Origin: Lineus longissimus
Taxonomy: Eukaryota; Nemertea; Pilidiophora; Heteronemertea; Lineidae
Assembly: GCF_910592395.1 (NCBI RefSeq)
Contig: NC_088317.1
Coordinates: 12,586,001 to 12,650,000, forward strand
Direction of reading: 5' to 3'
Length of the DNA stretch: 64,000 nucleotides
Within the stretch, counting starts at the first letter, position 1. Every line of letters starts with the position of its first letter. This document shows, one piece after another, positions 1 to 64,000 of the stretch. Both the position numbers and the translations under genes were made by a program. The notes beneath the pieces were generated by a model. The model was not told the DNA's origin. It saw nothing but the letters and a program-made list of their open reading frames with translations, and did not search any database.

Positions 1-449
1 CATTAGTTTGAAGATTGACCGAGAAGCTAAACAAGTGTATGAATACAGAGATAAATTAGAGGAGGTATTATTTCAACTCAATGATTACCATCACAAAATT
101 AGCATATCAGTATTTGCTCAGTTTGATCGTCAGGGTGAAAGTGTAACACACCCCATACAGTCTCCAATGGAAAGCATAATTTCAAGGAACCAGGCAATTT
201 ATGCCATAACCAACCAGTTAAACTACATTAAGACACAGATTGAGGAAAGGTACTTTCAAGGTTCTGGACTTACTTTAAATAAAATAGAGTCTTGTAACAT
301 GACCATCTGTTCTTACAAGAGGTGTAAAGGTGGTCATTACACTAAATTACCATTTAAAACAAAAGCAGTAATAAATGTGGAATCAAATGACAATAAATGT
401 TTTCTCTGGTCTTTATTGGCCGCTAAATATCTGAAAGAAAATCCAGAGA

Positions 450-478
450 CGGACTTTGTCCTGAGAGCAGAGCTCGAG
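450..478 (+). repeat. Double-hairpin repeat, copy 1 (in polB frame)
   Basis: GGAC-TTT-GTCC (451-461), 3-nt spacer TGA, then GAGC-AGA-GCTC (465-475). Both 4-bp stems are perfect. Translated inside the polymerase N-terminal part as DFVLRAELES. Confidence 0.85.
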
Positions 479-512
479 AGTACATTAAATATTACTACCG
501 ATATGCTAGAAA

Positions 513-540
513 TGACTTCGTCACGAGAACAGAGTTCGAA
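513..540 (+). repeat. Double-hairpin repeat, copy 2 (stem-covarying, in polB frame)
   Basis: TGAC-TTC-GTCA, spacer CGA, GAAC-AGA-GTTC. Relative to copy 1 one base pair in each stem is changed on both sides (G:C to T:A, and G:C to A:T), so pairing is kept although the sequence has drifted. Confidence 0.75.
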
Positions 541-844
541 AACTACTGATATCAAAATCAAATCATTTCCTGTATGTATTCAAAAGGATATTCCTAAGAT
601 AGAGAGTGATAATAATCTCAAAATTAATGTGTTTAAATTGCAGAATGAATCGGCTAAGAGCACCTGTGAGGCAAAACTAGAACCTCTCTACCTGTCCAAG
701 AATTATGATGATGATGATGTCATCGATCTGTTGTATTTCAAGGACCATTTCATGTACATAAGAGACATCAATCTTTTCTTCAGGACACTAGCTCATAGAG
801 TGTATCTTTGCAGGAGATGCATGAATTACTTTTACAGGAAGTAA

Positions 845-1573
845 ACACTAGATAAACATAAAAAGAAATGTGGAGAACACGATTACTGTAAGATTACTTT
901 GCCTCCACCTAACAGTAAATGGTCACAAATTAAATTTGAAAAACACTCATTCAAAAATAGAGTTCCGTTTGTGATCTATGCTGATTTCGAAGCGATAAGC
1001 ACAACAGTCAATGATAACTCGAGCTCTGCTCTCAGGACAAAGTCCGACACAACTCAGAGCAGAGCTCGAGTCGGACTTCGTCCTCAGACAGATACCACTG
1101 TTACCACTAAAAAACTTTTTAAACAAAATGCATCAGCTGTTGGTGTTTATGTTCACTCAGACTACACACACCTTTACAGTAGCCAGTATGTGTCTCACAG
1201 GGGTGCTGATGTTGTAGATGTGTTCTGTAATTGGTTAATCAGGATGGAAGAACAATTCTCTAATTTATTGAACTGTAACTTTCCTCTAACAATGACAGAT
1301 GAAGACTGGCATAAATATCAATTAGAAACACATTGTTACTATTGTAATCAACCTTTGGGATATGACAAGGTCAAGGATCATGATCACTACTGTGGTAGAT
1401 ATCGAGGTGCTGCTCACAACTCGTGTAATTTGAATGAAAAGAAAGCTATGTTTGTTCCAGTGTTTTTTCACAATCTCAGTAATTACGATTCTCACTTATT
1501 TATTAAAGAATTAATGAATAAGCTATCAGGAATCACGGTGAGTTCATTGACCTCTACCTCAAAACTGATGTGA
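845..1573 (+). pseudogene. polB: Polinton DNA polymerase B, exonuclease region
   Basis: In frame with the preceding part. It contains the ExoI motif (VIYADFEAI, about 976-1002), a Cys/His cluster (CYYCNQPLGYDKVKDHDHYC, about 1336-1395) of the kind inserted in Polinton polymerases, and the ExoII-like HNLSNYDSHLF stretch near 1470-1502. The frame then runs out at 1571-1573. Sequence resembling ExoIII (DLYLKTDVILLADLF) begins near 1545 in another frame directly afterwards. Family polymerases have roughly 100-150 residues between these motifs, so an internal deletion plus frameshift is inferred at about 1530-1545. A rearranged pair of double-hairpin repeats occupies 1018-1088 in frame. Confidence 0.82.
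1018..1088. repeat. Double-hairpin repeat, copies 3 and 4 (in polB frame)
   Basis: Copy 3 is inverted (1019-1047: GAGC-TCT-GCTC then GGAC-AAA-GTCC). It is followed by a rearranged copy with hairpins GAGC-AGA-GCTC (1057-1067) and GGAC-TTC-GTCC (1073-1083). All four stems are perfect. Together they add about 24 residues just after the ExoI motif without closing the frame. Confidence 0.85.
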
Positions 1574-3183
1574 TCCTTTTAGCTGATTTATTTGAGAAAT
1601 TCAGGGATGTCAATTTGAACTACTTTCAGATAGATCCATGTCACTGTTACTCGGCACCAGGCCTAACCTGGCAAGCTGGTTTGAAGTACACAGGAATAAA
1701 CCTAGAACTACTGACTGATACCAACATCTTACTTACTTTTGAGAAAGCAATACGAGGTGGAATTTCGGGTGTTATGGGAACAAGACATGTCAAGGCAGAT
1801 GAACACCACAAACTACTCTACGTAGACGCAAATAATCTCTACGGCTGGTCCATGATGGAACCTCAACCCTATGGTAGTTTTGAAATGATAGATATTGATC
1901 CACTCGAGCTATGCTCTCAGGACAAAGCTCGACTTAACATGAATGTTATCAGTAAAGAGCAGATTATGGCAATTCCAAGTGATAGTGAAGTAGGCTACTT
2001 CTTAGAGGTTGATTTGGAGTATCCAGGAAATATTAAATTTAAGTCGAGGAACTTTCCATTCTGTCCCGAATCTCTCTTTATTGAAGATGATGAATTAAGT
2101 CCTTACCAGAGAGAGTTACTGGGTGATGATAAAAGATCAAATGTAGAGAAACTAATACTAACACAAAAGGATAAAACTAATTACATAGTGCATTACAGAA
2201 TGCTACAATTTTACCTCAAGCACGGAATGGTACTTAAGAGGGTTCATTCAGTGATAAGCTTTAAACAATCAAAGTGGTTAGCACCATACATTGATTTTAA
2301 CACTAAAAGACGTATGGATTCTAAGACTGATTTTGAGAAAGACTATTTTAAGCTCATGAATAATGCGTTCTACGGAAAGACTTGTGAGAATGTAAGGAAC
2401 AGGGTTGAAATTGAATTTGTATCGGACGGGGAGAGAGCCAGGAATGTAATGGCCAATCCCAGGTTTTCATCGATATGCGTATTTGACGAACATAATGCTG
2501 CTATTAGCATGAGGAAAACATCAATGAAATTCAACAAACCAATCTACATAGGAGCTTCAGTACTTGAATTGTCTAAATTATTAATGTATGAATTCTATTA
2601 TGAAGTTCTTCAACCGTACTTTGGTGAGAAAAATATTGAACTACTGTATCTAGATACAGATTCCTTTGTACTTAACATTAATACTGATGACTTAACTAAA
2701 GACTTAAAGGAGTTGAGACACTATTTTGATTTCAGTAATTATCCAAAAGATCATCCACTCTATGATACCAGTAAGAAGAAGGTACCAGGCTACTTTAAGG
2801 ATGAGCTAGGAGGAGTAGAGATGACTGAATTCATTGCCCTGAGAAGTAAGATGTACGCTTACAGGACCAAGACTATGTCTGGAGAGCAAGGCTCGACAAA
2901 AGATTACGATTCTAAGAAATTAAAGGGTATTGCCAAGAATGTAGTAAGGAGAAATATCTCATTTGATGACTATGTTGATTGTCTTGAAAAGAGTAGGTCA
3001 TTTTACCACAAGATGAGACACTTAAGATCAGATAAACACCAAATCTATTTGGAAGAAGTTGACAAAAAAAGCCTCAGTCCTTTTGATGACAAGAGGTTCA
3101 TACTTGAAGATGGAATAAGCACCTTACCATTTGGAATGTATTATGAAGGCTACATAGATTACAGCGATTCAAACTTCGCTTGA
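1570..3183 (+). pseudogene. polB: Polinton DNA polymerase B, palm/fingers domain
   Basis: Open for 537 codons. Polymerase motif A reads DANNLYGWSM (about 1828-1857), motif B KLMNNAFYGK (about 2350-2380) and motif C YLDTDSF (about 2647-2668), so the catalytic aspartates of a protein-primed family B polymerase are present. The nominal start is artificial, since homologous sequence starts upstream in this frame at about 1540. The end at 3181-3183 looks natural and is followed at once by clustered hairpin repeats. With the stop at 842, the deletion and the frameshift upstream, the polymerase as a whole cannot be functional, though this domain alone looks undamaged. Confidence 0.85.
1904..1932 (-). 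repeat. Double-hairpin repeat, copy 5 (in polB frame)
   Basis: Inverted orientation. Hairpin GAGC-TAT-GCTC is intact; the second, GGAC-AAA-GCTC, is no longer complementary. It lies in frame in the polymerase palm domain between motifs A and B. Confidence 0.75.
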
Positions 3184-3184
3184 G

Positions 3185-3288
3185 TCGAGCTTTGCTCTCT
3201 GGACTTTGTCCTAGTCGGACTTTGTCCTGAGAGCAGAGCTCGAGTTGCAAAATCATTATTCGGACTTTGTCCTGAGAGCATAGCTCGA
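3185..3288. repeat. Cluster of double-hairpin repeats, copies 6-8
   Basis: Directly after the polymerase stop: 3185-3212 (GAGC-TTT-GCTC, TCT, GGAC-TTT-GTCC), 3215-3243 (GGAC-TTT-GTCC, TGA, GAGC-AGA-GCTC) and 3260-3288 (GGAC-TTT-GTCC, TGA, GAGC-ATA-GCTC). Copies lie in both orientations, some nearly back to back. Confidence 0.85.
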
Positions 3289-3405
3289 TTAAACTAATGA
3301 ATAGGGTGGTGCTGATGGTAGTGTTACTTGGTGAAATTCACCCCTAACACCAAAGTAATGATAATAGTGATAGTGATTCACCACATTAGGATTAGGACTA
3401 TTTAG
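3289..3405. other. Intergenic spacer between convergent genes
   Basis: Between the polymerase 3' end and the minus-strand membrane-protein gene. It holds a small hairpin (GGTGAAATTCACC, about 3340-3352) and no gene. Confidence 0.5.
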
Positions 3406-3493
3406 TCGAACTTTGTTCTCGGGACCTTGTCCTAGTCCGACTTCGTCTTGAGAGCATAGCTCGAGTCGAACTTTGTTCTCTGGACGTAGTCCG
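3406..3493. repeat. Cluster of double-hairpin repeats, copies 9-11
   Basis: 3406-3433 (GAAC-TTT-GTTC, TCG, GGAC-CTT-GTCC), 3436-3464 (GAC-TTC-GTC, then GAGC-ATA-GCTC) and 3466-3493 (GAAC-TTT-GTTC, TCT, GGAC-GTA-GTCC). GAAC/GTTC stems replace GAGC/GCTC as matched pairs, and loops vary freely. The cluster ends 14 bp before the stop of the 3507-4166 gene. Confidence 0.82.
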
Positions 3494-3506
3494 GGTCCTG
3501 TTTTAT

Positions 3507-4166
3507 TTACTGAACTTTTAGTTTTTCTAGCATCTCTGTCTGTGCTAGTTTTTTTCCTTCTTCTAAAAAAGTCTTCTTTAAAGACTCTACATCAACAGCT
3601 GAACTTGCCTCCCTTTGTTTTTTCCTAATGGCATTTTTCATCGAAATGTATTTCTCCTTCTCCTTGAGAATCAAAGTAAACTCATCTGTAGATATGTGAG
3701 AATTGGTTAAGGCTTTACTAACCAAATCATTGATTGTGTTCAGTTTTGAAATTGCCAACATTCTGATATTCTCATGCTTTTCAATTTTCCTTAGAATATT
3801 CTTTTTCTCCCAGCCTAAGGCTGATGAAATAATGGCACTACCTATTGTTACGCCACCCAAAGCTAAGCCTATCGGTGCCGTGATGACACCAGCTAGAGCG
3901 GAAACACCAACATAGCCAGCTGCAACGCTGGCAAAATTAAGGAAATGGCTAATGCCAGTAATTACGCTAAATGCTTTTTTGTACTTTGAAAATATCTTTC
4001 TTCTAAATTCAATCTCGCTTTCTAAGAAACTCTTAACATCACATATTTGTTGTAGTCTGAAAGCCTGAGGGTTACTTTCTGTATGCTTTTCAGACCTTTC
4101 ATAGTTTAAATGACTTTCAGAGTTTAAATTACTTAAATCTGGATAAACCTTGTTGTCTCCATCCAT
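3507..4166 (-). CDS. Polinton membrane-associated protein, function unknown
   Basis: 219 residues. The N-terminal third is polar. A charged stretch EIEFRRKIFSKYKKAF leads into a long hydrophobic, Gly/Ala-rich region (about residues 65-120, including VAAGYVGVSALAGVITAPIG), followed by a charged, probably helical C-terminal half. Proteins with this pattern (basic helix, then double hydrophobic segment) are common in Polintons and adintoviruses. They have been compared with membrane-active virion proteins, but no function is established. The start ATG lies in the shared TAATTAAATG context, 4 bp from the stop of the next minus-strand gene. Confidence 0.6.
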   Translation of the reverse strand: MDGDNKVYPDLSNLNSESHLNYERSEKHTESNPQAFRLQQICDVKSFLESEIEFRRKIFSKYKKAFSVITGISHFLNFASVAAGYVGVSALAGVITAPIGLALGGVTIGSAIISSALGWEKKNILRKIEKHENIRMLAISKLNTINDLVSKALTNSHISTDEFTLILKEKEKYISMKNAIRKKQREASSAVDVESLKKTFLEEGKKLAQTEMLEKLKVQ

Positions 4167-4170
4167 TTAA

Positions 4171-4422
4171 TTAGTGGGAAAAACTAGAATCAGTTGTTCT
4201 GTCATTTCTAGTGTTTAGTGTTGATCTTGCAGACACTACAGGTTTTTGTTGTACATTAAATTTTAAAGGTTTTTCTGACCCAACAGGCCCAGCAGGTTTT
4301 AAAGGTTTTTCGGGACCAGGCTCCAACTTTGACTCTACTTCTGCCTCTAATTCTCTATGAAATCGTTCTAATCTTTCTTTCCAATTACGTGGTCGTTTTG
4401 TGTAACCCCAAGTTCTATTCAT
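4171..4422 (-). CDS. Small basic/proline-rich Polinton protein, unknown
   Basis: 83 residues: basic N-terminus (RTWGYTKRPRNWKERLERF), acidic helix, Pro/Lys-rich middle (EPGPEKPLKPAGPVG) and a Ser/Thr-rich tail. No domain recognised. The start is in the TTAATTAAATG context shared by neighbouring genes, and spacing to both neighbours is under 20 bp, which supports it as a real gene despite its size. Confidence 0.5.
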   Translation of the reverse strand: MNRTWGYTKRPRNWKERLERFHRELEAEVESKLEPGPEKPLKPAGPVGSEKPLKFNVQQKPVVSARSTLNTRNDRTTDSSFSH

Positions 4423-4441
4423 TTAATTAAGTAAAATAAAA

Positions 4442-5614
4442 TCAATTCACTGCAAAGAGTAAATTTCTTTCAAGTCTATTATTCAACTTAATCATCTCGT
4501 TTATGATTTCTGTCTGACTACATATGTTAATGTTCTGGTTCATTCTCATGTTATTATTTAAATTCGATAATCTATCAAGCAGAATCATATTTTCATCACG
4601 AAGATAATCCCCGAAATGCTGTGATATCACTATTTTCCAATCTGGTATTACATCCTGATCTCGAAAGACAAACCAGTTTTCACTTCTCATTTTTACCATG
4701 AAATCCATTGACCTATCCAATTGATCCTTAAATAGTGTGTAGTCTACTTTAGCACTCTTCTGTCTGTTTTCTGTCTTTTCAATTGGTCTCATGTTAAACC
4801 AAGCAAAGCACAGTTCAGGTTTATCTTTGAATTCCTTGATTGGTAAGACATGATCCAACTCTTCTTCTACTATTCGAACTCTGTTCTCGGGACTTTGTCC
4901 TATTGGAGATAGACTCCTCTGGTACTCTAACCACTGTGAGAAGAAACTGTCTGTACATCCTAGATTGAATGATGAATTACCGGTCGGACTTCGTCCTGAG
5001 AGCAGAGCTCGATTACACTCTCCCTTAGAAATGCGGTTTAGACCAACTCTAATTTTGTGTCTGTCTCTATAACCATTTTGGTCAAGGTAATCATTTTTGT
5101 AATATGAATTAAAACATGATCTGCAGTTACCTCTATTTCCGTTTTTACCAAATTCACCATCACTTAGTAATTTAATTTCATAACATTTATTACATCCCTT
5201 GATTTTACTTGAACCACATTCTTTACAGTAATCAAGTAGTTTATTACGCCTGTTCTTTTCAAAATTAATTTCAGGTTTCTTTTCACAGCACTTAACACAA
5301 TAAATTGTAGGTTGATTTTCCATGTTTTGATTCATCATATTATTCTGATTTATCATATTTTGATTTTCCATGTTTTGATTTTCCATGTTTTGATTTAACA
5401 TAATCTGATTTAAGATAAACTGATTTATCATATTTTGATTTAACATAATCTGATTTATCAGATTTTGATTTAACATATTATTTTGATGCAAATAATACAA
5501 AAACTTCTGAATATTCTGATTCATCATATTATCATGATTCATCATATTATTCTGATTCATCATACCATTTTGATTCATCATACCATTTTGATTATCAAAT
5601 ATTGCTCCATCCAT
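4442..5614 (-). CDS. HNH-type nuclease-like protein with Asn/Met/Gln repeat N-terminus
   Basis: 390 residues. Residues 8-100 are a low-complexity run of NQNM-type repeats. Residues 106-167 hold four CxxC or CxxxC pairs (CVKC, CKEC, CNKC, CRSC), as in zinc-ribbon HNH proteins. An HNH-like core follows: DHVLPI (His 255), Asn 274, Asn 283 and Lys 286. A homing-type or virion-associated endonuclease is the likely role, though not proven. Two double-hairpin repeats sit in frame between the zinc cluster and the HNH core (residues about 200-212 and 238-249). This start lacks the TAAATG motif and reads AAAGAAATGG. Confidence 0.62.
   Translation of the reverse strand: MDGAIFDNQNGMMNQNGMMNQNNMMNHDNMMNQNIQKFLYYLHQNNMLNQNLINQIMLNQNMINQFILNQIMLNQNMENQNMENQNMINQNNMMNQNMENQPTIYCVKCCEKKPEINFEKNRRNKLLDYCKECGSSKIKGCNKCYEIKLLSDGEFGKNGNRGNCRSCFNSYYKNDYLDQNGYRDRHKIRVGLNRISKGECNRALLSGRSPTGNSSFNLGCTDSFFSQWLEYQRSLSPIGQSPENRVRIVEEELDHVLPIKEFKDKPELCFAWFNMRPIEKTENRQKSAKVDYTLFKDQLDRSMDFMVKMRSENWFVFRDQDVIPDWKIVISQHFGDYLRDENMILLDRLSNLNNNMRMNQNINICSQTEIINEMIKLNNRLERNLLFAVN
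4874..4901 (-). repeat. Double-hairpin repeat, copy 12 (in HNH gene)
   Basis: GAAC-TCT-GTTC, spacer TCG, GGAC-TTT-GTCC. Both stems perfect. Translated in frame just before the HNH core. Confidence 0.8.
4984..5012 (+). repeat. Double-hairpin repeat, copy 13 (in HNH gene)
   Basis: GGAC-TTC-GTCC, spacer TGA, GAGC-AGA-GCTC. Both stems perfect. Translated as part of ALLSGRSPT on the minus strand. Confidence 0.85.
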
Positions 5615-5659
5615 TTCTTTCTTTATTTAGTAGGACACTTTTTTTTTAAATTACGTTTT

Positions 5660-5687
5660 TCGAACTTGTTCTTGTGACTTAAGTCAC
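5660..5687 (-). repeat. Double-hairpin repeat, copy 14 (divergent, intergenic)
   Basis: GAAC-TT-GTTC, spacer TTG, then TGAC-TTAA-GTCA. The sequence is divergent but both hairpins are kept. It lies between the HNH gene start and the integrase gene end. Confidence 0.6.
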
Positions 5688-5702
5688 TTTAGAGACTTTA
5701 TT

Positions 5703-5812
5703 TCATTTCAATGATTTGATATCAGAAACTGGTAACCATTCATTGAACTTATCACTGTAACCCTTCCACTTCACTAATCCGTATTTCTTGCCTTTACTGG
5801 TCTTGTACCTGG
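5703..5812 (-). pseudogene. Chromodomain-like tail of the Polinton integrase, out of frame
   Basis: A second minus-strand frame overlaps the end of the integrase frame and continues to a stop at 5703-5705. It encodes a chromodomain-like stretch (VKWKGYSDKFNEWLPVSDI). Polinton integrases usually end in a chromodomain, so a single-base frameshift near 5795-5812 has separated this tail from the catalytic part. Confidence 0.65.
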
Positions 5813-6822
5813 ATTTTCTCGATCTTGTACTCTAGCTGGTCAGGATTAGGAACATAGCTCAATTCCTCTTCATAGAAATATCCTTGAATTTCTTCTTTGT
5901 GGTAATCCTCAAGCTGGTAGACGATAGGGTGAGTAAAGATGATCTGTTTGATTTGGAACACCTCCTCAGTGTAGTTGGGCATGTAACCTTTACCGAAAAT
6001 GGACTTGTACTTTGAAATTCTTACACTGTCACCTACTTTGTACTTTGGATCACCAAATGTCTCTTTGAGGTGAAGACCGTAAAGATTGTACCACACTGTT
6101 CCTTCGTTTTCCATCTTTCTGGCGTATACAGGTTTCATACCTATTGATGAGTGAAATGTGTTATTGTAGCCGCTGACCAGGTCATCCAGAACGTCAATCC
6201 ACTTGTCAGTCTCCTTAGCGGTGAAATAACGCCACATTTTTTCTTTAAGGGTTCTATTGAATCTCTCTACTACTGCTGCCTTCTTATCAGATTTTGTGGA
6301 GAACCATTCTATGTCATTTTCTGTTAAGAGTTCCTTGAAGTGTTTGTTGTAAAATTCTTTACCGTCATCAAACTGGATTTTCGTTGGTTTTGCTTCCTCA
6401 AATATCACTTTAAATGCATCTCTGATTTCTTCTCCCCTCTTACTCTTAACTGCTAGAGCCCAAGAAAAACGACTAAATAGATCTATGACTGTTAAAATGA
6501 ATCTGAAACCCTTATTCTGTTTCTCAAATTTTTGCATGTCCACCAGATCTGCTTGCCATTGTTGATCGATGTACGATACCATTGTCTTCCTGAAGGTGAA
6601 TTTCTTAATGGCCGGTTTGTGTAGTTGGTGAGTTGGTAGTGTTTCTAGAAATTCTTTCACTTCTTTTTGTTTAATAAGTTTTCCTGAGCTCTTCTCTCGT
6701 GACGAAGTCATATCTTCCTTGACCTGTTTCCAGATTTTACTCAAAGAACTGTAAGCCACGGGACTCTCGGGGTTGTAGTACAAATCCCTTAGATACTGCT
6801 GTGTGTCATCCTTTACATCCAT
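5794..6822 (-). CDS. Polinton retroviral-type integrase (DDE), chromodomain tail lost by frameshift
   Basis: 342 residues. The DDE core shows Asp 92 (QADLVDM), Asp 152 (QFDDGKEF) and Glu 186 (VVERFNRTLK), as in rve-type integrases that insert Polintons with a 6-bp target duplication. An SH3-like C-terminal region follows (KYKVGDSVRISKY). The chromodomain expected at the C-terminus lies in another frame at 5703-5812. A damaged double-hairpin repeat (6686-6710) is translated near residues 38-46. The start codon is 4 bp from the divergent ATPase start, the two sharing one palindrome. Confidence 0.9.
   Translation of the reverse strand: MDVKDDTQQYLRDLYYNPESPVAYSSLSKIWKQVKEDMTSSREKSSGKLIKQKEVKEFLETLPTHQLHKPAIKKFTFRKTMVSYIDQQWQADLVDMQKFEKQNKGFRFILTVIDLFSRFSWALAVKSKRGEEIRDAFKVIFEEAKPTKIQFDDGKEFYNKHFKELLTENDIEWFSTKSDKKAAVVERFNRTLKEKMWRYFTAKETDKWIDVLDDLVSGYNNTFHSSIGMKPVYARKMENEGTVWYNLYGLHLKETFGDPKYKVGDSVRISKYKSIFGKGYMPNYTEEVFQIKQIIFTHPIVYQLEDYHKEEIQGYFYEEELSYVPNPDQLEYKIEKIQVQDQ
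6686..6710 (-). repeat. Double-hairpin repeat, copy 15 (in integrase gene)
   Basis: The second hairpin, TGAC-GAA-GTCA, is intact; the first (GAGC-TCT-TCTC) has lost pairing. It is the closest relative of copy 2. Translated as TSSREKSS. Confidence 0.6.
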
Positions 6823-6829
6823 TTAAATG
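6820..6829. promoter_or_regulatory. Shared palindromic start region of integrase and ATPase (CATTTAAATG)
   Basis: A perfect 10-bp palindrome contains both divergent start codons (CAT 6820-6822 and ATG 6827-6829). The TAAATG motif recurs at the minus-strand starts 4166, 4422, 7902, 8692 and 8986, mostly as AATTAAATG; 5614 and 10321 lack it. This is reminiscent of the TAAATG late-promoter initiator of poxviruses. Function here is inferred. Confidence 0.5.
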
Positions 6830-7447
6830 AGTGAAGTATTTATTTACGAGCCACACAATATGTTAATTTCTGGTGTTACCAATTGTGGTAAGACATATTC
6901 TGCCCTTGACCTCTTAGAAAAGGAGTATCGGCACAAGTTCCAGAACATAGTCATTTTCTGTCCAACATATTTCAACAATAAGACATATGAAAGGAAATGG
7001 ATTTACCAAGACAAGAACGTCTACATAGTTAATCCCGAAGCTGTGGCCAGTAATTTGGACCTTGTGCTTCAGTTTGCTACTCTGACCTTTGCTGGTTCTA
7101 ACACATTATTCCTCATTAATGACTGTGCTAATTTGAGAGACACAAAAAAGAAGGTGTCCGAGTTATGTAATCTTGCCTTTTCCGGCAGGCACTACAATCT
7201 CACTGTTTGGTTACTAGTTCAGAAGTACAATTCAGTTGTTAAGGACTACAGAGAGAACATAAGAATTTTAGTCCTGTTCTTTAATAAGGATGAATCAGCC
7301 ATGAAAGATGCCTTAGAAGAAAACAGTGTTATTCCTAAGGAGAAAAGACAGTACTACATAGAAGAACTTAAGATGAAAAAAGGATCAAAACTGATCATTA
7401 GACTACAACATCCATTTGGATTTACTCTTTCCCATCAAAAATCTTAG
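6827..7447 (+). CDS. Polinton genome-packaging ATPase (FtsK/HerA type)
   Basis: 206 residues, typical for the Polinton A32-like ATPase that pumps DNA into capsids. Walker A is GVTNCGKT (residues 16-23). The Walker B region reads LFLINDCANL (about residue 93 onward), with Asn-Asp in place of the usual acidic pair. A sensor-like NKDESAMKDALEE stretch lies near residue 150-165. The frame is undamaged. It is the only plus-strand gene among the virion genes, starting 4 bp from the divergent integrase and overlapping the convergent gene at 7444 by 4 bp. Confidence 0.88.
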   Translation: MSEVFIYEPHNMLISGVTNCGKTYSALDLLEKEYRHKFQNIVIFCPTYFNNKTYERKWIYQDKNVYIVNPEAVASNLDLVLQFATLTFAGSNTLFLINDCANLRDTKKKVSELCNLAFSGRHYNLTVWLLVQKYNSVVKDYRENIRILVLFFNKDESAMKDALEENSVIPKEKRQYYIEELKMKKGSKLIIRLQHPFGFTLSHQKS

Positions 7448-7902
7448 TCCCGCTTCTCATCAATGGTCTTAGTCTTTCTAACCCTAGTAAAATAATAAAT
7501 TAATAATCCTAAACCACTAAGTCCTAGGATAATCCATAGGTACTCGTATTTCTTCATTTCATCACTAGGTTGGTAGTAATCACTTAATTGTGGTCGCTGA
7601 GGTAGTACAATAGTTCTTTCTGGATGTAAATGATTGTAAACAGTAAGTGCTGAATCAGTATTGTTAAAATCAATAGAAGCGTCTCTTTCTCTCTTTAATT
7701 CAAGATTAACAAAGTCAATAGTACTCTTTCTATGCTCCTCCCATTCTGTGGAGGCCTTCTGTAATTGCTCCTGAGCCAAATCATGTCTTTTCACTTCAGT
7801 CTCATAGCCATTCTTGTCTAGTTTTTTAAAAAGGTAACCGGATCCAGTGAATGCTAATCCATTGATTATTGCAGATCCAAATAACATACCAATGCCAGCC
7901 AT
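7444..7902 (-). CDS. Polinton two-membrane-segment protein, unknown
   Basis: 152 residues. A Gly-rich hydrophobic N-terminus (MAGIGMLFGSAIINGLAF) is followed by a charged coiled-coil-like middle (EEHRKSTIDFVNLELKRERD), a LSDYYQPSDEMKKYEY linker and a C-terminal membrane segment (YLWIILGLSGLGLLIYYF). This layout recurs beside capsid genes in Polintons. A virion or membrane role is likely but unproven. The 3' end overlaps the ATPase 3' end by 4 bp. The start is in AATTAAATG context, about 20 bp from the next gene. Confidence 0.6.
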   Translation of the reverse strand: MAGIGMLFGSAIINGLAFTGSGYLFKKLDKNGYETEVKRHDLAQEQLQKASTEWEEHRKSTIDFVNLELKRERDASIDFNNTDSALTVYNHLHPERTIVLPQRPQLSDYYQPSDEMKKYEYLWIILGLSGLGLLIYYFTRVRKTKTIDEKRD

Positions 7903-7924
7903 TTAATTTCAACGAATTTTAATT

Positions 7925-8692
7925 TCAATGATGTGTCCCTGAGAGCATAGCTCGAGTTAATACCAATTGGTACTGTACATTATGACCATTAAGATCGATG
8001 ATGTCACCTTTTTCATCAGTTAAGCGAATATTCAGCTTATTGAATCTTGGTTTACAGGGAATTGCTATTGGTTTCTCAAATGTGTATGCTATTAAATCTC
8101 CAAAATTAGCTTCCTTTATTGGTCTTGTGGTTAGCACATCAGATGCTTCACCATTACTTAATACACTATTAGATTCGATTATGTCACAGTGAAAAACAAA
8201 ATGGTTAATTGGTCTAAAATTGATGGGTTTCTCGCTTACAACATCATCCTTACTTTTATTGTCTAAAGGGTAAGGCCATTCTGATTTCATGCCAAATAAT
8301 TCATTACTTTTACCAATAAAATAGATCTGATAATGCGCCTCATTTTTTCTCTTTAGGAAGTGTAAGATGGCCTTACCTGTTGGTTCTTCAAGGTCAAATC
8401 TGACAGCACCTCTACTCATACTATTTTCTTTCAACTTATCCGCAAATACTTTTGAAAAGCTCTGTAGGTCATAGAGACCATCTGGTAGCGTAATCTCTGC
8501 CACATCAAACCCCTTAACTTTGATTCGGTTATTCTCCCTGGCTGCACTTATGTTGTAGAATGTACAAGGTATTACTGCAAAAGTTAAAGTGATGCTACAT
8601 GCATCTTGAATTTCAGTCTTGAGATTGACTGTTAAATCACTTGAACTCTGATCTGGATAGTCACTTGAATCTATGTTCATTACAGTAACCAT
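7925..8692 (-). CDS. Polinton minor capsid protein (penton-like, single jelly roll)
   Basis: 255 residues, upstream partner of the major capsid gene on the same strand. The beta-rich sequence (SDLTVNLKTEIQDACSITL near the N-terminus, ITLPDGLYDLQSF, NKLNIRLTDEKGDIIDLNG near the C-terminus) and its place between membrane proteins and major capsid fit the Polinton minor capsid, which forms the vertices. The frame is intact. The last residues (AMLSGTHH) come from a half copy of the double-hairpin repeat, so that repeat supplied the present C-terminus. The start is in AAGTAAATG context. Confidence 0.8.
   Translation of the reverse strand: MVTVMNIDSSDYPDQSSSDLTVNLKTEIQDACSITLTFAVIPCTFYNISAARENNRIKVKGFDVAEITLPDGLYDLQSFSKVFADKLKENSMSRGAVRFDLEEPTGKAILHFLKRKNEAHYQIYFIGKSNELFGMKSEWPYPLDNKSKDDVVSEKPINFRPINHFVFHCDIIESNSVLSNGEASDVLTTRPIKEANFGDLIAYTFEKPIAIPCKPRFNKLNIRLTDEKGDIIDLNGHNVQYQLVLTRAMLSGTHH
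7935..7955 (+). repeat. Double-hairpin repeat, half copy 16 (capsid gene 3' end)
   Basis: GTCC then CTGA and hairpin GAGC-ATA-GCTC. The GGAC arm is missing. It lies at the 3' end of the minor-capsid gene. Confidence 0.65.
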
Positions 8693-8749
8693 TTACTTAA
8701 GCAAATTTTCGTTTTCAAATTTACCTTTTATCAAATAAGTAAATTATTC

Positions 8750-8986
8750 TTACTTCATAATATTTCTGGGTAGGATTCCTTGATCGTAAAGGTACTCTAA
8801 TGTTCCATTACTAATAGCTACAGTTCCGCCCAGTTTAAGAATTTCCTCTAGGTCGGCCTGACTTGGGGGACCAATATTGATTCTCAAGAACCTTTTCAGT
8901 AGCATAGAGTAACCAATTGTTGTTGATGCCAACAGTAAACTTTGATACAGTGTATTTATGATATCTTTCTTTCCTGGTGTATCCAT
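8750..8986 (-). CDS. Small Polinton membrane protein
   Basis: 78 residues with one hydrophobic helix (LYQSLLLASTTIGYSMLL), an IGPPSQADLEEILKLGG motif and a C-terminal DQGILPRNI. From memory, small proteins with this motif combination recur next to capsid genes in Polintons and adintoviruses; function is unknown. The start lies in GTAATTAAATG context. Confidence 0.6.
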   Translation of the reverse strand: MDTPGKKDIINTLYQSLLLASTTIGYSMLLKRFLRINIGPPSQADLEEILKLGGTVAISNGTLEYLYDQGILPRNIMK

Positions 8987-9064
8987 TTAATTACTTAGAA
9001 AATCACTAGTAAAACTCATTTATCTAGTATTCAGTATTTAATTTAGTGTTGTACGAACTTTGTT

Positions 9065-10321
9065 TCAGTGTTGGAGTGAAGCAATCTGAGAATTCTGAAT
9101 GTTAACCTGGGCATCAGAAACCACGAATATGTGCATTTTGTATGGTCCCTTTCCAGATCTCTTTGTAATAGATAATTGAATACCATCTTTTGTGTTCTGG
9201 AGCTTCTTTCCTGATCCGTGTAGACGATTATCTTCAGAAGTTCTCAGGTCCAACCATAAACCATAGTGATTAGAATCACCATAGTATTTCTCCATGGTCA
9301 TGTTACAGTCATGAGTTTTCTTCAAATCTTCAGACATAAAATGTTTCTTGATCTCCTCCCATTGATCCATCATTCTCATTCCTTCTGGGAACACCTGATT
9401 GGCAACACCCTCTATTGTGATCTGCACTTTACTTATGTTAGGGTTTTCAAACTTCTCTGAATCTCTAGCTCCATCTACATAGTCAGACACAAATAGTAAT
9501 AATAATCCTTTAATAGACATTCTTGGAAAGTTGATGTTCTCATTAATTAGTGTTTCATTAGCAGTAACATTGACTGTCTTAAAATGGTCTACCCAATCAT
9601 AAAATATTGAGAATCCAGAGTTGTACTTGTTACTCAATTGACTAGCAATCATTTTGTTGGCTACGGTATCATATTCAAAACAAATATTCTCTAGTTTGTA
9701 GCCCATGCTAGCTGTGGTTGTGGTGACTATGATTTCCTCCTTTGGTGCTAAAGTTATTTCAATAATCACATCTTCTTGAATTGGAAACTTGTAAAATGGA
9801 GCATGATGATGGAATAGTTCAAAATCTAATGGTATTTTGTACTTCTTGTCAAACACTTTCTTTAAAGTCTTTTCATTAGCTGTTTCTCCAGTGACATCAG
9901 CTTCAGCGACTCCTGATCTTAATTCTCTAAGATTTTTTGACTGAATACCCTGAAAAACTCTATCATTTCTTTCTTCTTCTGTAAACCACAGATCTCTAAA
10001 TGTAGAATAATGACTGTATTCGTCAAGGTCAAATATCTGCTCTGTTCCCCACTTAACCACCATCTTTGAAATCAGGTTTCTACCAAGATTATTTACAACA
10101 CTATTTTTAGAATCACCAGAAATGGTTACATCAGCAGACAGATAAAGAGATTTAGGTACAAAGAATGTATTCTCTCGCAATGCCGGTATTCTAACATACA
10201 GTGTTTCTTTGGGGTTAGCAGATGAGGGGTTATGAGTAATGATATGATGCTGCCTCTCAGCTTTTAAACCAAGTGGAATCTTATGTGCCCTTTCGGTATT
10301 TAATAAATATCCTGTTGCCAT
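9065..10321 (-). CDS. Polinton major capsid protein (double jelly roll)
   Basis: 418 residues, the size and composition expected for the Polinton double-jelly-roll capsid protein related to adenovirus hexon and virophage capsids. Recognisable stretches are TEQIFDLDEYSHYSTFRDLW near residues 90-115 and IPLDFELFHHHAPFYKFPIQ near 170-190 (end of the first jelly roll), plus LWLDLRTSEDNRLHGSGKKL near the C-terminus. The frame has no breaks. It reads toward the minor capsid gene on the same strand. The start context is TAGAAAATGG, without the TAAATG motif. Confidence 0.88.
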   Translation of the reverse strand: MATGYLLNTERAHKIPLGLKAERQHHIITHNPSSANPKETLYVRIPALRENTFFVPKSLYLSADVTISGDSKNSVVNNLGRNLISKMVVKWGTEQIFDLDEYSHYSTFRDLWFTEEERNDRVFQGIQSKNLRELRSGVAEADVTGETANEKTLKKVFDKKYKIPLDFELFHHHAPFYKFPIQEDVIIEITLAPKEEIIVTTTTASMGYKLENICFEYDTVANKMIASQLSNKYNSGFSIFYDWVDHFKTVNVTANETLINENINFPRMSIKGLLLLFVSDYVDGARDSEKFENPNISKVQITIEGVANQVFPEGMRMMDQWEEIKKHFMSEDLKKTHDCNMTMEKYYGDSNHYGLWLDLRTSEDNRLHGSGKKLQNTKDGIQLSITKRSGKGPYKMHIFVVSDAQVNIQNSQIASLQH

Positions 10322-10773
10322 TTTCTATTTATTTACTAGTAAAATTATGTTACATTTTCCAGGCAAAATAAAGGCCTCTAAAAACCACTTGGTTCCACAG
10401 TAAATAGAAATACTACAGGTGGCGCCACATGGTGTCAAACTGGTACATCATTCCCCTTACTACACAGATAAACCACCGCATCTAATCCCTTTAAGCAGAA
10501 TTACATGTATCTTTGACTACCGGTAGTTCAAAAATTCCCGCCCATGACGTCATCACCTAGCTCATGAAGAACTGAACCAGGGCACACCAGGGTACATGTG
10601 AATGGACACAGTCGTCGTCAACTAGGGCCTACCAGTGGTTGTCTGCAAGATGAATGAAGATTTCAGTTACGCACAACCCATTGAACTCTAGTATTCCCTC
10701 ACCATTTCATTGACCATTTCATTGCAACGCTTCACTGGGAATCTCATGAATGAATCATTTCATTGAAGAATGA
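10322..10773. other. Non-coding stretch at the Polinton right flank
   Basis: No gene seen. Contains the palindrome GTGGCGCCAC near 10420-10429 and a CRE-like TGACGTCA near 10545. The Polinton right terminus must lie here but could not be fixed without its left end. Confidence 0.4.
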
Positions 10774-10905
10774 TAGAATATATGTATTGTGGTGGATTGG
10801 TTCTTTGGGGTTGTAGGCTAATTTGGGGCAAAAGCCCTGTAAGGGCTTTGGTCAAAATAGCTTAGAAATACCTACATTCCTACCACCACAATACATATAT
10901 TCTAT
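10774..10905. repeat. Short inverted-repeat (fold-back) element
   Basis: Perfect 23-bp inverted arms (10774-10796 and 10883-10905, beginning ATAGAATATATG) enclose about 86 bp that itself holds a hairpin (AAAGCCC...GGGCTTT, 10831-10849). No clear target duplication. Looks like a very short MITE. Confidence 0.65.
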
Positions 10906-11583
10906 AGTTGATACGTCACATCGGCAAGATCTGATTTCACCTGCAAATCTCTTAGATCCCCACCCGTTGTCCATGTGCCAGACAAAGTTTGGTCCTGCTG
11001 TTGTGCTGCACCACAAGGTGTATGCATAATTAATTTTTGACACCCACCCCCCTTGTTTGTAGGCCTGCTCCCCCATGCATGGCATGAATTCAAAAAGTTA
11101 GGGGTGGAGCACCTTCAACTTGATCAGACATGGTCATTGGTTTTGCTCTTGTCTGATATATGATATGAATTATGACTTTAGTGTGAGTACATGTATGCTA
11201 CGAATAGCCATACTTCAGAAAATGTGATTGAACTTTCTGTATTTGGGCATGTTCACATAATGGGGACTCGAACTGTGACATCAAATATCAATCATGACCA
11301 ACGTCCAACACATACAAATGTAAACAATCTAAGCCGCGACAGAAAATGGTCATTTATACCCTAAACTAGTAGTTGAATTCTAAGAGAATGAAATTCCTAG
11401 ATTTGGCCTTCGGGGGAGCAGTATCATCCGTGTATCCACAAATCAGCACGAATGCACTTCTACTGCTCTTCATTTCATGTCAAGAGCATTTTATTTGGTG
11501 TGTTGGTTGTGATTTTTTAAAATGACAACATTTAAGTATCACAACTGAGAAAATAACAATCTGAGATGAAGTCTTTGATGAAC
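10906..11583. other. Non-coding stretch
   Basis: No coding region, repeat or RNA gene recognised. Frames here are short and without domain signal. Confidence 0.4.
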
Positions 11584-11901
11584 ACCAGGGCCCAATTCCA
11601 TAAAAGCATTCTAACTTAGCATAATACTAGGCCTTATAATGATTCTAAAACCCTAGTTACATACTTGTTAGCAATCAACTTATTTCTATTCCATAAAACC
11701 ATTCTAAGAAGCATTCTTACTAGTTGCTTGCTTAGACTTGGCTAGAATGGTGTCTGCATGGGACAACCACAAAACCACAGGGTCAATTTCTCCGAACAAT
11801 AGGTAGTGACAGGGAGAAAGCTAAATTTAGAGCAGGGTGAGGGCTGTGTTGGTCAAGGCATTTCAGTGTATTCTATAGGCCCTGTACAGAAAGTGTTCAA
11901 A

Positions 11902-12886
11902 ATGGCGACTTCAGCTAATGCCGCATCAGGGAAGAGACCACGAAAGCCAAATTATTCGGCGCAAGAAAATATGTTTATGGCCGAATGTTACGAGGAATTC
12001 AAGGACACACTAGACAGCCAACACAAGGATGCTAACACCAATGCCCGGAAAAATAAAGCATGGGAAAGCATACTTAATCAGCACAAGGCAAGATTCCCTA
12101 ATGTGTCGAGATCTTTGGATGACTTGAAAACAAAACTCTCCAAACTGAAAATGGAGTCTCGTACAAAGCTGAATGAGCAGAAGAAGTCTCGGACCAAGAC
12201 TGGTGGTGGAAAGCCAACAGCCGATCCCACCCCCGCCCAGCAAAAGATCATTGATCTTTGTGAGGAAACCCCGGGGTTCAACGGACTGGAAGGAGTCGAA
12301 ACGCCAGCATGCCAAACTGCTGCAGCATCAGTTGCACAGGACAGTTCAGGTAGGAGTGTTTGCAAATACATGTAACACAGTTTGGTACCAAGTAGGCATT
12401 ATTTAATTCAAACCTGAAATTTGCAGAGGTCTATCAGGTAACATCATCAGAGTAACTTACAAAGCGCTAAATCTAATTACTCCATCCTTGCAGTATTTAC
12501 ATTGATACTGTGTTCATGAGTATCATTTTGAATGAATTTTAGGCATGATACTCAGTATAACATTAATTAAGAATGCTTTGAACCCTATCTTTTACACTGT
12601 AGGTGATGATGATAGCGGCCTCTCTAATCCAGCCATAGTGCCGGCAGTTCATGCAACAGTGTCATCTGGCAGTTCGGAAATTCAACCAGGCAAGGTTCCA
12701 AGGAAGTATGCCTCATTTGATGATTTAGTGGATATTGAGAGAGCAAATGCACTTCTTAAGCAAGAAAATCTTCGTTTAAAACAAAAGAAATTAAAACTGC
12801 AGATTGAACTTTTGGAACGTAAAGTAAATGCAAGCACGCCTAAAGATGACAGTGATAGTCATTCACCAGTATATTTCCAATTGTAA
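11902..12886 (+). CDS. Harbinger SANT/Myb-like DNA-binding protein, two exons
   Basis: Exons 11902-12349 and 12603-12886 are joined by a GT-AG intron that keeps frame exactly (phase 1), giving about 243 residues. The start ATGGCGACTTCA is chosen because it opens directly before KRPRKPNYSAQENMFM, the start of a Myb/SANT-like trihelix domain (residues about 15-95, with WESILNQHKARFP). A Pro/Thr linker and, in exon 2, a leucine-rich coiled coil (KQENLRLKQKKLKLQIELLE) follow. Such proteins help Harbinger transposases enter the nucleus and bind ends. An adenine or thymine-rich 5' region precedes it; no promoter is assigned. Confidence 0.8.
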
Positions 12887-12982
12887 TGTAGGAAGTTTGC
12901 CTCAAGTCAAAACATTAAATCACTGTCAAATCATTAAATGTTCTTTTTCATTTATCTTCATTATCAAGAACCTATTCCAGAA

Positions 12983-14017
12983 TTAAGTTTGGAATCTATT
13001 TTGTATAAATAATGCTCGTGCTCTATGTCCGTTTAACTGTCCTATGTATTCGACCAAATCCGGTTGTGGCTGCCCTGGTTCGATATCCTCAACCTCTGGC
13101 TCATTTCGATCGAGTGCTATGTTGTGAAGCACTGCTGTTGCTGCTATCACTTTGCATGTATCCTCAGGATTCCTCAGACGACATTCAAGGTGTAGTGTGT
13201 TGAACCTTCTCTTCCATCTTCCGATAGTTTGCTCTATCAAAACTCGAGTACGCTTATGAGCTGAATTATAACGTCGTTCAGATGCTGTTTGTGGGTTCAG
13301 AAGAGGAGTCATGAGCCAGCTGCGGTAAGGATACCCGCTATCTCCAAGAATGAAGGCATCAACAGCCCCACCCTCCATTAGATCCCATACTTGGCTAGTT
13401 CTCAATATCCTGCTATCGTGAGCTCCTCCAGGCCATCGTGCCACGATATTTGTGAATTTTCCCTTGTGATCACAGATAACTTGTACATTAATCGAATGAT
13501 ATCCTTTTCTGTTCACATAGTAAGCTTCGTGAAGGTGGGGAGTGGCGATCCAAATGTGAGTCCCATCAACGCAACCAATCACACCTGGGAAGTGTACGTT
13601 TCTCATCCTGTAGAATCCATCCTTGATGTGGGCCGTATTTTCTGCATTAGGAAATTTCACATAATCACCAATCCTTGCTGCAAGAGCATCTGATACACGA
13701 TGAATCGCACGCCAAGCAGTTTGCTGGGACACTTGCAAAGGGTCCCCAACAACATATTGGAAAGTGCCCGTTGCGTAGTATTGCAGGGCTATCATTACCT
13801 GTTGGGATGGTAATAAGGCATGATTTCTCCTGGTAGGATGGGTAATGTCATTTTTTACAATGTCACTTATCAGCAATATGCCTTCTCTGGAAAATCGGTA
13901 TCGTTTTACCAGTTCCGCATCATCAAAAATGTCCAACGGATTCCTTCTATCACGAAACACTCGTTCCCGCCGCATTGCTCTGCGGAGTTCCACAATTTCT
14001 AAGATTCTCCTGGCCAT
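12983..14017 (-). CDS. PIF/Harbinger transposase (DDE_Tnp_4)
   Basis: 344 residues, full length and single exon. The N-terminal helix-turn-helix region includes LLPSQQVMIALQYYATGTFQ (residues 69-87). The catalytic triad is Asp 151 (GCVDGTHIW), Asp 226 (ILGDSGYP) and Glu 262 (LIEQTIGRWKRRF), with the family's WPGGAHDSRIL between. No stop, frameshift or missing catalytic residue is visible, so recent activity is plausible. It is convergent with the SANT/Myb-like gene, with 96 bp between the stops. Confidence 0.93.
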   Translation of the reverse strand: MARRILEIVELRRAMRRERVFRDRRNPLDIFDDAELVKRYRFSREGILLISDIVKNDITHPTRRNHALLPSQQVMIALQYYATGTFQYVVGDPLQVSQQTAWRAIHRVSDALAARIGDYVKFPNAENTAHIKDGFYRMRNVHFPGVIGCVDGTHIWIATPHLHEAYYVNRKGYHSINVQVICDHKGKFTNIVARWPGGAHDSRILRTSQVWDLMEGGAVDAFILGDSGYPYRSWLMTPLLNPQTASERRYNSAHKRTRVLIEQTIGRWKRRFNTLHLECRLRNPEDTCKVIAATAVLHNIALDRNEPEVEDIEPGQPQPDLVEYIGQLNGHRARALFIQNRFQT

Positions 14018-14226
14018 CCTTACACCTCGGAGGTATGAGCAGAAATGACTTAGAATGATACCAGTGATTTAGAAGTACTCCAGACCTACTCTAACTTTAG
14101 CATGGAACTTAGAAATATACTAGGCTTAGAATGGTTTTATGGAATAGATATAGTATGCAACTAGAGATAGAATGAAGTTTAGCAACCAACTAGGGCTTAG
14201 AATGCTTTTATGGAATTGGGCCCTGG

Positions 14227-14655
14227 TTCTCTGTTGAATGACCAAATACTGGGGTATCGGGTAGGAGCCGCTCATAAGCAATCATGTTATTTTGTTACTA
14301 CTGTAAAATTGAAAGGGTCTCAGGCAGGCCTACTCTCAACGATTATAATTTTTCACCCAAAATCCCTTATGGAAATGGGTCTGGCCTGTGACGGACACAA
14401 CAGCTGCTTGTATGGGCGAAAGCTGTCTGTGGACAAATGAGCGGCTCCTAGCCGATTTTCAAGTAAAACGGACATGATTTTTGACATCACGGCTAGGTCC
14501 CTGTCATGCCTATTATTATGGTCATGATGGTTGTGTGAACATGCATATTATCATTATAATTAGAAAATTATGGATTTCTTTTTCGAACGCGAGTTCAATA
14601 CCAATACCATCCTCTGAAAATGTTTCCATTTACCATTGTTTACAGGCTCAACAAT
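14227..14655. other. Flank with a weak inverted repeat
   Basis: No gene. An inverted repeat (TAGGAGCCGCTCAT near 14262, ATGAGCGGCTCCTA near 14436) may mark a decayed MITE of about 190 bp. The rest is probably upstream or 5' untranslated sequence of the next gene. Confidence 0.4.
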
Positions 14656-17600
14656 ATGGCAACCGGCAGTGCCAGTGACATGGCAACGGACGATATCATC
14701 GCTGTTCATGTGACATGTGGCGGACTAAAGAAATTGGTTACGGCGAAAAAAGCCAACATTGAAACTGAAATTCGTAAGATCATGGTAGCTGATCATAATG
14801 TGGTGAGCGTCCAATACTATGACAAGGGTTGGGGTATTGGATCGATATTACTTTTGATGACATTGAAGCTAACATGAAATTGCAAATAGTTCAGAAAATT
14901 GATTTGGTGATCCCAGTTCAAGGCGATTCGGCTGATCTCTCAGGCGGTTTTGATATGCTCAACACAAGTATCGTGGATTCGGCTGATCGGACAACAGGCA
15001 GTGCAAGTTTCTTAGCTGACACGAGTGTGGAGGAAGATAATCGTAGCATCTTGTCTACATCTACAGTGGATTATTGTATCCTTACAAAGAACGACACTTC
15101 AGGGTAGGTATTGAAAAAAATATCAACACCACTACCTCCAGTGCTTTAGGATTCATGTATCGGCTTAGTTTGAGAAAAAAGAACATCTGTTCAGTTTTGT
15201 CCATTCAGAATCAAGAGTGTATCGGATGATTCCCAAGCCAGCAATATACAGAAACACTCTTGCCTAAAGAGTGTACCTTCGGATGAAAAGGTGTGACAGG
15301 GAAAACCCTGCTCTGTTTCAGCATTTCAGCTCATTTTCGATTGGATAGATGGAGAGTTTGTCATTGGAATTGAAATGGACCAACTTGCAGCTCATGAGCT
15401 GTGTGTCTGATCACATGTAGCCTTGTTGAAATATTCATTGCATGCCTTTTGTTCCATTCCACAGGAAAAAGCCTTGGTCATCTGACTACCGCGTTCCCAA
15501 AGAGCAGTTTTCCAAGAAACTCAGGAAGCACCTCGAAACTGAACATGAGGCAAGACCGCTAGGGAAGGGACAGAAGTCAGAACTATTTGGGGTTTTGTAT
15601 AACGACCTCAATTATAATTATGGAATTCAGTAAGTTTTTCTTATGATTTAAAAGAGAAAGCTAAATCATGTGCTGTGTACTGTTCAATGCCCAGTAGTTG
15701 TACCAATTACAGGAGTTCAACTAAAAGGGGGCAGGAAGGAAATATGTGTCCCTATTACCAAGTTTGGAAAAGCTTGACCAGTAAGGATGGCACGCGTTAT
15801 CTTCCTTTTGGTAATGCTCAAGAAGTACTGGTTTAATAGACCTGAAAGTTACAGGTATAAATAGAGGAGGTCATAATCAAAACATAGAAAATATTATGGT
15901 AACTGGAGACAAATCGATATAGGAAGGCTTCTCTTATTGAACATGTTGAAGGAAAACCTGCAGGCTGAACTGAAAATAGAGCTTTTGATGGACTTGCTCC
16001 TTATGGCATTTTGTATTTTTAGAATATCCCCAGGCCAATAAGTTTGATTCAAAACAACTTTAGTCTACTGGTGTGATTAGAAATTTTATTTTCACTCCAG
16101 CTATCCAGGATCATCCCAAAAGAAGGATATTGCTAGCGCGTTATGCGCGTTATACCCTTGCCTGAGGTCAACCCTTCCAGGTTCTAACCCGACGGTATGT
16201 ATCAGACTTTCACAAAAATTAGTTCTAGTTGTGATCCCAATGAAAGAAATTGGGTCCGGGGTATGCTATATTGCTAGTGGGTAGTATCCATTCTATGGAC
16301 TCAGTCCAAATGGAATGAGTGACTTTGACCGAGTGCCAAAATGTGCAAAATGCAAGAAAAAAGCCGCTTTGTAGATAAAATGAAAGGATATTGTGTAAGT
16401 ACTGATAGAATTTGCACCAGCCATCAGTCACATAGTGCGGTTTGCTTACAATAACAAGCTTATTTTACCTTCCAGGACACTTTGTACTCCCAGATAGGCA
16501 CAAACTTTCGAAACGCACACTACAGAGGGGCTGATAGTGATGTTGAAGAAGTTGCAGCGAAGAAGAAGAAGACGAAGACGACTCAAAAGGCCACCACATC
16601 TGCCACTGGTGCCGAGAGTACCACTACAAGTCCATGGTCGTTGCCCAATTTCTTACCTATATCACCGCCTGGAGAAAGTGAGGCAACCATTGCCAAGCAT
16701 AAGGTAAATTGTTTGTTTCCCATGCTTGATGACTGCCTAATTCTTCTACTTGGTGAGCCCAGAGATTGTGTGCACTGTATCAACACTATATCAACTTTTC
16801 AGACTGTGGCTTGGCATTTGCTGGTGGCCATCTTTAGTCTCATGACCCCCTCAGTGTTGGATTTGTTAACTTTACAACCCCCCCCCCCACACACGCATAG
16901 TGATTTCTTGAATTGGATGGTGTTATTGCCGGAAATCTCAAACAACCATTTATGATGCCTACCAGATGTCACGGAGGATGGACTGTTGGGGTTGCATTTT
17001 GATAATACTGCATCCCATAGGCATTAATTGCACACAGATAAAGTCAATGCAATAAACTAAAGCTGCTGCATTTATGTTCCAGGAATGGATGAAGGTAGAG
17101 GCGACTAAAAAGAACATGGATCAAACGAAGATGAAGGTGTTGATGGACCGTACCTTTGCGGATCGTCGGAGGCTTGTTGTAACTGAAGGTTACTCTGTAC
17201 AGCAGATAAAAGAGCAATACCCGTCGCTCTTCACTGCCAAAGAGGTGTGTATTCTAAAATACTACATTTCAGGTGTATGTGTCAAGGGTTAAAAGGCTAC
17301 TTGGATTTGGTCAATCAGGGAAAAATTGAGTCAATGAATGGAAGCAACAAACGACCCTTCCTGGGAAGAGAAAAATTTTGGCATCCTTGTGAAAACTTAT
17401 CCCATATCAAGAACTGTCTGTTCTTTCAAGAACAAACCGCTGGTGTGCCTCTTTCTCTTCATTTGTGTTTGAGAGCTAGTCTGTGGTTTTCCCACATCCA
17501 CCGCAATCTACATGCATTGTCATGGGAGTAAGATTGTGCACAGGTTGCCCTATCCCAGGCTCTACAGTTGACTTGTAGTGTCAGAGTTAATAACTGGGGA

Positions 17601-18805
17601 AAGGGGTTTGCCATCACGTATTCCTCATATGAATAAAGGTTGAAAAATGGATTTTAAGAATTTGCTTTTGTTTCAGTTTGCAGAGGAGTACTACAGAATT
17701 AGTGACCGATATTTAGACGAGTTTGACCTCGCCCTGGTCAATAAGGGGGGGGAGGATTTTGCAAATTCCTGCCAAGGGGAAAACGAAGGAGGACCTCCAG
17801 CGTCTGACTGATGACTCTGAAGGTAAGTTATTGATAATTGCAATTATGGTTTGGATATTCCCTGTAAAGAGCCCATATCAACCCTTAACCTGGTCATTCA
17901 CACTGATGGAACTGATGGGTGGTTCCAAGAATTAGTACCTACTGGTACTGAATTAGTTTCATCTGCCACTATCCGGGACACAAATTACATTTGAAAATGC
18001 CTCTTTACCTTTGCAGTAATCCAAGCGTCATTAATTAAATTGGCATGCTTGCTAAAAGAGGATGTTTCTTGGCTGGTTGCCAAGGAAGAAAAGGTAAGGT
18101 CCAAGATAAATCCTTTAAAAATATGGTCTTCAAAATTCATCATCGGAAAATGATGTACTGTACATGCCAGTTAAAGGACACCAGTAGATTTGAGGGATGC
18201 AGTGCTCAATGTTAACCCTGCACCCCACTGGTCTAGTGATCAGGGGTCAACATAACATATGAGATGCCAACCTCCTACACGTCGTCCTTTTTGTGCTAAG
18301 TTTAGTTCAACCATGATGCGTGTCCTCCAGAATCATTGATGCAGATGGTGAAGCAAGAAACCACTTAACAAACCTGAGAGCTGTCCTGGCTGATGGTTGC
18401 CAAATTAAATCTATTTCAGGGATCTAAAAGGAGGTCGGGTCATAAAATTTCATCAAATTATTTCTTTTTCAGGCACCCAAAACTCCCTTCCCACATATTA
18501 TTGCTGATGGGGTTATTCTTGATTCTAAGGAATATCGGCTCGTTGCTGATGACACAGAGTTCTTGGTGGTCGGTTCGTTGGCTGAAGCGGTGAAGCTAAT
18601 GATGGCTTCCTATTATATTTTCAATATTAACTACCCACCACCAATCAAGTGTACCTTGATATTTCTCCAGAGAGTATTCCTGGGTGTGCTCGACGACCAG
18701 AAGCTGCCAATGAAGCTTCACACGCTCCCGGACAAGATGGAACGAGTTGCACAGAACAGTGCTCTCTGCCGGTTTCATTTGTTGGTCATATGTTTAGAGA
18801 ATTGA
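14656..18805 (+). CDS. Eight-exon gene, uncharacterised family (SAMD3-like predictions), two frameshifts
   Basis: Exons: 14656-15103, 15465-15629, 16101-16194, 16476-16703, 17083-17244, 17677-17822, 18017-18093, 18473-18805. All junctions are GT-AG, and phases agree between exons 2-5 and 6-8. About 550 residues are implied. The N-terminal 80 residues look like a PB1/ubiquitin-like fold (IIAVHVTCGGLKKLVTAKK). A basic linker (KKKKTKTT) follows, then RRRLVVTEGYSVQQIKEQYP and the C-terminal MMASYYIFNINYP...FLQRVFL block. Fish and invertebrate predictions with this C-terminus are often named SAMD3-like, from memory. Single-base frameshifts at about 14825 and in a G8 run (17745-17752) break the frame; they may be pseudogene damage, polymorphism or base-call error. 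Confidence 0.6.
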
Positions 18806-19275
18806 TGAGGAATCTTGAATAATCTATGTGTGGGTGTGGCTAAGATGCATAGGTCTGCCCGGCCAAGTTGTGTGCAATAGTCTGATAATTTTGATCAATA
18901 ATTTGAAAAATTCGAAAGATTTAGGGACCCCGATCTTGTAGACTCATGATTTCCTGAGCAAGTGAGATTTCACCGTGGGCCAAGCCTATTTTAAATGATA
19001 ATATGTATCAAGCATAGAAAATGCTCCAAGTGTATGTCAGGCTTAATGAAGCAAATGTGATTGTTTCTGTTTAGAGAATTGATGAGGAATCTTGTATAAT
19101 TTCTGTGTTGGTGTGGCCAAGATGCATACATTTAGGTAATGAAGCAAAGGTGATTGTTTCTGTTTAGAGAACTGATGAGGAATCTTGTATAATTTCTGTG
19201 TGGTTGTGGCCAAGATGCATACATTTAGGTCTGCCAAAATGTGTGCAATAGTCTGATAATTTTGATCAGTAATAT
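18790..19275. repeat. Degenerate tandem repeat, about 95-bp unit
   Basis: Three partial copies start with TTTAGAGAATTGATGAGGA or a close variant (near 18793, 19072 and 19166) and run through GGCCAAGATGCATACA and GTGTGCAATAGTCTGATAA. The first copy overlaps the stop of the preceding gene. Confidence 0.7.
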
Positions 19276-20116
19276 TTTTGATAAGTGATTCTGGCTACGG
19301 TTATGGCAAACATAACTAGGCCTATAGATTTGTCCATGTTGAAGTTTTGATAGCAATTCTGCCGACATAATCCGCCATAATATTAATGTACAGTCGTTTT
19401 GACATTGACTCGGAACACAATAAAGTACGGTACAGGGAGGTTCAGATCTGGCCCAACTCCCACTCCAAATTAATCGGAGTCTGAGTAGGAGTCAATCAGA
19501 ACCTCTCTGTTATCAAGTGTTTGGTACTGCATGGTGGCAATAATTTTTTAGAGCAAAGTGCATCAGGAGTATTGGATTGTAATGCGTAGTGATTTATAGA
19601 TAGGAAAAATAACTGCCATATTTGTCAATATTTTCATCTGATTAGGATATTTGATGATTCATATTGAAGCCGGTGTCTGGGTGAATGACCACAATATCCA
19701 AAGACTGTGCTACAACGTTTTCATATTTTTGAGGTATAAATATGTCTGGGGGTCATTCATTTAACTACGCATAGAATTCGAATATGAGTCCCCTAAGCTG
19801 TACAAAATTGTTACTAAAATGTACAGAGAAAGTACATGCATCAGATATTTTTGCTAGACCCCTCCCCCTTTCCTGCGTACATAATGAATGGATGGTCCCC
19901 TTAATACATTAAATGTTTGTTCAAGTTTTGAAACGATTTTAAAATAAAGGTAATTTTTTAAGTAAAATGAGTATTCGGGTGAACTTCATTCCACCAGCAG
20001 GGACATCCTGATGATATCAGGCGTTTTTACCGCCCAGAGGTAGGAGGGGCGGTAAAAAAGGATGCAGCCGGGAAGGCTATTTGTCAAATGAAGACGTCGC
20101 TATCTTGAATGGAGTA
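19276..20116. other. Non-coding stretch
   Basis: No gene or RNA recognised. Contains a short complementary pair around 19440-19505 (GTTC...CCCACTCC versus GGAGTC...GAAC) of uncertain meaning. Confidence 0.35.
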
Positions 20117-20348
20117 CAAAAATCGATCTTAACTTGAGACAAAATTGTCTTGAACCGTTTGTCCCCATGGGCAAGATTCGTTTGTCTCAACTGGAGATAA
20201 AAGAGTCTTGAAATTGAATCGCGATGAAAGAGTCTCGATTCGAGAGGCAGACCTTCAAGACTCTTCTTATCTCCACTTGAGACCAACTAATCTTGCCCTG
20301 GGGACAAACGGTTCAAGACAATTTTGTTTCAAGTTAAGATCGATTTTT
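20117..20348. repeat. Fold-back element with about 95-bp arms
   Basis: The left arm (20117-20213) and right arm (20254-20348) are imperfect inverted copies (outer part AAAATCGATCTTAACTTGA) around a loop of about 40 nt. Consistent with a palindromic MITE. No target duplication assigned. Confidence 0.75.
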
Positions 20349-20733
20349 CTTTCTGTGTATTTCATATACACAATCAGGTTACCCTTTAAGAAACCACTAT
20401 CGGACAACTTGTAAAACCTGTAAGCGTTATAGCCAAACAACTTCTATCTCCAATTCATTCCTAATTTTAGCCAAAAGCAATGTCAAAATCTGGTCATCTT
20501 GCCATAGTCAGATAGTTCGTAGTGCAATTGTTGGAGCTAACATAGCCCACGCTTTCTCTTAAACATCGTAAACACCTGTGTAAGCTGATGGTACAAGGTA
20601 GATAATATCTCGAGCTTGAACTTCCAGACCGCGGTGACCTTGGGAAACCCTAACTATCTAGAATTACAGAAAAGTGCAATGACGCACACTCTACGGGTTT
20701 GAAGATCCATCCGTTCGTTCGGTATTTATTGAT

Positions 20734-20788
20734 TTTGATACCTAAATAAGGGTACGTTTTTAGAACGTACCCTTATTTAGGTATCAAA
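20734..20788. repeat. Perfect 25-bp inverted repeat, 5-nt loop
   Basis: Arms 20734-20758 and 20764-20788 (TTTGATACCTAAATAAGGGT onward) are exactly complementary around loop TTTAG. A strong cruciform candidate. Confidence 0.85.
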
Positions 20789-21323
20789 CGAAAAGGCACG
20801 TGACCTAACGCCAACCTATTTATGTAAAGTGATAATTAGAAGGTATATAGTTCAGGAAATGTTAATAAACAATCATTCCTTATCGTCTTTTGAGAGCATT
20901 TTTAATTGTAAAAAGGATTTGCCTACGTCACAGAGTCTCTGCAATGGTCATTTTTATCACAGTAGTCTCGCGCAGCCAGACCTTCTTCACTTATTAGTCT
21001 GGCGCAAGCCAGGCGTTCATTGTACTAGACCTAGACGTTTTCCACCACAATGTATCTGCGCCGAAGAAACACTGCGCAAGATTACCTTGAGCTGGAGCTA
21101 AGAATAGATTATGCTAATGAGCATACTTCCACATTGAGTTTTCCCAGAATGGTGCATATCGCACGGAGCTACTTAGCCTGATACCATTAAGCCCCGCGTA
21201 GTGGCGCTGAGGAGGCCGCTGTAATCAAGAGAGTGGTTGAGTCACTCTATGTTATGACGGACCTAACCAAAATTGCTTACATTTTCGCATTGTTACAATG
21301 AAAGACCTAATCCTGAAACCACA
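20789..21323. other. Non-coding stretch
   Basis: No gene recognised. Short local self-complementarity near 20985-21012 (GACCTTCTTCACTTATTAGTCTGG) only. Confidence 0.35.
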
Positions 21324-21424
21324 TGTCTGTTGACTGTGCTTTAAAAGAGACTAGGTATCATGCTTAGTGCTTTAAGAGAGACTGGCATCATGCGTAGTCT
21401 CTCTTAAAGCACAGTCAACAGACA
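21324..21424. repeat. Inverted repeat, 30-bp arms
   Basis: Arms 21324-21353 and 21395-21424 (TGTCTGTTGACTGTGCTTTA...) differ at one position. A third, partial direct copy (TGCTTTAAGAGAGACT) lies in the loop. Confidence 0.75.
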
Positions 21425-21476
21425 CCACTATACCCCCTCACACTCATAAACCACAAACGCCCACCTCTTCCTGCTA

Positions 21477-21747
21477 GCTTAAAGCTGAACTGCATGCACA
21501 ACACCAGAGCACCCCATACGGCAATAGTAAGAAATTCAAGCGACCAAAAGGCCCTTATGAATAAGGCGTGAAACATGATAGACCTCCAATGCTTCGATGC
21601 GCTTGATTTCACAAACCAGCAAGCCGTGGTACGATGCGGACCTTCGCCGAGAATTCTGAAAGAAAAAAAGAAAAAGGCCCTCTAATCGGTACTCGAACTC
21701 GAGACCTCTGGTTTTATTTGCCAACACTCTTATCCTCAAGGCCACTG
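21477..21747 (-). mobile_element. tRNA-derived SINE, minus strand
   Basis: Read on the minus strand, a tRNA-like head (21747-21676) has an A-box-like TGGCCTTGAGGATAAG and a B-box-like GAGTTCGAGTACC. The tail (about 21643-21477) is about 85 percent similar by eye to the tail of the plus-strand copy at 22160-22323. RNA polymerase III transcription is inferred from the boxes. Confidence 0.65.
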
Positions 21748-22043
21748 GACTGGTTGAAATGCCTGTCGTTTTATACGCCTTTATAGAATGTGCAAACATC
21801 TGTGTGTAATCTTTGTTCAACATCTTTGAGCGGCTTCCAGTGGGCAACTGCAGGACAAAGTCATTTTTTTTCTTTGCTATGCGTGATTATGTAGGCGGAG
21901 TCTACGTTTTCTCTTAGCAATGTTCACCTTTGTCTTGGTGTCTTCTTCTAGTACATGTACTTGAGAAAATTTGTGGTTCATCTCTCAAAAATAAAGCATA
22001 ATCAACATTCATATAAAATATATTTACTGGCAGCAGTTCACAA

Positions 22044-22325
22044 GAAAGCCCATTTAGCTCTGACGGTTACTGCCTTCGTATTCTGAGCCCGAGTTCCCGG
22101 CTTCGAATCCCTGGAAAAGAATTTGATTTTTTTCTCTTCCATAATTCTCCGAGGGAGACTGTCCGCATCGTCCTGTGGCTTGCTGGTTTTTGAAATTAAG
22201 CGCATCGAAGCCTTGGAGGTCTATCGTGTTTCAGGCCGTATTCAGAAGGACCTTTCGATCGTTTGATTTTCTTGCTATTGCCGCATGGGACGCTCTGGTT
22301 TTGTGCGTGCAGTTCAAATTTAATA
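22044..22325 (+). mobile_element. tRNA-derived SINE, plus strand
   Basis: Tail homologous to the inverted copy 300 bp upstream (shared GCGCATCGAAGC, TTGGAGGTCTATC). The head (22044-22114) has A-box-like TTAGCTCTGACGG and B-box-like GGCTTCGAATCCC. The heads differ more than the tails, which suggests a family with swapped tRNA heads. Confidence 0.65.
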
Positions 22326-23145
22326 CTTCTGGATTATGACCGCCTCATTGTTGAAAAGGGGCTTGACAAACTACACACTGAACTGGTCGTTTAAAACCGA
22401 GAATAAAGTATTTACATGTCAATACATTTCTATTCCTATTGTGGGACTTCACCCAACCAACTGGCAGTCTAGGCATTGTGGTCACTGACCTATCGTATTC
22501 TATTGTATAGCCAGAGGTCGCTGGACACTATTGTGATGGGTAGGTGATAAAGCTTGGAACCAGTGATAAACCTTGGAGTAGTCAGTACTAAACCGTGGAA
22601 TCACTGTGCAAGTACCGCGTGAAATCGGGTGCGTTTCTTCCACGATTTATACCCTCCCAACTGCCAATCTCGTCCCAGCTGACTTTATTAATGGGTGGCA
22701 CTACACAATGCGGAGGACGGTGTCAAGGGCAGCGTCAAATTGGCCCCGGGCAACCGACACGAAGTAGTCTTTCAGTTCTTGGCACATAATCTATACATTT
22801 ATGGGTTTGTATGAATCCAGAGAAGAAGTCTACAGCATTTTCACTGCATTTAATTCATAAGTGCACCGATAGGTGGCGCCACCTTTGACACCACTGGATC
22901 CTGAAAATGGTAAGTAATTGAACAAGAAATGGCAAGATGTGTGCGATCTTCAAACGGGTATAAATCGGTTCAAAATGAATGATTTGGGAATAACATTATC
23001 ACCAACAGATGGCCAAATGCATCTAGTTTCTTTATTGGATGTAAAAACATGGGGTCATCGCGGCTATTTTTTCGCTATATGTTCTAGAATTTAGACGAGC
23101 ATAATTGATACACGCAAAACTACGCCCAACCTCGCGTGGCAGATG
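22326..23145. other. Non-coding stretch
   Basis: No gene seen. Contains GGTGGCGCCACC (about 22871-22882), a palindrome that also occurs in shorter form near 10420 and 51470. Confidence 0.4.
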
Positions 23146-23147
23146 GA

Positions 23148-23372
23148 AGGTATGTTATGTAATGGTCTGGTCTGGTCAGTTCCAGTGACTGTCCCGAGTT
23201 GGCGCCACTGGCCGATAGCCTCGGGGTGGCAGTGGCCGGACTCGAAAAAAGAGTCTGAAGTGAGCGCTTGTTTTGTATTAAACTAGAAGTCAATAAAGAA
23301 TTACCGAATTCTAAAAGTTTATGTTAAGTAAGTTCCCGGTTAACCGGCAAGCAGAAAGGCCGGACGTTTTAT
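23148..23372 (+). other. Candidate 5' LTR and primer-binding site of the Gypsy element
   Basis: Starts TGTTATGTAATGG, holds a polyadenylation-type TCAATAAAG (about 23290) and is followed by TTGGTAACAGCTATGGGAT (about 23373), which resembles a Gypsy primer-binding site. I found no matching 3' LTR after 38883, so this is tentative. Confidence 0.35.
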
Positions 23373-24044
23373 TGGTAACAGCTATGGGATAATTCGGTTA
23401 GGAATCAACGCCGAAAAAGGTGATTTTGCCGCTCAGATCACGTTCGGTTTTGAGATACGGTCGGCGCCATATGTATTTTGACATGTAAATTGTGATGACG
23501 GATGCTGCGTCTTGCATTTCCGAAAATCTGTGAACTCCTTTAAAGTTTTGTCATGTTTACAAGCTTCGTAGCGGCCGTACTGTGTGTGATTTATTAGTAC
23601 TGATATGTTCATGTGCCAGTGAAGCCACAGTGGCACTATTGTTGATGATATTTTGCCTGTAAATTCGTCAATAACGCCAGTAGCGCCCGCGTGTTTTGGA
23701 TTATAGGCTGTTCTAAAATAAAGTTATTCCATGATTTTGATCGATAACACGTGGTCATTGCCATTTGATTTTGCATTGTGTTTGAGCACGCATGACTGAT
23801 GTTGACTACATGAGTTTCAACGCCTTGTATTGAAACAATATTGCGATATTATGTTTTGACGCCTTGTAAATAAACGTTTTTCGCAATCTCTTCATGCTGT
23901 CACAAATGTCAGTGCAAGCTTGATACCATTATACTCTACTTTAGTACCGAGGAAAGAGGGGGAATATTGTAAGTGTCCAGATTTGTTGTTTCTGTGTACT
24001 GTTCTGAGGGTGTCTACACAGACTACAACTTGTTCTAAAATAAT

Positions 24045-25148
24045 ATGGCAACCCCAAGTGGACCAGGCCGAGGAAGGGGGCTGACCCCTAGGTTGCTTTT
24101 GGGACCTGGTGCTTGGCAGGGCGATGGAAATGGTGATGATGCCAGTGGTACAGGTAGGCCTGGGGGATCGCCGAGAGCACCTGGTGCGGACACTGGAAAT
24201 GACCCAATGGCAACATTCCTGGCAACATTCACCGACTTGATGAAGACGCAATTGACCCCAGCTAGCTCAGCCAGTGGTACCGATCAGTCCTATACCAGCA
24301 AGGCCAAGGTACAGGCGCCAAAAAATTATCAGGTTAGCCAGAATTTCCGAATATGGCTGGAAAGATTCAATACTTTTGCCACTCTGACCAAGATTCCAGC
24401 CGCAGAGCGCCGAGAACAGTTAGTTTCTCGCCTAGACCACCAAGCTTATGTAGCCGTAGATAATTTGCATTTGGTGCATAGCATGTCGTATGAGGAATTT
24501 TGTGGAGAGCTGACCAAGAGATTTCACAACACCACCCGTGAAGATTATAAGTTGAGATTGAGGTCTCGGGTGCAGAAGCCATCAGAATCGTTTGAGTCAT
24601 TTTCTGATGCCCTTCAGGAGCTTTCTTTGAACGCGTACTCTGCTAGTGGTGTTGAGTTGCAAGGGGAAATGGCCCTTGATCAATTTCTGATTGGTGTTTC
24701 GGCGGTGGAGGCTGTCAAGCAGCAACTTTTGATGAGTTCTCCGACAACTTTAAGCGAAGCCATCCGTAAAGTTCGACAGCTGGAAGCAGTACAATTGGTC
24801 CTGAAGCAAGGGGCAGACCGTGAGGCGAGTAATAAAGACTCCGCAAAACTAAAGCCTAAAGTGGCCAGTGCAGCACCGCAAGTAGTAGATAAGGGGGCAT
24901 CAGGCCCTTCAGACATGGCCAAAGTCCTTGAGTTATTAACCAAGATGAACGACAGGATAACAACCTTGGAACAACAACAAAAATCTCAACAACAGCCGTC
25001 CAGAAATTCCGGTGGATATGGGGGAGGAGGGTTTAGACGGTGTGGTGGCAAGGCCCACCAGGCACGCAACTGCCCAGCCGTGGAGTGCTACTCCTGCCAC
25101 CAGAAAGGACACATATCAAAGGATTGCCCAAAGTCGGGAAACGCTCAG
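24045..25148 (+). pseudogene. gag: Gypsy gag, interrupted by Ngaro insertion
   Basis: 368 gag codons. A Gly/Pro-rich N-terminus is followed by a retrotransposon capsid region (RIWLERFNTFATLTKIPAAE near residue 105; EEFCGELTKRFHN near 150; LRSRVQKPSESFESFSDALQ near 175) and a CCHC knuckle CYSCHQKGHISKDC (about residues 349-362). A preceding, imperfect knuckle (CGGKAHQARNC) has lost its first cysteine. After 25148 the frame reads into the terminal repeat of the inserted element. The frame of protease, resuming after 31158, suggests gag and pol were close or fused. Confidence 0.85.
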
Positions 25149-25201
25149 GATCCAAAGTGTATCCTGGCGGTGATTGAGCGAACTGTATTTCGTCTCGCAT
25201 G
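25149..25201 (+). repeat. Split direct repeat A1
   Basis: Begins GATCCAAAGTGTATCCTGG and is identical to A2 at 30883-30935. Taken as the left end of the Ngaro-type element. Confidence 0.8.
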
Positions 25202-25766
25202 TTCACCTTACGGTTGGCTTTTTTGTGCGCTCTCAGGTAATTATCTCCGTTTTTTGCCTATTTCTCGCTATTTTAGATTTTCTATACAGCTATCCCGTTT
25301 CTAAGTTTGTGCTCGTCCTTTTGCCAAATTTAGAGTTCGGTAAGGGCTATTATAAAGCTATAGTGAAGGTTCCAAGTTTTAGGTTACTTGGCAGTTTGGT
25401 TATTTGGTATGGCGGCCATTTCGGTTTGGTCATGTATACAGAGGTATAGGAAATGCATAGGTAAATGCATTATGGAAATAGGTCTGCTAGGGCAGCAAAA
25501 CATTAGGTTTTACATTATGTAACATATCGAGGGTTGGGTGCGCACATGCGCTTTCCCGTCAAGCTCGCCGCGTGATTCGTGTTACGTGACACGCCCTTTT
25601 GTGCACGCCGGAGATCCTTTGTTAACTGGCTTTTACACCTTTCAACTGGTTTTATAATCCCATTCATAATCTCTGGGCGTGAGTTTAAATTCAGGTCTGG
25701 TGGCAATCTTGTTTCACTCCCTTCTAGGCCGTGGCTAGATTGCTTCGCTCCTAGAAGTTTTCTGTC

Positions 25767-26792
25767 ATGGCTTCCAATAACATATTATTGCGGAAAAGGC
25801 ACTCATTAGTGGGCAGAGATTTGCTGCCCATTTTGAAGCTTCTCGCCCGTTTCAAGGACGACGACCTCCCGGACCCACTTGCTCGTATACGCCTCAACCG
25901 CCCTACCGAACAATTGGACGTCCCCGACATAGCAGTAGCCTTTCAGGAACTCACGGGTGAAGATGCGGTAGATTTTTTCAGAATGTCAGGTCGAGAAGAT
26001 TCGGTAGGCAACTTCCGCCTGCTGCTACATTCGGCCATTGTGGTTGCGAACGAGTATGGACAGCCCGTTGGACAACAATTGCATGAAGACGAAGCACCAG
26101 TAGCCAAAGCCCCTCGCCTCGACCGTCAAGAACAGGATGAGGAAACCGCGCCGCGTTTACGGGAACGAATTCTAGAACTAGAAAAGAGAGAAAAGAACCG
26201 AAAGGCAGAACCGGTGGAGGCAGTCCTGAGGAAGGTGAGGAATTTATCCTTACAAGTAAAGCCCAACGTTACCCTCATCCTAGCCACTTTAGACGAACTA
26301 GTGGCGTGCGCCAAGGACCAAGATCACAAAGATTTGCACCTCTTTTACGAGCTCGGCAAACAAGCTGAACGTTTCAAAGATACTGTTGATATCCCCACTT
26401 TTTGTCTTTCCGCATTGGGTGGAGGCCAGTCTGACGTAATAATGAAAGCTTTAGCCAAGTGCAAAAAGGCCAAAAAGTTGGTAAAAAAGCCGCTTCGTTC
26501 CAGGTCACAGTCTCCACCGGTTACCTCTTCTGCCGTATCCTCTTCCCCCCTTCAGCATGTTTACGCGCAGCCTCCCCCACCTCCCCAGCATCAGTTTGGC
26601 TTTGGTGGCTATGGTGCCGCTTACGGTCAGGGATATGGCGGGAGAGGTAGAGGTCGCGGCAGGGGTTATGGCGGTTATGGTTATGCTAGAAATAACCCGG
26701 GCCCATGTAATTTTTGCGGTGAGGTTGGGCATTGGTACAAAGAATGTGAAAAGATGAAGTTGGCAAAGGCCCAATTTGACAACAAGAAATAG
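25767..26792 (+). CDS. Ngaro-type element gag-like protein with zinc knuckle
   Basis: 341 residues from an ATG with good context. The N-terminal half is alpha-helical (VGRDLLPILKLLARF; VAFQELTGEDAVDFF), followed by a charged coiled coil (RLRERILELEKREKNRK), a basic region, a Pro/Gln-rich stretch, a Gly/Tyr/Arg-rich block (GRGRGRGRGYGGYGY) and a C-terminal CCHC knuckle CNFCGEVGHWYKEC. A nucleocapsid role by analogy with other tyrosine-recombinase retroelements is inferred. The frame is intact. Confidence 0.75.
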   Translation: MASNNILLRKRHSLVGRDLLPILKLLARFKDDDLPDPLARIRLNRPTEQLDVPDIAVAFQELTGEDAVDFFRMSGREDSVGNFRLLLHSAIVVANEYGQPVGQQLHEDEAPVAKAPRLDRQEQDEETAPRLRERILELEKREKNRKAEPVEAVLRKVRNLSLQVKPNVTLILATLDELVACAKDQDHKDLHLFYELGKQAERFKDTVDIPTFCLSALGGGQSDVIMKALAKCKKAKKLVKKPLRSRSQSPPVTSSAVSSSPLQHVYAQPPPPPQHQFGFGGYGAAYGQGYGGRGRGRGRGYGGYGYARNNPGPCNFCGEVGHWYKECEKMKLAKAQFDNKK

Positions 26793-26984
26793 GTCTAAGG
26801 TAAAATAGTCCGGTACGCTAAGTGGTATAAGTGTATTGTTTAGAAAACCGTTAATAAGTAAAGCAATTTTGATTTTGAACATCTTCCTCTCTCTCAGCTC
26901 AAGGGATCTTACCCCTTGCGGACCTAGTTCGCGCGAGCTGTGAGTTAGGAGAAGTTCTCCCTTTGTTAGTCTGATACGCCTGTA

Positions 26985-27509
26985 ATGAGATGTTTCTACA
27001 TTTTATTTTGGTTCTTGCAGGAATCCCCCCCTACTATCTCACTGGGGCACTTTAAGCCAGAGATTCCAGAATGGGAATATGCGGTGAAATTTAATCCAAT
27101 TGCTGCCGAAAAGGTCAAGAGGTTACAGGCGTCTTGGACTACCATTGGGGAAACTTCTCCTGACTTCACAGCTCAACAATTCAAACTCAATCAGGTTGTA
27201 AATGATGTATTACTTCTGCAAAAAACTCCGGTGCCTTTGGACACTTTGCCTTTAAGGGACCCTGAACACTTTGTCGCTGGACAATTGCATCAAAATATTG
27301 AACTTTGGAGTTCCATAATGAACGATTTCCCAGAGAGCGAGATGGTTCACACTTGGTTGGAAAAAGGGGTTGATGTGCATTCTTTCTTTAGGCCATTTAA
27401 GGGTGAATTCAAGGGTCAGAAATACAATTCAAACGAACCCCCAGTTAGTTTTTTTTCCCTAACTCTGTCCATTGTCAGAAACAAGCTGCTTTTATTTCCG
27501 AAACCTTGA
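26985..27509 (+). pseudogene. Ngaro-type pol, N-terminal part before frameshift
   Basis: Leads into the reverse transcriptase. The usable sequence starts at about 27020 (PPTISLGHFKPEIPEW), after an AG that could be a splice acceptor. Near 27450 a run of eight T shifts the frame; sequence resembling the missing linker (AAFISETLNDRIKAGSV) continues in the frame of the next segment. Confidence 0.7.
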
Positions 27510-29245
27510 ATGATAGAATCAAAGCAGGTTCAGTCAGAGTTTGGGGTAAAGTTGGGGAGTGTCCGCCCCCTAAAGTAGTCATGCCCTTGGTAGTTGAACC
27601 TTCAAAGCCGAGATTATGCAATGACCAGAGATTCCTTAACCTGTGGATTAAGGATTCTCCCTTCACATTAGATACATTGAAAGAAGTACCGCGATTGGTA
27701 CACAAAGATGCTCTCATGTTTGCCACTGATGAGAAATCGGGGTATGACCATATTAAATTATCGCAAACTTCGCAAACGTATTTTGCCATGGAATGGGCAG
27801 GTTGGTACCTAGTTTGTACGACGCTTCCGTTCGGATGGAAATCATCGGCTTATGTTTATCAAACTGTAGGCTATGCAGCTACAACCTTCTTAAGACATTT
27901 GGGGATCCCAACCATCCAGTATATTGACGACAGATTCTACGTGGTCCCTAAGAATATTGACGCGTCAAGCATTCCTTTGCTTTGGGTCTTTTTGGTATTA
28001 TATATCCTTACAGAACTAGGTTACACGTTCTCCTTGCCAAAATGTGTTTTGCAACCTATGATGGCGCTCAAGTCCTTAGGGTTTCTAGTAGATTCTAGCA
28101 GGCAGGCGTTTCTTCTGCCATCTGATAAGAAACATAAGTTTAAGGTTTTGCGCGAGGAAATTCTTCGTCAGCCCTTCGTCAGCCTTAAAACGCTACAAAG
28201 ATTCGCGGGTAAATGCATTTCTATGATGTTGGTTTTTCCGGCCGCAAAACTATTTACGAGAGAGTTGTTTAGCGCAATAGCCAAAGCTTCGAAAAACAGT
28301 AAAACCATCCCAATCTCTGGCCCCCTACGGGACGAGATACAATTCTGGGCATTTTTGGATGATTGGCATGGGCATTTTTCTTGGAGACCAGAAAAACATT
28401 TACATTACGCTCTGGCTACTGATGCTTCGGGATATCGCTATGGCGCGGTCACTCTATCAGGGCCACAGGTTGGTCATACTTTAGGTGATTATTGGGCTGC
28501 AGATGATATAAGGCCGATTCATGTCAAAGAGGCCGACGCCCTCTATTCTTCCCTCTTAGCATTGAGTACAAATATAAAAGACCACCGGGTAGACGTTAAA
28601 GTCGATAACACAAGCCTAGTTTCGTCGTGGAATAACAAGGGTTGCAAGGACAACGCCTTAAATGAAATGCTCATAAAATTGTTTCATCTTACTCAGCAAT
28701 GAAATATTGATTTACGTTTGCAGTACATTTCTTCGGCAGAAAACCCAGCAGATGCTCCTTCTAGGGCGATTTCAGCTCAGGACACTATGTTGGCAAGTGA
28801 AAAATGGTTCCAATTGGAGTTACTCTATGGCCCGCACGGAGTAGACCTCATGGCATGTGACTCAAATGCAATGCGTTCAATACAGGGCGATGTTTTGAGA
28901 CATTTTACCCTGCACCCTTCACCTCTGTCAGCGGGTCAAAATGTTTTCGCCCAGGAAATAGCTAAGGAGCTAAATCCTTACGTTTTCCCACCTATCGCTG
29001 TCATTCTACCCCTTATTCAGTTTTTGATCCAGCAGGAAATCCCAGTTTGCACGCTTGTGCTACCCATGACGTCACCCGCGCCAATATGGTGGCCACTATT
29101 AAAGCCCAGGATAATTTCACAGGTTTGCCTTGGGGTTAAAGGAGAAAAGGGCGTAGTATATTATCCCTCCAAGCAGGGGTTCATCAGAGATAACGTCGGT
29201 TTGAGATGGCCATTAATGGCTTTTCGAATTAGCTGCACATCATAA
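27506..29245 (+). pseudogene. Ngaro-type reverse transcriptase-RNase H, with in-frame stop
   Basis: RT motifs: RLCNDQRFLNLW, FATDEKSGYDHIKL, TLPFGWKSSAYVYQ and the catalytic box QYIDDRF (about 27920-27940). RNase H follows: ALATDASGYRYGAV, KEADALYSSLLAL, VDNTSLVSSW. A TGA at 28700-28702 interrupts the frame, which then continues with YISSAENPADAPSR (end of RNase H) and a DLMACDSNAMR...PSPLSAGQNVFAQ segment equivalent to the conserved domain after RNase H in DIRS-type elements. One stop separates the two halves. Confidence 0.85.
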
Positions 29246-29317
29246 TGTGCGATATCCTTCGAATATACTCTGTGGATGACGCTTTAATCTTGATTATTTC
29301 AGAAAATCAGCGTTGAC

Positions 29318-30464
29318 ATGGGGGCAATTGACAAGCGGCTCCAGGAGTTGGATAAGGCGGCTTCCGCAACCCCCCTTATGAAGAAAAGGCAATCCCTAAA
29401 AAACGAGCTGTTGCAATTTTTGGCACAACTGCCTAAGAGGCCAACCCTGGAACGGGTTTCTCCAAAAGATCTAACACGATTTTTAGTATGGAAAGACAAA
29501 GCCGGTAGGACACAGATCCATAATGCTTCCTGTATATTCCTCGGGCATCATGGTAAATTCCACTGTGGGTGTCCTACCCGTCTTGCCTTCGGTACGTTAG
29601 AAGGATTAGTCCGGTCCCTGAAATCCATTATTTCTGAAGAAACCGACAGGGGCAGCACGTGGGATATTTTCTCCGGGGTTGGGAATCCGGCTGATTCACC
29701 TCCTGTGAAATCGTATTTGAAGTGTGTCAAACGAGAGCAAGGTTTCTCGCACGTAGTTGCCAAGCAGGCAAAACCCTTGTTCATGGATAAGCTTCAAGCT
29801 ATTTCAAAATATATCGATAACCAGATTAAAAGACCAGATCTATCCCTTAGGGAGCAATTCGTTTTGTCCAGAGACCAAGCTTTTCTCAAGATGCAGTTCT
29901 TTGCCGAGGATAGGGCGAGTGATTTGGGAATTTTAAAAACACAGGAAGTTAAACGCTTACCCGATGGATCAGGTCTTGTAATCTCTCATTCTCATTGTTA
30001 AAGAATGTCCAAATCATCTTATTTGCCCGGTAAAGGGAGTTCAGCAGTATATCTCCAAGGCACAAACCTGGGGAGTGGATCTTACGGTCGGATATTTATT
30101 CCGTCCAGTCTCAGAAGCCGGTGTAGTGTTGGATGCGCCTATTTCGTACAGTGCAATTTACGATAGATTAAAGATTTATCTAAATACATTGGGAATCAAC
30201 CAGGGTGAGACCCCTCACGGCTTAAGAGCCGGCTGCTCCATTACTTTGCTTCTGTCGGGGGCAGCTTCAAGCCCGGCGGAAGTAATGTCTCATGTTGGTT
30301 GGTTCACAGAGGCATCAGCAGAGTACTACAGTCGGTCAGATATTTTGGTAAAAGCGGCTAATGTGTCCGAAGCCCTGGCTGACAGTTCTCGTCGGCCAGA
30401 AGCGGTTAAAACACTTTACAGTAAGTTTGGCGATGTTGATAATTTCCCAGCAGCGTTCCCTTGA
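29318..30464 (+). pseudogene. Ngaro-type tyrosine recombinase, frameshifted
   Basis: Two frames: 29318-30001 (core-binding part, CxC pair CGCPTR, and AEDRASDLGIL with the first catalytic Arg) and 30075-30464 (HGLRAG with the HxxR pair, EVMSHVGW, and the nucleophile Tyr in EYYSR). All catalytic residues of a tyrosine recombinase are present, but a frameshift near 30000 splits them. In the family this enzyme inserts the circular cDNA without target duplication. Confidence 0.85.
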
Positions 30465-30812
30465 GCAGATTTCGATGTATATTTTTATGCATTTTCGTAT
30501 TGTAATTATTGCATGATTGTGTTGGTTAGAGTGTGGCCTCGCCTTTTCGCTACATGCATCATCATACTAAAACCATACCGTGTAATCTTCTGTGGAATTT
30601 AAAATACAGTGTTGAGTTCTTATAATAAAGCAATGTTAGAATTTAAGTTACAATTTCTCGTTACCTTATTTTCGAATTCCGGACTAATTAGTCCCTAATT
30701 AATAATTAATTATGGCGGATTAATTAGTTAATTTTGTTTAAGTATTGGGAAAGGAGTTATGAAGTAGGGCATGTTTCTCCGGGATGGTTGAGAGCCCGGG
30801 CGTGCGCGCCTG

Positions 30813-30935
30813 TACATTTTCACACCCCAACACTTAAATGTGAAGATCATACACAAGCCTGGAGACACTTTGGGTATGTGCAGATCCAAAGTGTATCCTG
30901 GCGGTGATTGAGCGAACTGTATTTCGTCTCGCATG
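30813..30935 (+). repeat. Adjacent split direct repeats B1 and A2
   Basis: B1 30813-30880 (TACATTTTCACACC...GGTATGTG) identical to B2; A2 30883-30935 identical to A1. Only two bases separate them, the expected template for joining the ends of a circle. Confidence 0.8.
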
Positions 30936-31090
30936 GACACCCAGAAGGAAGACAGTTTGGCGTGTACAGGTTAATGTAAACCCTGTGTATGATGGCAGGC
31001 TCTGGAGCCACTGCAGTGGATTGGCTTTCCCCTCCCTCCCCGCCCTAGTATCCGGATTGCTTTAGAGCCGTGTATGTATCTTCGCGCCAT

Positions 31091-31158
31091 TACATTTTCA
31101 CACCCCAACACTTAAATGTGAAGATCATACACAAGCCTGGAGACACTTTGGGTATGTG
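31091..31158 (+). repeat. Split direct repeat B2
   Basis: 68 bp identical to B1. Gypsy sequence resumes at 31159, marking the right end of the Ngaro-type element. Confidence 0.8.
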
Positions 31159-31160
31159 TA

Positions 31161-31811
31161 GAGGGATTTGGCGGGAGGCAAACCAGTCCTGGAGCAACAG
31201 TAGGTGCCCCACATGCTGAGATCGTCTGTGAAAAGGTTGAAAAAAGCATGTCAGTAGAGTCGATTTTGAACCCCGATGCCAGTGTGTTTGTACCAAGACC
31301 TAAGCAACAGCCAGCCTCGATCGGGAGTATTCAGTTGACTGACAGCAGCCTGTACATCAGTGGAACAGTCGACGGCCAGTCTACACCAATTCTGATAGAT
31401 ACAGGGGCTGCTGTAACAATCATCAGTCACGAATTATGGGAGACCTGTCATTCGTTTGGAAGACCCCTAGAACCAGCAGACGGTTCTCTCCAGTCAGCTG
31501 CAGGAGAAGATTTGAAGATCGTTGGAGTTGTTGACATTTGTTTACAGATTGGTTCCCTCGATTTCAATCATCCTGTTGTTGTGGTCGAGAATCTATCGCA
31601 CTCCTGTCTGCTCGGAAGTGTCTTTTTCTTAAAACATAAGTGTGCTATTAGATATGATAATTCCACCTTAAATGTTAGTGATCAAGAAATTCCGTTGCGC
31701 CGCCAGATGGAGGAGCCAAAACTCTGCCGGATAACCCTGGGAAAATCTGTAACCATACCAGCCCAGACAGAGATGATTGTGCCTGGGAAACTTGCTTCTG
31801 TTTCCACATGA
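31161..31811 (+). pseudogene. Gypsy aspartic protease, interrupted by PIF transposon
   Basis: The frame is open from just after B2. The catalytic LIDTGAAVTIIS lies near 31393-31428. The flap region, C-terminal psi-loop region (ENLSHSCLLGSVFF) and linker ending QTEMIVPGKLASV follow. After about 31796 the sequence changes into the terminal inverted repeat of the next insertion. The nominal ATG at 31248 is internal to the original gag-pol frame. Confidence 0.8.
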
Positions 31812-32105
31812 GCGTCAGCGCTAGCGTTATAACGCCGCGCATCACGCTGCGTAATGCGCTTTAAAATCCTTCCAATGAATTTCCATAGAGCCCTTTCCAC
31901 ATGAGCGTTGCGCTAACAAAGCGACGCTTTGACCACGCAGCGCGGAACGCCTATATGCTCCTTTGGGCATTCGAGCGTTGTAGCGCAGCGTGATTTACCA
32001 AGCGAATTCAGCGGAGTATTGATAAACCTATTGTTATTTCAATGAATTATGTCATGTGATCATCAATGGCTTGGTCATCTTGCCGAAAACTTCCAAACCG
32101 TCAAC

Positions 32106-34207
32106 ATGGGAAGGAGCGAAGTGGACAGGAAAATTGAAAAATTGATTGTGGAGGTGGAGAAAAATCCTGGTCTATACGACAAGAGTTCAGAATTTTTCAA
32201 AGACGCTCTATCTCAAAAAGGATGACATCTGGAGAACGATTTAAGATAGAGTTGGATTTAACAGTAAGTATATAAAACATGATGAAAATCAGTTATTCAC
32301 ATATTTACTACAGATAGGCATATGTCAGAAGAGTTTGTCCGATCTAGTTTGCATGACCAAATTAATAGGTATCTTGCCAAGGCACAGATCCTACAGCAGA
32401 CACGAAATAGCGCTTGTATTTTTCTCGTACAGCAAGTGCTTCAACTGGTGGCCTGCCCCCGATCCTGTCTCGATCTCTCATAATCGTGGCGTTCTGGTTG
32501 TCTTTTTGGCTGGTTTGCAATGCTGGATCTTGAGGGGGTGGTGGAGCTGGGATCCCTTTCATTTGCAGCATGTTGTGCAGAATGCAGGTGGCCTTGACTA
32601 CATGATCCACGTTATTTGTTTGCAAGGGAATCTTCCGATGGTACAGCATCGTGCGACAAGAATACCAAAACAGTTTTCTGATATTCCTCTAGCCCGCGAC
32701 AGCCGATAGTTGTAAATTCGTTCATCATGAGCTAGGTGGTTGCCAGGTACCGGACGTATGAGGTGTTCCCCGGACGGGAAGGCGTTATCACCAACGATAA
32801 CATAGGGAACTTTATCTGTATCAGGGAATCCTGGCAGGGGCCTGTCCTCTGGGATCTGAAGCCTGTTGTCTGCCAATTTTTTCCCCAGTTCACTTTTCTT
32901 TAGAATTCCACCGTCGCTGTTGGAACCATACGACCCAATGTCAACCACCACAAAACAGTATAGTCCACCAATGCGAGAAGCACTACAGAAAATGTCTTCT
33001 TATAATTAAAGAACATAGTTCCAGATTTCTTAGGAGCAAATATGACCACGTGTTTCCCGTCTAGCGCCCCCAAGCAGTTAGGAAATTGCCAGTTGTCTTG
33101 AAATCCTTCCGCGATTTCTGACCATAGTTGATTCGTTGGTGTTGCCATGAAGAGAGGTTGCAGTCGGTTCCATATGGCTTGGTATGTTTCGACGACTATT
33201 TTAGAAACCGTGGCTATGCCAATTCGGTAGCTGAATGCAATGGTGGAATACGAGTCACCGGTTGCCAGGAACCTGAAAAGACAAACGTAGACAAATATAA
33301 ACGTTTTTTTTTTTTTTTAGGTGTCAAGGAAGTGAAACAAAAATGGAAGACAGTACGGGATAACTACATATCTAAATGCCACGAAGACAAATAGCGGACA
33401 AGCAGCAAAGGCAGTGACCCAGTACAAGTTTGCTGGGCTCCTAGAGTTCCTCAAGCCTTCCTTGGATGATCGTGAGTACGTACAAATAATCGACATCAAA
33501 CGACCGCCCACGACAAATTAAATATCTTGAATGTATCAGCGTTCGTGTGTTTGCCAAACATTGATGTCATTGAATCTTTTATTACAGAACAACAAGCAAC
33601 CTTGGTCAAGATACCCAAGAACTAGATGAGGTTGATGACGATGGTATCGCAGCGGAAGAGGATGCCAGATCATCTGATGGTGAGAATGAGGACGTCTCTG
33701 TCTCTGTGGCATCAGCGAGTAGTGTTTCCCGTTCAAGCACTCCCACACCCTTTCGCAATCCATCGGCATCGTCAAGTAAGAAGCGGAAGTCAAAGGATGA
33801 ATTCGACGAAGTAGTTTCCGATTTTTTTTCGGAGAAAAAGAAGCAACTCCAACAAAACCGTAATGTACCTCTTGCACAGCCGAAGAGGAACTTGATGACA
33901 TCGATAGATTTATGAAGTCAATGGGCGACATTGTTCGTACGCTGCCAGCACGAGCTGTAGCCGACATCAAGTTCAAGATTCATGGAATTGTCCACGAGGC
34001 TCAAATGAGGCATGTGTTTCCTGTTGATGAGGTTCATTTCAATAGGCATCAGAGGAGTGCATCTAACCCTGTACCTGCTTTTCAGAGTGGTCAAAACACT
34101 TCCCAACAATTTGGCCAATGTTTCGGAAGCAATCAGCCATCTCCATCTTGCACAGTGAGCAGGCCCATGACCACCGACGAGTCTCAGCAGCAATGGTCAT
34201 TGCTTTA
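32106..34207 (+). pseudogene. MADF-BESS accessory gene of the PIF transposon, three exons, broken
   Basis: Exon 1 from ATG 32106 (VDRKIEKLIVEVEKNPGLYD, the first half of a MADF domain) closes at a stop at 32223, with a frameshift just before. Exon 2 from 33321, after a T-rich AG acceptor, encodes KEVKQKWKTVRDNYISKC, the second half of MADF. Exon 3 from 33588 has acidic, Ser-rich and basic stretches and ends in a BESS-like motif (DDIDRFMKSMGDIVRTLP) after another frameshift near 33880. MADF-BESS proteins serve as the DNA-binding partner in this transposon group. Exons 2-3 lie inside the intron of the opposite-strand transposase. Confidence 0.7.
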
Positions 34208-34663
34208 AAGAAGTCCTGACCTAAAAAGGTACACTATTTTGTACATGTAAGAAGATTGAAAATAAATTTCTTACCTTACACATAGTCTCTCTTCTGTGCC
34301 AATGGCCATTCGCCAAAAGGTATCTTCTTTCTGTATATCATCCTTAATAAGGGCATGAATTTCATGAAATGTTGCGGGCACCATACGGAAGTAAATGAAG
34401 AACTTGTCTTCATAGGAGAACAGCTCTCGCACCAAATGGTGATATTCACCATATTGACGGCGAGACTTGTTTATATCGTGCACCCAAAAGTCATGGCGTC
34501 TCTTTCTCGATTTTCGACGTTTCACGTACAAATATAGAGCGAGCATTTCGACATCGCTGTCCGAATCGGCCATGTTGACTGTCTGATCACGAGGTACATC
34601 GGCTTCGCGGGCGTTGAATGTACAGCGTTCCGCCTGACGCCTGCGCTCATGTGGAAAAGGCAT
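32362..34663 (-). pseudogene. PIF/Harbinger transposase, two exons, two frameshifts
   Basis: Exon 1 34663-34275 (RRKSRKRRHDFWVHDINKSR; YFRMVPATFHEIHALI) joins exon 2 from 33272 downward through a GT-AG intron with exact phase. Exon 2 shows the helix-turn-helix region (SYSTIAFSYRIGIATVSKIV) and catalytic motifs GALDGKHV (Asp), IVGDNAFP (Asp) and SENCFGIL (Glu). Frameshifts near 32955 and 32645 break the frame; the C-terminus (VKATCILHNML) ends at 32362. The 1-kb intron contains two exons of the MADF-BESS gene on the other strand. Confidence 0.8.
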
Positions 34664-34782
34664 AGCGCGGCGTACTACGCAGCGCGTTTTTCGGGCGTAT
34701 CACGTCGCGCAATGCGCAGCGTTATAACGCTAGCGCTGACGCTCATGTGGAAACAGCCCTTTAAGGAGCCAAGTCGAGTCAT

Positions 34783-36240
34783 TTGATGCCAGGGGTAGTT
34801 GAAGCAAAACGAAGTCCATCATTGTTCGCAACTGGACGTACTTTGGTTCAATCAGATCATGGTAAATTGCCTGTCCGTGTTGGCAACTTCACTGACAAAC
34901 CAATCAGGATCAGAACTAACCAGACCATCGGGTGGTTACATCCTGTTGCAGAGGTCAGTGTGAGCAAGGAGGACTCAAAATCACAGCATCTGGAGCAAGT
35001 GGAGGCAAGCGACGAGGGAGATAAACAGGAGCACTCGGCTGCAGCTTTTGCCACAGCCAGTGTTGGGACGCCTTGTACACCCAAACCTGTGGACTCTCCT
35101 GAGAAGTCCGAGCGACTGAAGATGCTTCTCGAAAAGCTAGAAGTGGATGACATTGCTGTAACAGATCAACAGCGGGAAGTGCTGGTGAAACTCATTGCGG
35201 AATACCAGGACGTCTTTTCGATGGATGACTTCGACCTTGGGCATACCACCGTCATCGAACACACCATTGACACAAAGGATGCTCAGCCCATTAAACAAAG
35301 ACCGCGACGGGTACCACCCCATATGCAGCACTTCGTTGACGAGACGACGCAGGGCCTGTTGGAAAAAGGTCTGTTCAGAGAGTCTACAGGACCGTGGAGT
35401 GCACCGATAGTACTGGCTCGGAAGCAGGATGGAAGTTCCCGCCTGTGTGTCGACTATCGCAAATTGAATGAGTGCACTGTGAAATCAGCCCAACCGTTAC
35501 CTAGGATTGATGATACTCTGAGCAAACTAGCTGGATCATGTTGGTTTAGCAGTCTTGATTGTGCCAGTGGGTACTGGCAGGTAGGCGTAGCGCCAGAGGA
35601 TCGTGTCAAGACATCATTTGTCTCTGGTGTGGAACAATATGAATGGCTGGCAATGCCATTTGGACTCACTGGTGCTCCGGCTACGTTTACGAGGCTGATG
35701 AACCTTGTCCTTGGTGATTTACAATACTGTCTAGTATATCTCGACGACATTATTGTCCATACAGCTTCATTCGAACATCATATTGAGGAACTGCGAGAAG
35801 TCTTGGAACGCCTGAGGAAGGCCAACATGAAATTAAAGCCCTCCAAATGCAAACTTCTCCGTCGAAGTTTGAAGTGGCTGGGGCATATCGTAAATAAACA
35901 GGGCATCAGAACTGACAATGACAAGATCCAGCAAGTACAAGAATGGCCAAGACCAAAGGATGTCGCTGAAGTTCGATCGTTTATGGGTCTCTGTACCTAT
36001 TATCAGAAATATGTCCAGGACTTTTCTGAAATAGCAGCAGCACTCCATAGTTTGACGAGGAAGGACAGCAAATTTGAATGGTCACAGGCTTGTGAGGAAT
36101 TCTGCAAATTGAAGGATGCTTTAGTCAAGGCCCATGTGTTGAGAAAGCAGGAATGTTCGTGCTCGATACTGATGCAAGTAACGTTGCTGTTGGAGCCGTA
36201 TTATCACAGAAACAGTCGGACGAGTCTGAACGGGTTATAG
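34783..36240 (+). pseudogene. pol: Gypsy reverse transcriptase
   Basis: Homology starts at about 34762, directly after the PIF right terminus. Motifs in order: SRLCVDYRKLNECT, FSSLDCASGYWQV, EYEWLAMPFGL-like PFGLTGAPATF, catalytic YLDDIIVH (about 35737-35760), KCKLLRRSLKWLGHIV and the RNase-H-proximal AEVRSFMGLCTYY. Complete RT, but the frame runs out at 36240 because of a one-base frameshift near 36150, after which RNase H continues in another frame. Confidence 0.9.
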
Positions 36241-37946
36241 CGTATGGTAGCAAGAGTTTACAGGGTGGAGAGTTGAACTACTGCACGACCCGCAGAGAAA
36301 TGTTGGCACTTGTGCGGTTCACCAAGCATTTCAGATACCACCTCCTTGGAAGAAAGTTCTTAGTGAGAACAGATAATGCTGCAGTACGATGGCTACTGAA
36401 CTTCAAAGATCCGTCTGGACAAGTAGCACGGTGGCTTGAGCATCTCGCTGAGTTCGATTTCGAAATTCAACATAGACCAGGGAGACTCCACAGCAATGCG
36501 GATGCGATGTCCCGAAGGCCACATAGAAACCGTCAGCATGGAGACTGTCCATCATGTGGACCCACATCCTCGCCAAAAGTAACAGTCAACGCAACAACAG
36601 CAGCGAGGACACCCAGCTCATCGAAACCCGTGAAACAGAGGCAAACACCAAATCCTTCATCAACGCTTCCAGTTCCGATGGATTATTCATCTGAAGCGAT
36701 TGGAAAAGCTCAAGTGGAAGACCCAGACATAAAGGAAGTCTACCAGCATGTAATGGCAAATGAGATGATGATTCCACAGAGTGCCTTGAAAGGATGCAGT
36801 GCACGGACCAGGGCAATATGGGCCCAGCGACAGTTGTTGGAGATTGACGACGGAGTTTTGTACTTTGTATCTCCCGATAAGCCAACTCAACGCCGTTTGG
36901 TCCTGCCAGAAGCACTTGTGGAACCAGTCCTTGTTCAGGCCCATGATGCTGGTGCCCATCTTGGAATGAGGAAGACTGACGCCAAAGTCAGAGCGCGCTG
37001 TTGGCGCCCAGGCCTTAGACGTCTGGTAGAAGAATTCATTCGTACATGTGCAAAGTGCCAGAAGTGCAAATCGCCACCGCAAGCAACCAGGGCACCATTA
37101 CAGAGCATTCCAGCTGGCAGAAGAAACCAGAGGTTGCACATCGATTTCGTGGGGCCCATTAACCCGCCATCGAGAAGGGGCAATCGCTACATCATGGTGA
37201 TTGAGGATGCCTTCACCAAGTGGCCAGAGGCTTGGCCAATGAGGAATCAAAAAGTATCTACCTGTGCTAGAGTTCTTGTAAACGAGTACATATCACGATT
37301 TGGCACGCCAGAACACATACACTCAGATCAAGGTGGCAACTTTGAGTCAAAGGTGTTTGGTGAGATGTGCCAACTTTTGGGTATTGAAAAGACTCGCACA
37401 AAGGCTTACCATCCCCAGTGCAATGGCCAAGTGGAGAACATGAACAAGACGCTCAAGAAAATGCTGACGACCCTTGTGGATGAGCAGGGACGCAACTGGG
37501 ATGAAAAGCTCCCATCAGCTCTCATGGCATATAGATCAAGTGTTCAAGAGTCAACTAAGGAGACTCCATTTGCCATGACATTTGGTCAAGAAATGCAGAT
37601 TCCCTTGGACCTAATGATAGGGACGACAGACTCTACTTGCCCAGAAAAGACCAGCTATGTGCAGGACCTCCGTAAAAAGATTGAAACTTCTTATCGAACC
37701 GTCAGGGATAATTTGAAGGCAGCACAGAAACGTCAACGGCTCTACTACGACCGTAGGATGAAAGATGGGTCGTACAAAGAAGGTGACTTCGTTCTCTTGA
37801 GGAATCACCACCTCAAGCCTGATGAGGTCAATAAATTCCATCAACCCTGGAAGGGACCATACCGCATAATCAAAAAGCTTTCGGAAGTCAATTATAGGAT
37901 AGTAGCACTGGAAGGAAAAACCAGGCGAAGAACAGTCGTCATCTGA
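36153..37946 (+). pseudogene. pol: Gypsy RNase H and integrase
   Basis: RNase H: FVLDTDASNVAVGAVL, RREMLALVRF, VRTDNAAVRWLL, GRLHSNADAMSRRP. Integrase: HHCC zinc finger (HDAGAHLGMRKTDAK...CAKCQKC), then DDE residues in LHIDFVGPI, HSDQGGNFES and GQVENMNKTL. A basic C-terminal KGPYRIIKKL segment follows. The frame ends at 37946 by another one-base shift, the continuation (HLNNLRPFHARE) lying in the next frame. All catalytic residues are present. Confidence 0.9.
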
Positions 37947-38883
37947 ACAACTTGCGACCCTTCCATGCCAGGGAGACAGAGGTGTCGCCTGAAATCTGCC
38001 GAAATAAAACGGAGACTACACAGGTGAAGAAGGCACAGTCAGACGTAGGCCTACAGGATACAGAGAGACACAGAGAGGCTGGAAGCGAATCTGACTCTGA
38101 ATCAGAGGATGAAATAGAGCGTGTGTCCACATATTTTGAGGTGAGATTGATAAAAAGATTGATAAAAAAACAACACTACAACGTTGTAAAGACGACGTTT
38201 CGGATATTTTGAATCCTTTTTCAAAGTCTAATGTACAGACAGGAAATATATGTTTATATATAAGTACAACAGAAGACGTGAGGATGATGACGGACGTCAT
38301 TAAAAACCAGGACTCCCTGTCCACGTGTCTATTTGTTGATATCTAAAATAAACAAAGTCATTGATTGGCCGGAGGGCAGGGGTCAAAGGTGAAGGCACTG
38401 TTGAGTTTACGCTTCGGGAGTTTCCGGAGTATCTCCACATATTTTGAGGTGCCCAGAGTAACCACACCACCGCAAGGTGTTCTGCGCAAGGAATTGCCAC
38501 TGGAAGTGACGTCGCCGGATGTGAAAGGCCGCTTTGGCTCTCCCCAACCTGGATCCCTGGAGGTGCCGAGTCCAGTTATGGAGCCATCAGGTGCTGCTTT
38601 AGATTCACCAGATGGGGGACCTGCTTTAGATGTCCCTAATCCAGACCTGGATGAAACACCTTACAGAGAGATCGATGATACTATCCCATTCGACCCAGCG
38701 GAGGAGGAACCAGCCAACACTTATCGTTTGAGACCACGTGGAAATCTCCAGAAACCAACACGATTCCGTGTTTCAATTGGGTCTGCCACCAACCGACAGG
38801 ATTCTGAGTCCTTGCAGTTGAAGAAAAGACAATGGCTAAAGCGAGCCAAAAAGCTTAAGTTACGGCTAGCGATGAGTTCATAG
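37947..38883 (+). pseudogene. Gypsy pol C-terminal tail, split by a 290-bp insertion
   Basis: Acidic/Ser-rich tail (GSESDSESEDEIERV) up to 38143, then from 38452 a Pro-rich stretch, PANTYRLRPRGNLQKP and a basic C-terminus (KKRQWLKRAKKLKLRL) to the stop at 38881-38883. Deleting the insertion plus one target-duplication copy (308 bp) brings both halves into the same frame, direct evidence that they were one reading frame. Confidence 0.7.
38126..38451. mobile_element. 290-bp insertion flanked by 18-bp target duplications
   Basis: TCCACATATTTTGAGGTG occurs at 38126-38143 and 38434-38451. The insert (38144-38433) starts with a (AGATTGATAAAA)-like repeat and contains GACGACGTTTCGGATATTTT then GAATCC, a stem loop next to GAAACGTC on the minus strand, similar to repeats of Penelope-like elements. 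A long target duplication fits a retroelement such as a SINE or truncated Penelope/LINE. Class assignment is tentative. Confidence 0.7.
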
Positions 38884-39690
38884 TTCGGTGTAATCTATAT
38901 AATCCAGACTTAACCTTGTATCTTTTGTTGATCAGGTGAACTAATCATCCTGGTATACCCTATCCTTGGGATGCTTTGTACCCCGGGGCAGTGCATTCTC
39001 CGCAAACAATAGTGGTATATCTACGATTGGTATTAGTGGCTTATAACGTACATATCCCACGATCCAAATCAGGCTGCCCCACCTTTCAGCCAGGGGTGGA
39101 ACTAAACAGACATTGCGCTACAGTGGGATAATGATGAACTATAGCAACGAAGTATCTTTTAAGTTATGCGTGACGTCAGAGTGACGTCATTTTGTAAACA
39201 AAGGTATCCATCTATTTGCAAAACCAGCCCGTATGAATGTTTTAGATTTGCATTAGGTTTGTAGTAATCATATAGTTTCATGACTCTTCAATTATTCTGA
39301 TTAATCTTCACGCAAGTTTTTGACAGTTTTAAAGTTGTCAATATTTGCGGCAACCCATTTTACTGGAGAACTATATCAGCTCATCCTCGTTTCTCGTGCT
39401 ACTTTTTTAGCCACTGCCTCTGCCGCTACTAAAACAGCAGCACAGGCACGTGAAACTTAGAGACCCCCCCCCCCCCCCGTTCGGTTGCCCCCTTAACTGA
39501 CAAACAAACCCCGACTACACCGACAGCAAATCTAAAAACGATATCATTTTACATTTGGGGGGGGGGATGGAGGTAGTCAGTCGAGGGGGCCTGAGCTGAA
39601 TTGAAGGGGTAGGGGGCAATTGAGCTATTATATAATTTCTCGCGCCTGTGCGCAGTAGTTTCGAGATCTCGCCAACACCCTCCGCCAGCC
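38884..39690. other. Non-coding stretch with paired CRE palindromes
   Basis: No gene and no recognisable 3' LTR. Two TGACGTCA octamers (39171-39178 and 39182-39189) are followed by TGTAAACA (about 39195), a forkhead-type site. Poly-C (about 39465-39478) and poly-G (39557-39566) tracts. Confidence 0.4.
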
Positions 39691-39892
39691 TACCTCTCTG
39701 GCTGGGCACCACCTCCACAGCTAGGAACCTCTCTGACCAGGAACCACACGTGACTGGTAGTATGAATACAGTATCACTTCCAACCGTTTGAAGAAATGGC
39801 GGTGCTGTTGGTTGATATGTTGGCGTGCAGTAGTAGCTCAGCTCATGCTCCGCGTGCGGGTGTAAAAGAAATGCTGGTCCCCATGAATCTAG

Positions 39893-40470
39893 AGCTGTGT
39901 TCACACTAGCGTTTTAATACGAATTGAATACGAATTAAAACCTGAATTCGTATTAACTGTTCAGACTGAAATCGTTTTGGAATGATGCCAAATCGGTTTA
40001 TCGAAAACGGTTCCAGCACCGTATTGAATTCGCATCAGAATTCGGATCGCCCGATACGCATTCGGTGTGAACAACTCAATGCGCATTAACAAGGCTGCCC
40101 TCCTGTGCGCATGCGCATTATGTTATTTCCGTTCTAGCACATGGAGAACGCATGATCTGTCATTTCGTTGTCAATAGTGCATGTAGTGTCAGATTTCTTC
40201 CGTTTGTCAGCTTTGCCGGCGTTGCTGTTCCTCATCTTGTTGGACATGTTGGACATCCATCTCCATGTTGCTGTTGTAGTAGCGACATTTGCGCCTCCTG
40301 ATCAGGAGAGTCGATTCGTTCTCCTAATGGCCAATAGGCGGCGATACCGGTTAATGCGCATTGGCATGTTGTGTGTGAACACCCCAATTAATGCGAATTA
40401 ACATTGATTCGTATTCCGGGGCACGTATTCCGGAATGCGCATTCAATACGTATTCAGTGTGAACGCAGCT
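39893..40470. mobile_element. Palindromic MITE of 578 bp
   Basis: Terminal repeats AGCTGTGTTCACACT (39893-39907) and AGTGTGAACGCAGCT (40456-40470), one mismatch, with further inverted AATACGTATT-like and GCGCATT words inside. No transposase. Superfamily unresolved. Confidence 0.7.
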
Positions 40471-40820
40471 TAAGTCCAGTCTAGAATTCCTTTGTGAGGA
40501 ATATTAGTTCTTGTGGGAAAAGGGCGATATATTGTTCCGCTGTGATAGAATCAAATGCCCTCCCTTTCCTGATGCCCGCCTGTATTGTTCTTCTTCGGAT
40601 GAAGGGTCTTGGCCTCTTTAGAGTCCTATTGAATGGTGCCGGTGTTCTATTGTTGAGGGCATTTAATATCAGGGGGCATCTGATTCTATTACACCGGCAC
40701 CTTTAAATCATATGTTGGGTTTCTTTGTTATAGAATATAATAGGGCCTACATGCAGCATAGCACCTTTCCTTATTGCCCTGCCCTTACTTAGAGTAAATT
40801 ATACTATACACCTACAGGGC
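40471..40820. other. Non-coding stretch with small inverted repeat
   Basis: GATAGAATCAAATGCC (about 40544) and GGCATCTGATTCTATTA (about 40674) are near-inverted copies about 115 bp apart. Otherwise nothing recognised. Confidence 0.4.
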
Positions 40821-40821
40821 C

Positions 40822-40988
40822 AGGGGCGTAGCTAGCTTTTTGGTCTGGCGGGGGGGGGGGCAAAAGGCTCTCTGGGGGACAAAATGACCCTTTATGAAAT
40901 CTTTTGGCCAAAAACACATATTTTGGTGACCTCAGGGAGGGGGCATTTGCCCCCCCCCCCCCCCCCCCTCTGCTACCTACGCCCCTGC
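40822..40988. mobile_element. Short MITE with AGGGGCGTAGC ends
   Basis: AGGGGCGTAGCTAGC at the left and GCTACCTACGCCCCT at the right around poly-G and poly-C tracts. One-sided matches occur near 42855 and 55265. Ends of this type are common in hAT-like MITEs. No target duplication recognised. Confidence 0.6.
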
Positions 40989-41650
40989 TTTCCCGGGCCT
41001 GCTATATACTAGTCTCGTTACTCTAAGCCTCCTCTAAGCCCTGCCCGAAACCATCACTATTGTATTAGGTATAGGCTATAGATCACTCTGAAACACTAAT
41101 TACTTGAGAAGTGTTCTGAGCACATTAATATTGGGTTTGCTGCCCGATGTCCAGCTTGTTCCAGGCTTCTGTCTAGGAATAAGGAGATAGCGACACCCCC
41201 CAGATCGAGCCAATGACTGTAGAGCACATCCTGGGAAGATGCCCAACGCTTGCAGCTTGAGGAGGGAGACTTGTCCGGCTGACGAACACCAACTCCGCTT
41301 CTGATTACTAGTAAGTCTGGAGAGTCTGTTAGATGGAAATGAACACAAAGAAGAAGAATTTCCAGGCTGAAGGGTCCAAGTAATGAAATGACCACACGAT
41401 TTAGTTTTAAAGATGTATTTATTAATCAATCAATAGACATCATTTGAATTGCACCAATTTTGTTCAGTGGACACATTCGCATATCTATTAATAAAAAAAC
41501 TCCTGATGAGAATTGAACATTTTACACTGCGACTACAATCAATGAATACCACTCTTGACTTTTTAAGTAAAATGACTATAAAGTTATTACCACAATCCAC
41601 CCAATATTGAATATTTCAAAGAAGTTTCTTCCAAACTGATCAATAACCCA
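40989..41650. other. Stretch without a recognised gene
   Basis: Minus-strand frames of about 100 codons (41096-41429) exist but overlap each other and show no domain. Probably chance. Confidence 0.35.
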
Positions 41651-41930
41651 ATCTGTTCAATATTGGGCAAACTGTGTTAATTACAGAACATTTCATAGTC
41701 ATTTCTCTTGAAATGGTCGAGAGTAGGTTACCTCCACAGCCAGGCACCACCAAGTGAAAAAAGCATTGTATGTGTCCCTGGCCTTATACATTTGATTACT
41801 TGAACAAATAAAACTTGGAGTCTGTTCAATATTGGGTAAACTGTGTTAATAACAGAACATTTCATAGTCTTTTCTCTTGAAATGGTCGAGAGCAGGTTAC
41901 CTCCACAGCCAGGCACCACCATATTTTCCT
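41651..41930. repeat. Direct repeat pair, about 105-bp unit
   Basis: 41651-41755 and 41819-41930 both run TCTGTTCAATATTGGG...GAACATTTCATAGTC...CCTCCACAGCCAGGCACCACC with few differences, spaced by about 60 bp. Confidence 0.75.
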
Positions 41931-42062
41931 CAACTTCAATGCGCCTGCGTTACCGGAAGTGATCAAAACGGAAACGGAATAGATCCAAACGGAGCATGCG
42001 CATCCGTGGTGCCTGGTCAGAGAGGTTCCTAGCTGTGGAGGTGGTGCCCAGCCAGAGAGGTA

Positions 42063-43521
42063 GACTGGCGAACCCTGATCGATCTCGCGGGATACAGAAC
42101 GTGCGACATTCGATTTATCGGATGGTGTTCATGGTGTTGTAGTATTTCAGTTTTGCTCAATTCCATTGCTATTTACGGTTTGAAGTACCGGTAGGCTATG
42201 AAACGTAGACCATGTCACAGTTAGGACCGCATCAAATATCCTGACCATGGAATTTGGTGGTCAGTATAGCCAGATGGTCGCCAAGGTGTTGTTTTTTTGT
42301 CACCTAATTGTCCTAAATCGATCTGAGATTGTGAGAAAAAAGCATGCATGGCCGTCGCCCAGCCCCGGCCCAGGCCCAGCAGGGCACGTGCCTAGCTAGG
42401 CCTACCACCTGTATTGATTAATGAGATGCATCCCCATGCTGCTGCCGTAAATGTATGTAAATGCTCGATGCGTGGACATCTTCATCATTATTTGTCATCA
42501 TTGACATAGGCCTACACATTGATGTAATGGTAGGCCTATAGTCCCCCCCCCCCCACCATGCCCACCCCCTAGGCCTAGCCTACCCTGTGTGGCCACGCTT
42601 GCCGGGCAGGCAGGCCAGGCCGCCCCCCTGGCCCTAACCATAAATTCAAAATTTCACATTCATTGACTTAGACTGGCGTGCCTGCCCTTCTGCCAAAAGA
42701 GGTAATTCATGAATTGTGGCGTTTCAATATTTCCCAGGCCGATTACCCTGTCATCGCATTAATTATTTCCATGTGATGTCTTGTCACAAGTCACCTCATG
42801 CACAGTGATTGACCAATTCGAAAATGACATAGAACATGTATCACGTGAACGTTCAGGGGCGTAGCCTGATATCGCAGTGGGGGGGGGGGGGGGGTTCTTC
42901 GCCTATTTCTTGAGCAACGAAGGCGCTAAGCCTGTGAACATGAGACCGAAATCTGGCAGGTCAGCACTCCCAGTTACGAAGGACTGTATAAGGTCACTCA
43001 GGCCTCTCAATTACATGATTCCTACACCGTACAGGATGTCCCCAAATTAGGTCTTTTTTTTCTTTTTTTTTTTAAAATATGACCCCCTGAAGCGTTTTTT
43101 GACCCCTAACATAACCAAATCTCATCCAAATGGCCTCATTTTAAAGTTTTCCCCTAAAATTATGATTTTTCAGGTGTATGTGGTGATATCAGTCACTAAC
43201 TTTGATTTATGACATCGCTGTTCAGGCAAATTGGCGTGATGAAATGTCCCCAAATTAAGCCAAAAAGCAAAAAAACATGTCCCCCAAAATAGGCTAAAAA
43301 AATACAGGGTGTAGAGGTCTCCACGTAATTGAAAGGCCTGTCACTCTATCGTACAATGGCCCATTTGGATAGAATCATGGTGTTACAAAACTCAGTAAAA
43401 AAGTATTTCGTGTTTGTTAAAATCATAAATCGAGTGTAGCCTGCATGGAGGCTGTATTTTGTCTAGGCTAAGTCATAGTTTTGACTATTAGTATTTGTCA
43501 CTTTATATGTTTGTTTTTCAG
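42063..43521. other. Non-coding stretch with homopolymer tracts
   Basis: No gene. Poly-C near 42543-42554, a one-sided AGGGGCGTAGC end followed by a 17-G run near 42880-42895, and poly-T near 43046-43072. Probably intron or upstream sequence of the gene starting at 43522. Confidence 0.4.
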
Positions 43522-46493
43522 CATCATCCAATGGTAATGATGACAATCCTTCTGGTGAGAATGCAGGGCATTATGCACGAATCAAAGAGTTGGCTGCCTC
43601 CTATCGCAGGGAAAAGAGGAAAACCTATCCTAAAAAGAACTTAAAAACCATATGTGAAGGCTCCATCCAGGGACATCAATGGTGCTATAGATGGTCCATC
43701 AGTTCCCAGAAGAGAAAGAAAAGGGAAGAAAACCTCAACGACAGGTAGATTGTTTTTGGTTGACAAATGCCTTCACCTCGTCTGAGCCATCAATATTCAA
43801 TTAGGCTTTATACATGGAAAAATATTGCTGCTAGACTAGTCTTACATTAGTGCAATTAATTGATAATTTCATGTTCTGGACAAATGGTTTATGCCTACAA
43901 ATACAACCCTATCACTGCTATATCTCGTTAAAATTTCTCACCAATCTTTAAAATCAAACCAGAAAAATTAGTCTTTTCCACCCTTTTTATGTAAGAAATT
44001 CCATGGAAGAAATTGCATCTTTTCTGGCGTAATCTGCATTTGGCCTTAATTTCAAAATTGCTTGTTTTTCCAGAGAAACTAAAGGACTTTCCTGAGGAAT
44101 TGCTACCAAGTAATAATGAAGTAGAAATCGATGCACCTTTCGATTTTCAAGTGTTCCAGCAAGGTTTGTGATTTGTCTTTTAAGGTCTTTTTATTCATCA
44201 GCTAGTTGGCTCTATTCCAAGACACAAATCAAGTTGTGTATTTTATAAGGAGTAAGTTTCCGATTTGACCTACCATACTTTTTACGGCTGCAGAGGTCAA
44301 ACGACGTTAACTGATTCATCTAAATTTTGAATTTTGTGTTGATCACAAGTCGGGTAATAGTTTGCAAATGATTTATTCTTTTTTAAAGGTAAATTGGGCA
44401 ACACTGGCTGCTGATTAAGGCAAATAATGGTATTTTCGAATCAACACTTAGGAACTTTTTTTTTCTTTCCCGGTAGTATTTATCAATGCACTTTTAATTT
44501 ACAGTGAGAGCTGAACTTATGGAGCTTCTGAATGGGATTCGGGCTTCCAATAGTACTGAAGTGCCAGGCACTGAATCTGAATGGAAGAAAAGGCATTTTG
44601 TTGCGCATGCTGACCGGAAGCAAAGACAAGAGGAGAGTTGGGAGGAGGTGCGGGAGCTAGTATTGAGGTCAATACTTAGGAAAATGGGAAAACATAGTTC
44701 ATCATGTGCAGTTTGTGTCTCATGTGCGTCGTCAGCTGTTATCAGGTATGATATATTTATAGGAGATAAATTTGTTTTCAAAGTGTACATGTAACAGGCA
44801 CTAAAAATAACTGAAGGAACACAGCTCTTTAATCAAAACACAACTTGTTCTCTAGAATGTGATTCAGAGCCTGGAGCTGAAGATAGAAGTTGCAAGAACA
44901 CCACGGTTTTCCTTGTGACATGGTCAACCCAGTTTGTTGACCACGTTTTCCAGCCTTCTGCCCTATCTTCGGGAGTTTTTCAATTTGATTATATACACAC
45001 TTTCATTCTTTTCAGATTCTTATAAAGTTCATTGGTTTAAATAACATGACATGATTTGAAAGATAGCAATTAACACGACAGTATTAAAGGGGCTTTCTTC
45101 ATATTAGCAGTTTGTGCAGTTACGATGCATGTCGAGTTCACTGCTATATCGATCAGTTTAAAAGTTTATCATTTTCATTTCAGATGCTTCAAAGAGTCGA
45201 GCTTCTCTACAAAAGCGTCTTGAAAAGGAGAGAAAGCAACTTCAGCATTGTGTTACACTGTACAATTCAAAAGCAGACTGTCATGTTTCTGTGGACGAAG
45301 TCACGCAAGAGGACTATTTGTTGCCTTGGCATTATCCTGCAGGTTGGCATTCACTTCATATTCATTTACCCACAAACTTCACTTAGTACATGTAACACAA
45401 AGTCCAGGACACAAATAACTCCAAGTGGTAATGTCCTGCAGTCATTTTCGATTGTTCAGAGAAATTGATCCAGCTGTTGTTTATCAAGCAATTTGAGGTT
45501 TAAAGCCTGGGTCGGCATTTTGCTCTAGGCTTACTGGTACATTGGTCTTCAAGTGATGTAAAGTACATTCTACCTTGTACATTTAACACAATTTGGTTGC
45601 AATGTAGCATTGGTTGCAAGTAAAATGTTAAGTTGCGCCTCAATCTTATAGTCACATTTCTGACATATCCAGCATGTATTTTTACCAGCGTTTCGTATGT
45701 ACATGTAGGAGGGATGGAGCAAGAAACTTTTAGCCTGTAGTCCTAATATTTGTTTCTTCAATTCAGGGAACAAGGGAGAAACATTTGCTTTGAAGAAGAA
45801 AATAGTTGATATACATGAACACATGACCAGGTACATCGAGGAATTGCCTGTGCTCATTCAAGAGATGGTATCAACTGTTCTTTTCTTCAAGAAAAAAATC
45901 AACACCTTGGAAGACAGAATCAACACCGTGAACAATGAGGCCATCAAAAACCAAGGTAGTGGCCATGCAATTATTTTTACCCAACATTTGTGGAGGTTGA
46001 TGCATACATGTACTTGTCTTGCTGTGGCACTACCTCTGAATTAATCTGGGCTGTGGATGCTGATCTGGATCTGATTGCAACTTCGTTCTTTCCCAGCTCA
46101 GGTTCAGTTTACTAATACAAATGTACTACGCCCTGCTTTGAATTAATTCAAACCGAATGCCTTTCATTAATCTAACTGGACAGACATAAACTATTGGTTT
46201 GCAGATGTATGTGCATTACCTTTGTTGATGACTTCAGAATTTTAATGTCCAGCTCTCCTTCTATTTAAGAAAACCATGGATTGGTGAAGTTGCTGCTGGA
46301 ATCAAAGGAATTCTACACAGACCTTCTCCTAGAAGCAACAGATGTATTTGAATGTATAGACACTGACATAGAGATCGTGGTGGATTTTGAGGAAGGGGAG
46401 GTGCAACCTGGTGGTGAAGAATCAAATTCGGAGGAGGATGCGTCTAGCTCTGAGGAGGAGGATTGTGATGACATTGGCATTGAGTACGTGTAA
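43522..46493 (+). CDS. KDZ-like (Kyakuja/Dileera/Zisupton-related) gene remnant, multiple exons
   Basis: Candidate exons: 43522-43744, 44074-44163, 44505-44745, 45184-45342, 45767-45955, 46270-46493, with GT-AG borders and matching phase where tested. Features: basic N-terminus, a Cys cluster CAVCVSCASSAVIR, a charged helical block (SKSRASLQKRLEKERKQLQ) with the family-like LYNSKAD, EELPVLIQEMVSTVLFFKKK, and an acidic C-terminus (SNSEEDASSSEEEDCDDIG). These resemble ends of KDZ transposase-associated proteins, but the catalytic core is missing. The segment after 44745 (CDSEPGAEDRSC) does not join cleanly and contains stops, so this is partly degraded or has an unseen exon. Confidence 0.45.
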
Positions 46494-47440
46494 TTAACCC
46501 TTTGAAGCCGGATTTATTTCAGAAATCCCGATCTTTTTCGACTTGATTTGGTCTAAGTTTGCCTAAAAGGGTATAGTGTCCCCAAATGTCACTCGAAGCT
46601 AACAAAGTATGCCACGAGATGCTAACATTTTCGGAACTCTGTGGCATCTCTTAAGGCCCTTGCAGAGGTTCTCAAGAAGCATGTTTGTGAATAAGGTGAC
46701 TTTTTGTAGTGAAAGTTCGAACTTCCAATGCAGTTTATTGGGAAACTACGCTACAAATCAGGTAGGTGTTGTGACGACCCTAAAATGACGTCGTATGGCA
46801 AAAAGTGTCAACTGAGGCAAAACTGTTCAGTGAGAGTTTTTTTTGCTCGTCTGGCGCTCAGGAATCTGCCAACTGTTCGACGATACAGCGATGTTCCGGC
46901 CCTCGGGACGAACTTAATCATGAGGGGGGTACCTGCTGCTGGTTAATTTTTTTATCTGACCGCAGGGGGCTAGGCTGATGTCCTGCAACTCCCAAAACGA
47001 CTTAGAATTATTGCCGGACCACTGGGGACCTTGGAAAATGCCTTTTGTGTAATCTGATATATTGTGAATCCACCAATTATGTATAAGCAGATTTGTATTA
47101 CTGGCTGAATGTGAATTTCAGCAGCAATAAAATGATTCTTGCATCAAAATACATGCACTTGTTTTCATTGTTGCTCACCTTGGGTGAACACAGCTGATCA
47201 GGCTGCCTACATGTATAAAGAACCATCAATTTTTGCCGGAAATGAGCAGACAGGTGTGTCAAAGATGTGTATGGTCAAGTAGCATCTGCCTCATCTTGAC
47301 TGAGAAAGGTTGTGTATTCAAGTTGCCCTTGTCCTTGTGCCATCCCCTGAAGGCCACGCTCTGAAGTGACTGACCATTGTATTGTCCTGCATGTACACAT
47401 ATACATGTAGCGGGCTGTTGGATTACTGAGAAAAATTAAA
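46494..47440. other. Probable 3' untranslated and downstream region
   Basis: No gene. A polyadenylation signal AATAAA at 47126-47131 is a candidate 3' end for the preceding gene. Confidence 0.4.
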
Positions 47441-48620
47441 CTACTCTGAATGACATCTTCAAAGACCGTACTTCAGTATGCGGTAGGTGTATTCTGGTTG
47501 GATGTGACATTGTCTCAAGTAAACCATCATTCTGAATTACATACCATATGCAGCTGCAGTATTTTGGTTAGAAGTGACATCATATCGTACATGTAGGTAA
47601 ACCCAACTCTTCTGAATGACATTTTCAGAGTCATTATTTCCATACGATCAGGCGTATTCAGGTTGGATGTGACATTGTGTCGAAAGTAAACCGACCATTC
47701 TGGATGACGTCTTCAGAGACGGTATTTCCATATGATCAGGCGTATTCAGGATGAATGAGACATTGTGTCGAAAGTAAACCGACCATTCTGGATGACGTCT
47801 TCAGAGACGGTATTTCCATATGATCAGGCGTATTCAGGTTGGATGTGACATTGTGTCGAAAGTAAACCGACCATTCTGGATGACGTCTTCAGAGACGGTA
47901 TTTCCATATGATCAGGCGTATTCAGGTTGGATGTGACATTGTGTCGAAAGTAATCCGACCATTCTGGATGACGTCTTCAGAGACGGTATTTCCATACGAT
48001 CAGGCGTATTCAGGTTGAATGTGACATTGTGTCGAAAGTAAACCGACCATTCTGGATGACGTCTTCAGAGACGGTATCTCCATACGATCAGGCGTATTCA
48101 GGTTGAATGAGACATTGTGTCGAAAGTAAACCGACCATTCTGGATGACGTCTTCAGAGACGGTATTTCCATACGGTCCGGCGTATTCAGGTTGAATGTGA
48201 CATTGTGTCGAAAGTAAACCGACCATTCTGGATGACGTCTTCAGAGACGGTATTTCCATATGATCAGACGTATTCAGGTGGGATGTGACATTGTGTCGAA
48301 AGTAAACCGACCATGCTTGATAATGTCTTCAGAGACGGTATTTCCATACGATCAGGCGTATTCAGGTTGAATGTGACATTGTGTCGTATAAAGTAAACCG
48401 ACCATGCTGGATAATGTCTTCAGAGACGGTATTTCCATACGTTCGGCGTATTCAGGTGGGATGTGACATTTTTTTAAGCATTTTCAATGACATCTTGTGT
48501 ATATTCTGGGTGGGTGTGACAAATCCTTAAGTAACCCAAACATTCTGAATGATGTCTTCAAAGGCAGTATTTCCGTATGTGGCAGGTGTATTCTTGTTGG
48601 ACGTGACGTTGTCTAAGTAA
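47440..48620. repeat. Tandem array with 88-bp unit
   Basis: TGGATGACGTCTTCAGAGAC recurs at exactly 88-bp steps (47701, 47789, 47877, 47965, 48053, 48141, 48229), then in diverged copies near 48317 and 48408. More divergent copies extend to both edges. Core copies are over 95 percent alike by eye. 88 is not a multiple of 3 and the array is not coding. Confidence 0.92.
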
Positions 48621-48878
48621 AGTGTTACCTTGCTGTTAGGACACTCCAATATCGTCTGCAATTGAAAGGCGTCCTGGTTGTGGAATTCCACCCAAACCAA
48701 TTCAGCACTGGTGTCCTTATTAGAGAGGTATCCACCGAGGGAGGCTCCAAGTCCAATGTACATGTAAAGTACCCTGTAATTTGCAATCCTAGCACATGTA
48801 GCCAGACTTCTCTATTGATGCCAATTCAAGAGAAACTCAGTATTAAGTGCCGGTCTGGATATTGTCTCAAGGTATGAA
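48621..48878. other. Non-coding stretch
   Basis: Nothing recognised beyond ACATGTA words. Confidence 0.35.
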
Positions 48879-49020
48879 TTCAGGGACCATCTCACAGGTA
48901 CATGTTTTTTGAAGCAAAAATGACTCAAGTCACTTAGTCTTGGGTGTGACCACACTCAAAAAGACTAAATGACTTACCCGTAGTCTTTTAGGCTTCAAAA
49001 TACTTTTGAGATGGTCCCTT
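48879..49020. repeat. Fold-back element
   Basis: AGGGACCATCTCA at the left and TGAGATGGTCCCT at the right bracket imperfect inverted arms (GACTCAAGTCACTTAGTCTT versus AAAGACTAAATGACTTACC) meeting near 48950. Confidence 0.7.
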
Positions 49021-49968
49021 ATAATACATGTAGTCAAGTCGCTGGGAGGTAGCAAAGATAAAGGCAAGACTATATATGTATCTAATAATATGAAAAACGC
49101 CACGTTTATTGAATGATACATGTATACAACAGCCACAGATTGTCTGAAAAAACAATAATTCCACAGTACATGTACATGTAACTTACATTTACTTTTAATG
49201 AGACCTTTGAAAGATATGATAAGTTTACATTGTACTATATTTGTGCGAATTCAATATTATCCATTATGTAATCTTTCATCAAAAGTGATCATGTGAGTTT
49301 ATGTCAGAATGAATAATGCGTGGAGGTGAAGAAGGAATACCGAAATACGTGAATTCCACTGAACAAAAAAACACAGGCGGGAGGATTTGCACAAATTCAC
49401 ATCAATTTTTTCAACAATCGAAAGACATGAGGTGCATCACTTCTTGTGCGTTCCGAAACCTAAAATAGAGGAAATTAAAAGAACCACTATTATTCAGATA
49501 TTAGTATCACACGACATCATATCATTTTCTTCAAGGGTACACTACCAAAATATATGGAATTAAGGCGAAGAAAACAAGCAAATCTCAATTACACTGCATT
49601 CATGCTGCAACCTCATACTGGTTTGAGATGCCTTTGAACCAAAGACTTCCACTGCTTTGAAGTGTTCCCACCAATTTTCTCACCAGCGAAGTGTTTTTAT
49701 TGAATAGAAACCGTTCTGTAATTGCAATACAAAAGCCTTTTGAATGGACAGGTGAGTTTTATGACATCTTTTAATGTATCATCTGAAGGAATTTCAATAA
49801 ATTGATTGTCAATCCTTCCATTTGACTCCACAATTCTGATAAACGATAATTATGTGATAAGCTACAGTTGTTCGAATTGGGCACTACCTCTAAGAAACTG
49901 CTGCATCAGCTTGACTCACAACCACTACAACATCAACTGCATAGAGCACACAGCCATAATCCTTTCAA
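49021..49968. other. 3' flank of the chromodomain gene
   Basis: No coding region recognised. Presumably the 3' untranslated and downstream region of the minus-strand gene. ACATGTACATGTA near 49167. Confidence 0.4.
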
Positions 49969-52302
49969 TCATGATTTACCTAATTTCTCTTTGTAAGAAG
50001 AGATGAGAGGAGAAGTTACGTCTTCCGCTTTCACCCATGAGTTGTGGGACGCATCATATCCTTGCCACTTTATGTAATACGTGTTGTTTTTGGGGTCGTA
50101 GTTGTCTATTCTCTCAGCTGCGCAATAGTCTCCTGCAAAATAAGTCAATTACATTTCATTCTGATGGCCATGCGACCAAATTGTCCCCCCCCCCCCCCAT
50201 TGGATATGAGGATACAGGGGTCAGTTCCTCATTAAACCTTTCAACAACTGAACATTTGGCTAAATGTTTCTTTGTAATCTCATTGCATCATGCACTCCGA
50301 GGAGTCCATTATTTCAATGGAAATATCACATAACTGTTTGTTTTTGCTCCGCAAATTAAATTTCTAAATCAGCTTATGGTTGCAAATTTCTAAATCAGCT
50401 TATGGTTGCAAATTTCTATCAAAAATCCTATCCTCCTGATGATGTGATGCAATGATGCCATGAAGACAAGTGCTACATTTTCTATATATCTTATGACCAC
50501 TGTTATTTCCAACACGGCAACTTGAATCTAATAAAAATTTCTTACCCTTCGCCTTGCTTGCTTTTCCCTTGCTGGCTTTTCTTTTCTGAAAAAAGTGGTA
50601 CGTGTTTCCATTGATAGTGCTTCTTACATGTACATGTACAATAAGAAAACCGCACGAGTGTCTGATCCGAGTATCCAGATTGCACGAGATGATTTTCTAC
50701 GGCTTGAAAAGCTCTCGACCTGCGTAGAAAATCATCGAGTGCAATCTGGATACTCGGATCAGACACTCGTGCAGTTTTCTATTTATCATATACGTCTGCC
50801 AGATCACTGCACTTAGGGTATATGATAAAAGTGCTTAACGACAGACAAAGTCAAAGCCAACAATGCTGGACAAGATGAAATCGTAAGCATATAAGCTCAC
50901 CCATGTGAGCCAAGAATAGAAAATGCCCACAACGTTACCATGACAAAAAAGGGAACTATTGACTTTCACACTAGAATTAGAAATTACAATTAGAAAATTA
51001 GACAACCAAACCATTGGGTACATGCGTACTGGTTATCAAATTGGATATTGGTGGTGCAATAATAACACACACTCAGGTTTGATAAGAAAGAATTTGAAAA
51101 TACACTATTATTTCTGGAGGCCAAGGCAAAAATTAGAGAGTACAGTCGTGCTCGAAAGTTTACAAACAATTCAAAGGATGATCTAACCCTGTCTCTTTCT
51201 CTGCAACTACAGAACGTGGGAATAGTATATAGTTTACAGGAAGTCTATCATCACATCTCGTCATCAACTAAAAAACATACTTCTGTTTCATTAATTTCAT
51301 TGTTTTTATGAGCTCTATTTGAAAACAATGCATATTTCAGAGTGTCATAAGTTTACATACACCTACCTTATCTACTAGTTGTTTGGCCTTGAGGTGGGCA
51401 AATATGTCATACAATGGCTTTTATCTTGTCTCAACTACCTGTTGACCATCATGATTATGTCATAGCTCAGGTGGCGCCACTGTAGCAGTATAAAAGGGAC
51501 TGGGTTTCTGCTCAGGTCATTTGCCAGCTTAGAGCCATCATGGGGAAGTCAAAGGAGTACTCTCAAGATCTGATAGAGTCGCCTGTCCACTTGAACCAGT
51601 CTGGTACTTCACTAAGAGCCATTTTCAAGCAGTTTGATATGCCACGGGCGTCAGTTCAGACAATAAAGCGGAAGTACAGGGACCCAGGGACAACAGCAAC
51701 CTTACCAAGGTCAGGAAGAAAGCGCAAGCTGACAGCCAAAGATGAGCCCACATTGGTTAGAAAGGTGCACATTAACCCCGAGACGACCAAGAAACACCTC
51801 TGCCAGGAATTAGAAGCTACAGAGACAAATGTGTCACTGTCCACTGTCCAGAAGGTCTTGCATCGTAGTGGACTACGAGGCTGCAGGGCAAGAAAGAAGC
51901 CTTTACTTCAAAAACGCTACCGGGAAGCAAGGCTGAAGTTTGCGAGAGAACATGTGGGCAAATACAGAGCCTTCTTGAGGAGTGTTCTTTGGTCTGATGA
52001 GACTAAAAGCGAAGTCTTCGGCCACAACTACCAGCAGTACGTTTGGCAAAACGGGGGGGGGGGGGATCCAAAGAACACCGTACTGACTGTGAAGCACGGA
52101 GGTGGCAGCATTATGCTATGGGGATGTTTTGCTGCGGAACCTTGACAAACATGCCACAGGTTTTCCCATAAAGTCATGATGACAGATTGGACATGACAAG
52201 AATTCGGTGATGGAAACTTGGTCACACACATACCTTAGCTTTGACTGACTTCCTATTGTTCACAGGTTGAGAAGTTGCCTCAGGCCTACTTGCTGGTGCA
52301 GC
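49969..52302 (-). CDS. Chromodomain protein, last three exons (partial host gene)
   Basis: Minus-strand exons 52302-52234, 50585-50546 and 50132-49969 (stop 49971-49969). All borders are GT-AG with exact phases (0, then 1+2). They encode a Ser/Pro-rich and basic linker (SQPVNNRKSVKAK, KRKASKGKASKAKG), then a chromodomain at the C-terminus: aromatic and core residues in NNTYYIKWQGYDASHNSWV. Chromodomains bind methylated histone tails; the exact gene is not recognised. None of these exons was long enough to stand out as an ORF. Upstream exons with the start codon were not found. Possible first exon and promoter at 54075-54175. Confidence 0.7.
50643..50780. repeat. Fold-back element with about 57-bp arms
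   Basis: AGAAAACCGCACGAGTGTCT... (from 50644) and its inverted copy ending ...GTGCAGTTTTCT (to 50780) match with about three mismatches around a 23-nt loop. It lies in the intron between the last two exon positions of the chromodomain gene. Confidence 0.8.
51141..52145 (+). mobile_element. Tc1/mariner element, 3' truncated, in an intron
   Basis: Left end TACAGTCGTGCTCGAAAGTT resembles Tc1-type terminal repeats beginning CAGT after a TA. The transposase gene follows after about 400 bp. Sequence similarity stops near 52145, and no right terminal repeat is found. Confidence 0.75.
51540..52145 (+). pseudogene. Tc1-like transposase, truncated
   Basis: 201 codons from ATG. Paired-like helix-turn-helix regions (GTSLRAIFKQFDMPRASVQ; ETTKKHLCQELEATETNVSL), the linker GRKRKLTAKDE and the first catalytic Asp in VLWSDETK (residue 153) are present, then GGGSIMLWGCFAA. 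The second and third catalytic acids are missing because the element stops. A 13-G run (about 52051-52063) adds Gly codons near residue 171 without shifting the frame. Confidence 0.85.
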
Positions 52303-53274
52303 CTGTAGTGTAAAAGAGAAGGCAAACAAATCTGGGTCAGACGGTCTAGCAAAGAGGTCACATGCCACAATCTGAAGATTATTGTCAGTCACTTTTAGTG
52401 GCAGTGTATCTGCTCCTCAATCTTTTGGGTATTATTTGTACCTCTGCATACAACCATTGGCAATGAAATCAGAAAAAAGATTTCAAAGATGGCTGCTATG
52501 CAGCCAGAATTTTCGCAAAGATGAAGAAGTTAAAATTTAGAATGGCAATTCCCAATGATGCTAACATTGCACGATAATATATCGCCAGGTCTGCTTTGTA
52601 TTGTATCCCCATTTTACTATTTCTGTCATGTAGACATGGCGCTTATTTAATTACCCTTTAAAAAGTGGCAGTACTGTACTGTCATCATAATCCTTGTGGG
52701 TCCACTTTTAATAACCATTCCTGGTCCTCAGTGGTTCAGTTACAATAACAGCGTGGGTGAGGAAGTCACTCATAATTCATTAACTAAATCAATGTACCGG
52801 TAGGCCTACATGAAGGCCTGGTGGGCTGCTAAGCTTCTGTAAATGCAGTGCTAGATACCATGGCTATCTACATTTGTACCATACCATCATCTTCTCACGC
52901 TGTGGCAGTACAATAGACAGTTTCGAGAAAGACCCTGACCAAACTCCTCGCATGCGTGGAGAGTGTCCAGAACAATACGAGAAGGATTAAAACTTTTTTC
53001 TCTCCATTGTTTGGTTGCAGAGAGAGGGAAACGGGAAAGAGTCACAGTTGCATCCTTTTTTTTCACAATCCAAATGTCAATTTTGTTTGCACATGTACCA
53101 AGTTTGAAGGGAACCTTTTCAGACTCATCAGAGTAAGCCTATGACTGTAATGTAGCTGTAGTAAAAGTCCAGATTTCCAAGATTACATAACAACTTGGAC
53201 AAACTATAGCCTTGCTATACGATACTCGCATTTCATGATTTTGGCATCAACATTATTCAATTGTGATTGTCGTC
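52303..53274. other. Probable intron of the chromodomain gene
   Basis: No coding exon identified with confidence on either strand. Confidence 0.35.
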
Positions 53275-53388
53275 ACACTGTGGGCTTATAATAAACCGTG
53301 AGATGCACTTAATGATTACCTACCCATATCGCGATATCACAAGTTTGCATCTCACAGTTTATGTGATTTATAATAGCCCACACTGTCA
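53275..53388. repeat. Imperfect inverted repeat
   Basis: CACTGTGGGCTTATAATAAA (from 53277) and TTTATAATAGCCCACACTG (to about 53388) with inner TGAGATGCA/TGCATCTCA pairs. Confidence 0.65.
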
Positions 53389-54074
53389 CTGCGTCTGCAT
53401 GGCCATGGCCATGATGGCCCGTGAGTGTGAGTGTCAGTGAGTGTGCTCACCTAACATAACATAATAATACCAATACTAGTAATAGGCCTACCCATCTCCT
53501 ATAGTACTAGGTGAAACAAGCAAACAAATCAAGATTCCGCTTATTATTAAATGTCAAGGGTCCATAAATAACTTTATACCTCTGTCAGTCTACACAGCCT
53601 GCTGTTCATGCATTTCATTTCAGTTACATTCGATGCATCATGTGCATAGGCCTATGTTATTGACATTGTATGCAGGCTGTACCGAAAGGGGCTGGCTGGT
53701 TTGGTTGGCCAAACGCCGCCAATGTCGATTATGTAAAGAAAACTTCACAATAATATTGATACCTGCTAAATCTTCACTAACCATTACCTATTACCTGTAA
53801 GGCTGTATGAGACAAGACCACAATTGATTTTTTAAGCCTTTTAGCAGTTAAATTGGCAATGTTTGACCGCGACGCATCAAAGAACGCGTGGTGTTGTGAA
53901 TCTGAAATTTAGATTATGTTATTGTAGTGCCGGCCACTTTTAGCGAGAGGCCGTACGGGGTGACCCACGGGCTGATTCAGGTGTGCACTACCACAAATAT
54001 TCAGGTGCGAGCATGATACGGTGCATTATGCATGAAATGTGCACGAAACCGGACAAGATACGGGATAAACTTAC
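53389..54074. other. Non-coding stretch
   Basis: No gene recognised. Short GTGAGTGTGAGTGT microsatellite near 53420. Confidence 0.35.
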
Positions 54075-54175
54075 TTTGTAGACTTCTGTTGTTTTCTGCC
54101 CCGAGACGAGGCCTGCGAGGGCTTTTATGCGGTCCGGGAGTGACGTCACTGGGCCCTCCACCTGCTGACGTCACG
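54075..54175 (-). promoter_or_regulatory. Candidate minus-strand promoter with two CRE palindromes and a splice donor
   Basis: TGACGTCA octamers at 54166-54173 and 54141-54148 precede, on the minus strand, a TATA-like CATAAAAG (54129-54122). After about 50 bp there is a good donor CTACAAA|GTAAGTTT (exon end 54075). This fits promoter plus first exon of the chromodomain gene 1.8 kb downstream, but the link is inferred. Confidence 0.45.
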
Positions 54176-54331
54176 GGATACCGGCTGTTGGCGACGCGCT
54201 CGATACCCCTCCGCACCACATTATTCCGGATAGTCGGGGCAAGTAAATGGTGAAAAATAAAATGGTGATTGACCACGGAAATTTTTTGATAATCGACAGA
54301 TTAGACAGACTTTGATATTTCCACTCTTTTC

Positions 54332-54894
54332 TACGGAAGCGGTACGGAAGCGTATTAGTGCCAACAAAAAAAAATTAAAAACTATCTCATACGTACGACT
54401 AATTAAGTCGTTCGTTCGAGTTAGTATCGCATTCGTTCGACTTTCTATCTCATTCGTTCGACTTTCTATCTCATTCGTTTGAGTTAGTATCTCATACATA
54501 TGAGATAATAACTCATACGTACGACTTATCATCGCATACGTACGACTTATTATATCATACGTATGAGATATTATCTCATACGTATGAGTTATTATCTCAT
54601 ACGTATGACTTATCATCTATGAGTTATTATCTCATACGTACGACTTATCATCTCATACGTACGACTTATTATCTCATACGTATAAGATAGTATCTCATAC
54701 GTATGAGTTATTATCTCAATATGTACGACTTATTATCTCATACGTACGACTTATTATCTCATACGTACGACTTATTATCTCATACGTATGAGTTATTATC
54801 TTATACGTATGAGTTATTATCTCATACGTACGACTTATTATCTCATACGTATGAGTTATTATCTCATACGTATGAGTTATTATCTCATACGTAG
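54332..54894 (+). repeat. Left terminal inverted repeat, 21-bp tandem units
   Basis: The outer tip TACGGAAGCGG is present twice. After an A-rich spacer come divergent units (CATTCGTTCGACTTTCTAT), then regular units such as TTATTATCTCATACGTACGAC. 21 bp is seven codons, so all frames without stops give heptad-like peptides (SHTYDLL, THTYEII); these are not taken as real proteins. Confidence 0.9.
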
Positions 54895-55540
54895 TTGAAT
54901 ACATGTGGACTCTTAGTCTCGCCACCAGAGGGCCTCCGCTACGCTACGCGTATATCCGCCATTTTGATTCTCACCACGTGCGCACCGATTTTTGCTTGTC
55001 CTGTCGATCGGCTCTGATTAGCTCGGCATCTGTACAGTTTGGTAGGTATTGTCAGTCCAGATGGCCAGGTCAATATGACGAGAACGCCCAATATTAATAT
55101 TGTCTCTCAGATACCTGGGAAACGCACGAGATTGAGAGCATCTCAGTTTCAAATTTTTTGTGGAGGAGGTCCCCCATTAGGCCTAGACCCCCCGCCAAAG
55201 TTCGCGCCTGCGGTGCTCACATATTCGGGCTTCGCCCTCAATAGAGCCCCCCCCCCGTCCAGCTACGCTGGATCCGCCCCTGTAGTCTGTACAAACGATG
55301 TCTCTTATAGGCCTAGGCCGATCATATCTTGATGAGGATCATGGAATGAAGTGACACAACTGTGTAGTTATAAATCTCAAGCCTCAAGAACCGACACACT
55401 CTCGTCTTTTATTCAACATATATAGGGCCTATATTTATATTCAATATTCTGAGTTTGAAAGTTGGCGGTGCGGGTTACTGATCAAGATTGTATAGGCCTA
55501 CGTTTATTGTTTCAGGTGATGGCCGGAGAGGAGAAAAACA
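54895..55540. other. Interior of the transposon, non-coding
   Basis: No transposase similarity found. An AGGGGCG-type repeat end lies near 55270. Confidence 0.4.
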
Positions 55541-57034
55541 AACTGAGGTGTCGAGTGTGGCTACGTTCCGCCTACTCTCAAGTTTGCTCAGGTGAAGCCT
55601 CTGATAAAGAAACCATCTCTTGATAAAGACATCCTCAGCAATTATCGGCCAGTTTCCAATCTCACCTTTGTATCAAAGCTCGTTGAAAAGGTGGTGGCTT
55701 GTCGTTTGCATGAGCACATGTCGTCGAATGGTCTGTTTGATACCAATCAGTCTGCATACCGTAAGTGCCATAGCACCGAGACAGTTCTACTGAAGATTAC
55801 GGATGACATTCTTACAGGCATGGACAATGGAAATGAGGCAATTCTTGTCCTTCTTGATCTCTCTGCCGCATTCGATACTGTCGACCACAGTATTCTCATT
55901 GACAGGTTGCAGCAGAGACTTGGTCTAAAAGACACTGTGTTGAGGTGGTTTTCATCCTATCTCCATGGCAGGACACTGTCGGTTGCTGTTGGTGGTTGTT
56001 GCTCTGAGCCGATCTCCCTTCACTTCGGTGTGCCTCAGGGCTCTGTGTTGGGACCCATTCTCTTCACCATCTACAACTTGCCACTTGGTGATGTCATGCG
56101 GAACTGGACCATTCCTTTTCAATTGTACGCTGACGACAACCAACTTATAAATTTCATGAGGTGTGGTGATGTTGGAGAGTGGTGTGGTTGTTTCCCGCAC
56201 TGAGGATTGCATATCGGGGGTTGGGGGTTGGCTTGTTGCAAACAAACTTGCTTTAAATGCTCCAAAGACGGATATGCTGAACATTGTATCGCTAAGAAGG
56301 ACAGGTTCAGTTCAAGGTATCACTGTAAATGGAGTCTGGGTCCCTAAATCAAGCATGTGAAGGATCTTGGTGTTTGGCTGGATGAGGGCATGAGCATGCA
56401 AGCTCAGATAAAAAATGTTTGCAAGGCCGCCAATTTTAGCTTATATAAGATAGGTAGGATCAGAAAGTATCTTAATCAGCCTTGTACTGAGCGGCTTGTT
56501 CATGCCCTTGTCACGTCAAAACTTGATTACAATAACGGGCTACTATACGGATTGCCTAAACGATCCCTTGTTCCTCTCCAACTGTTACAGAATCGAGCTG
56601 CGAGGCTGGTCAGTAGAAAACGGAAGCGTGAGCATATCACACCCGTGCTAAAAGAACTGCACTGGCTTCCGATTGAGGCACGTGTTCAGTTCAAGGTGCT
56701 ACTTCACTGTTTCAAGGTGCTCCACGGACTGGCCCCTGGTTATCTCCATCTACCTCTCGAAAAAAACTGTTCGTCATACGAGGTCCTCATCTAGTGTCAG
56801 GTTGCTAGCAAAACGCACCAGGACCTCGTATGGCGACAGAGCCTTTTCTGCATGTGCCCCCTTCCTATGGAACCAGCTCCCCTCTGAAATCAAATCAATC
56901 CAAAGTACCAATATTTTCTCCTTCAAGCGTCAGCTGAAAGCATGGCTATTCCGTGGAGCTTTTTGAGGAGTAGCGCCTTGAACACGTTTTTTCACGGTGG
57001 TAAGGCGCTCTATATAAATTTTACATTACATTAC
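55541..57034 (+). mobile_element. CR1/L2-group LINE, 5' truncated, frameshifted
   Basis: Carries the C-terminal half of ORF2 from the early RT region to the stop at 56966 and a short 3' tail with GGCGCTCTATATAAATTTTA and an ATTAC microsatellite ending near 57034. No endonuclease domain. Inserted inside the long-TIR transposon, splitting its transposase. Confidence 0.85.
55545..56966 (+). pseudogene. LINE reverse transcriptase (CR1/L2/Daphne group)
   Basis: RT blocks: LSNYRPVSNLTFVSKLVEKV, NQSAYRKCHSTETVLL, LLDLSAAFDTVDH, FGVPQGSVLGPILF, the catalytic QLYADD (about 56119-56136), then LALNAPKTDML and KDLGVWLDEGM. The C-terminal part LDYNNGLLYGLPKRSL...LQNRAARLV and FLWNQLPSEIKS is typical of this LINE group. 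Frameshifts near 56158, 56357 and 56780. Upstream ORF2 and any ORF1 are lost. Confidence 0.88.
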
Positions 57035-57301
57035 AAGGCCGTTTTGTATGCACTCCAAGTGCATGAACTTGTAACCATGAAGTTTCCCTGCCGCCTCCAA
57101 ATCTTTCATTATAAACAAAGCAACGTCAAGTATGTCAGCCTTATTCTTGCGTCTGCATAAGCCAGACTTGGAGAGGATCCGGTTCAAGGTCCGGAGACTG
57201 AGTATGATGCCGTCGACATGAGCTAGTGTTTTTATAATCTCTTTGTAATTGAGCCCCAGATAGAAATAGACGCGCACCTTGTCACCAACGGCGTCCGCCA
57301 T
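57026..57301 (-). pseudogene. N-terminal fragment of rve/IS3-like transposase
   Basis: Starts at ATG 57301-57299 just inside the right terminal repeat and reads inward: a helix-turn-helix-like stretch (KEIIKTLAHVDGIILSLRTL, NRILSKSGLCRRKNKADILD) and HGYKFMHLECIQNG, where LINE sequence begins. Animal proteins with this N-terminus continue into an rve integrase core; that part is absent here. The stop codon is supplied by the LINE junction. Confidence 0.65.
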
Positions 57302-57344
57302 TTTAGAATTCGACAGAACCAGATCCGTATGGCGTATAGTAACT

Positions 57345-58027
57345 GGTACGTATGAGATAACAAGTCGTACGTATGAGATAACAAGTAGTACGTGTGAGAT
57401 AACAAGTCGTACGAATGAGATAACAAGTTGTACGTATGAGATAATAATTAAGTCGTACGTATAAGATGATAAGTCGTACGTATAAGATAATAAGTCGTAC
57501 GTCTGAGATAATAAGTCGTACGTATGAGATAACAAGTCGTACGTATGAGATAATAAGTCGTACGTATGAGATAATAAGTCGTACGTATGAGATAATAAGT
57601 CGTACGTATGAGATAATAAGTCGTACATATTGAGATAATAACTCATACGTATGAGATACTATCTTATACGTATGAGATAATAAGTCGTACGTATGAGATG
57701 ATAAGTCGTACGTATGAGATATTATCTCATACGTATGAGATAATAACTCATAGATGATAAGTCATACGTATGAGATAATAACTCATACGTATGAGATAAT
57801 ATCTCATACGTATGAGATAATAAGTCGTACGTATGCGATGATAAGTCGTACGTATGAGTTATTATCTCATATGTATGAGATACTAACTCAAACGAATGAG
57901 ATAGAAAGTCGAACGAATGAGATAGAAAGTCGAACGAATGCGATACTAACTCGAACGAACGACTTAATTAGTCGTACGTATGAGATAGTTTTTAATTTTT
58001 TTTTGTTGGCACTAATACGCTTCCGTA
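57345..58027 (-). repeat. Right terminal inverted repeat, 21-bp tandem units
   Basis: Mirror image of 54332-54894, with more regular units (AGTCGTACGTATGAGATAAT). The outer 200 bp match the left arm unit for unit; copy number differs in the inner part. Ends GCTTCCGTA before CTTTTC. Confidence 0.9.
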
Positions 58028-58056
58028 CTTTTCAGCCAACTGGCAGAAAAAACTCA

Positions 58057-58150
58057 AAACACGCCCCCTATTACCCAATTAGCAATTCTGTGAATCTCAG
58101 AATCACGCCCCCTATTACTCAATTAGCAATTCTGTGAATCTCAGAATCAC
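58057..58150. repeat. 43-bp tandem duplication at the DIRS left end
   Basis: CACGCCCCCTATTACCCAAT...TGTGAATCTCAGAAT occurs twice in tandem (about 58060 and 58106). The second copy merges into the terminal repeat. Confidence 0.75.
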
Positions 58151-58199
58151 AAACGGAGGGATCACTTGAGATAGTGTACGCCCACTAGCTCCTCACTAT
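58122..58199. repeat. DIRS 3' inverted terminal repeat
   Basis: Tip AATTCTGTGAATCTCAGAAT, then the part shared with the 5' ITR (58163-58199). Confidence 0.8.
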
Positions 58200-58297
58200 T
58201 GAACGAAGCTGAATCCTCAGCTAAACAAATACGGAATGTCCTCAAAGAAAAAAAAAAAAGGATCACAGGGAAGGGAACAAACCTAGGGAGGGTGCGT

Positions 58298-58424
58298 GAT
58301 CCCTCCGTTTGTGATTCTGAGATTCACAGAATCACAATCACACTTCAACTTACCAGGTAAGTCTCGTGTAATTTTTTAATTCTGTTTCATCTCATTATCA
58401 CGTCACTACGTGATCACTTGAGAC
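58298..58424. repeat. DIRS internal complementary region
   Basis: 58298-58337 is the inverse of the 3' tip (GTGATCCCTCCGTTTGTGAT...); 58379-58424 (ATTCTGTTTCATCTCATTAT...) matches the 5' tip. Between the 3' ITR and ICR lies a poly-A (58247-58259). Confidence 0.8.
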
Positions 58425-58561
58425 TTGAAAGACTTGAGGACATGAGTAACAATAAACAAACTACCTTAGTTACTGTATTAGAGTATGTAATAACTCGACT
58501 CTACTAGTACATATTATATTGTATGAAGTTGCATAAGTCACCAGAACACGACAGCAAACCA

Positions 58562-59668
58562 CTATTTAGCAGGTAGCGCTTTAATTAGAGCCTGTCCAGC
58601 ATTGGCATCATTATCAGATGTGTTAACCGGCCTATCATAGAATTTCGCAAAAGTTTTTGCATTTGCCCATCCTCCACAATGCAAGACATCGTCTATCGGC
58701 ACACCAATCGCTTTCATTTTTGAGGTAGAGGCAGAACGGCAAGAATGTGGTGAAAATGATGTAATGTCAACACCAGAGTCTCTTAAAGAACACGACACCC
58801 AACGGGAAAGTGTGTCACGGCTAACCGCCTTATTAGGTTTCACATAACTAATAAACAGAGCACCATCCGTACAGGCATCATCTGTCCGTGAGACATAATG
58901 TCTAAGCGTGTCAACAATGCACAAATCAGGCCTATCCGTAAATTCTTTTAAGACAATGGCCTTCCGATGTCTGCCTGGCTTAGTTGTTTTTAGCAAAGAA
59001 TCCACATAGAAACTGCACACACCAACTGAAAACTTGAGATTCTCCCTTTTTAATTTATGTAGTGTGTGTAACCTTTGACCTGTAAGTAAGGCCAATAGGG
59101 TAACTGTCTTTTGCGACAACTCTTTGATGGAAGAAGTGTCCACTTTTTCAAGGTAAAGAAGGACGAGATTGATGTCCCATGTAACCGTATAGCGTGGCAA
59201 TGAAGGTCTTTCGTTAAAGACACCCTGGAGGAATTGACAAACTCTTTTATGTTGTCCGCAAGGCACATTTCCTGGAAAGATGATTATGGTAGACAGCGCT
59301 GATCTTGCACAATTAAGTGCACTATGTCCCAGGCCAGTCTTATATAGTTGTAGCAAAAAATCAAGCACTTTGCTCACAGATGGATGTCTTTGATCACACC
59401 CGTGCCTGAGACAGAAATACTCCCATTTCCTGAGATATGAGTCATAACCGACACGTGTCCCGCCCCGCCAAGACCGTAAGATAACCTCGGCGGCCTCTGC
59501 AGAAATGTCTTCCTCTAACAACGACTCCCTGACAAGGGGCAGGCCAAGAGCTTTATTCGTTTCCAAAGTGGGTGGAGCTTGTCTACTCCCGGTATTCGTA
59601 GGAGATGCTTCCTCGCTTGAATGATGTGGGGCTTGTCTATCAACAGCTTCCTCACTGTCGCATACCAA
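58562..59668 (-). CDS. DIRS tyrosine recombinase
   Basis: About 368 residues, single frame. Core-binding region (LRSWRGGTRVGYDSYLRKWE), then catalytic residues: Arg in LLTGQRLHTLHKL, the HxxR pair in SPHSCRSAS, GGWANAKTF, and nucleophile Tyr in FAKFYDRPV. Its N-terminus overlaps the RT frame (to 59515) in another frame, as in DIRS elements. The enzyme integrates circular DNA without target duplication. No damage visible. The first in-frame codon given may not be the true start. Confidence 0.88.
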   Translation of the reverse strand: MVCDSEEAVDRQAPHHSSEEASPTNTGSRQAPPTLETNKALGLPLVRESLLEEDISAEAAEVILRSWRGGTRVGYDSYLRKWEYFCLRHGCDQRHPSVSKVLDFLLQLYKTGLGHSALNCARSALSTIIIFPGNVPCGQHKRVCQFLQGVFNERPSLPRYTVTWDINLVLLYLEKVDTSSIKELSQKTVTLLALLTGQRLHTLHKLKRENLKFSVGVCSFYVDSLLKTTKPGRHRKAIVLKEFTDRPDLCIVDTLRHYVSRTDDACTDGALFISYVKPNKAVSRDTLSRWVSCSLRDSGVDITSFSPHSCRSASTSKMKAIGVPIDDVLHCGGWANAKTFAKFYDRPVNTSDNDANAGQALIKALPAK

Positions 59669-61008
59669 GGCTGAGTGGGCCAGTCTGGAACCACTAGGAT
59701 GCCGGAGGTCTTGTCCTGGATGATCTTTTGAAGGACTCGGCTGATTATACTGAAAGGTGGGAAAGCATAAAATGTTTCAGTTCCCCAATTCAAGGTGAAT
59801 GCGTCTACCGCCTCTGCATCCGGATCGGGCTTCCAGGATATAAATCTATCCAACTGATAGTTTTTTCTCGATGCGAAAAGGTCGAGCTTTATATCGAATT
59901 TTGGATAATGTTGCATGATATTTCTGAACTCATCTGGGTCCAACATCCACTCTGTTTCATGATCAAAGTGCCTGCTAGCCCGATCCGCTGTAACATTATC
60001 AACACCCGGAACATGGGCAATAGAGATCCACAAGTCTCTATCCCTAGCCCAAACCCAAATCTTTCTGGCCACTTCGTTGCATTGCAAGGAATGGCTCCCA
60101 CCAAAGTCTCTTATGTACGCCAAGGTGGTCATATTATCAGTGAATACTTTTATATGTTTATCTCTTTCATGAGGGCACAGCGCCTTTAATGCAAACCAAA
60201 CAGCAGTAATTTCTTTCACATTTATATGCATACCAGCCTCATCTGGTTTCCATGTGTCCCCATTGGTCACACTAATATCCGGTCTTGAGAAACCGAATCC
60301 AGCATCTGAAGCATCAGTCCAGATTGCAAAGTCTGGGTTGCCAAGGGAGAGTGGTTTACTTGTACTGTCAATGTTTATGACCCACCACTTCAGATCAGAC
60401 TTCGCGAGGTCAGACAATGTCATCCGGGCTTCAAAGTTGCCATGGGAAAGCCGCAGTGCACTGATTTTCTCATTCTCAAGTTGCCGGTAATAAAGTTGTC
60501 CCATCTGCACACCCGGACATGCTGCAACTAGTTTCCCAGTGACTTCAGCCACAAACCTTATCCTGGGATTGGTTAGTTGGAGGAGTTCATTACATGCATC
60601 TTTTATCCCTAGTCGTTTATTGGCTGCAACTTTCACAACCATGCATAATGAATCGATTTCAAATCCCAAGAAAGTAGCTGTTTGCTTGGGGTGTAAAGAT
60701 GATTTCTCTGGGTGGATTATGAAACCCAACGTCTGTAAGCTTTCAACAATTAGGCGAACATTGCGCTGGCATTCCGACGAGCTTCCAGCGCAAGTAAAAA
60801 TGTCATCAATGTAGACTACCAGTTGTACTCCACTTCTCCTCAACATTGCCACAACAGGCTTCAAAAGTTTGGTAAAATATACGAGGACAAGGGGCAAGTC
60901 CGTTGGGAAAGACCCTGAACTGATATTTTGTCCCTTTTCTATGGAATCGGAGGTATTTTCTGTCCTTCTCTGAAATGGGTACAGAGTAGTAGGCGTCTTT
61001 GATATCAA
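59515..61008 (-). CDS. DIRS reverse transcriptase/RNase H/DAM-like domain, main part
   Basis: Contains the second half of RT with the catalytic VVYIDDIF, LGFIIHPEKSSLHP and TATFLGFEID, RNase H motifs (FAIWTDASDAGFGF, INVKEITAVWFALKAL, VFTDNMTTLAYI, PGVDNVTADRASR), and the DIRS-specific region DLFASRKNYQLDRF...DPDAEAVDAF that has been compared with DAM methyltransferases. The N-terminal part of RT continues upstream at 60806-61219 in another frame, so a frameshift near 60900-61000 separates them. Confidence 0.87.
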   Translation of the reverse strand: MISKTPTTLYPFQRRTENTSDSIEKGQNISSGSFPTDLPLVLVYFTKLLKPVVAMLRRSGVQLVVYIDDIFTCAGSSSECQRNVRLIVESLQTLGFIIHPEKSSLHPKQTATFLGFEIDSLCMVVKVAANKRLGIKDACNELLQLTNPRIRFVAEVTGKLVAACPGVQMGQLYYRQLENEKISALRLSHGNFEARMTLSDLAKSDLKWWVINIDSTSKPLSLGNPDFAIWTDASDAGFGFSRPDISVTNGDTWKPDEAGMHINVKEITAVWFALKALCPHERDKHIKVFTDNMTTLAYIRDFGGSHSLQCNEVARKIWVWARDRDLWISIAHVPGVDNVTADRASRHFDHETEWMLDPDEFRNIMQHYPKFDIKLDLFASRKNYQLDRFISWKPDPDAEAVDAFTLNWGTETFYAFPPFSIISRVLQKIIQDKTSGILVVPDWPTQPWYATVRKLLIDKPHIIQARKHLLRIPGVDKLHPLWKRIKLLACPLSGSRC

Positions 61009-61219
61009 TTGTCGCCATGTGACAGCCTGGTGTCATCATTTCAACAGCTGTTTTCAGCGATTCCATTTTAAAATGGTGGTATTCAACAAACCGGTTCAAA
61101 TATTTTAGATTCAGGATTGTTCGAGACGTCCCATCTTTTTTGGGGCGGGTGAAGACAGTAGAAATAAATTCACCCTCCTTATTTCGGAAGAGTACCGTTT
61201 CATCACATTCTTCGATCAC
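60806..61219 (-). pseudogene. DIRS reverse transcriptase, N-terminal RT blocks
   Basis: KDGTSRTILNLKYLNRF, MATIDIKDAYYSVPI (first catalytic Asp) and LRFHRKGTKYQFRVFPNGLA are the early RT motifs. The frame departs from the main RT frame near 60900 and is bounded upstream by a 16-T run (61222-61240) that causes a further shift from the preceding frame. Confidence 0.82.
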
Positions 61220-61608
61220 ACCCTTTTTTTTTTTTTTTGTAAGAGTTGCGAGATCTCTTTGTCAACTATTGCGCCCTCCTCCTCGGTGAATTTCGTCTCA
61301 TGAGGGGGCTTAACCTGATATGGTTGTTGTATGAAGTTAATATTGTATCCCGACACAGCGTTTAAAATGACTGGGTCAGAGGTATAGTTTTTCCACCTAT
61401 CTTTGAATTTAGCCACTCTGCCGGCTTCAAAGTTCTCAACTTCAGATCTTGAAATCTTAATTGTATTATCTACAAATTTCTGGTAGTTCATGCATGCAGA
61501 AGAAGGGAGACAGCAACTCACCACAGCTTTTGGAGAGCTGGGTTGCGGAGTGACAATCCTAGTTTCTACTTTCTGTCTGCTGTCCCGCTGCCGGGCTGCT
61601 TCTTCCAT
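61216..61608 (-). pseudogene. DIRS pol N-terminal extension
   Basis: DPVILNAVSGYNINFIQQPY and FTEEEGAIVDKEISQLLQKK are conserved immediately before RT in DIRS-like elements. The frame ends in a lysine run encoded by the homopolymer, where slippage or mutation separates it from RT. Confidence 0.75.
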
Positions 61609-62078
61609 GATTGTCTGGGCCAGGGCTTTCTTGAGTTTCTTCCCCTGTATTGGTTGTTTCGATAATTCCCCCGGCCGTATTGGGGGTTGTAGCCTCCGTA
61701 GTTTTTTGAACCATAACTACGGTGGCCTCCTCTGTAACTGATAGCGGCATCTCTGCCGACATCATCCGTACGACCAACTTTTTTCAAGGTCTTTTCTATC
61801 TCGTCCCCAAACAGGTTTTTTGTGAGAGGGACCGTTTCGGAGGTCAAACCGGCATATTTGGCTTTTAGGCCCGGTTTGATCAATTCCCTCCGTCGCATTG
61901 AAAGGGAATAATTAGAATGGCCAAATAGCGCTAGAGCGTCGGTGAGCTTTCTAATGATCGGCTTCCGTTTGTCCTTGCTTATTAGCTTGGATATTTCTTG
62001 AGTTGCTTGAGCAACTGCAATAGACCCTTTCACCAGATCTTTTTGGCAAAACCCGAGCCCTTTGTCCTGGTTTTTCAA
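61566..62078 (-). pseudogene. DIRS gag-like protein, C-terminal part
   Basis: Helical region (LVKGSIAVAQATQEISKLIS; KPIIRKLTDALALFGHSNY) and Gly/Tyr/Arg-rich tail (RGGHRSYGSKNYGGYNPQYG, NQYRGRNSRKPW). It continues the preceding frame after a one-base shift at about 62076. Confidence 0.7.
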
Positions 62079-62626
62079 CTCTTTGGACAGTTGCGTCTTA
62101 GCTCCGGGTTGACCTGTGGGACCGTCAAAGCCTCACAGTTCTTTGGTTTTGCATAATTTGCCTGTTTTTCCTTGATTAGGTCAAGGGCCGTCGGTTCCCA
62201 GAACCGTTTATTTATAATTTTGGCAAGAGTCGCCCCTAGCTCAGGGCCACACTTCTCGGTCTCTACAACCTCATCTGCAATCGAGGAAAACGGATCATCG
62301 TCCTCAGATTCCTCATTATATTCGGCAGGGTGATCGTCATCAGACGATCCTGCCAGCAGGGCCTCAGCATCATCATCGTCGGCCATTTCAACATCATCGT
62401 CAGCACCAGCGTCCAGCGCTTCTTGTGTGACTTTTCTTTTCTTGGGCTGCTCAACAATATTTGCTTCGCCCATGCGCTTATCAAGGCGCTCTAATGTCTG
62501 GGACATACCCAGCAGAATTGCACCGAGGGAAGGTCCCCCGGCATCCTTAGTATCCGTGGCACCCTTATTAGAGGGGCCCGCTTGAACATCATCATCATCA
62601 ATGTAGTCCAAAACTTCAGAATCCAT
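62075..62626 (-). pseudogene. DIRS gag-like protein, N-terminal part
   Basis: Starts ATGGATTCTGAAG; acidic N-terminal half (ADDDVEMADDDDAEALLAGS), then INKRFWEPTALDLIKEKQAN and VPQVNPEL, which in intact relatives runs on into the next segment. A single-base shift near 62090 ends the frame at 62075. Confidence 0.7.
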
Positions 62627-62698
62627 GATAAAATCCGAAATGGGTCACAAGTGGAAGTAAAACAAAGAACGTCTTGCAAGGAGCGTAGCAAGGTCACA

Positions 62699-62773
62699 AG
62701 TGAGGAGCTAGTGGGCGTACACTATCTCAAGTGATCACGTAGTGACGTGATAATGAGATGAAACAGAATCCAT
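62699..62773. repeat. DIRS 5' inverted terminal repeat
   Basis: GTGAGGAGCTAGTGGGCGTA... to ...GAGATGAAACAGAAT. The outer 45 bp recur in the ICR (58379-58424) and the inner 37 bp in the 3' ITR (58163-58199). Confidence 0.82.
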
Positions 62774-63588
62774 TTCGTCCCGATGGTAAGCGATATATTA
62801 CGACAAATGAATTGGGGCATTTCGCAATCTTGAGACTAGAGGCGCTGATTTCGTCACTTTCGCAATGCATTCGAAGAACCTCCGTTGGCGTCGTGATTAC
62901 GTTCGGTTGACTCATCACCCAGCGGAATAGGAAAAAGTAGGCCTATCATCCTGAGCTTGGGGGCATTTCCAATCAAACGTGAGGCGGAGAGAGTAAAAAA
63001 ATCAATGTGCAGCCAAAGGCGTGGTGGTGGTTGGGGTCCGTGGGCGGGCACGTTTATGGGTGGGGATCAGGGGAGGGTACTCTTCCACTATTTTCCTTGT
63101 GCTTGCAAGCTGACTCGGGCTGATATCTTCAGAGGACTACAATAACGATTACACTGGACCGGTGTAGAAGTTTAAAATGTCCTAGGATAGAATGTCCGGG
63201 AAACAAAGGATTCTATTATGCGCTTCAGTCATGGTCTCGATAGACCAGATAATAGGACCATAAAAATATTATTATTATAGCAGAATACAATAGGGCCGGA
63301 CACTTTTTCCAGGGGACATTTTCTACTTTTACACCGGCAGTTCGTACTGGTCGGGGCGCACGGTCGAAGCGCATAACGGGGACGTCAAAGGCAGATGTTC
63401 GGTAATTCAAAGCATTGCCTGCACTAAAAAGGGTAGGGCCTAAATGCGGGGTCTATGGTAGGGTGGAATCGGAGGGGGGGGGGGGGGGGCGGGCGGGCGG
63501 GCGCCCGGGGAGCGGGGACGAGCGGGCAGTGACCATATATTAAAACAAAAGATCAACAACCTAACCTCCTTCACTATAACGGACTCCT
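62774..63588. other. Non-coding stretch with G-rich tract
   Basis: No gene recognised. 63473-63520 is a run of about 17 G followed by three GGGC units and further G blocks, a strong G-quadruplex candidate on the plus strand. Confidence 0.45.
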
Positions 63589-63629
63589 GATTGGCTGTTC
63601 ATTAATCGTAGAATGCCCACGATATAAAG
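63589..63629 (+). promoter_or_regulatory. Candidate core promoter (inverted CCAAT plus TATA)
   Basis: GATTGG (63589-63594, reverse CCAAT box) and TATAAAG (63623-63629) are about 30 bp apart, with a start expected near 63652. No downstream coding exon is recognised before the window end. Confidence 0.4.
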
Positions 63630-64000
63630 GCCAGATGTCAATCGTACATATACCACGTTTGTTTGGAGGAGACTACGTTGCCCGGGGAGGGAGAGGGAGC
63701 TTTTTACCTCGTGCCATGGTGTTAGGACACTTGTTAAACCTATTGACAGCCACAATATGATAGTATTATTCCACAAGTGAGTGGACATTTCAAGAGACTG
63801 TGAGATTCTATGGACTGTGAATTACGTATTTTTGTGCTACTGATGAACATTAGAGCAGTAGTGGTTAGAATTATTTTTTAAATTTCGAGTTTGCGAATCA
63901 TGGAATTGTGGAAGAATCGATGATATTGGCACATAATTGCCATGTTTCAGTTTTTGCTGTTGTGACAAATATGAGGCAGGACTAGTAGGCCTATTGAAAA
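63630..64000. other. Possible 5' exon region, no coding sequence seen
   Basis: Follows the candidate promoter. No recognised splice donor or coding start. Confidence 0.3.

Follow-up and report, generated by a model that had tools for sequence, protein, structure and literature searches.

Within the 64-kb stretch of Lineus longissimus DNA analysed here (the window), a Polinton carries a dispersed family of tiny double hairpins, which we consider likely to be a mobile, non-autonomous element whose insertion targets are short, ANT-like and duplicated in the process. The core of the unit is a double hairpin of 27 nt, the bases flanking it are repeated in most copies, and each copy accounts for a net 30 bp wherever this can be measured, namely in the spacing of arrays and at four sites compared with relatives. 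The tally is 14 complete copies, one rearranged copy, one half copy and one decayed candidate, spanning positions 447–7957 and lying in either orientation, as had been noted before. A preliminary description had counted at least 15 copies plus one half; the many copies and the half copy stand, but the complete ones number 14, the others being rearranged or decayed.

449–477 (core 450–476), + strand: unit 1, flanks AGA/AGA, PolB N-terminal ORF, phase 1
511–539, + strand: unit 2, flanks GAA/AAA, PolB N-terminal ORF, phase 0 (closed frame), spacer CGA, not TGA
1019–1047, − strand: unit 3, flanks ACT/ACA, PolB middle ORF
1056–1085, + strand: rearranged copy, its two half-units joined tail to tail across AGT with hairpin order swapped, PolB middle ORF
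1904–1932, − strand: unit 4, flanks ACT/ACT, PolB C-terminal ORF
2868–2896, + strand: unit 5, flanks ACC/ACA, PolB C-terminal ORF, phase 0 (closed frame), spacer GGA
3185–3213, − strand: unit 6, flanks AGT/AGT, array 1, left half inverted, outside ORFs of at least 100 aa
3215–3243, + strand: unit 7, flanks AGT/AGT, array 1, exactly 30 bp from unit 6
3260–3288, + strand: unit 8, flanks ATT/ATT, outside ORFs of at least 100 aa
3406–3434, − strand: unit 9, flanks AGT/AGT, array 2, left half inverted
3436–3464, + strand: unit 10, flanks AGT/AGT, array 2, 30-bp period
3466–3494, − strand: unit 11, flanks AGT/GGT, array 2, 30-bp period
4874–4902, − strand: unit 12, flanks ATT/ATT, ORF 4442–5614 (− strand), left half inverted
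4984–5012, + strand: unit 13, flanks GGT/ATT, ORF 4442–5614 (− strand)
5658–5690, − strand: decayed candidate copy, covariance model E = 0.015
6684–6712, − strand: unit 14, flanks TCC/ATC, integrase ORF, closed frame, spacer CGA
7934–7957, + strand: half copy, one hairpin and a remnant at the end of ORF 7925–8692, covariance model E = 3.3e-4

Gene content bears out the earlier naming of the carrier as a Polinton, through PolB (via relatives), an rve integrase and a Pox_A32 ATPase. Several of the relatives on which the PolB assignment rests carry PF03175; ORF 1570–3183 of the window's PolB has no Pfam match. Polintons have long terminal inverted repeats and a target duplication of 5–6 bp; the left end of this one lies beyond the window, which also contains other nuclear transposons.

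2–3183, + strand: PolB gene in three ORFs (2–844; 899–1573, with an Endonuclease VII domain; 1570–3183)
5794–6822, − strand: integrase (rve), domain match
6827–7447, + strand: packaging ATPase (Pox_A32), domain match
9065–10321, − strand: probable major capsid protein (Capsid_N match at E = 0.0019, which does not reach the family cut-off)

Allowing up to three mismatches, the pattern GGACNNNGTCCNNNGAGCNNNGCTC matched 13 times, always between 451 and 6710, compared to a mean of 0.16 and a largest value of 1 in shuffled sequence. The wider pattern TMGRACNNNGTYCNNNGARCNNNGYTCGA, at the same tolerance, returned 17 rows (shuffle mean 0.01), which correspond to 13 places, four of them read on both strands; the copy at 6684 was missed. 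Shuffled sequence had earlier been proposed as a control for paired stems at matching spacing, and the repeat came through it well: the first 9 kb contain 11 exact double hairpins with 4-bp stems, 3-nt loops and spacers of 2–4 nt, whereas shuffles averaged 0.77 and never exceeded 4. These controls, for both patterns and for exact double hairpins, rule out a chance origin of the repeat. Beyond the first 9 kb, the window contains 12 exact double hairpins of unlike sequences, five of them within one tandem array. Generic double hairpins (loops 3–4, spacers 0–6) number 59 in the rest of the window, with a mean of 27.6 and a maximum of 42 in 20 shuffles. Because generic ones exceed shuffles elsewhere too, what marks the region is a common sequence at a common spacing rather than the double-hairpin form itself. 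The cores have a GC content of 0.48–0.63 and sit in DNA of 33–37% GC.

Stem pairing is kept in 97.3% of cells (14 copies × 8 pairs), compared to 13–39% in slid controls. Two-sided changes occur in 7 of the 112 cells, a number that none of 500 shuffles reached, and fall at two of the eight pairs; the number of covarying pairs is not unusual (equalled by 157/500 shuffles), nor is the number of pair types (427/500). Matched changes, previously ascribed to the stems in general, therefore hold at two pairs and not at the other six. To say that the loops vary freely, as the same description did, was an overstatement: loop 2 reads ANA in 13 of the 14 copies, and loop 1 is restricted to TTY (nine), AAR (three) and TAY (two). 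Single-strand folding was not unusually stable in three of six segments tested (z of −0.71, −0.80 and 0.44). No known RNA family was found in the whole window at gathering scores. One long hairpin was rejected as the shared structure, with 65.9% of cells paired and covariation not above shuffles. The 29-nt segment of the copy at 1904, taken alone, does fold as a single long hairpin; this copy also looks as though the arm of the other hairpin had converted part of it.

To delimit the unit, we scanned, after the fact, a grid of 49 core lengths by nine offsets for repeated flanks. Exact 3-mer matches peaked at length 27 and offset 0, in 8/14 copies and 4/9 isolated ones, where chance would give 3.5% per site; four of the eight perfect copies are array copies with common flanks. 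For 2-mers, the peak was at length 28 (10/14 copies, 6/9 isolated), a peak given here as a plain count. Both solutions (27 + 3 and 28 + 2) give the same net 30. Among the six copies with imperfect 3-mer flanks, four agree at two of three positions and two at one; 2-mer flanks are imperfect in 4/14. Both arrays (3185/3215 and 3406/3436/3466) have a period of exactly 30 bp with alternating orientation, and the second was found by two separate analyses. In three copies (3185, 3406 and 4874) the left 13 nt are inverted, with 11–12 of 13 matches to the inverse versus 8 direct. When the arms of consensus copies were compared as terminal inverted repeats, they matched in inverted form at just 8/13 positions.

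Such a family could in principle arise without a transposase-like step, if displaced single strands underwent template switching or gene conversion and the ANT triplets were microhomology that travels with a 30-bp module. The recurrence of AGT and ATT as flanks is in keeping with this, as are the half-unit inversions, the rearranged dimer and the seeming conversion in the copy at 1904. However, ACT and AGA flanks also occur, each identical on both sides (ACT being AGT on the other strand), and an exact 27 + 3 arrangement recurring at unrelated sites is what an insertion reaction would more typically leave. We regard this explanation as unlikely.

We trained a covariance model on the 14 copies and scanned the window at E < 0.1. 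All 18 rows obtained fall within 447–7957, and they comprise the 14 training copies, the half copy, the rearranged region (1041–1071), the decayed candidate and an opposite-strand reading of 1902–1934. In the window's other 56 kb the model found no copy at this threshold, the best match having E = 0.43, and the confinement claimed earlier is upheld for this window. Since the data come from a single window, one might suppose that the Polinton also received copies of a repeat dispersed across the host genome, such as a very short MITE or pieces of one. The contrast between none in those 56 kb and 14 copies in 7.5 kb speaks against this, and we give such an origin a low probability.

We then extended the search to other collections. 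In the viral contig collection, the strict pattern gave 20 stretches with one match each, and a pattern allowing GAAC stems gave none; a pattern scan of the genome contig collection gave nine stretches, again with one match each. By rough estimate, single matches per contig are what chance would produce. The 29 loci from these scans score at most 18 bits with the covariance model, compared to 37–52 bits for the 14 copies. Related Polintons in the viral contig collection numbered zero when sought by a single protein and two by alignment (L030 and L031). No like repeat family was seen among the 20 largest direct-repeat families of each (of 48 and 34, respectively). Generic double hairpins number 26 in L030 (shuffle maximum 25), to which a tandem repeat close to the contig end contributes, and 28 in L031 (maximum 38). 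Among the matches listed from the open-licence literature, titles and the opening lines of abstracts mention neither hairpin or palindromic repeats in Polintons nor nuclear double-hairpin elements.

Eight copies lie inside ORFs, in all three phases and both orientations. At four of the eight coding sites, those covered and aligned by a close relative, the nearest relatives have exactly 10 fewer residues, and hence presence/absence variation between relatives is seen at the protein level. Units 1 and 2 (449 and 511) correspond to 10 extra residues versus P0123, the one homolog that aligns closely there, the other five being poorly anchored; for this N-terminal ORF, 8/10 homologs were used and those not covering the site were dropped. 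Unit 4 (1904) adds 10 residues versus P0009 and P0002; for the ten homologs further removed, the difference ranges from −7 to −16. Unit 5 (2868) adds 10 versus 8/12 homologs (P0002 and seven others). The C-terminal comparison drew on 13 homologs among 120 listed of 7169 matches, again without those lacking coverage of the site. Elsewhere the picture is less exact: the PolB stretch at 1019/1056 is variable and gives no decisive insert length, and the one homolog of ORF 4442–5614 (P0121, 40% identical) shows gaps close to the two copies, of 6 and 8 residues. Peptides of the consensus unit were not found in 131 retrieved proteins.

Collectively, the 30-bp arrays, the repeated flanks, the 10-residue inserts absent in close relatives, the two orientations and the half inversions are evidence for a micro-transposon. 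Of two readings offered in the preliminary description, a structure-dependent selfish sequence has gained strength from the flanks, the arrays and the insert-less sites. The other is that the stems work for the element; taken as cis-acting signals for packaging, replication or transcript ends, they could appeal to the maintenance of the stems and to the two arrays, whose five units lie with a sixth between ORFs ending at 3183 and 3507. This reading fits poorly, because copies interrupt coding DNA in all phases and in either orientation and four are missing at matching sites in close relatives; nor do the repeats listed for L030 and L031 include a comparable family. We judge it very improbable.

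The consensus unit is open in five of six frames, and the sixth is closed by TGA. In the three closed-frame copies, the spacer reads CGA, GGA and CGA in place of TGA. TGA is thus present in 0/3 closed-frame versus 7/11 other copies (Fisher P = 0.19); the contrast is with 7/8 (0.024) or 7/7 (0.008) when only type I copies are considered, and with 4/5 (0.14) when only coding copies are. The copies at 511 and 6684 may not be independent, as they have variant stems in common, and the evidence for TGA loss in the closed frame is statistically weak. Absence of TGA where translation would stop hints that the inserts are translated. This bears on the least probable explanation, that ribosomes skip the hairpins inside these genes as they do GC clusters in Magnusiomyces mitochondrial genes (excerpts of PMC6649704 and PMC8811140 describe such bypassing), against which stand the net length, a multiple of three, and, at the strength just given, the TGA pattern.

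If the unit is a mobile element, each copy would have arisen by copying and insertion during Polinton replication, and the enzyme responsible would probably act in trans, recognising the paired hairpins. The Polinton's own replication and recombination machinery is a candidate mover. Strand-displacement synthesis primed by protein would leave the hairpins single-stranded, and the Endonuclease VII domain in the polymerase gene belongs to a type that cleaves branched DNA, which makes it a candidate enzyme, although its role in mobilisation is conjecture. Genes would tolerate the insertions since each adds a net length divisible by three and five of the six consensus frames are open. More tentatively, these may be 27-bp transposons within a virus-like transposon, confined to Polinton DNA, moved by the Polinton's enzymes for replication and for cutting branched DNA, and owing their success in genes to the net 30 bases; possibly, too, such elements would be among the smallest with target duplications.

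This way of working would be like that of yeast mitochondrial GC clusters, transposed to a nuclear Polinton. As described in excerpts of PMC4478555, PMC4464245 and PMC8811140, GC clusters (M classes, GC42) are GC-rich palindromes of tens of bases in AT-rich DNA. They duplicate short flanks (AG, ACT or TAG), form tandem arrays, have inserted in frame into VAR1/rps3, and show merger and shuffling of units. The unit shares the short flank duplications, arrays, in-frame gene insertion and shuffling, a likeness by description rather than by alignment of class sequences. It differs in its fixed two-hairpin core of 27 nt and constant net gain of 30 bp, and in residing in a nuclear virus-like transposon rather than in fungal mitochondria. 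Movement of tiny mitochondrial hairpin elements is unsettled, and a 2015 study of GC42 states that further experimental evidence is needed (PMC4478555). With a similar element at home in a virus-like transposon, the candidate machinery would shrink to a few visible genes, and the question could be put to the test. Such an element would also be a counterpart, in a eukaryote and outside organelles, of the palindromic inserts known from bacterial proteins. On the more tentative reading above, GC-cluster-like elements would be general parasites of any DNA that is copied through extended single strands and would not be peculiar to mitochondria. Rickettsia palindromic elements, which likewise keep the frame in protein genes, are bacterial, ∼150 bp long and contain an ORF for a conserved peptide, according to excerpts of PMC10969869, whereas the unit is 30 bp and occurs in all phases.

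Other likenesses are partial. Two tandem stem-loops kept by paired changes, the mark of a double-hairpin element, are present here, the changes being at two pairs. Allomyces mitochondrial elements have two adjacent small hairpins, as does the unit, and both they and the related sponge RHEs are dispersed and thought to be mobile. The Allomyces elements are reported to be without flank duplications (PMC2800124), whereas most units here have them. Like MITEs, the unit shows a target duplication, imperfect in 6/14 copies. Submariner, a MITE of Pandoravirus, has long terminal inverted repeats and TA targets, whereas the unit here has 27 nt. Much as is proposed for the unit, Submariner, which PMC5799277 names, is non-autonomous and multiplies in a eukaryotic viral genome.

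A Polinton-like element is already under way at the start of the window, with its PolB gene now in three ORFs:

2-844, PolB ORF
899-1573, PolB ORF with an Endonuclease VII domain
1570-3183, PolB ORF
5794-6822, minus strand, rve integrase
6827-7447, Pox_A32 ATPase
9065-10321, likely capsid protein (Capsid_N E 0.0019, below the cut-off)

A Pfam search with the ORF at 1570-3183 gave no match; the PF03175 polymerase domain is present in several listed relatives of this PolB. The ORF at 4442-5614 has a long Asn/Met/Gln-rich N-terminus encoded by 15- and 18-bp tandem repeats (5312-5597), and a perfect 23-bp inverted repeat (10773-10795 and 10883-10905, 87 nt apart) lies just past the likely capsid gene.

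The preliminary description reported a dispersed double hairpin with paired stems inside this element and none elsewhere in the window. Both points hold. Its pattern, allowing ≤3 mismatches, occurs at 13 places, compared to 0.16 expected, and a covariance-model scan of the 56 kb outside 447-7957 gave a best E of 0.43. Alignment yields 14 complete units, each with two 4-bp stems and 3-nt loops, besides which there are:

1056-1085, rearranged copy, its two halves tail to tail around AGT
5658-5690, decayed candidate copy (covariance model)
7934-7957, half copy (covariance model)

Across the 14 units, 97.3% of stem cells are paired. The further claim that the stems covary stands in part: two-sided changes fall in 2 of 8 stem pairs (7 cells), and none of 500 shuffles matched these 7 cells or the observed covariation score, but the number of covarying pairs was reached by 157 shuffles and the number of pair types by 427. 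Three of the eight pairs show no variation. Since loosely defined double hairpins are also in excess elsewhere in the window (59 versus a shuffle mean of 27.6), the evidence lies in the common sequence and exact spacing. One long hairpin as the common structure was unsupported. The repeat is described here from one element in one window; scans of sequence collections, which may omit records close to the window's genome, did not turn up another cluster of units. Six hairpin-bearing repeats of a different kind, in tandem with 41-43 nt spacing, lie in a related Polinton-like viral contig (L030:4834-5079).

To delimit the unit, we compared flanks over a grid of core lengths (11-59) and nine offsets, chosen after the data were seen. 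Identical flanking triplets (AGT, ACT, ATT, AGA) peak at a 27-nt core, in 8 of 14 copies and 4 of 9 isolated ones, with chance at 3.5% per site. Copies 511, 1019, 2868 and 3466 match at two of three positions, and 4984 and 6684 at one. Dinucleotides peak at a 28-nt core (10/14 copies, 6/9 isolated), so that core plus duplication is 30 either way. Units in the arrays 3185/3215 and 3406/3436/3466 recur every 30 bp exactly, in alternating orientation; because the AGT between array units is shared, their four exact flank matches are not independent.

Despite the post hoc grid, the net length of 30 is given independently by protein comparison with relatives, which covers four of the eight coding copies, the others having no close relative able to settle them. 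At both 449 and 511, the PolB homolog P0123 (94% identical in alignment) has exactly 10 residues fewer; five more distant homologs also lack 10, with poor anchors. At 1904, the homologs P0009 (95% identical in alignment) and P0002 are exactly 10 residues shorter, and ten others range from -7 to -16 in this variable stretch. At 2868, the difference is -10 in 8 of 12 homologs, -9 in three and -3 in one. This evidence for absence of the unit is at the protein level. The database entries for P0002, P0009, P0123 and a fourth homolog, P0122, assign them to draft assemblies of Bartonella, where their contigs span 635-1402 bases; the QHWL isolate label occurs in two papers, in studies that cultured Bartonella from Chinese small mammals. 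These polymerase pieces are, we infer, foreign DNA in those drafts, and likely contaminating animal DNA.

Eight units lie within ORFs of at least 100 aa; all three phases (0, 1 and 2) and both orientations are represented. The consensus unit has a stop in only one of six readings, from its TGA spacer, and the three copies in that closed frame have CGA, GGA and CGA. TGA is kept in 7 of the 11 remaining copies (Fisher 0.19 versus closed-frame copies); grouped post hoc by left half, those with the usual one keep it in 7/7 (0.008), or 7/8 counting 3466 (0.024). Copies 511 and 6684 have variant stems in common and may be related. These data hint that ribosomes translate the inserts, with selection acting as a filter, and do not skip them, TGA loss giving no more than such a hint.

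Repeated flanks, constant net length, arrays sharing ANT triplets and absence in relatives are together the pattern expected when a sequence inserts at a short staggered cut. A unit of this size has no room for an enzyme gene, so the enzymes involved must work in trans. Endonuclease VII cuts branched DNA. Given that copies are seen only in the carrier, and that its polymerase gene has an Endonuclease VII-related domain, we propose that the carrier itself may supply the replication and recombination machinery that mobilises the unit; protein-primed strand-displacement synthesis, as generally known for the PolB family, would expose hairpins. The main rival is template switching, with no dedicated insertion step.

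The unit works like GC clusters, for which published accounts give short flank duplications, tandem arrays and an in-frame insertion in VAR1 (PMC4478555, PMC4464245, PMC8811140). Its shape resembles that of double-hairpin elements, although those of Allomyces are said to have no flank duplications (PMC2800124), and, like RPEs (PMC10969869), it enters genes. We do not class it with any of the three. In copies 3185, 3406 and 4874, the left half is closer to the inverted form of the usual one (11-12 of 13 positions) than to its direct form (8); yeast GC clusters are described as having units that merge and are shuffled (PMC4478555).

Genes in the remainder of the window are of DDE_Tnp_4, reverse-transcriptase/integrase, Tc1-like and tyrosine-recombinase retroelement types, a content that makes an animal host likely; the Ty3 and DIRS labels were assigned from domain content. 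An 88-bp tandem array (47610-48470, 9.8 copies) has its own pair of 4-bp hairpins per unit, unlike the Polinton unit in sequence. Two long arrays (54382-54893 and 57346-57987) of a 21-bp near-palindromic unit (TATCTCATACGTATGAG...), with listed consensus on opposite strands, lie near a DIRS-like element with RVT, Phage_integrase and Dam matches at 58.5-61 kb.
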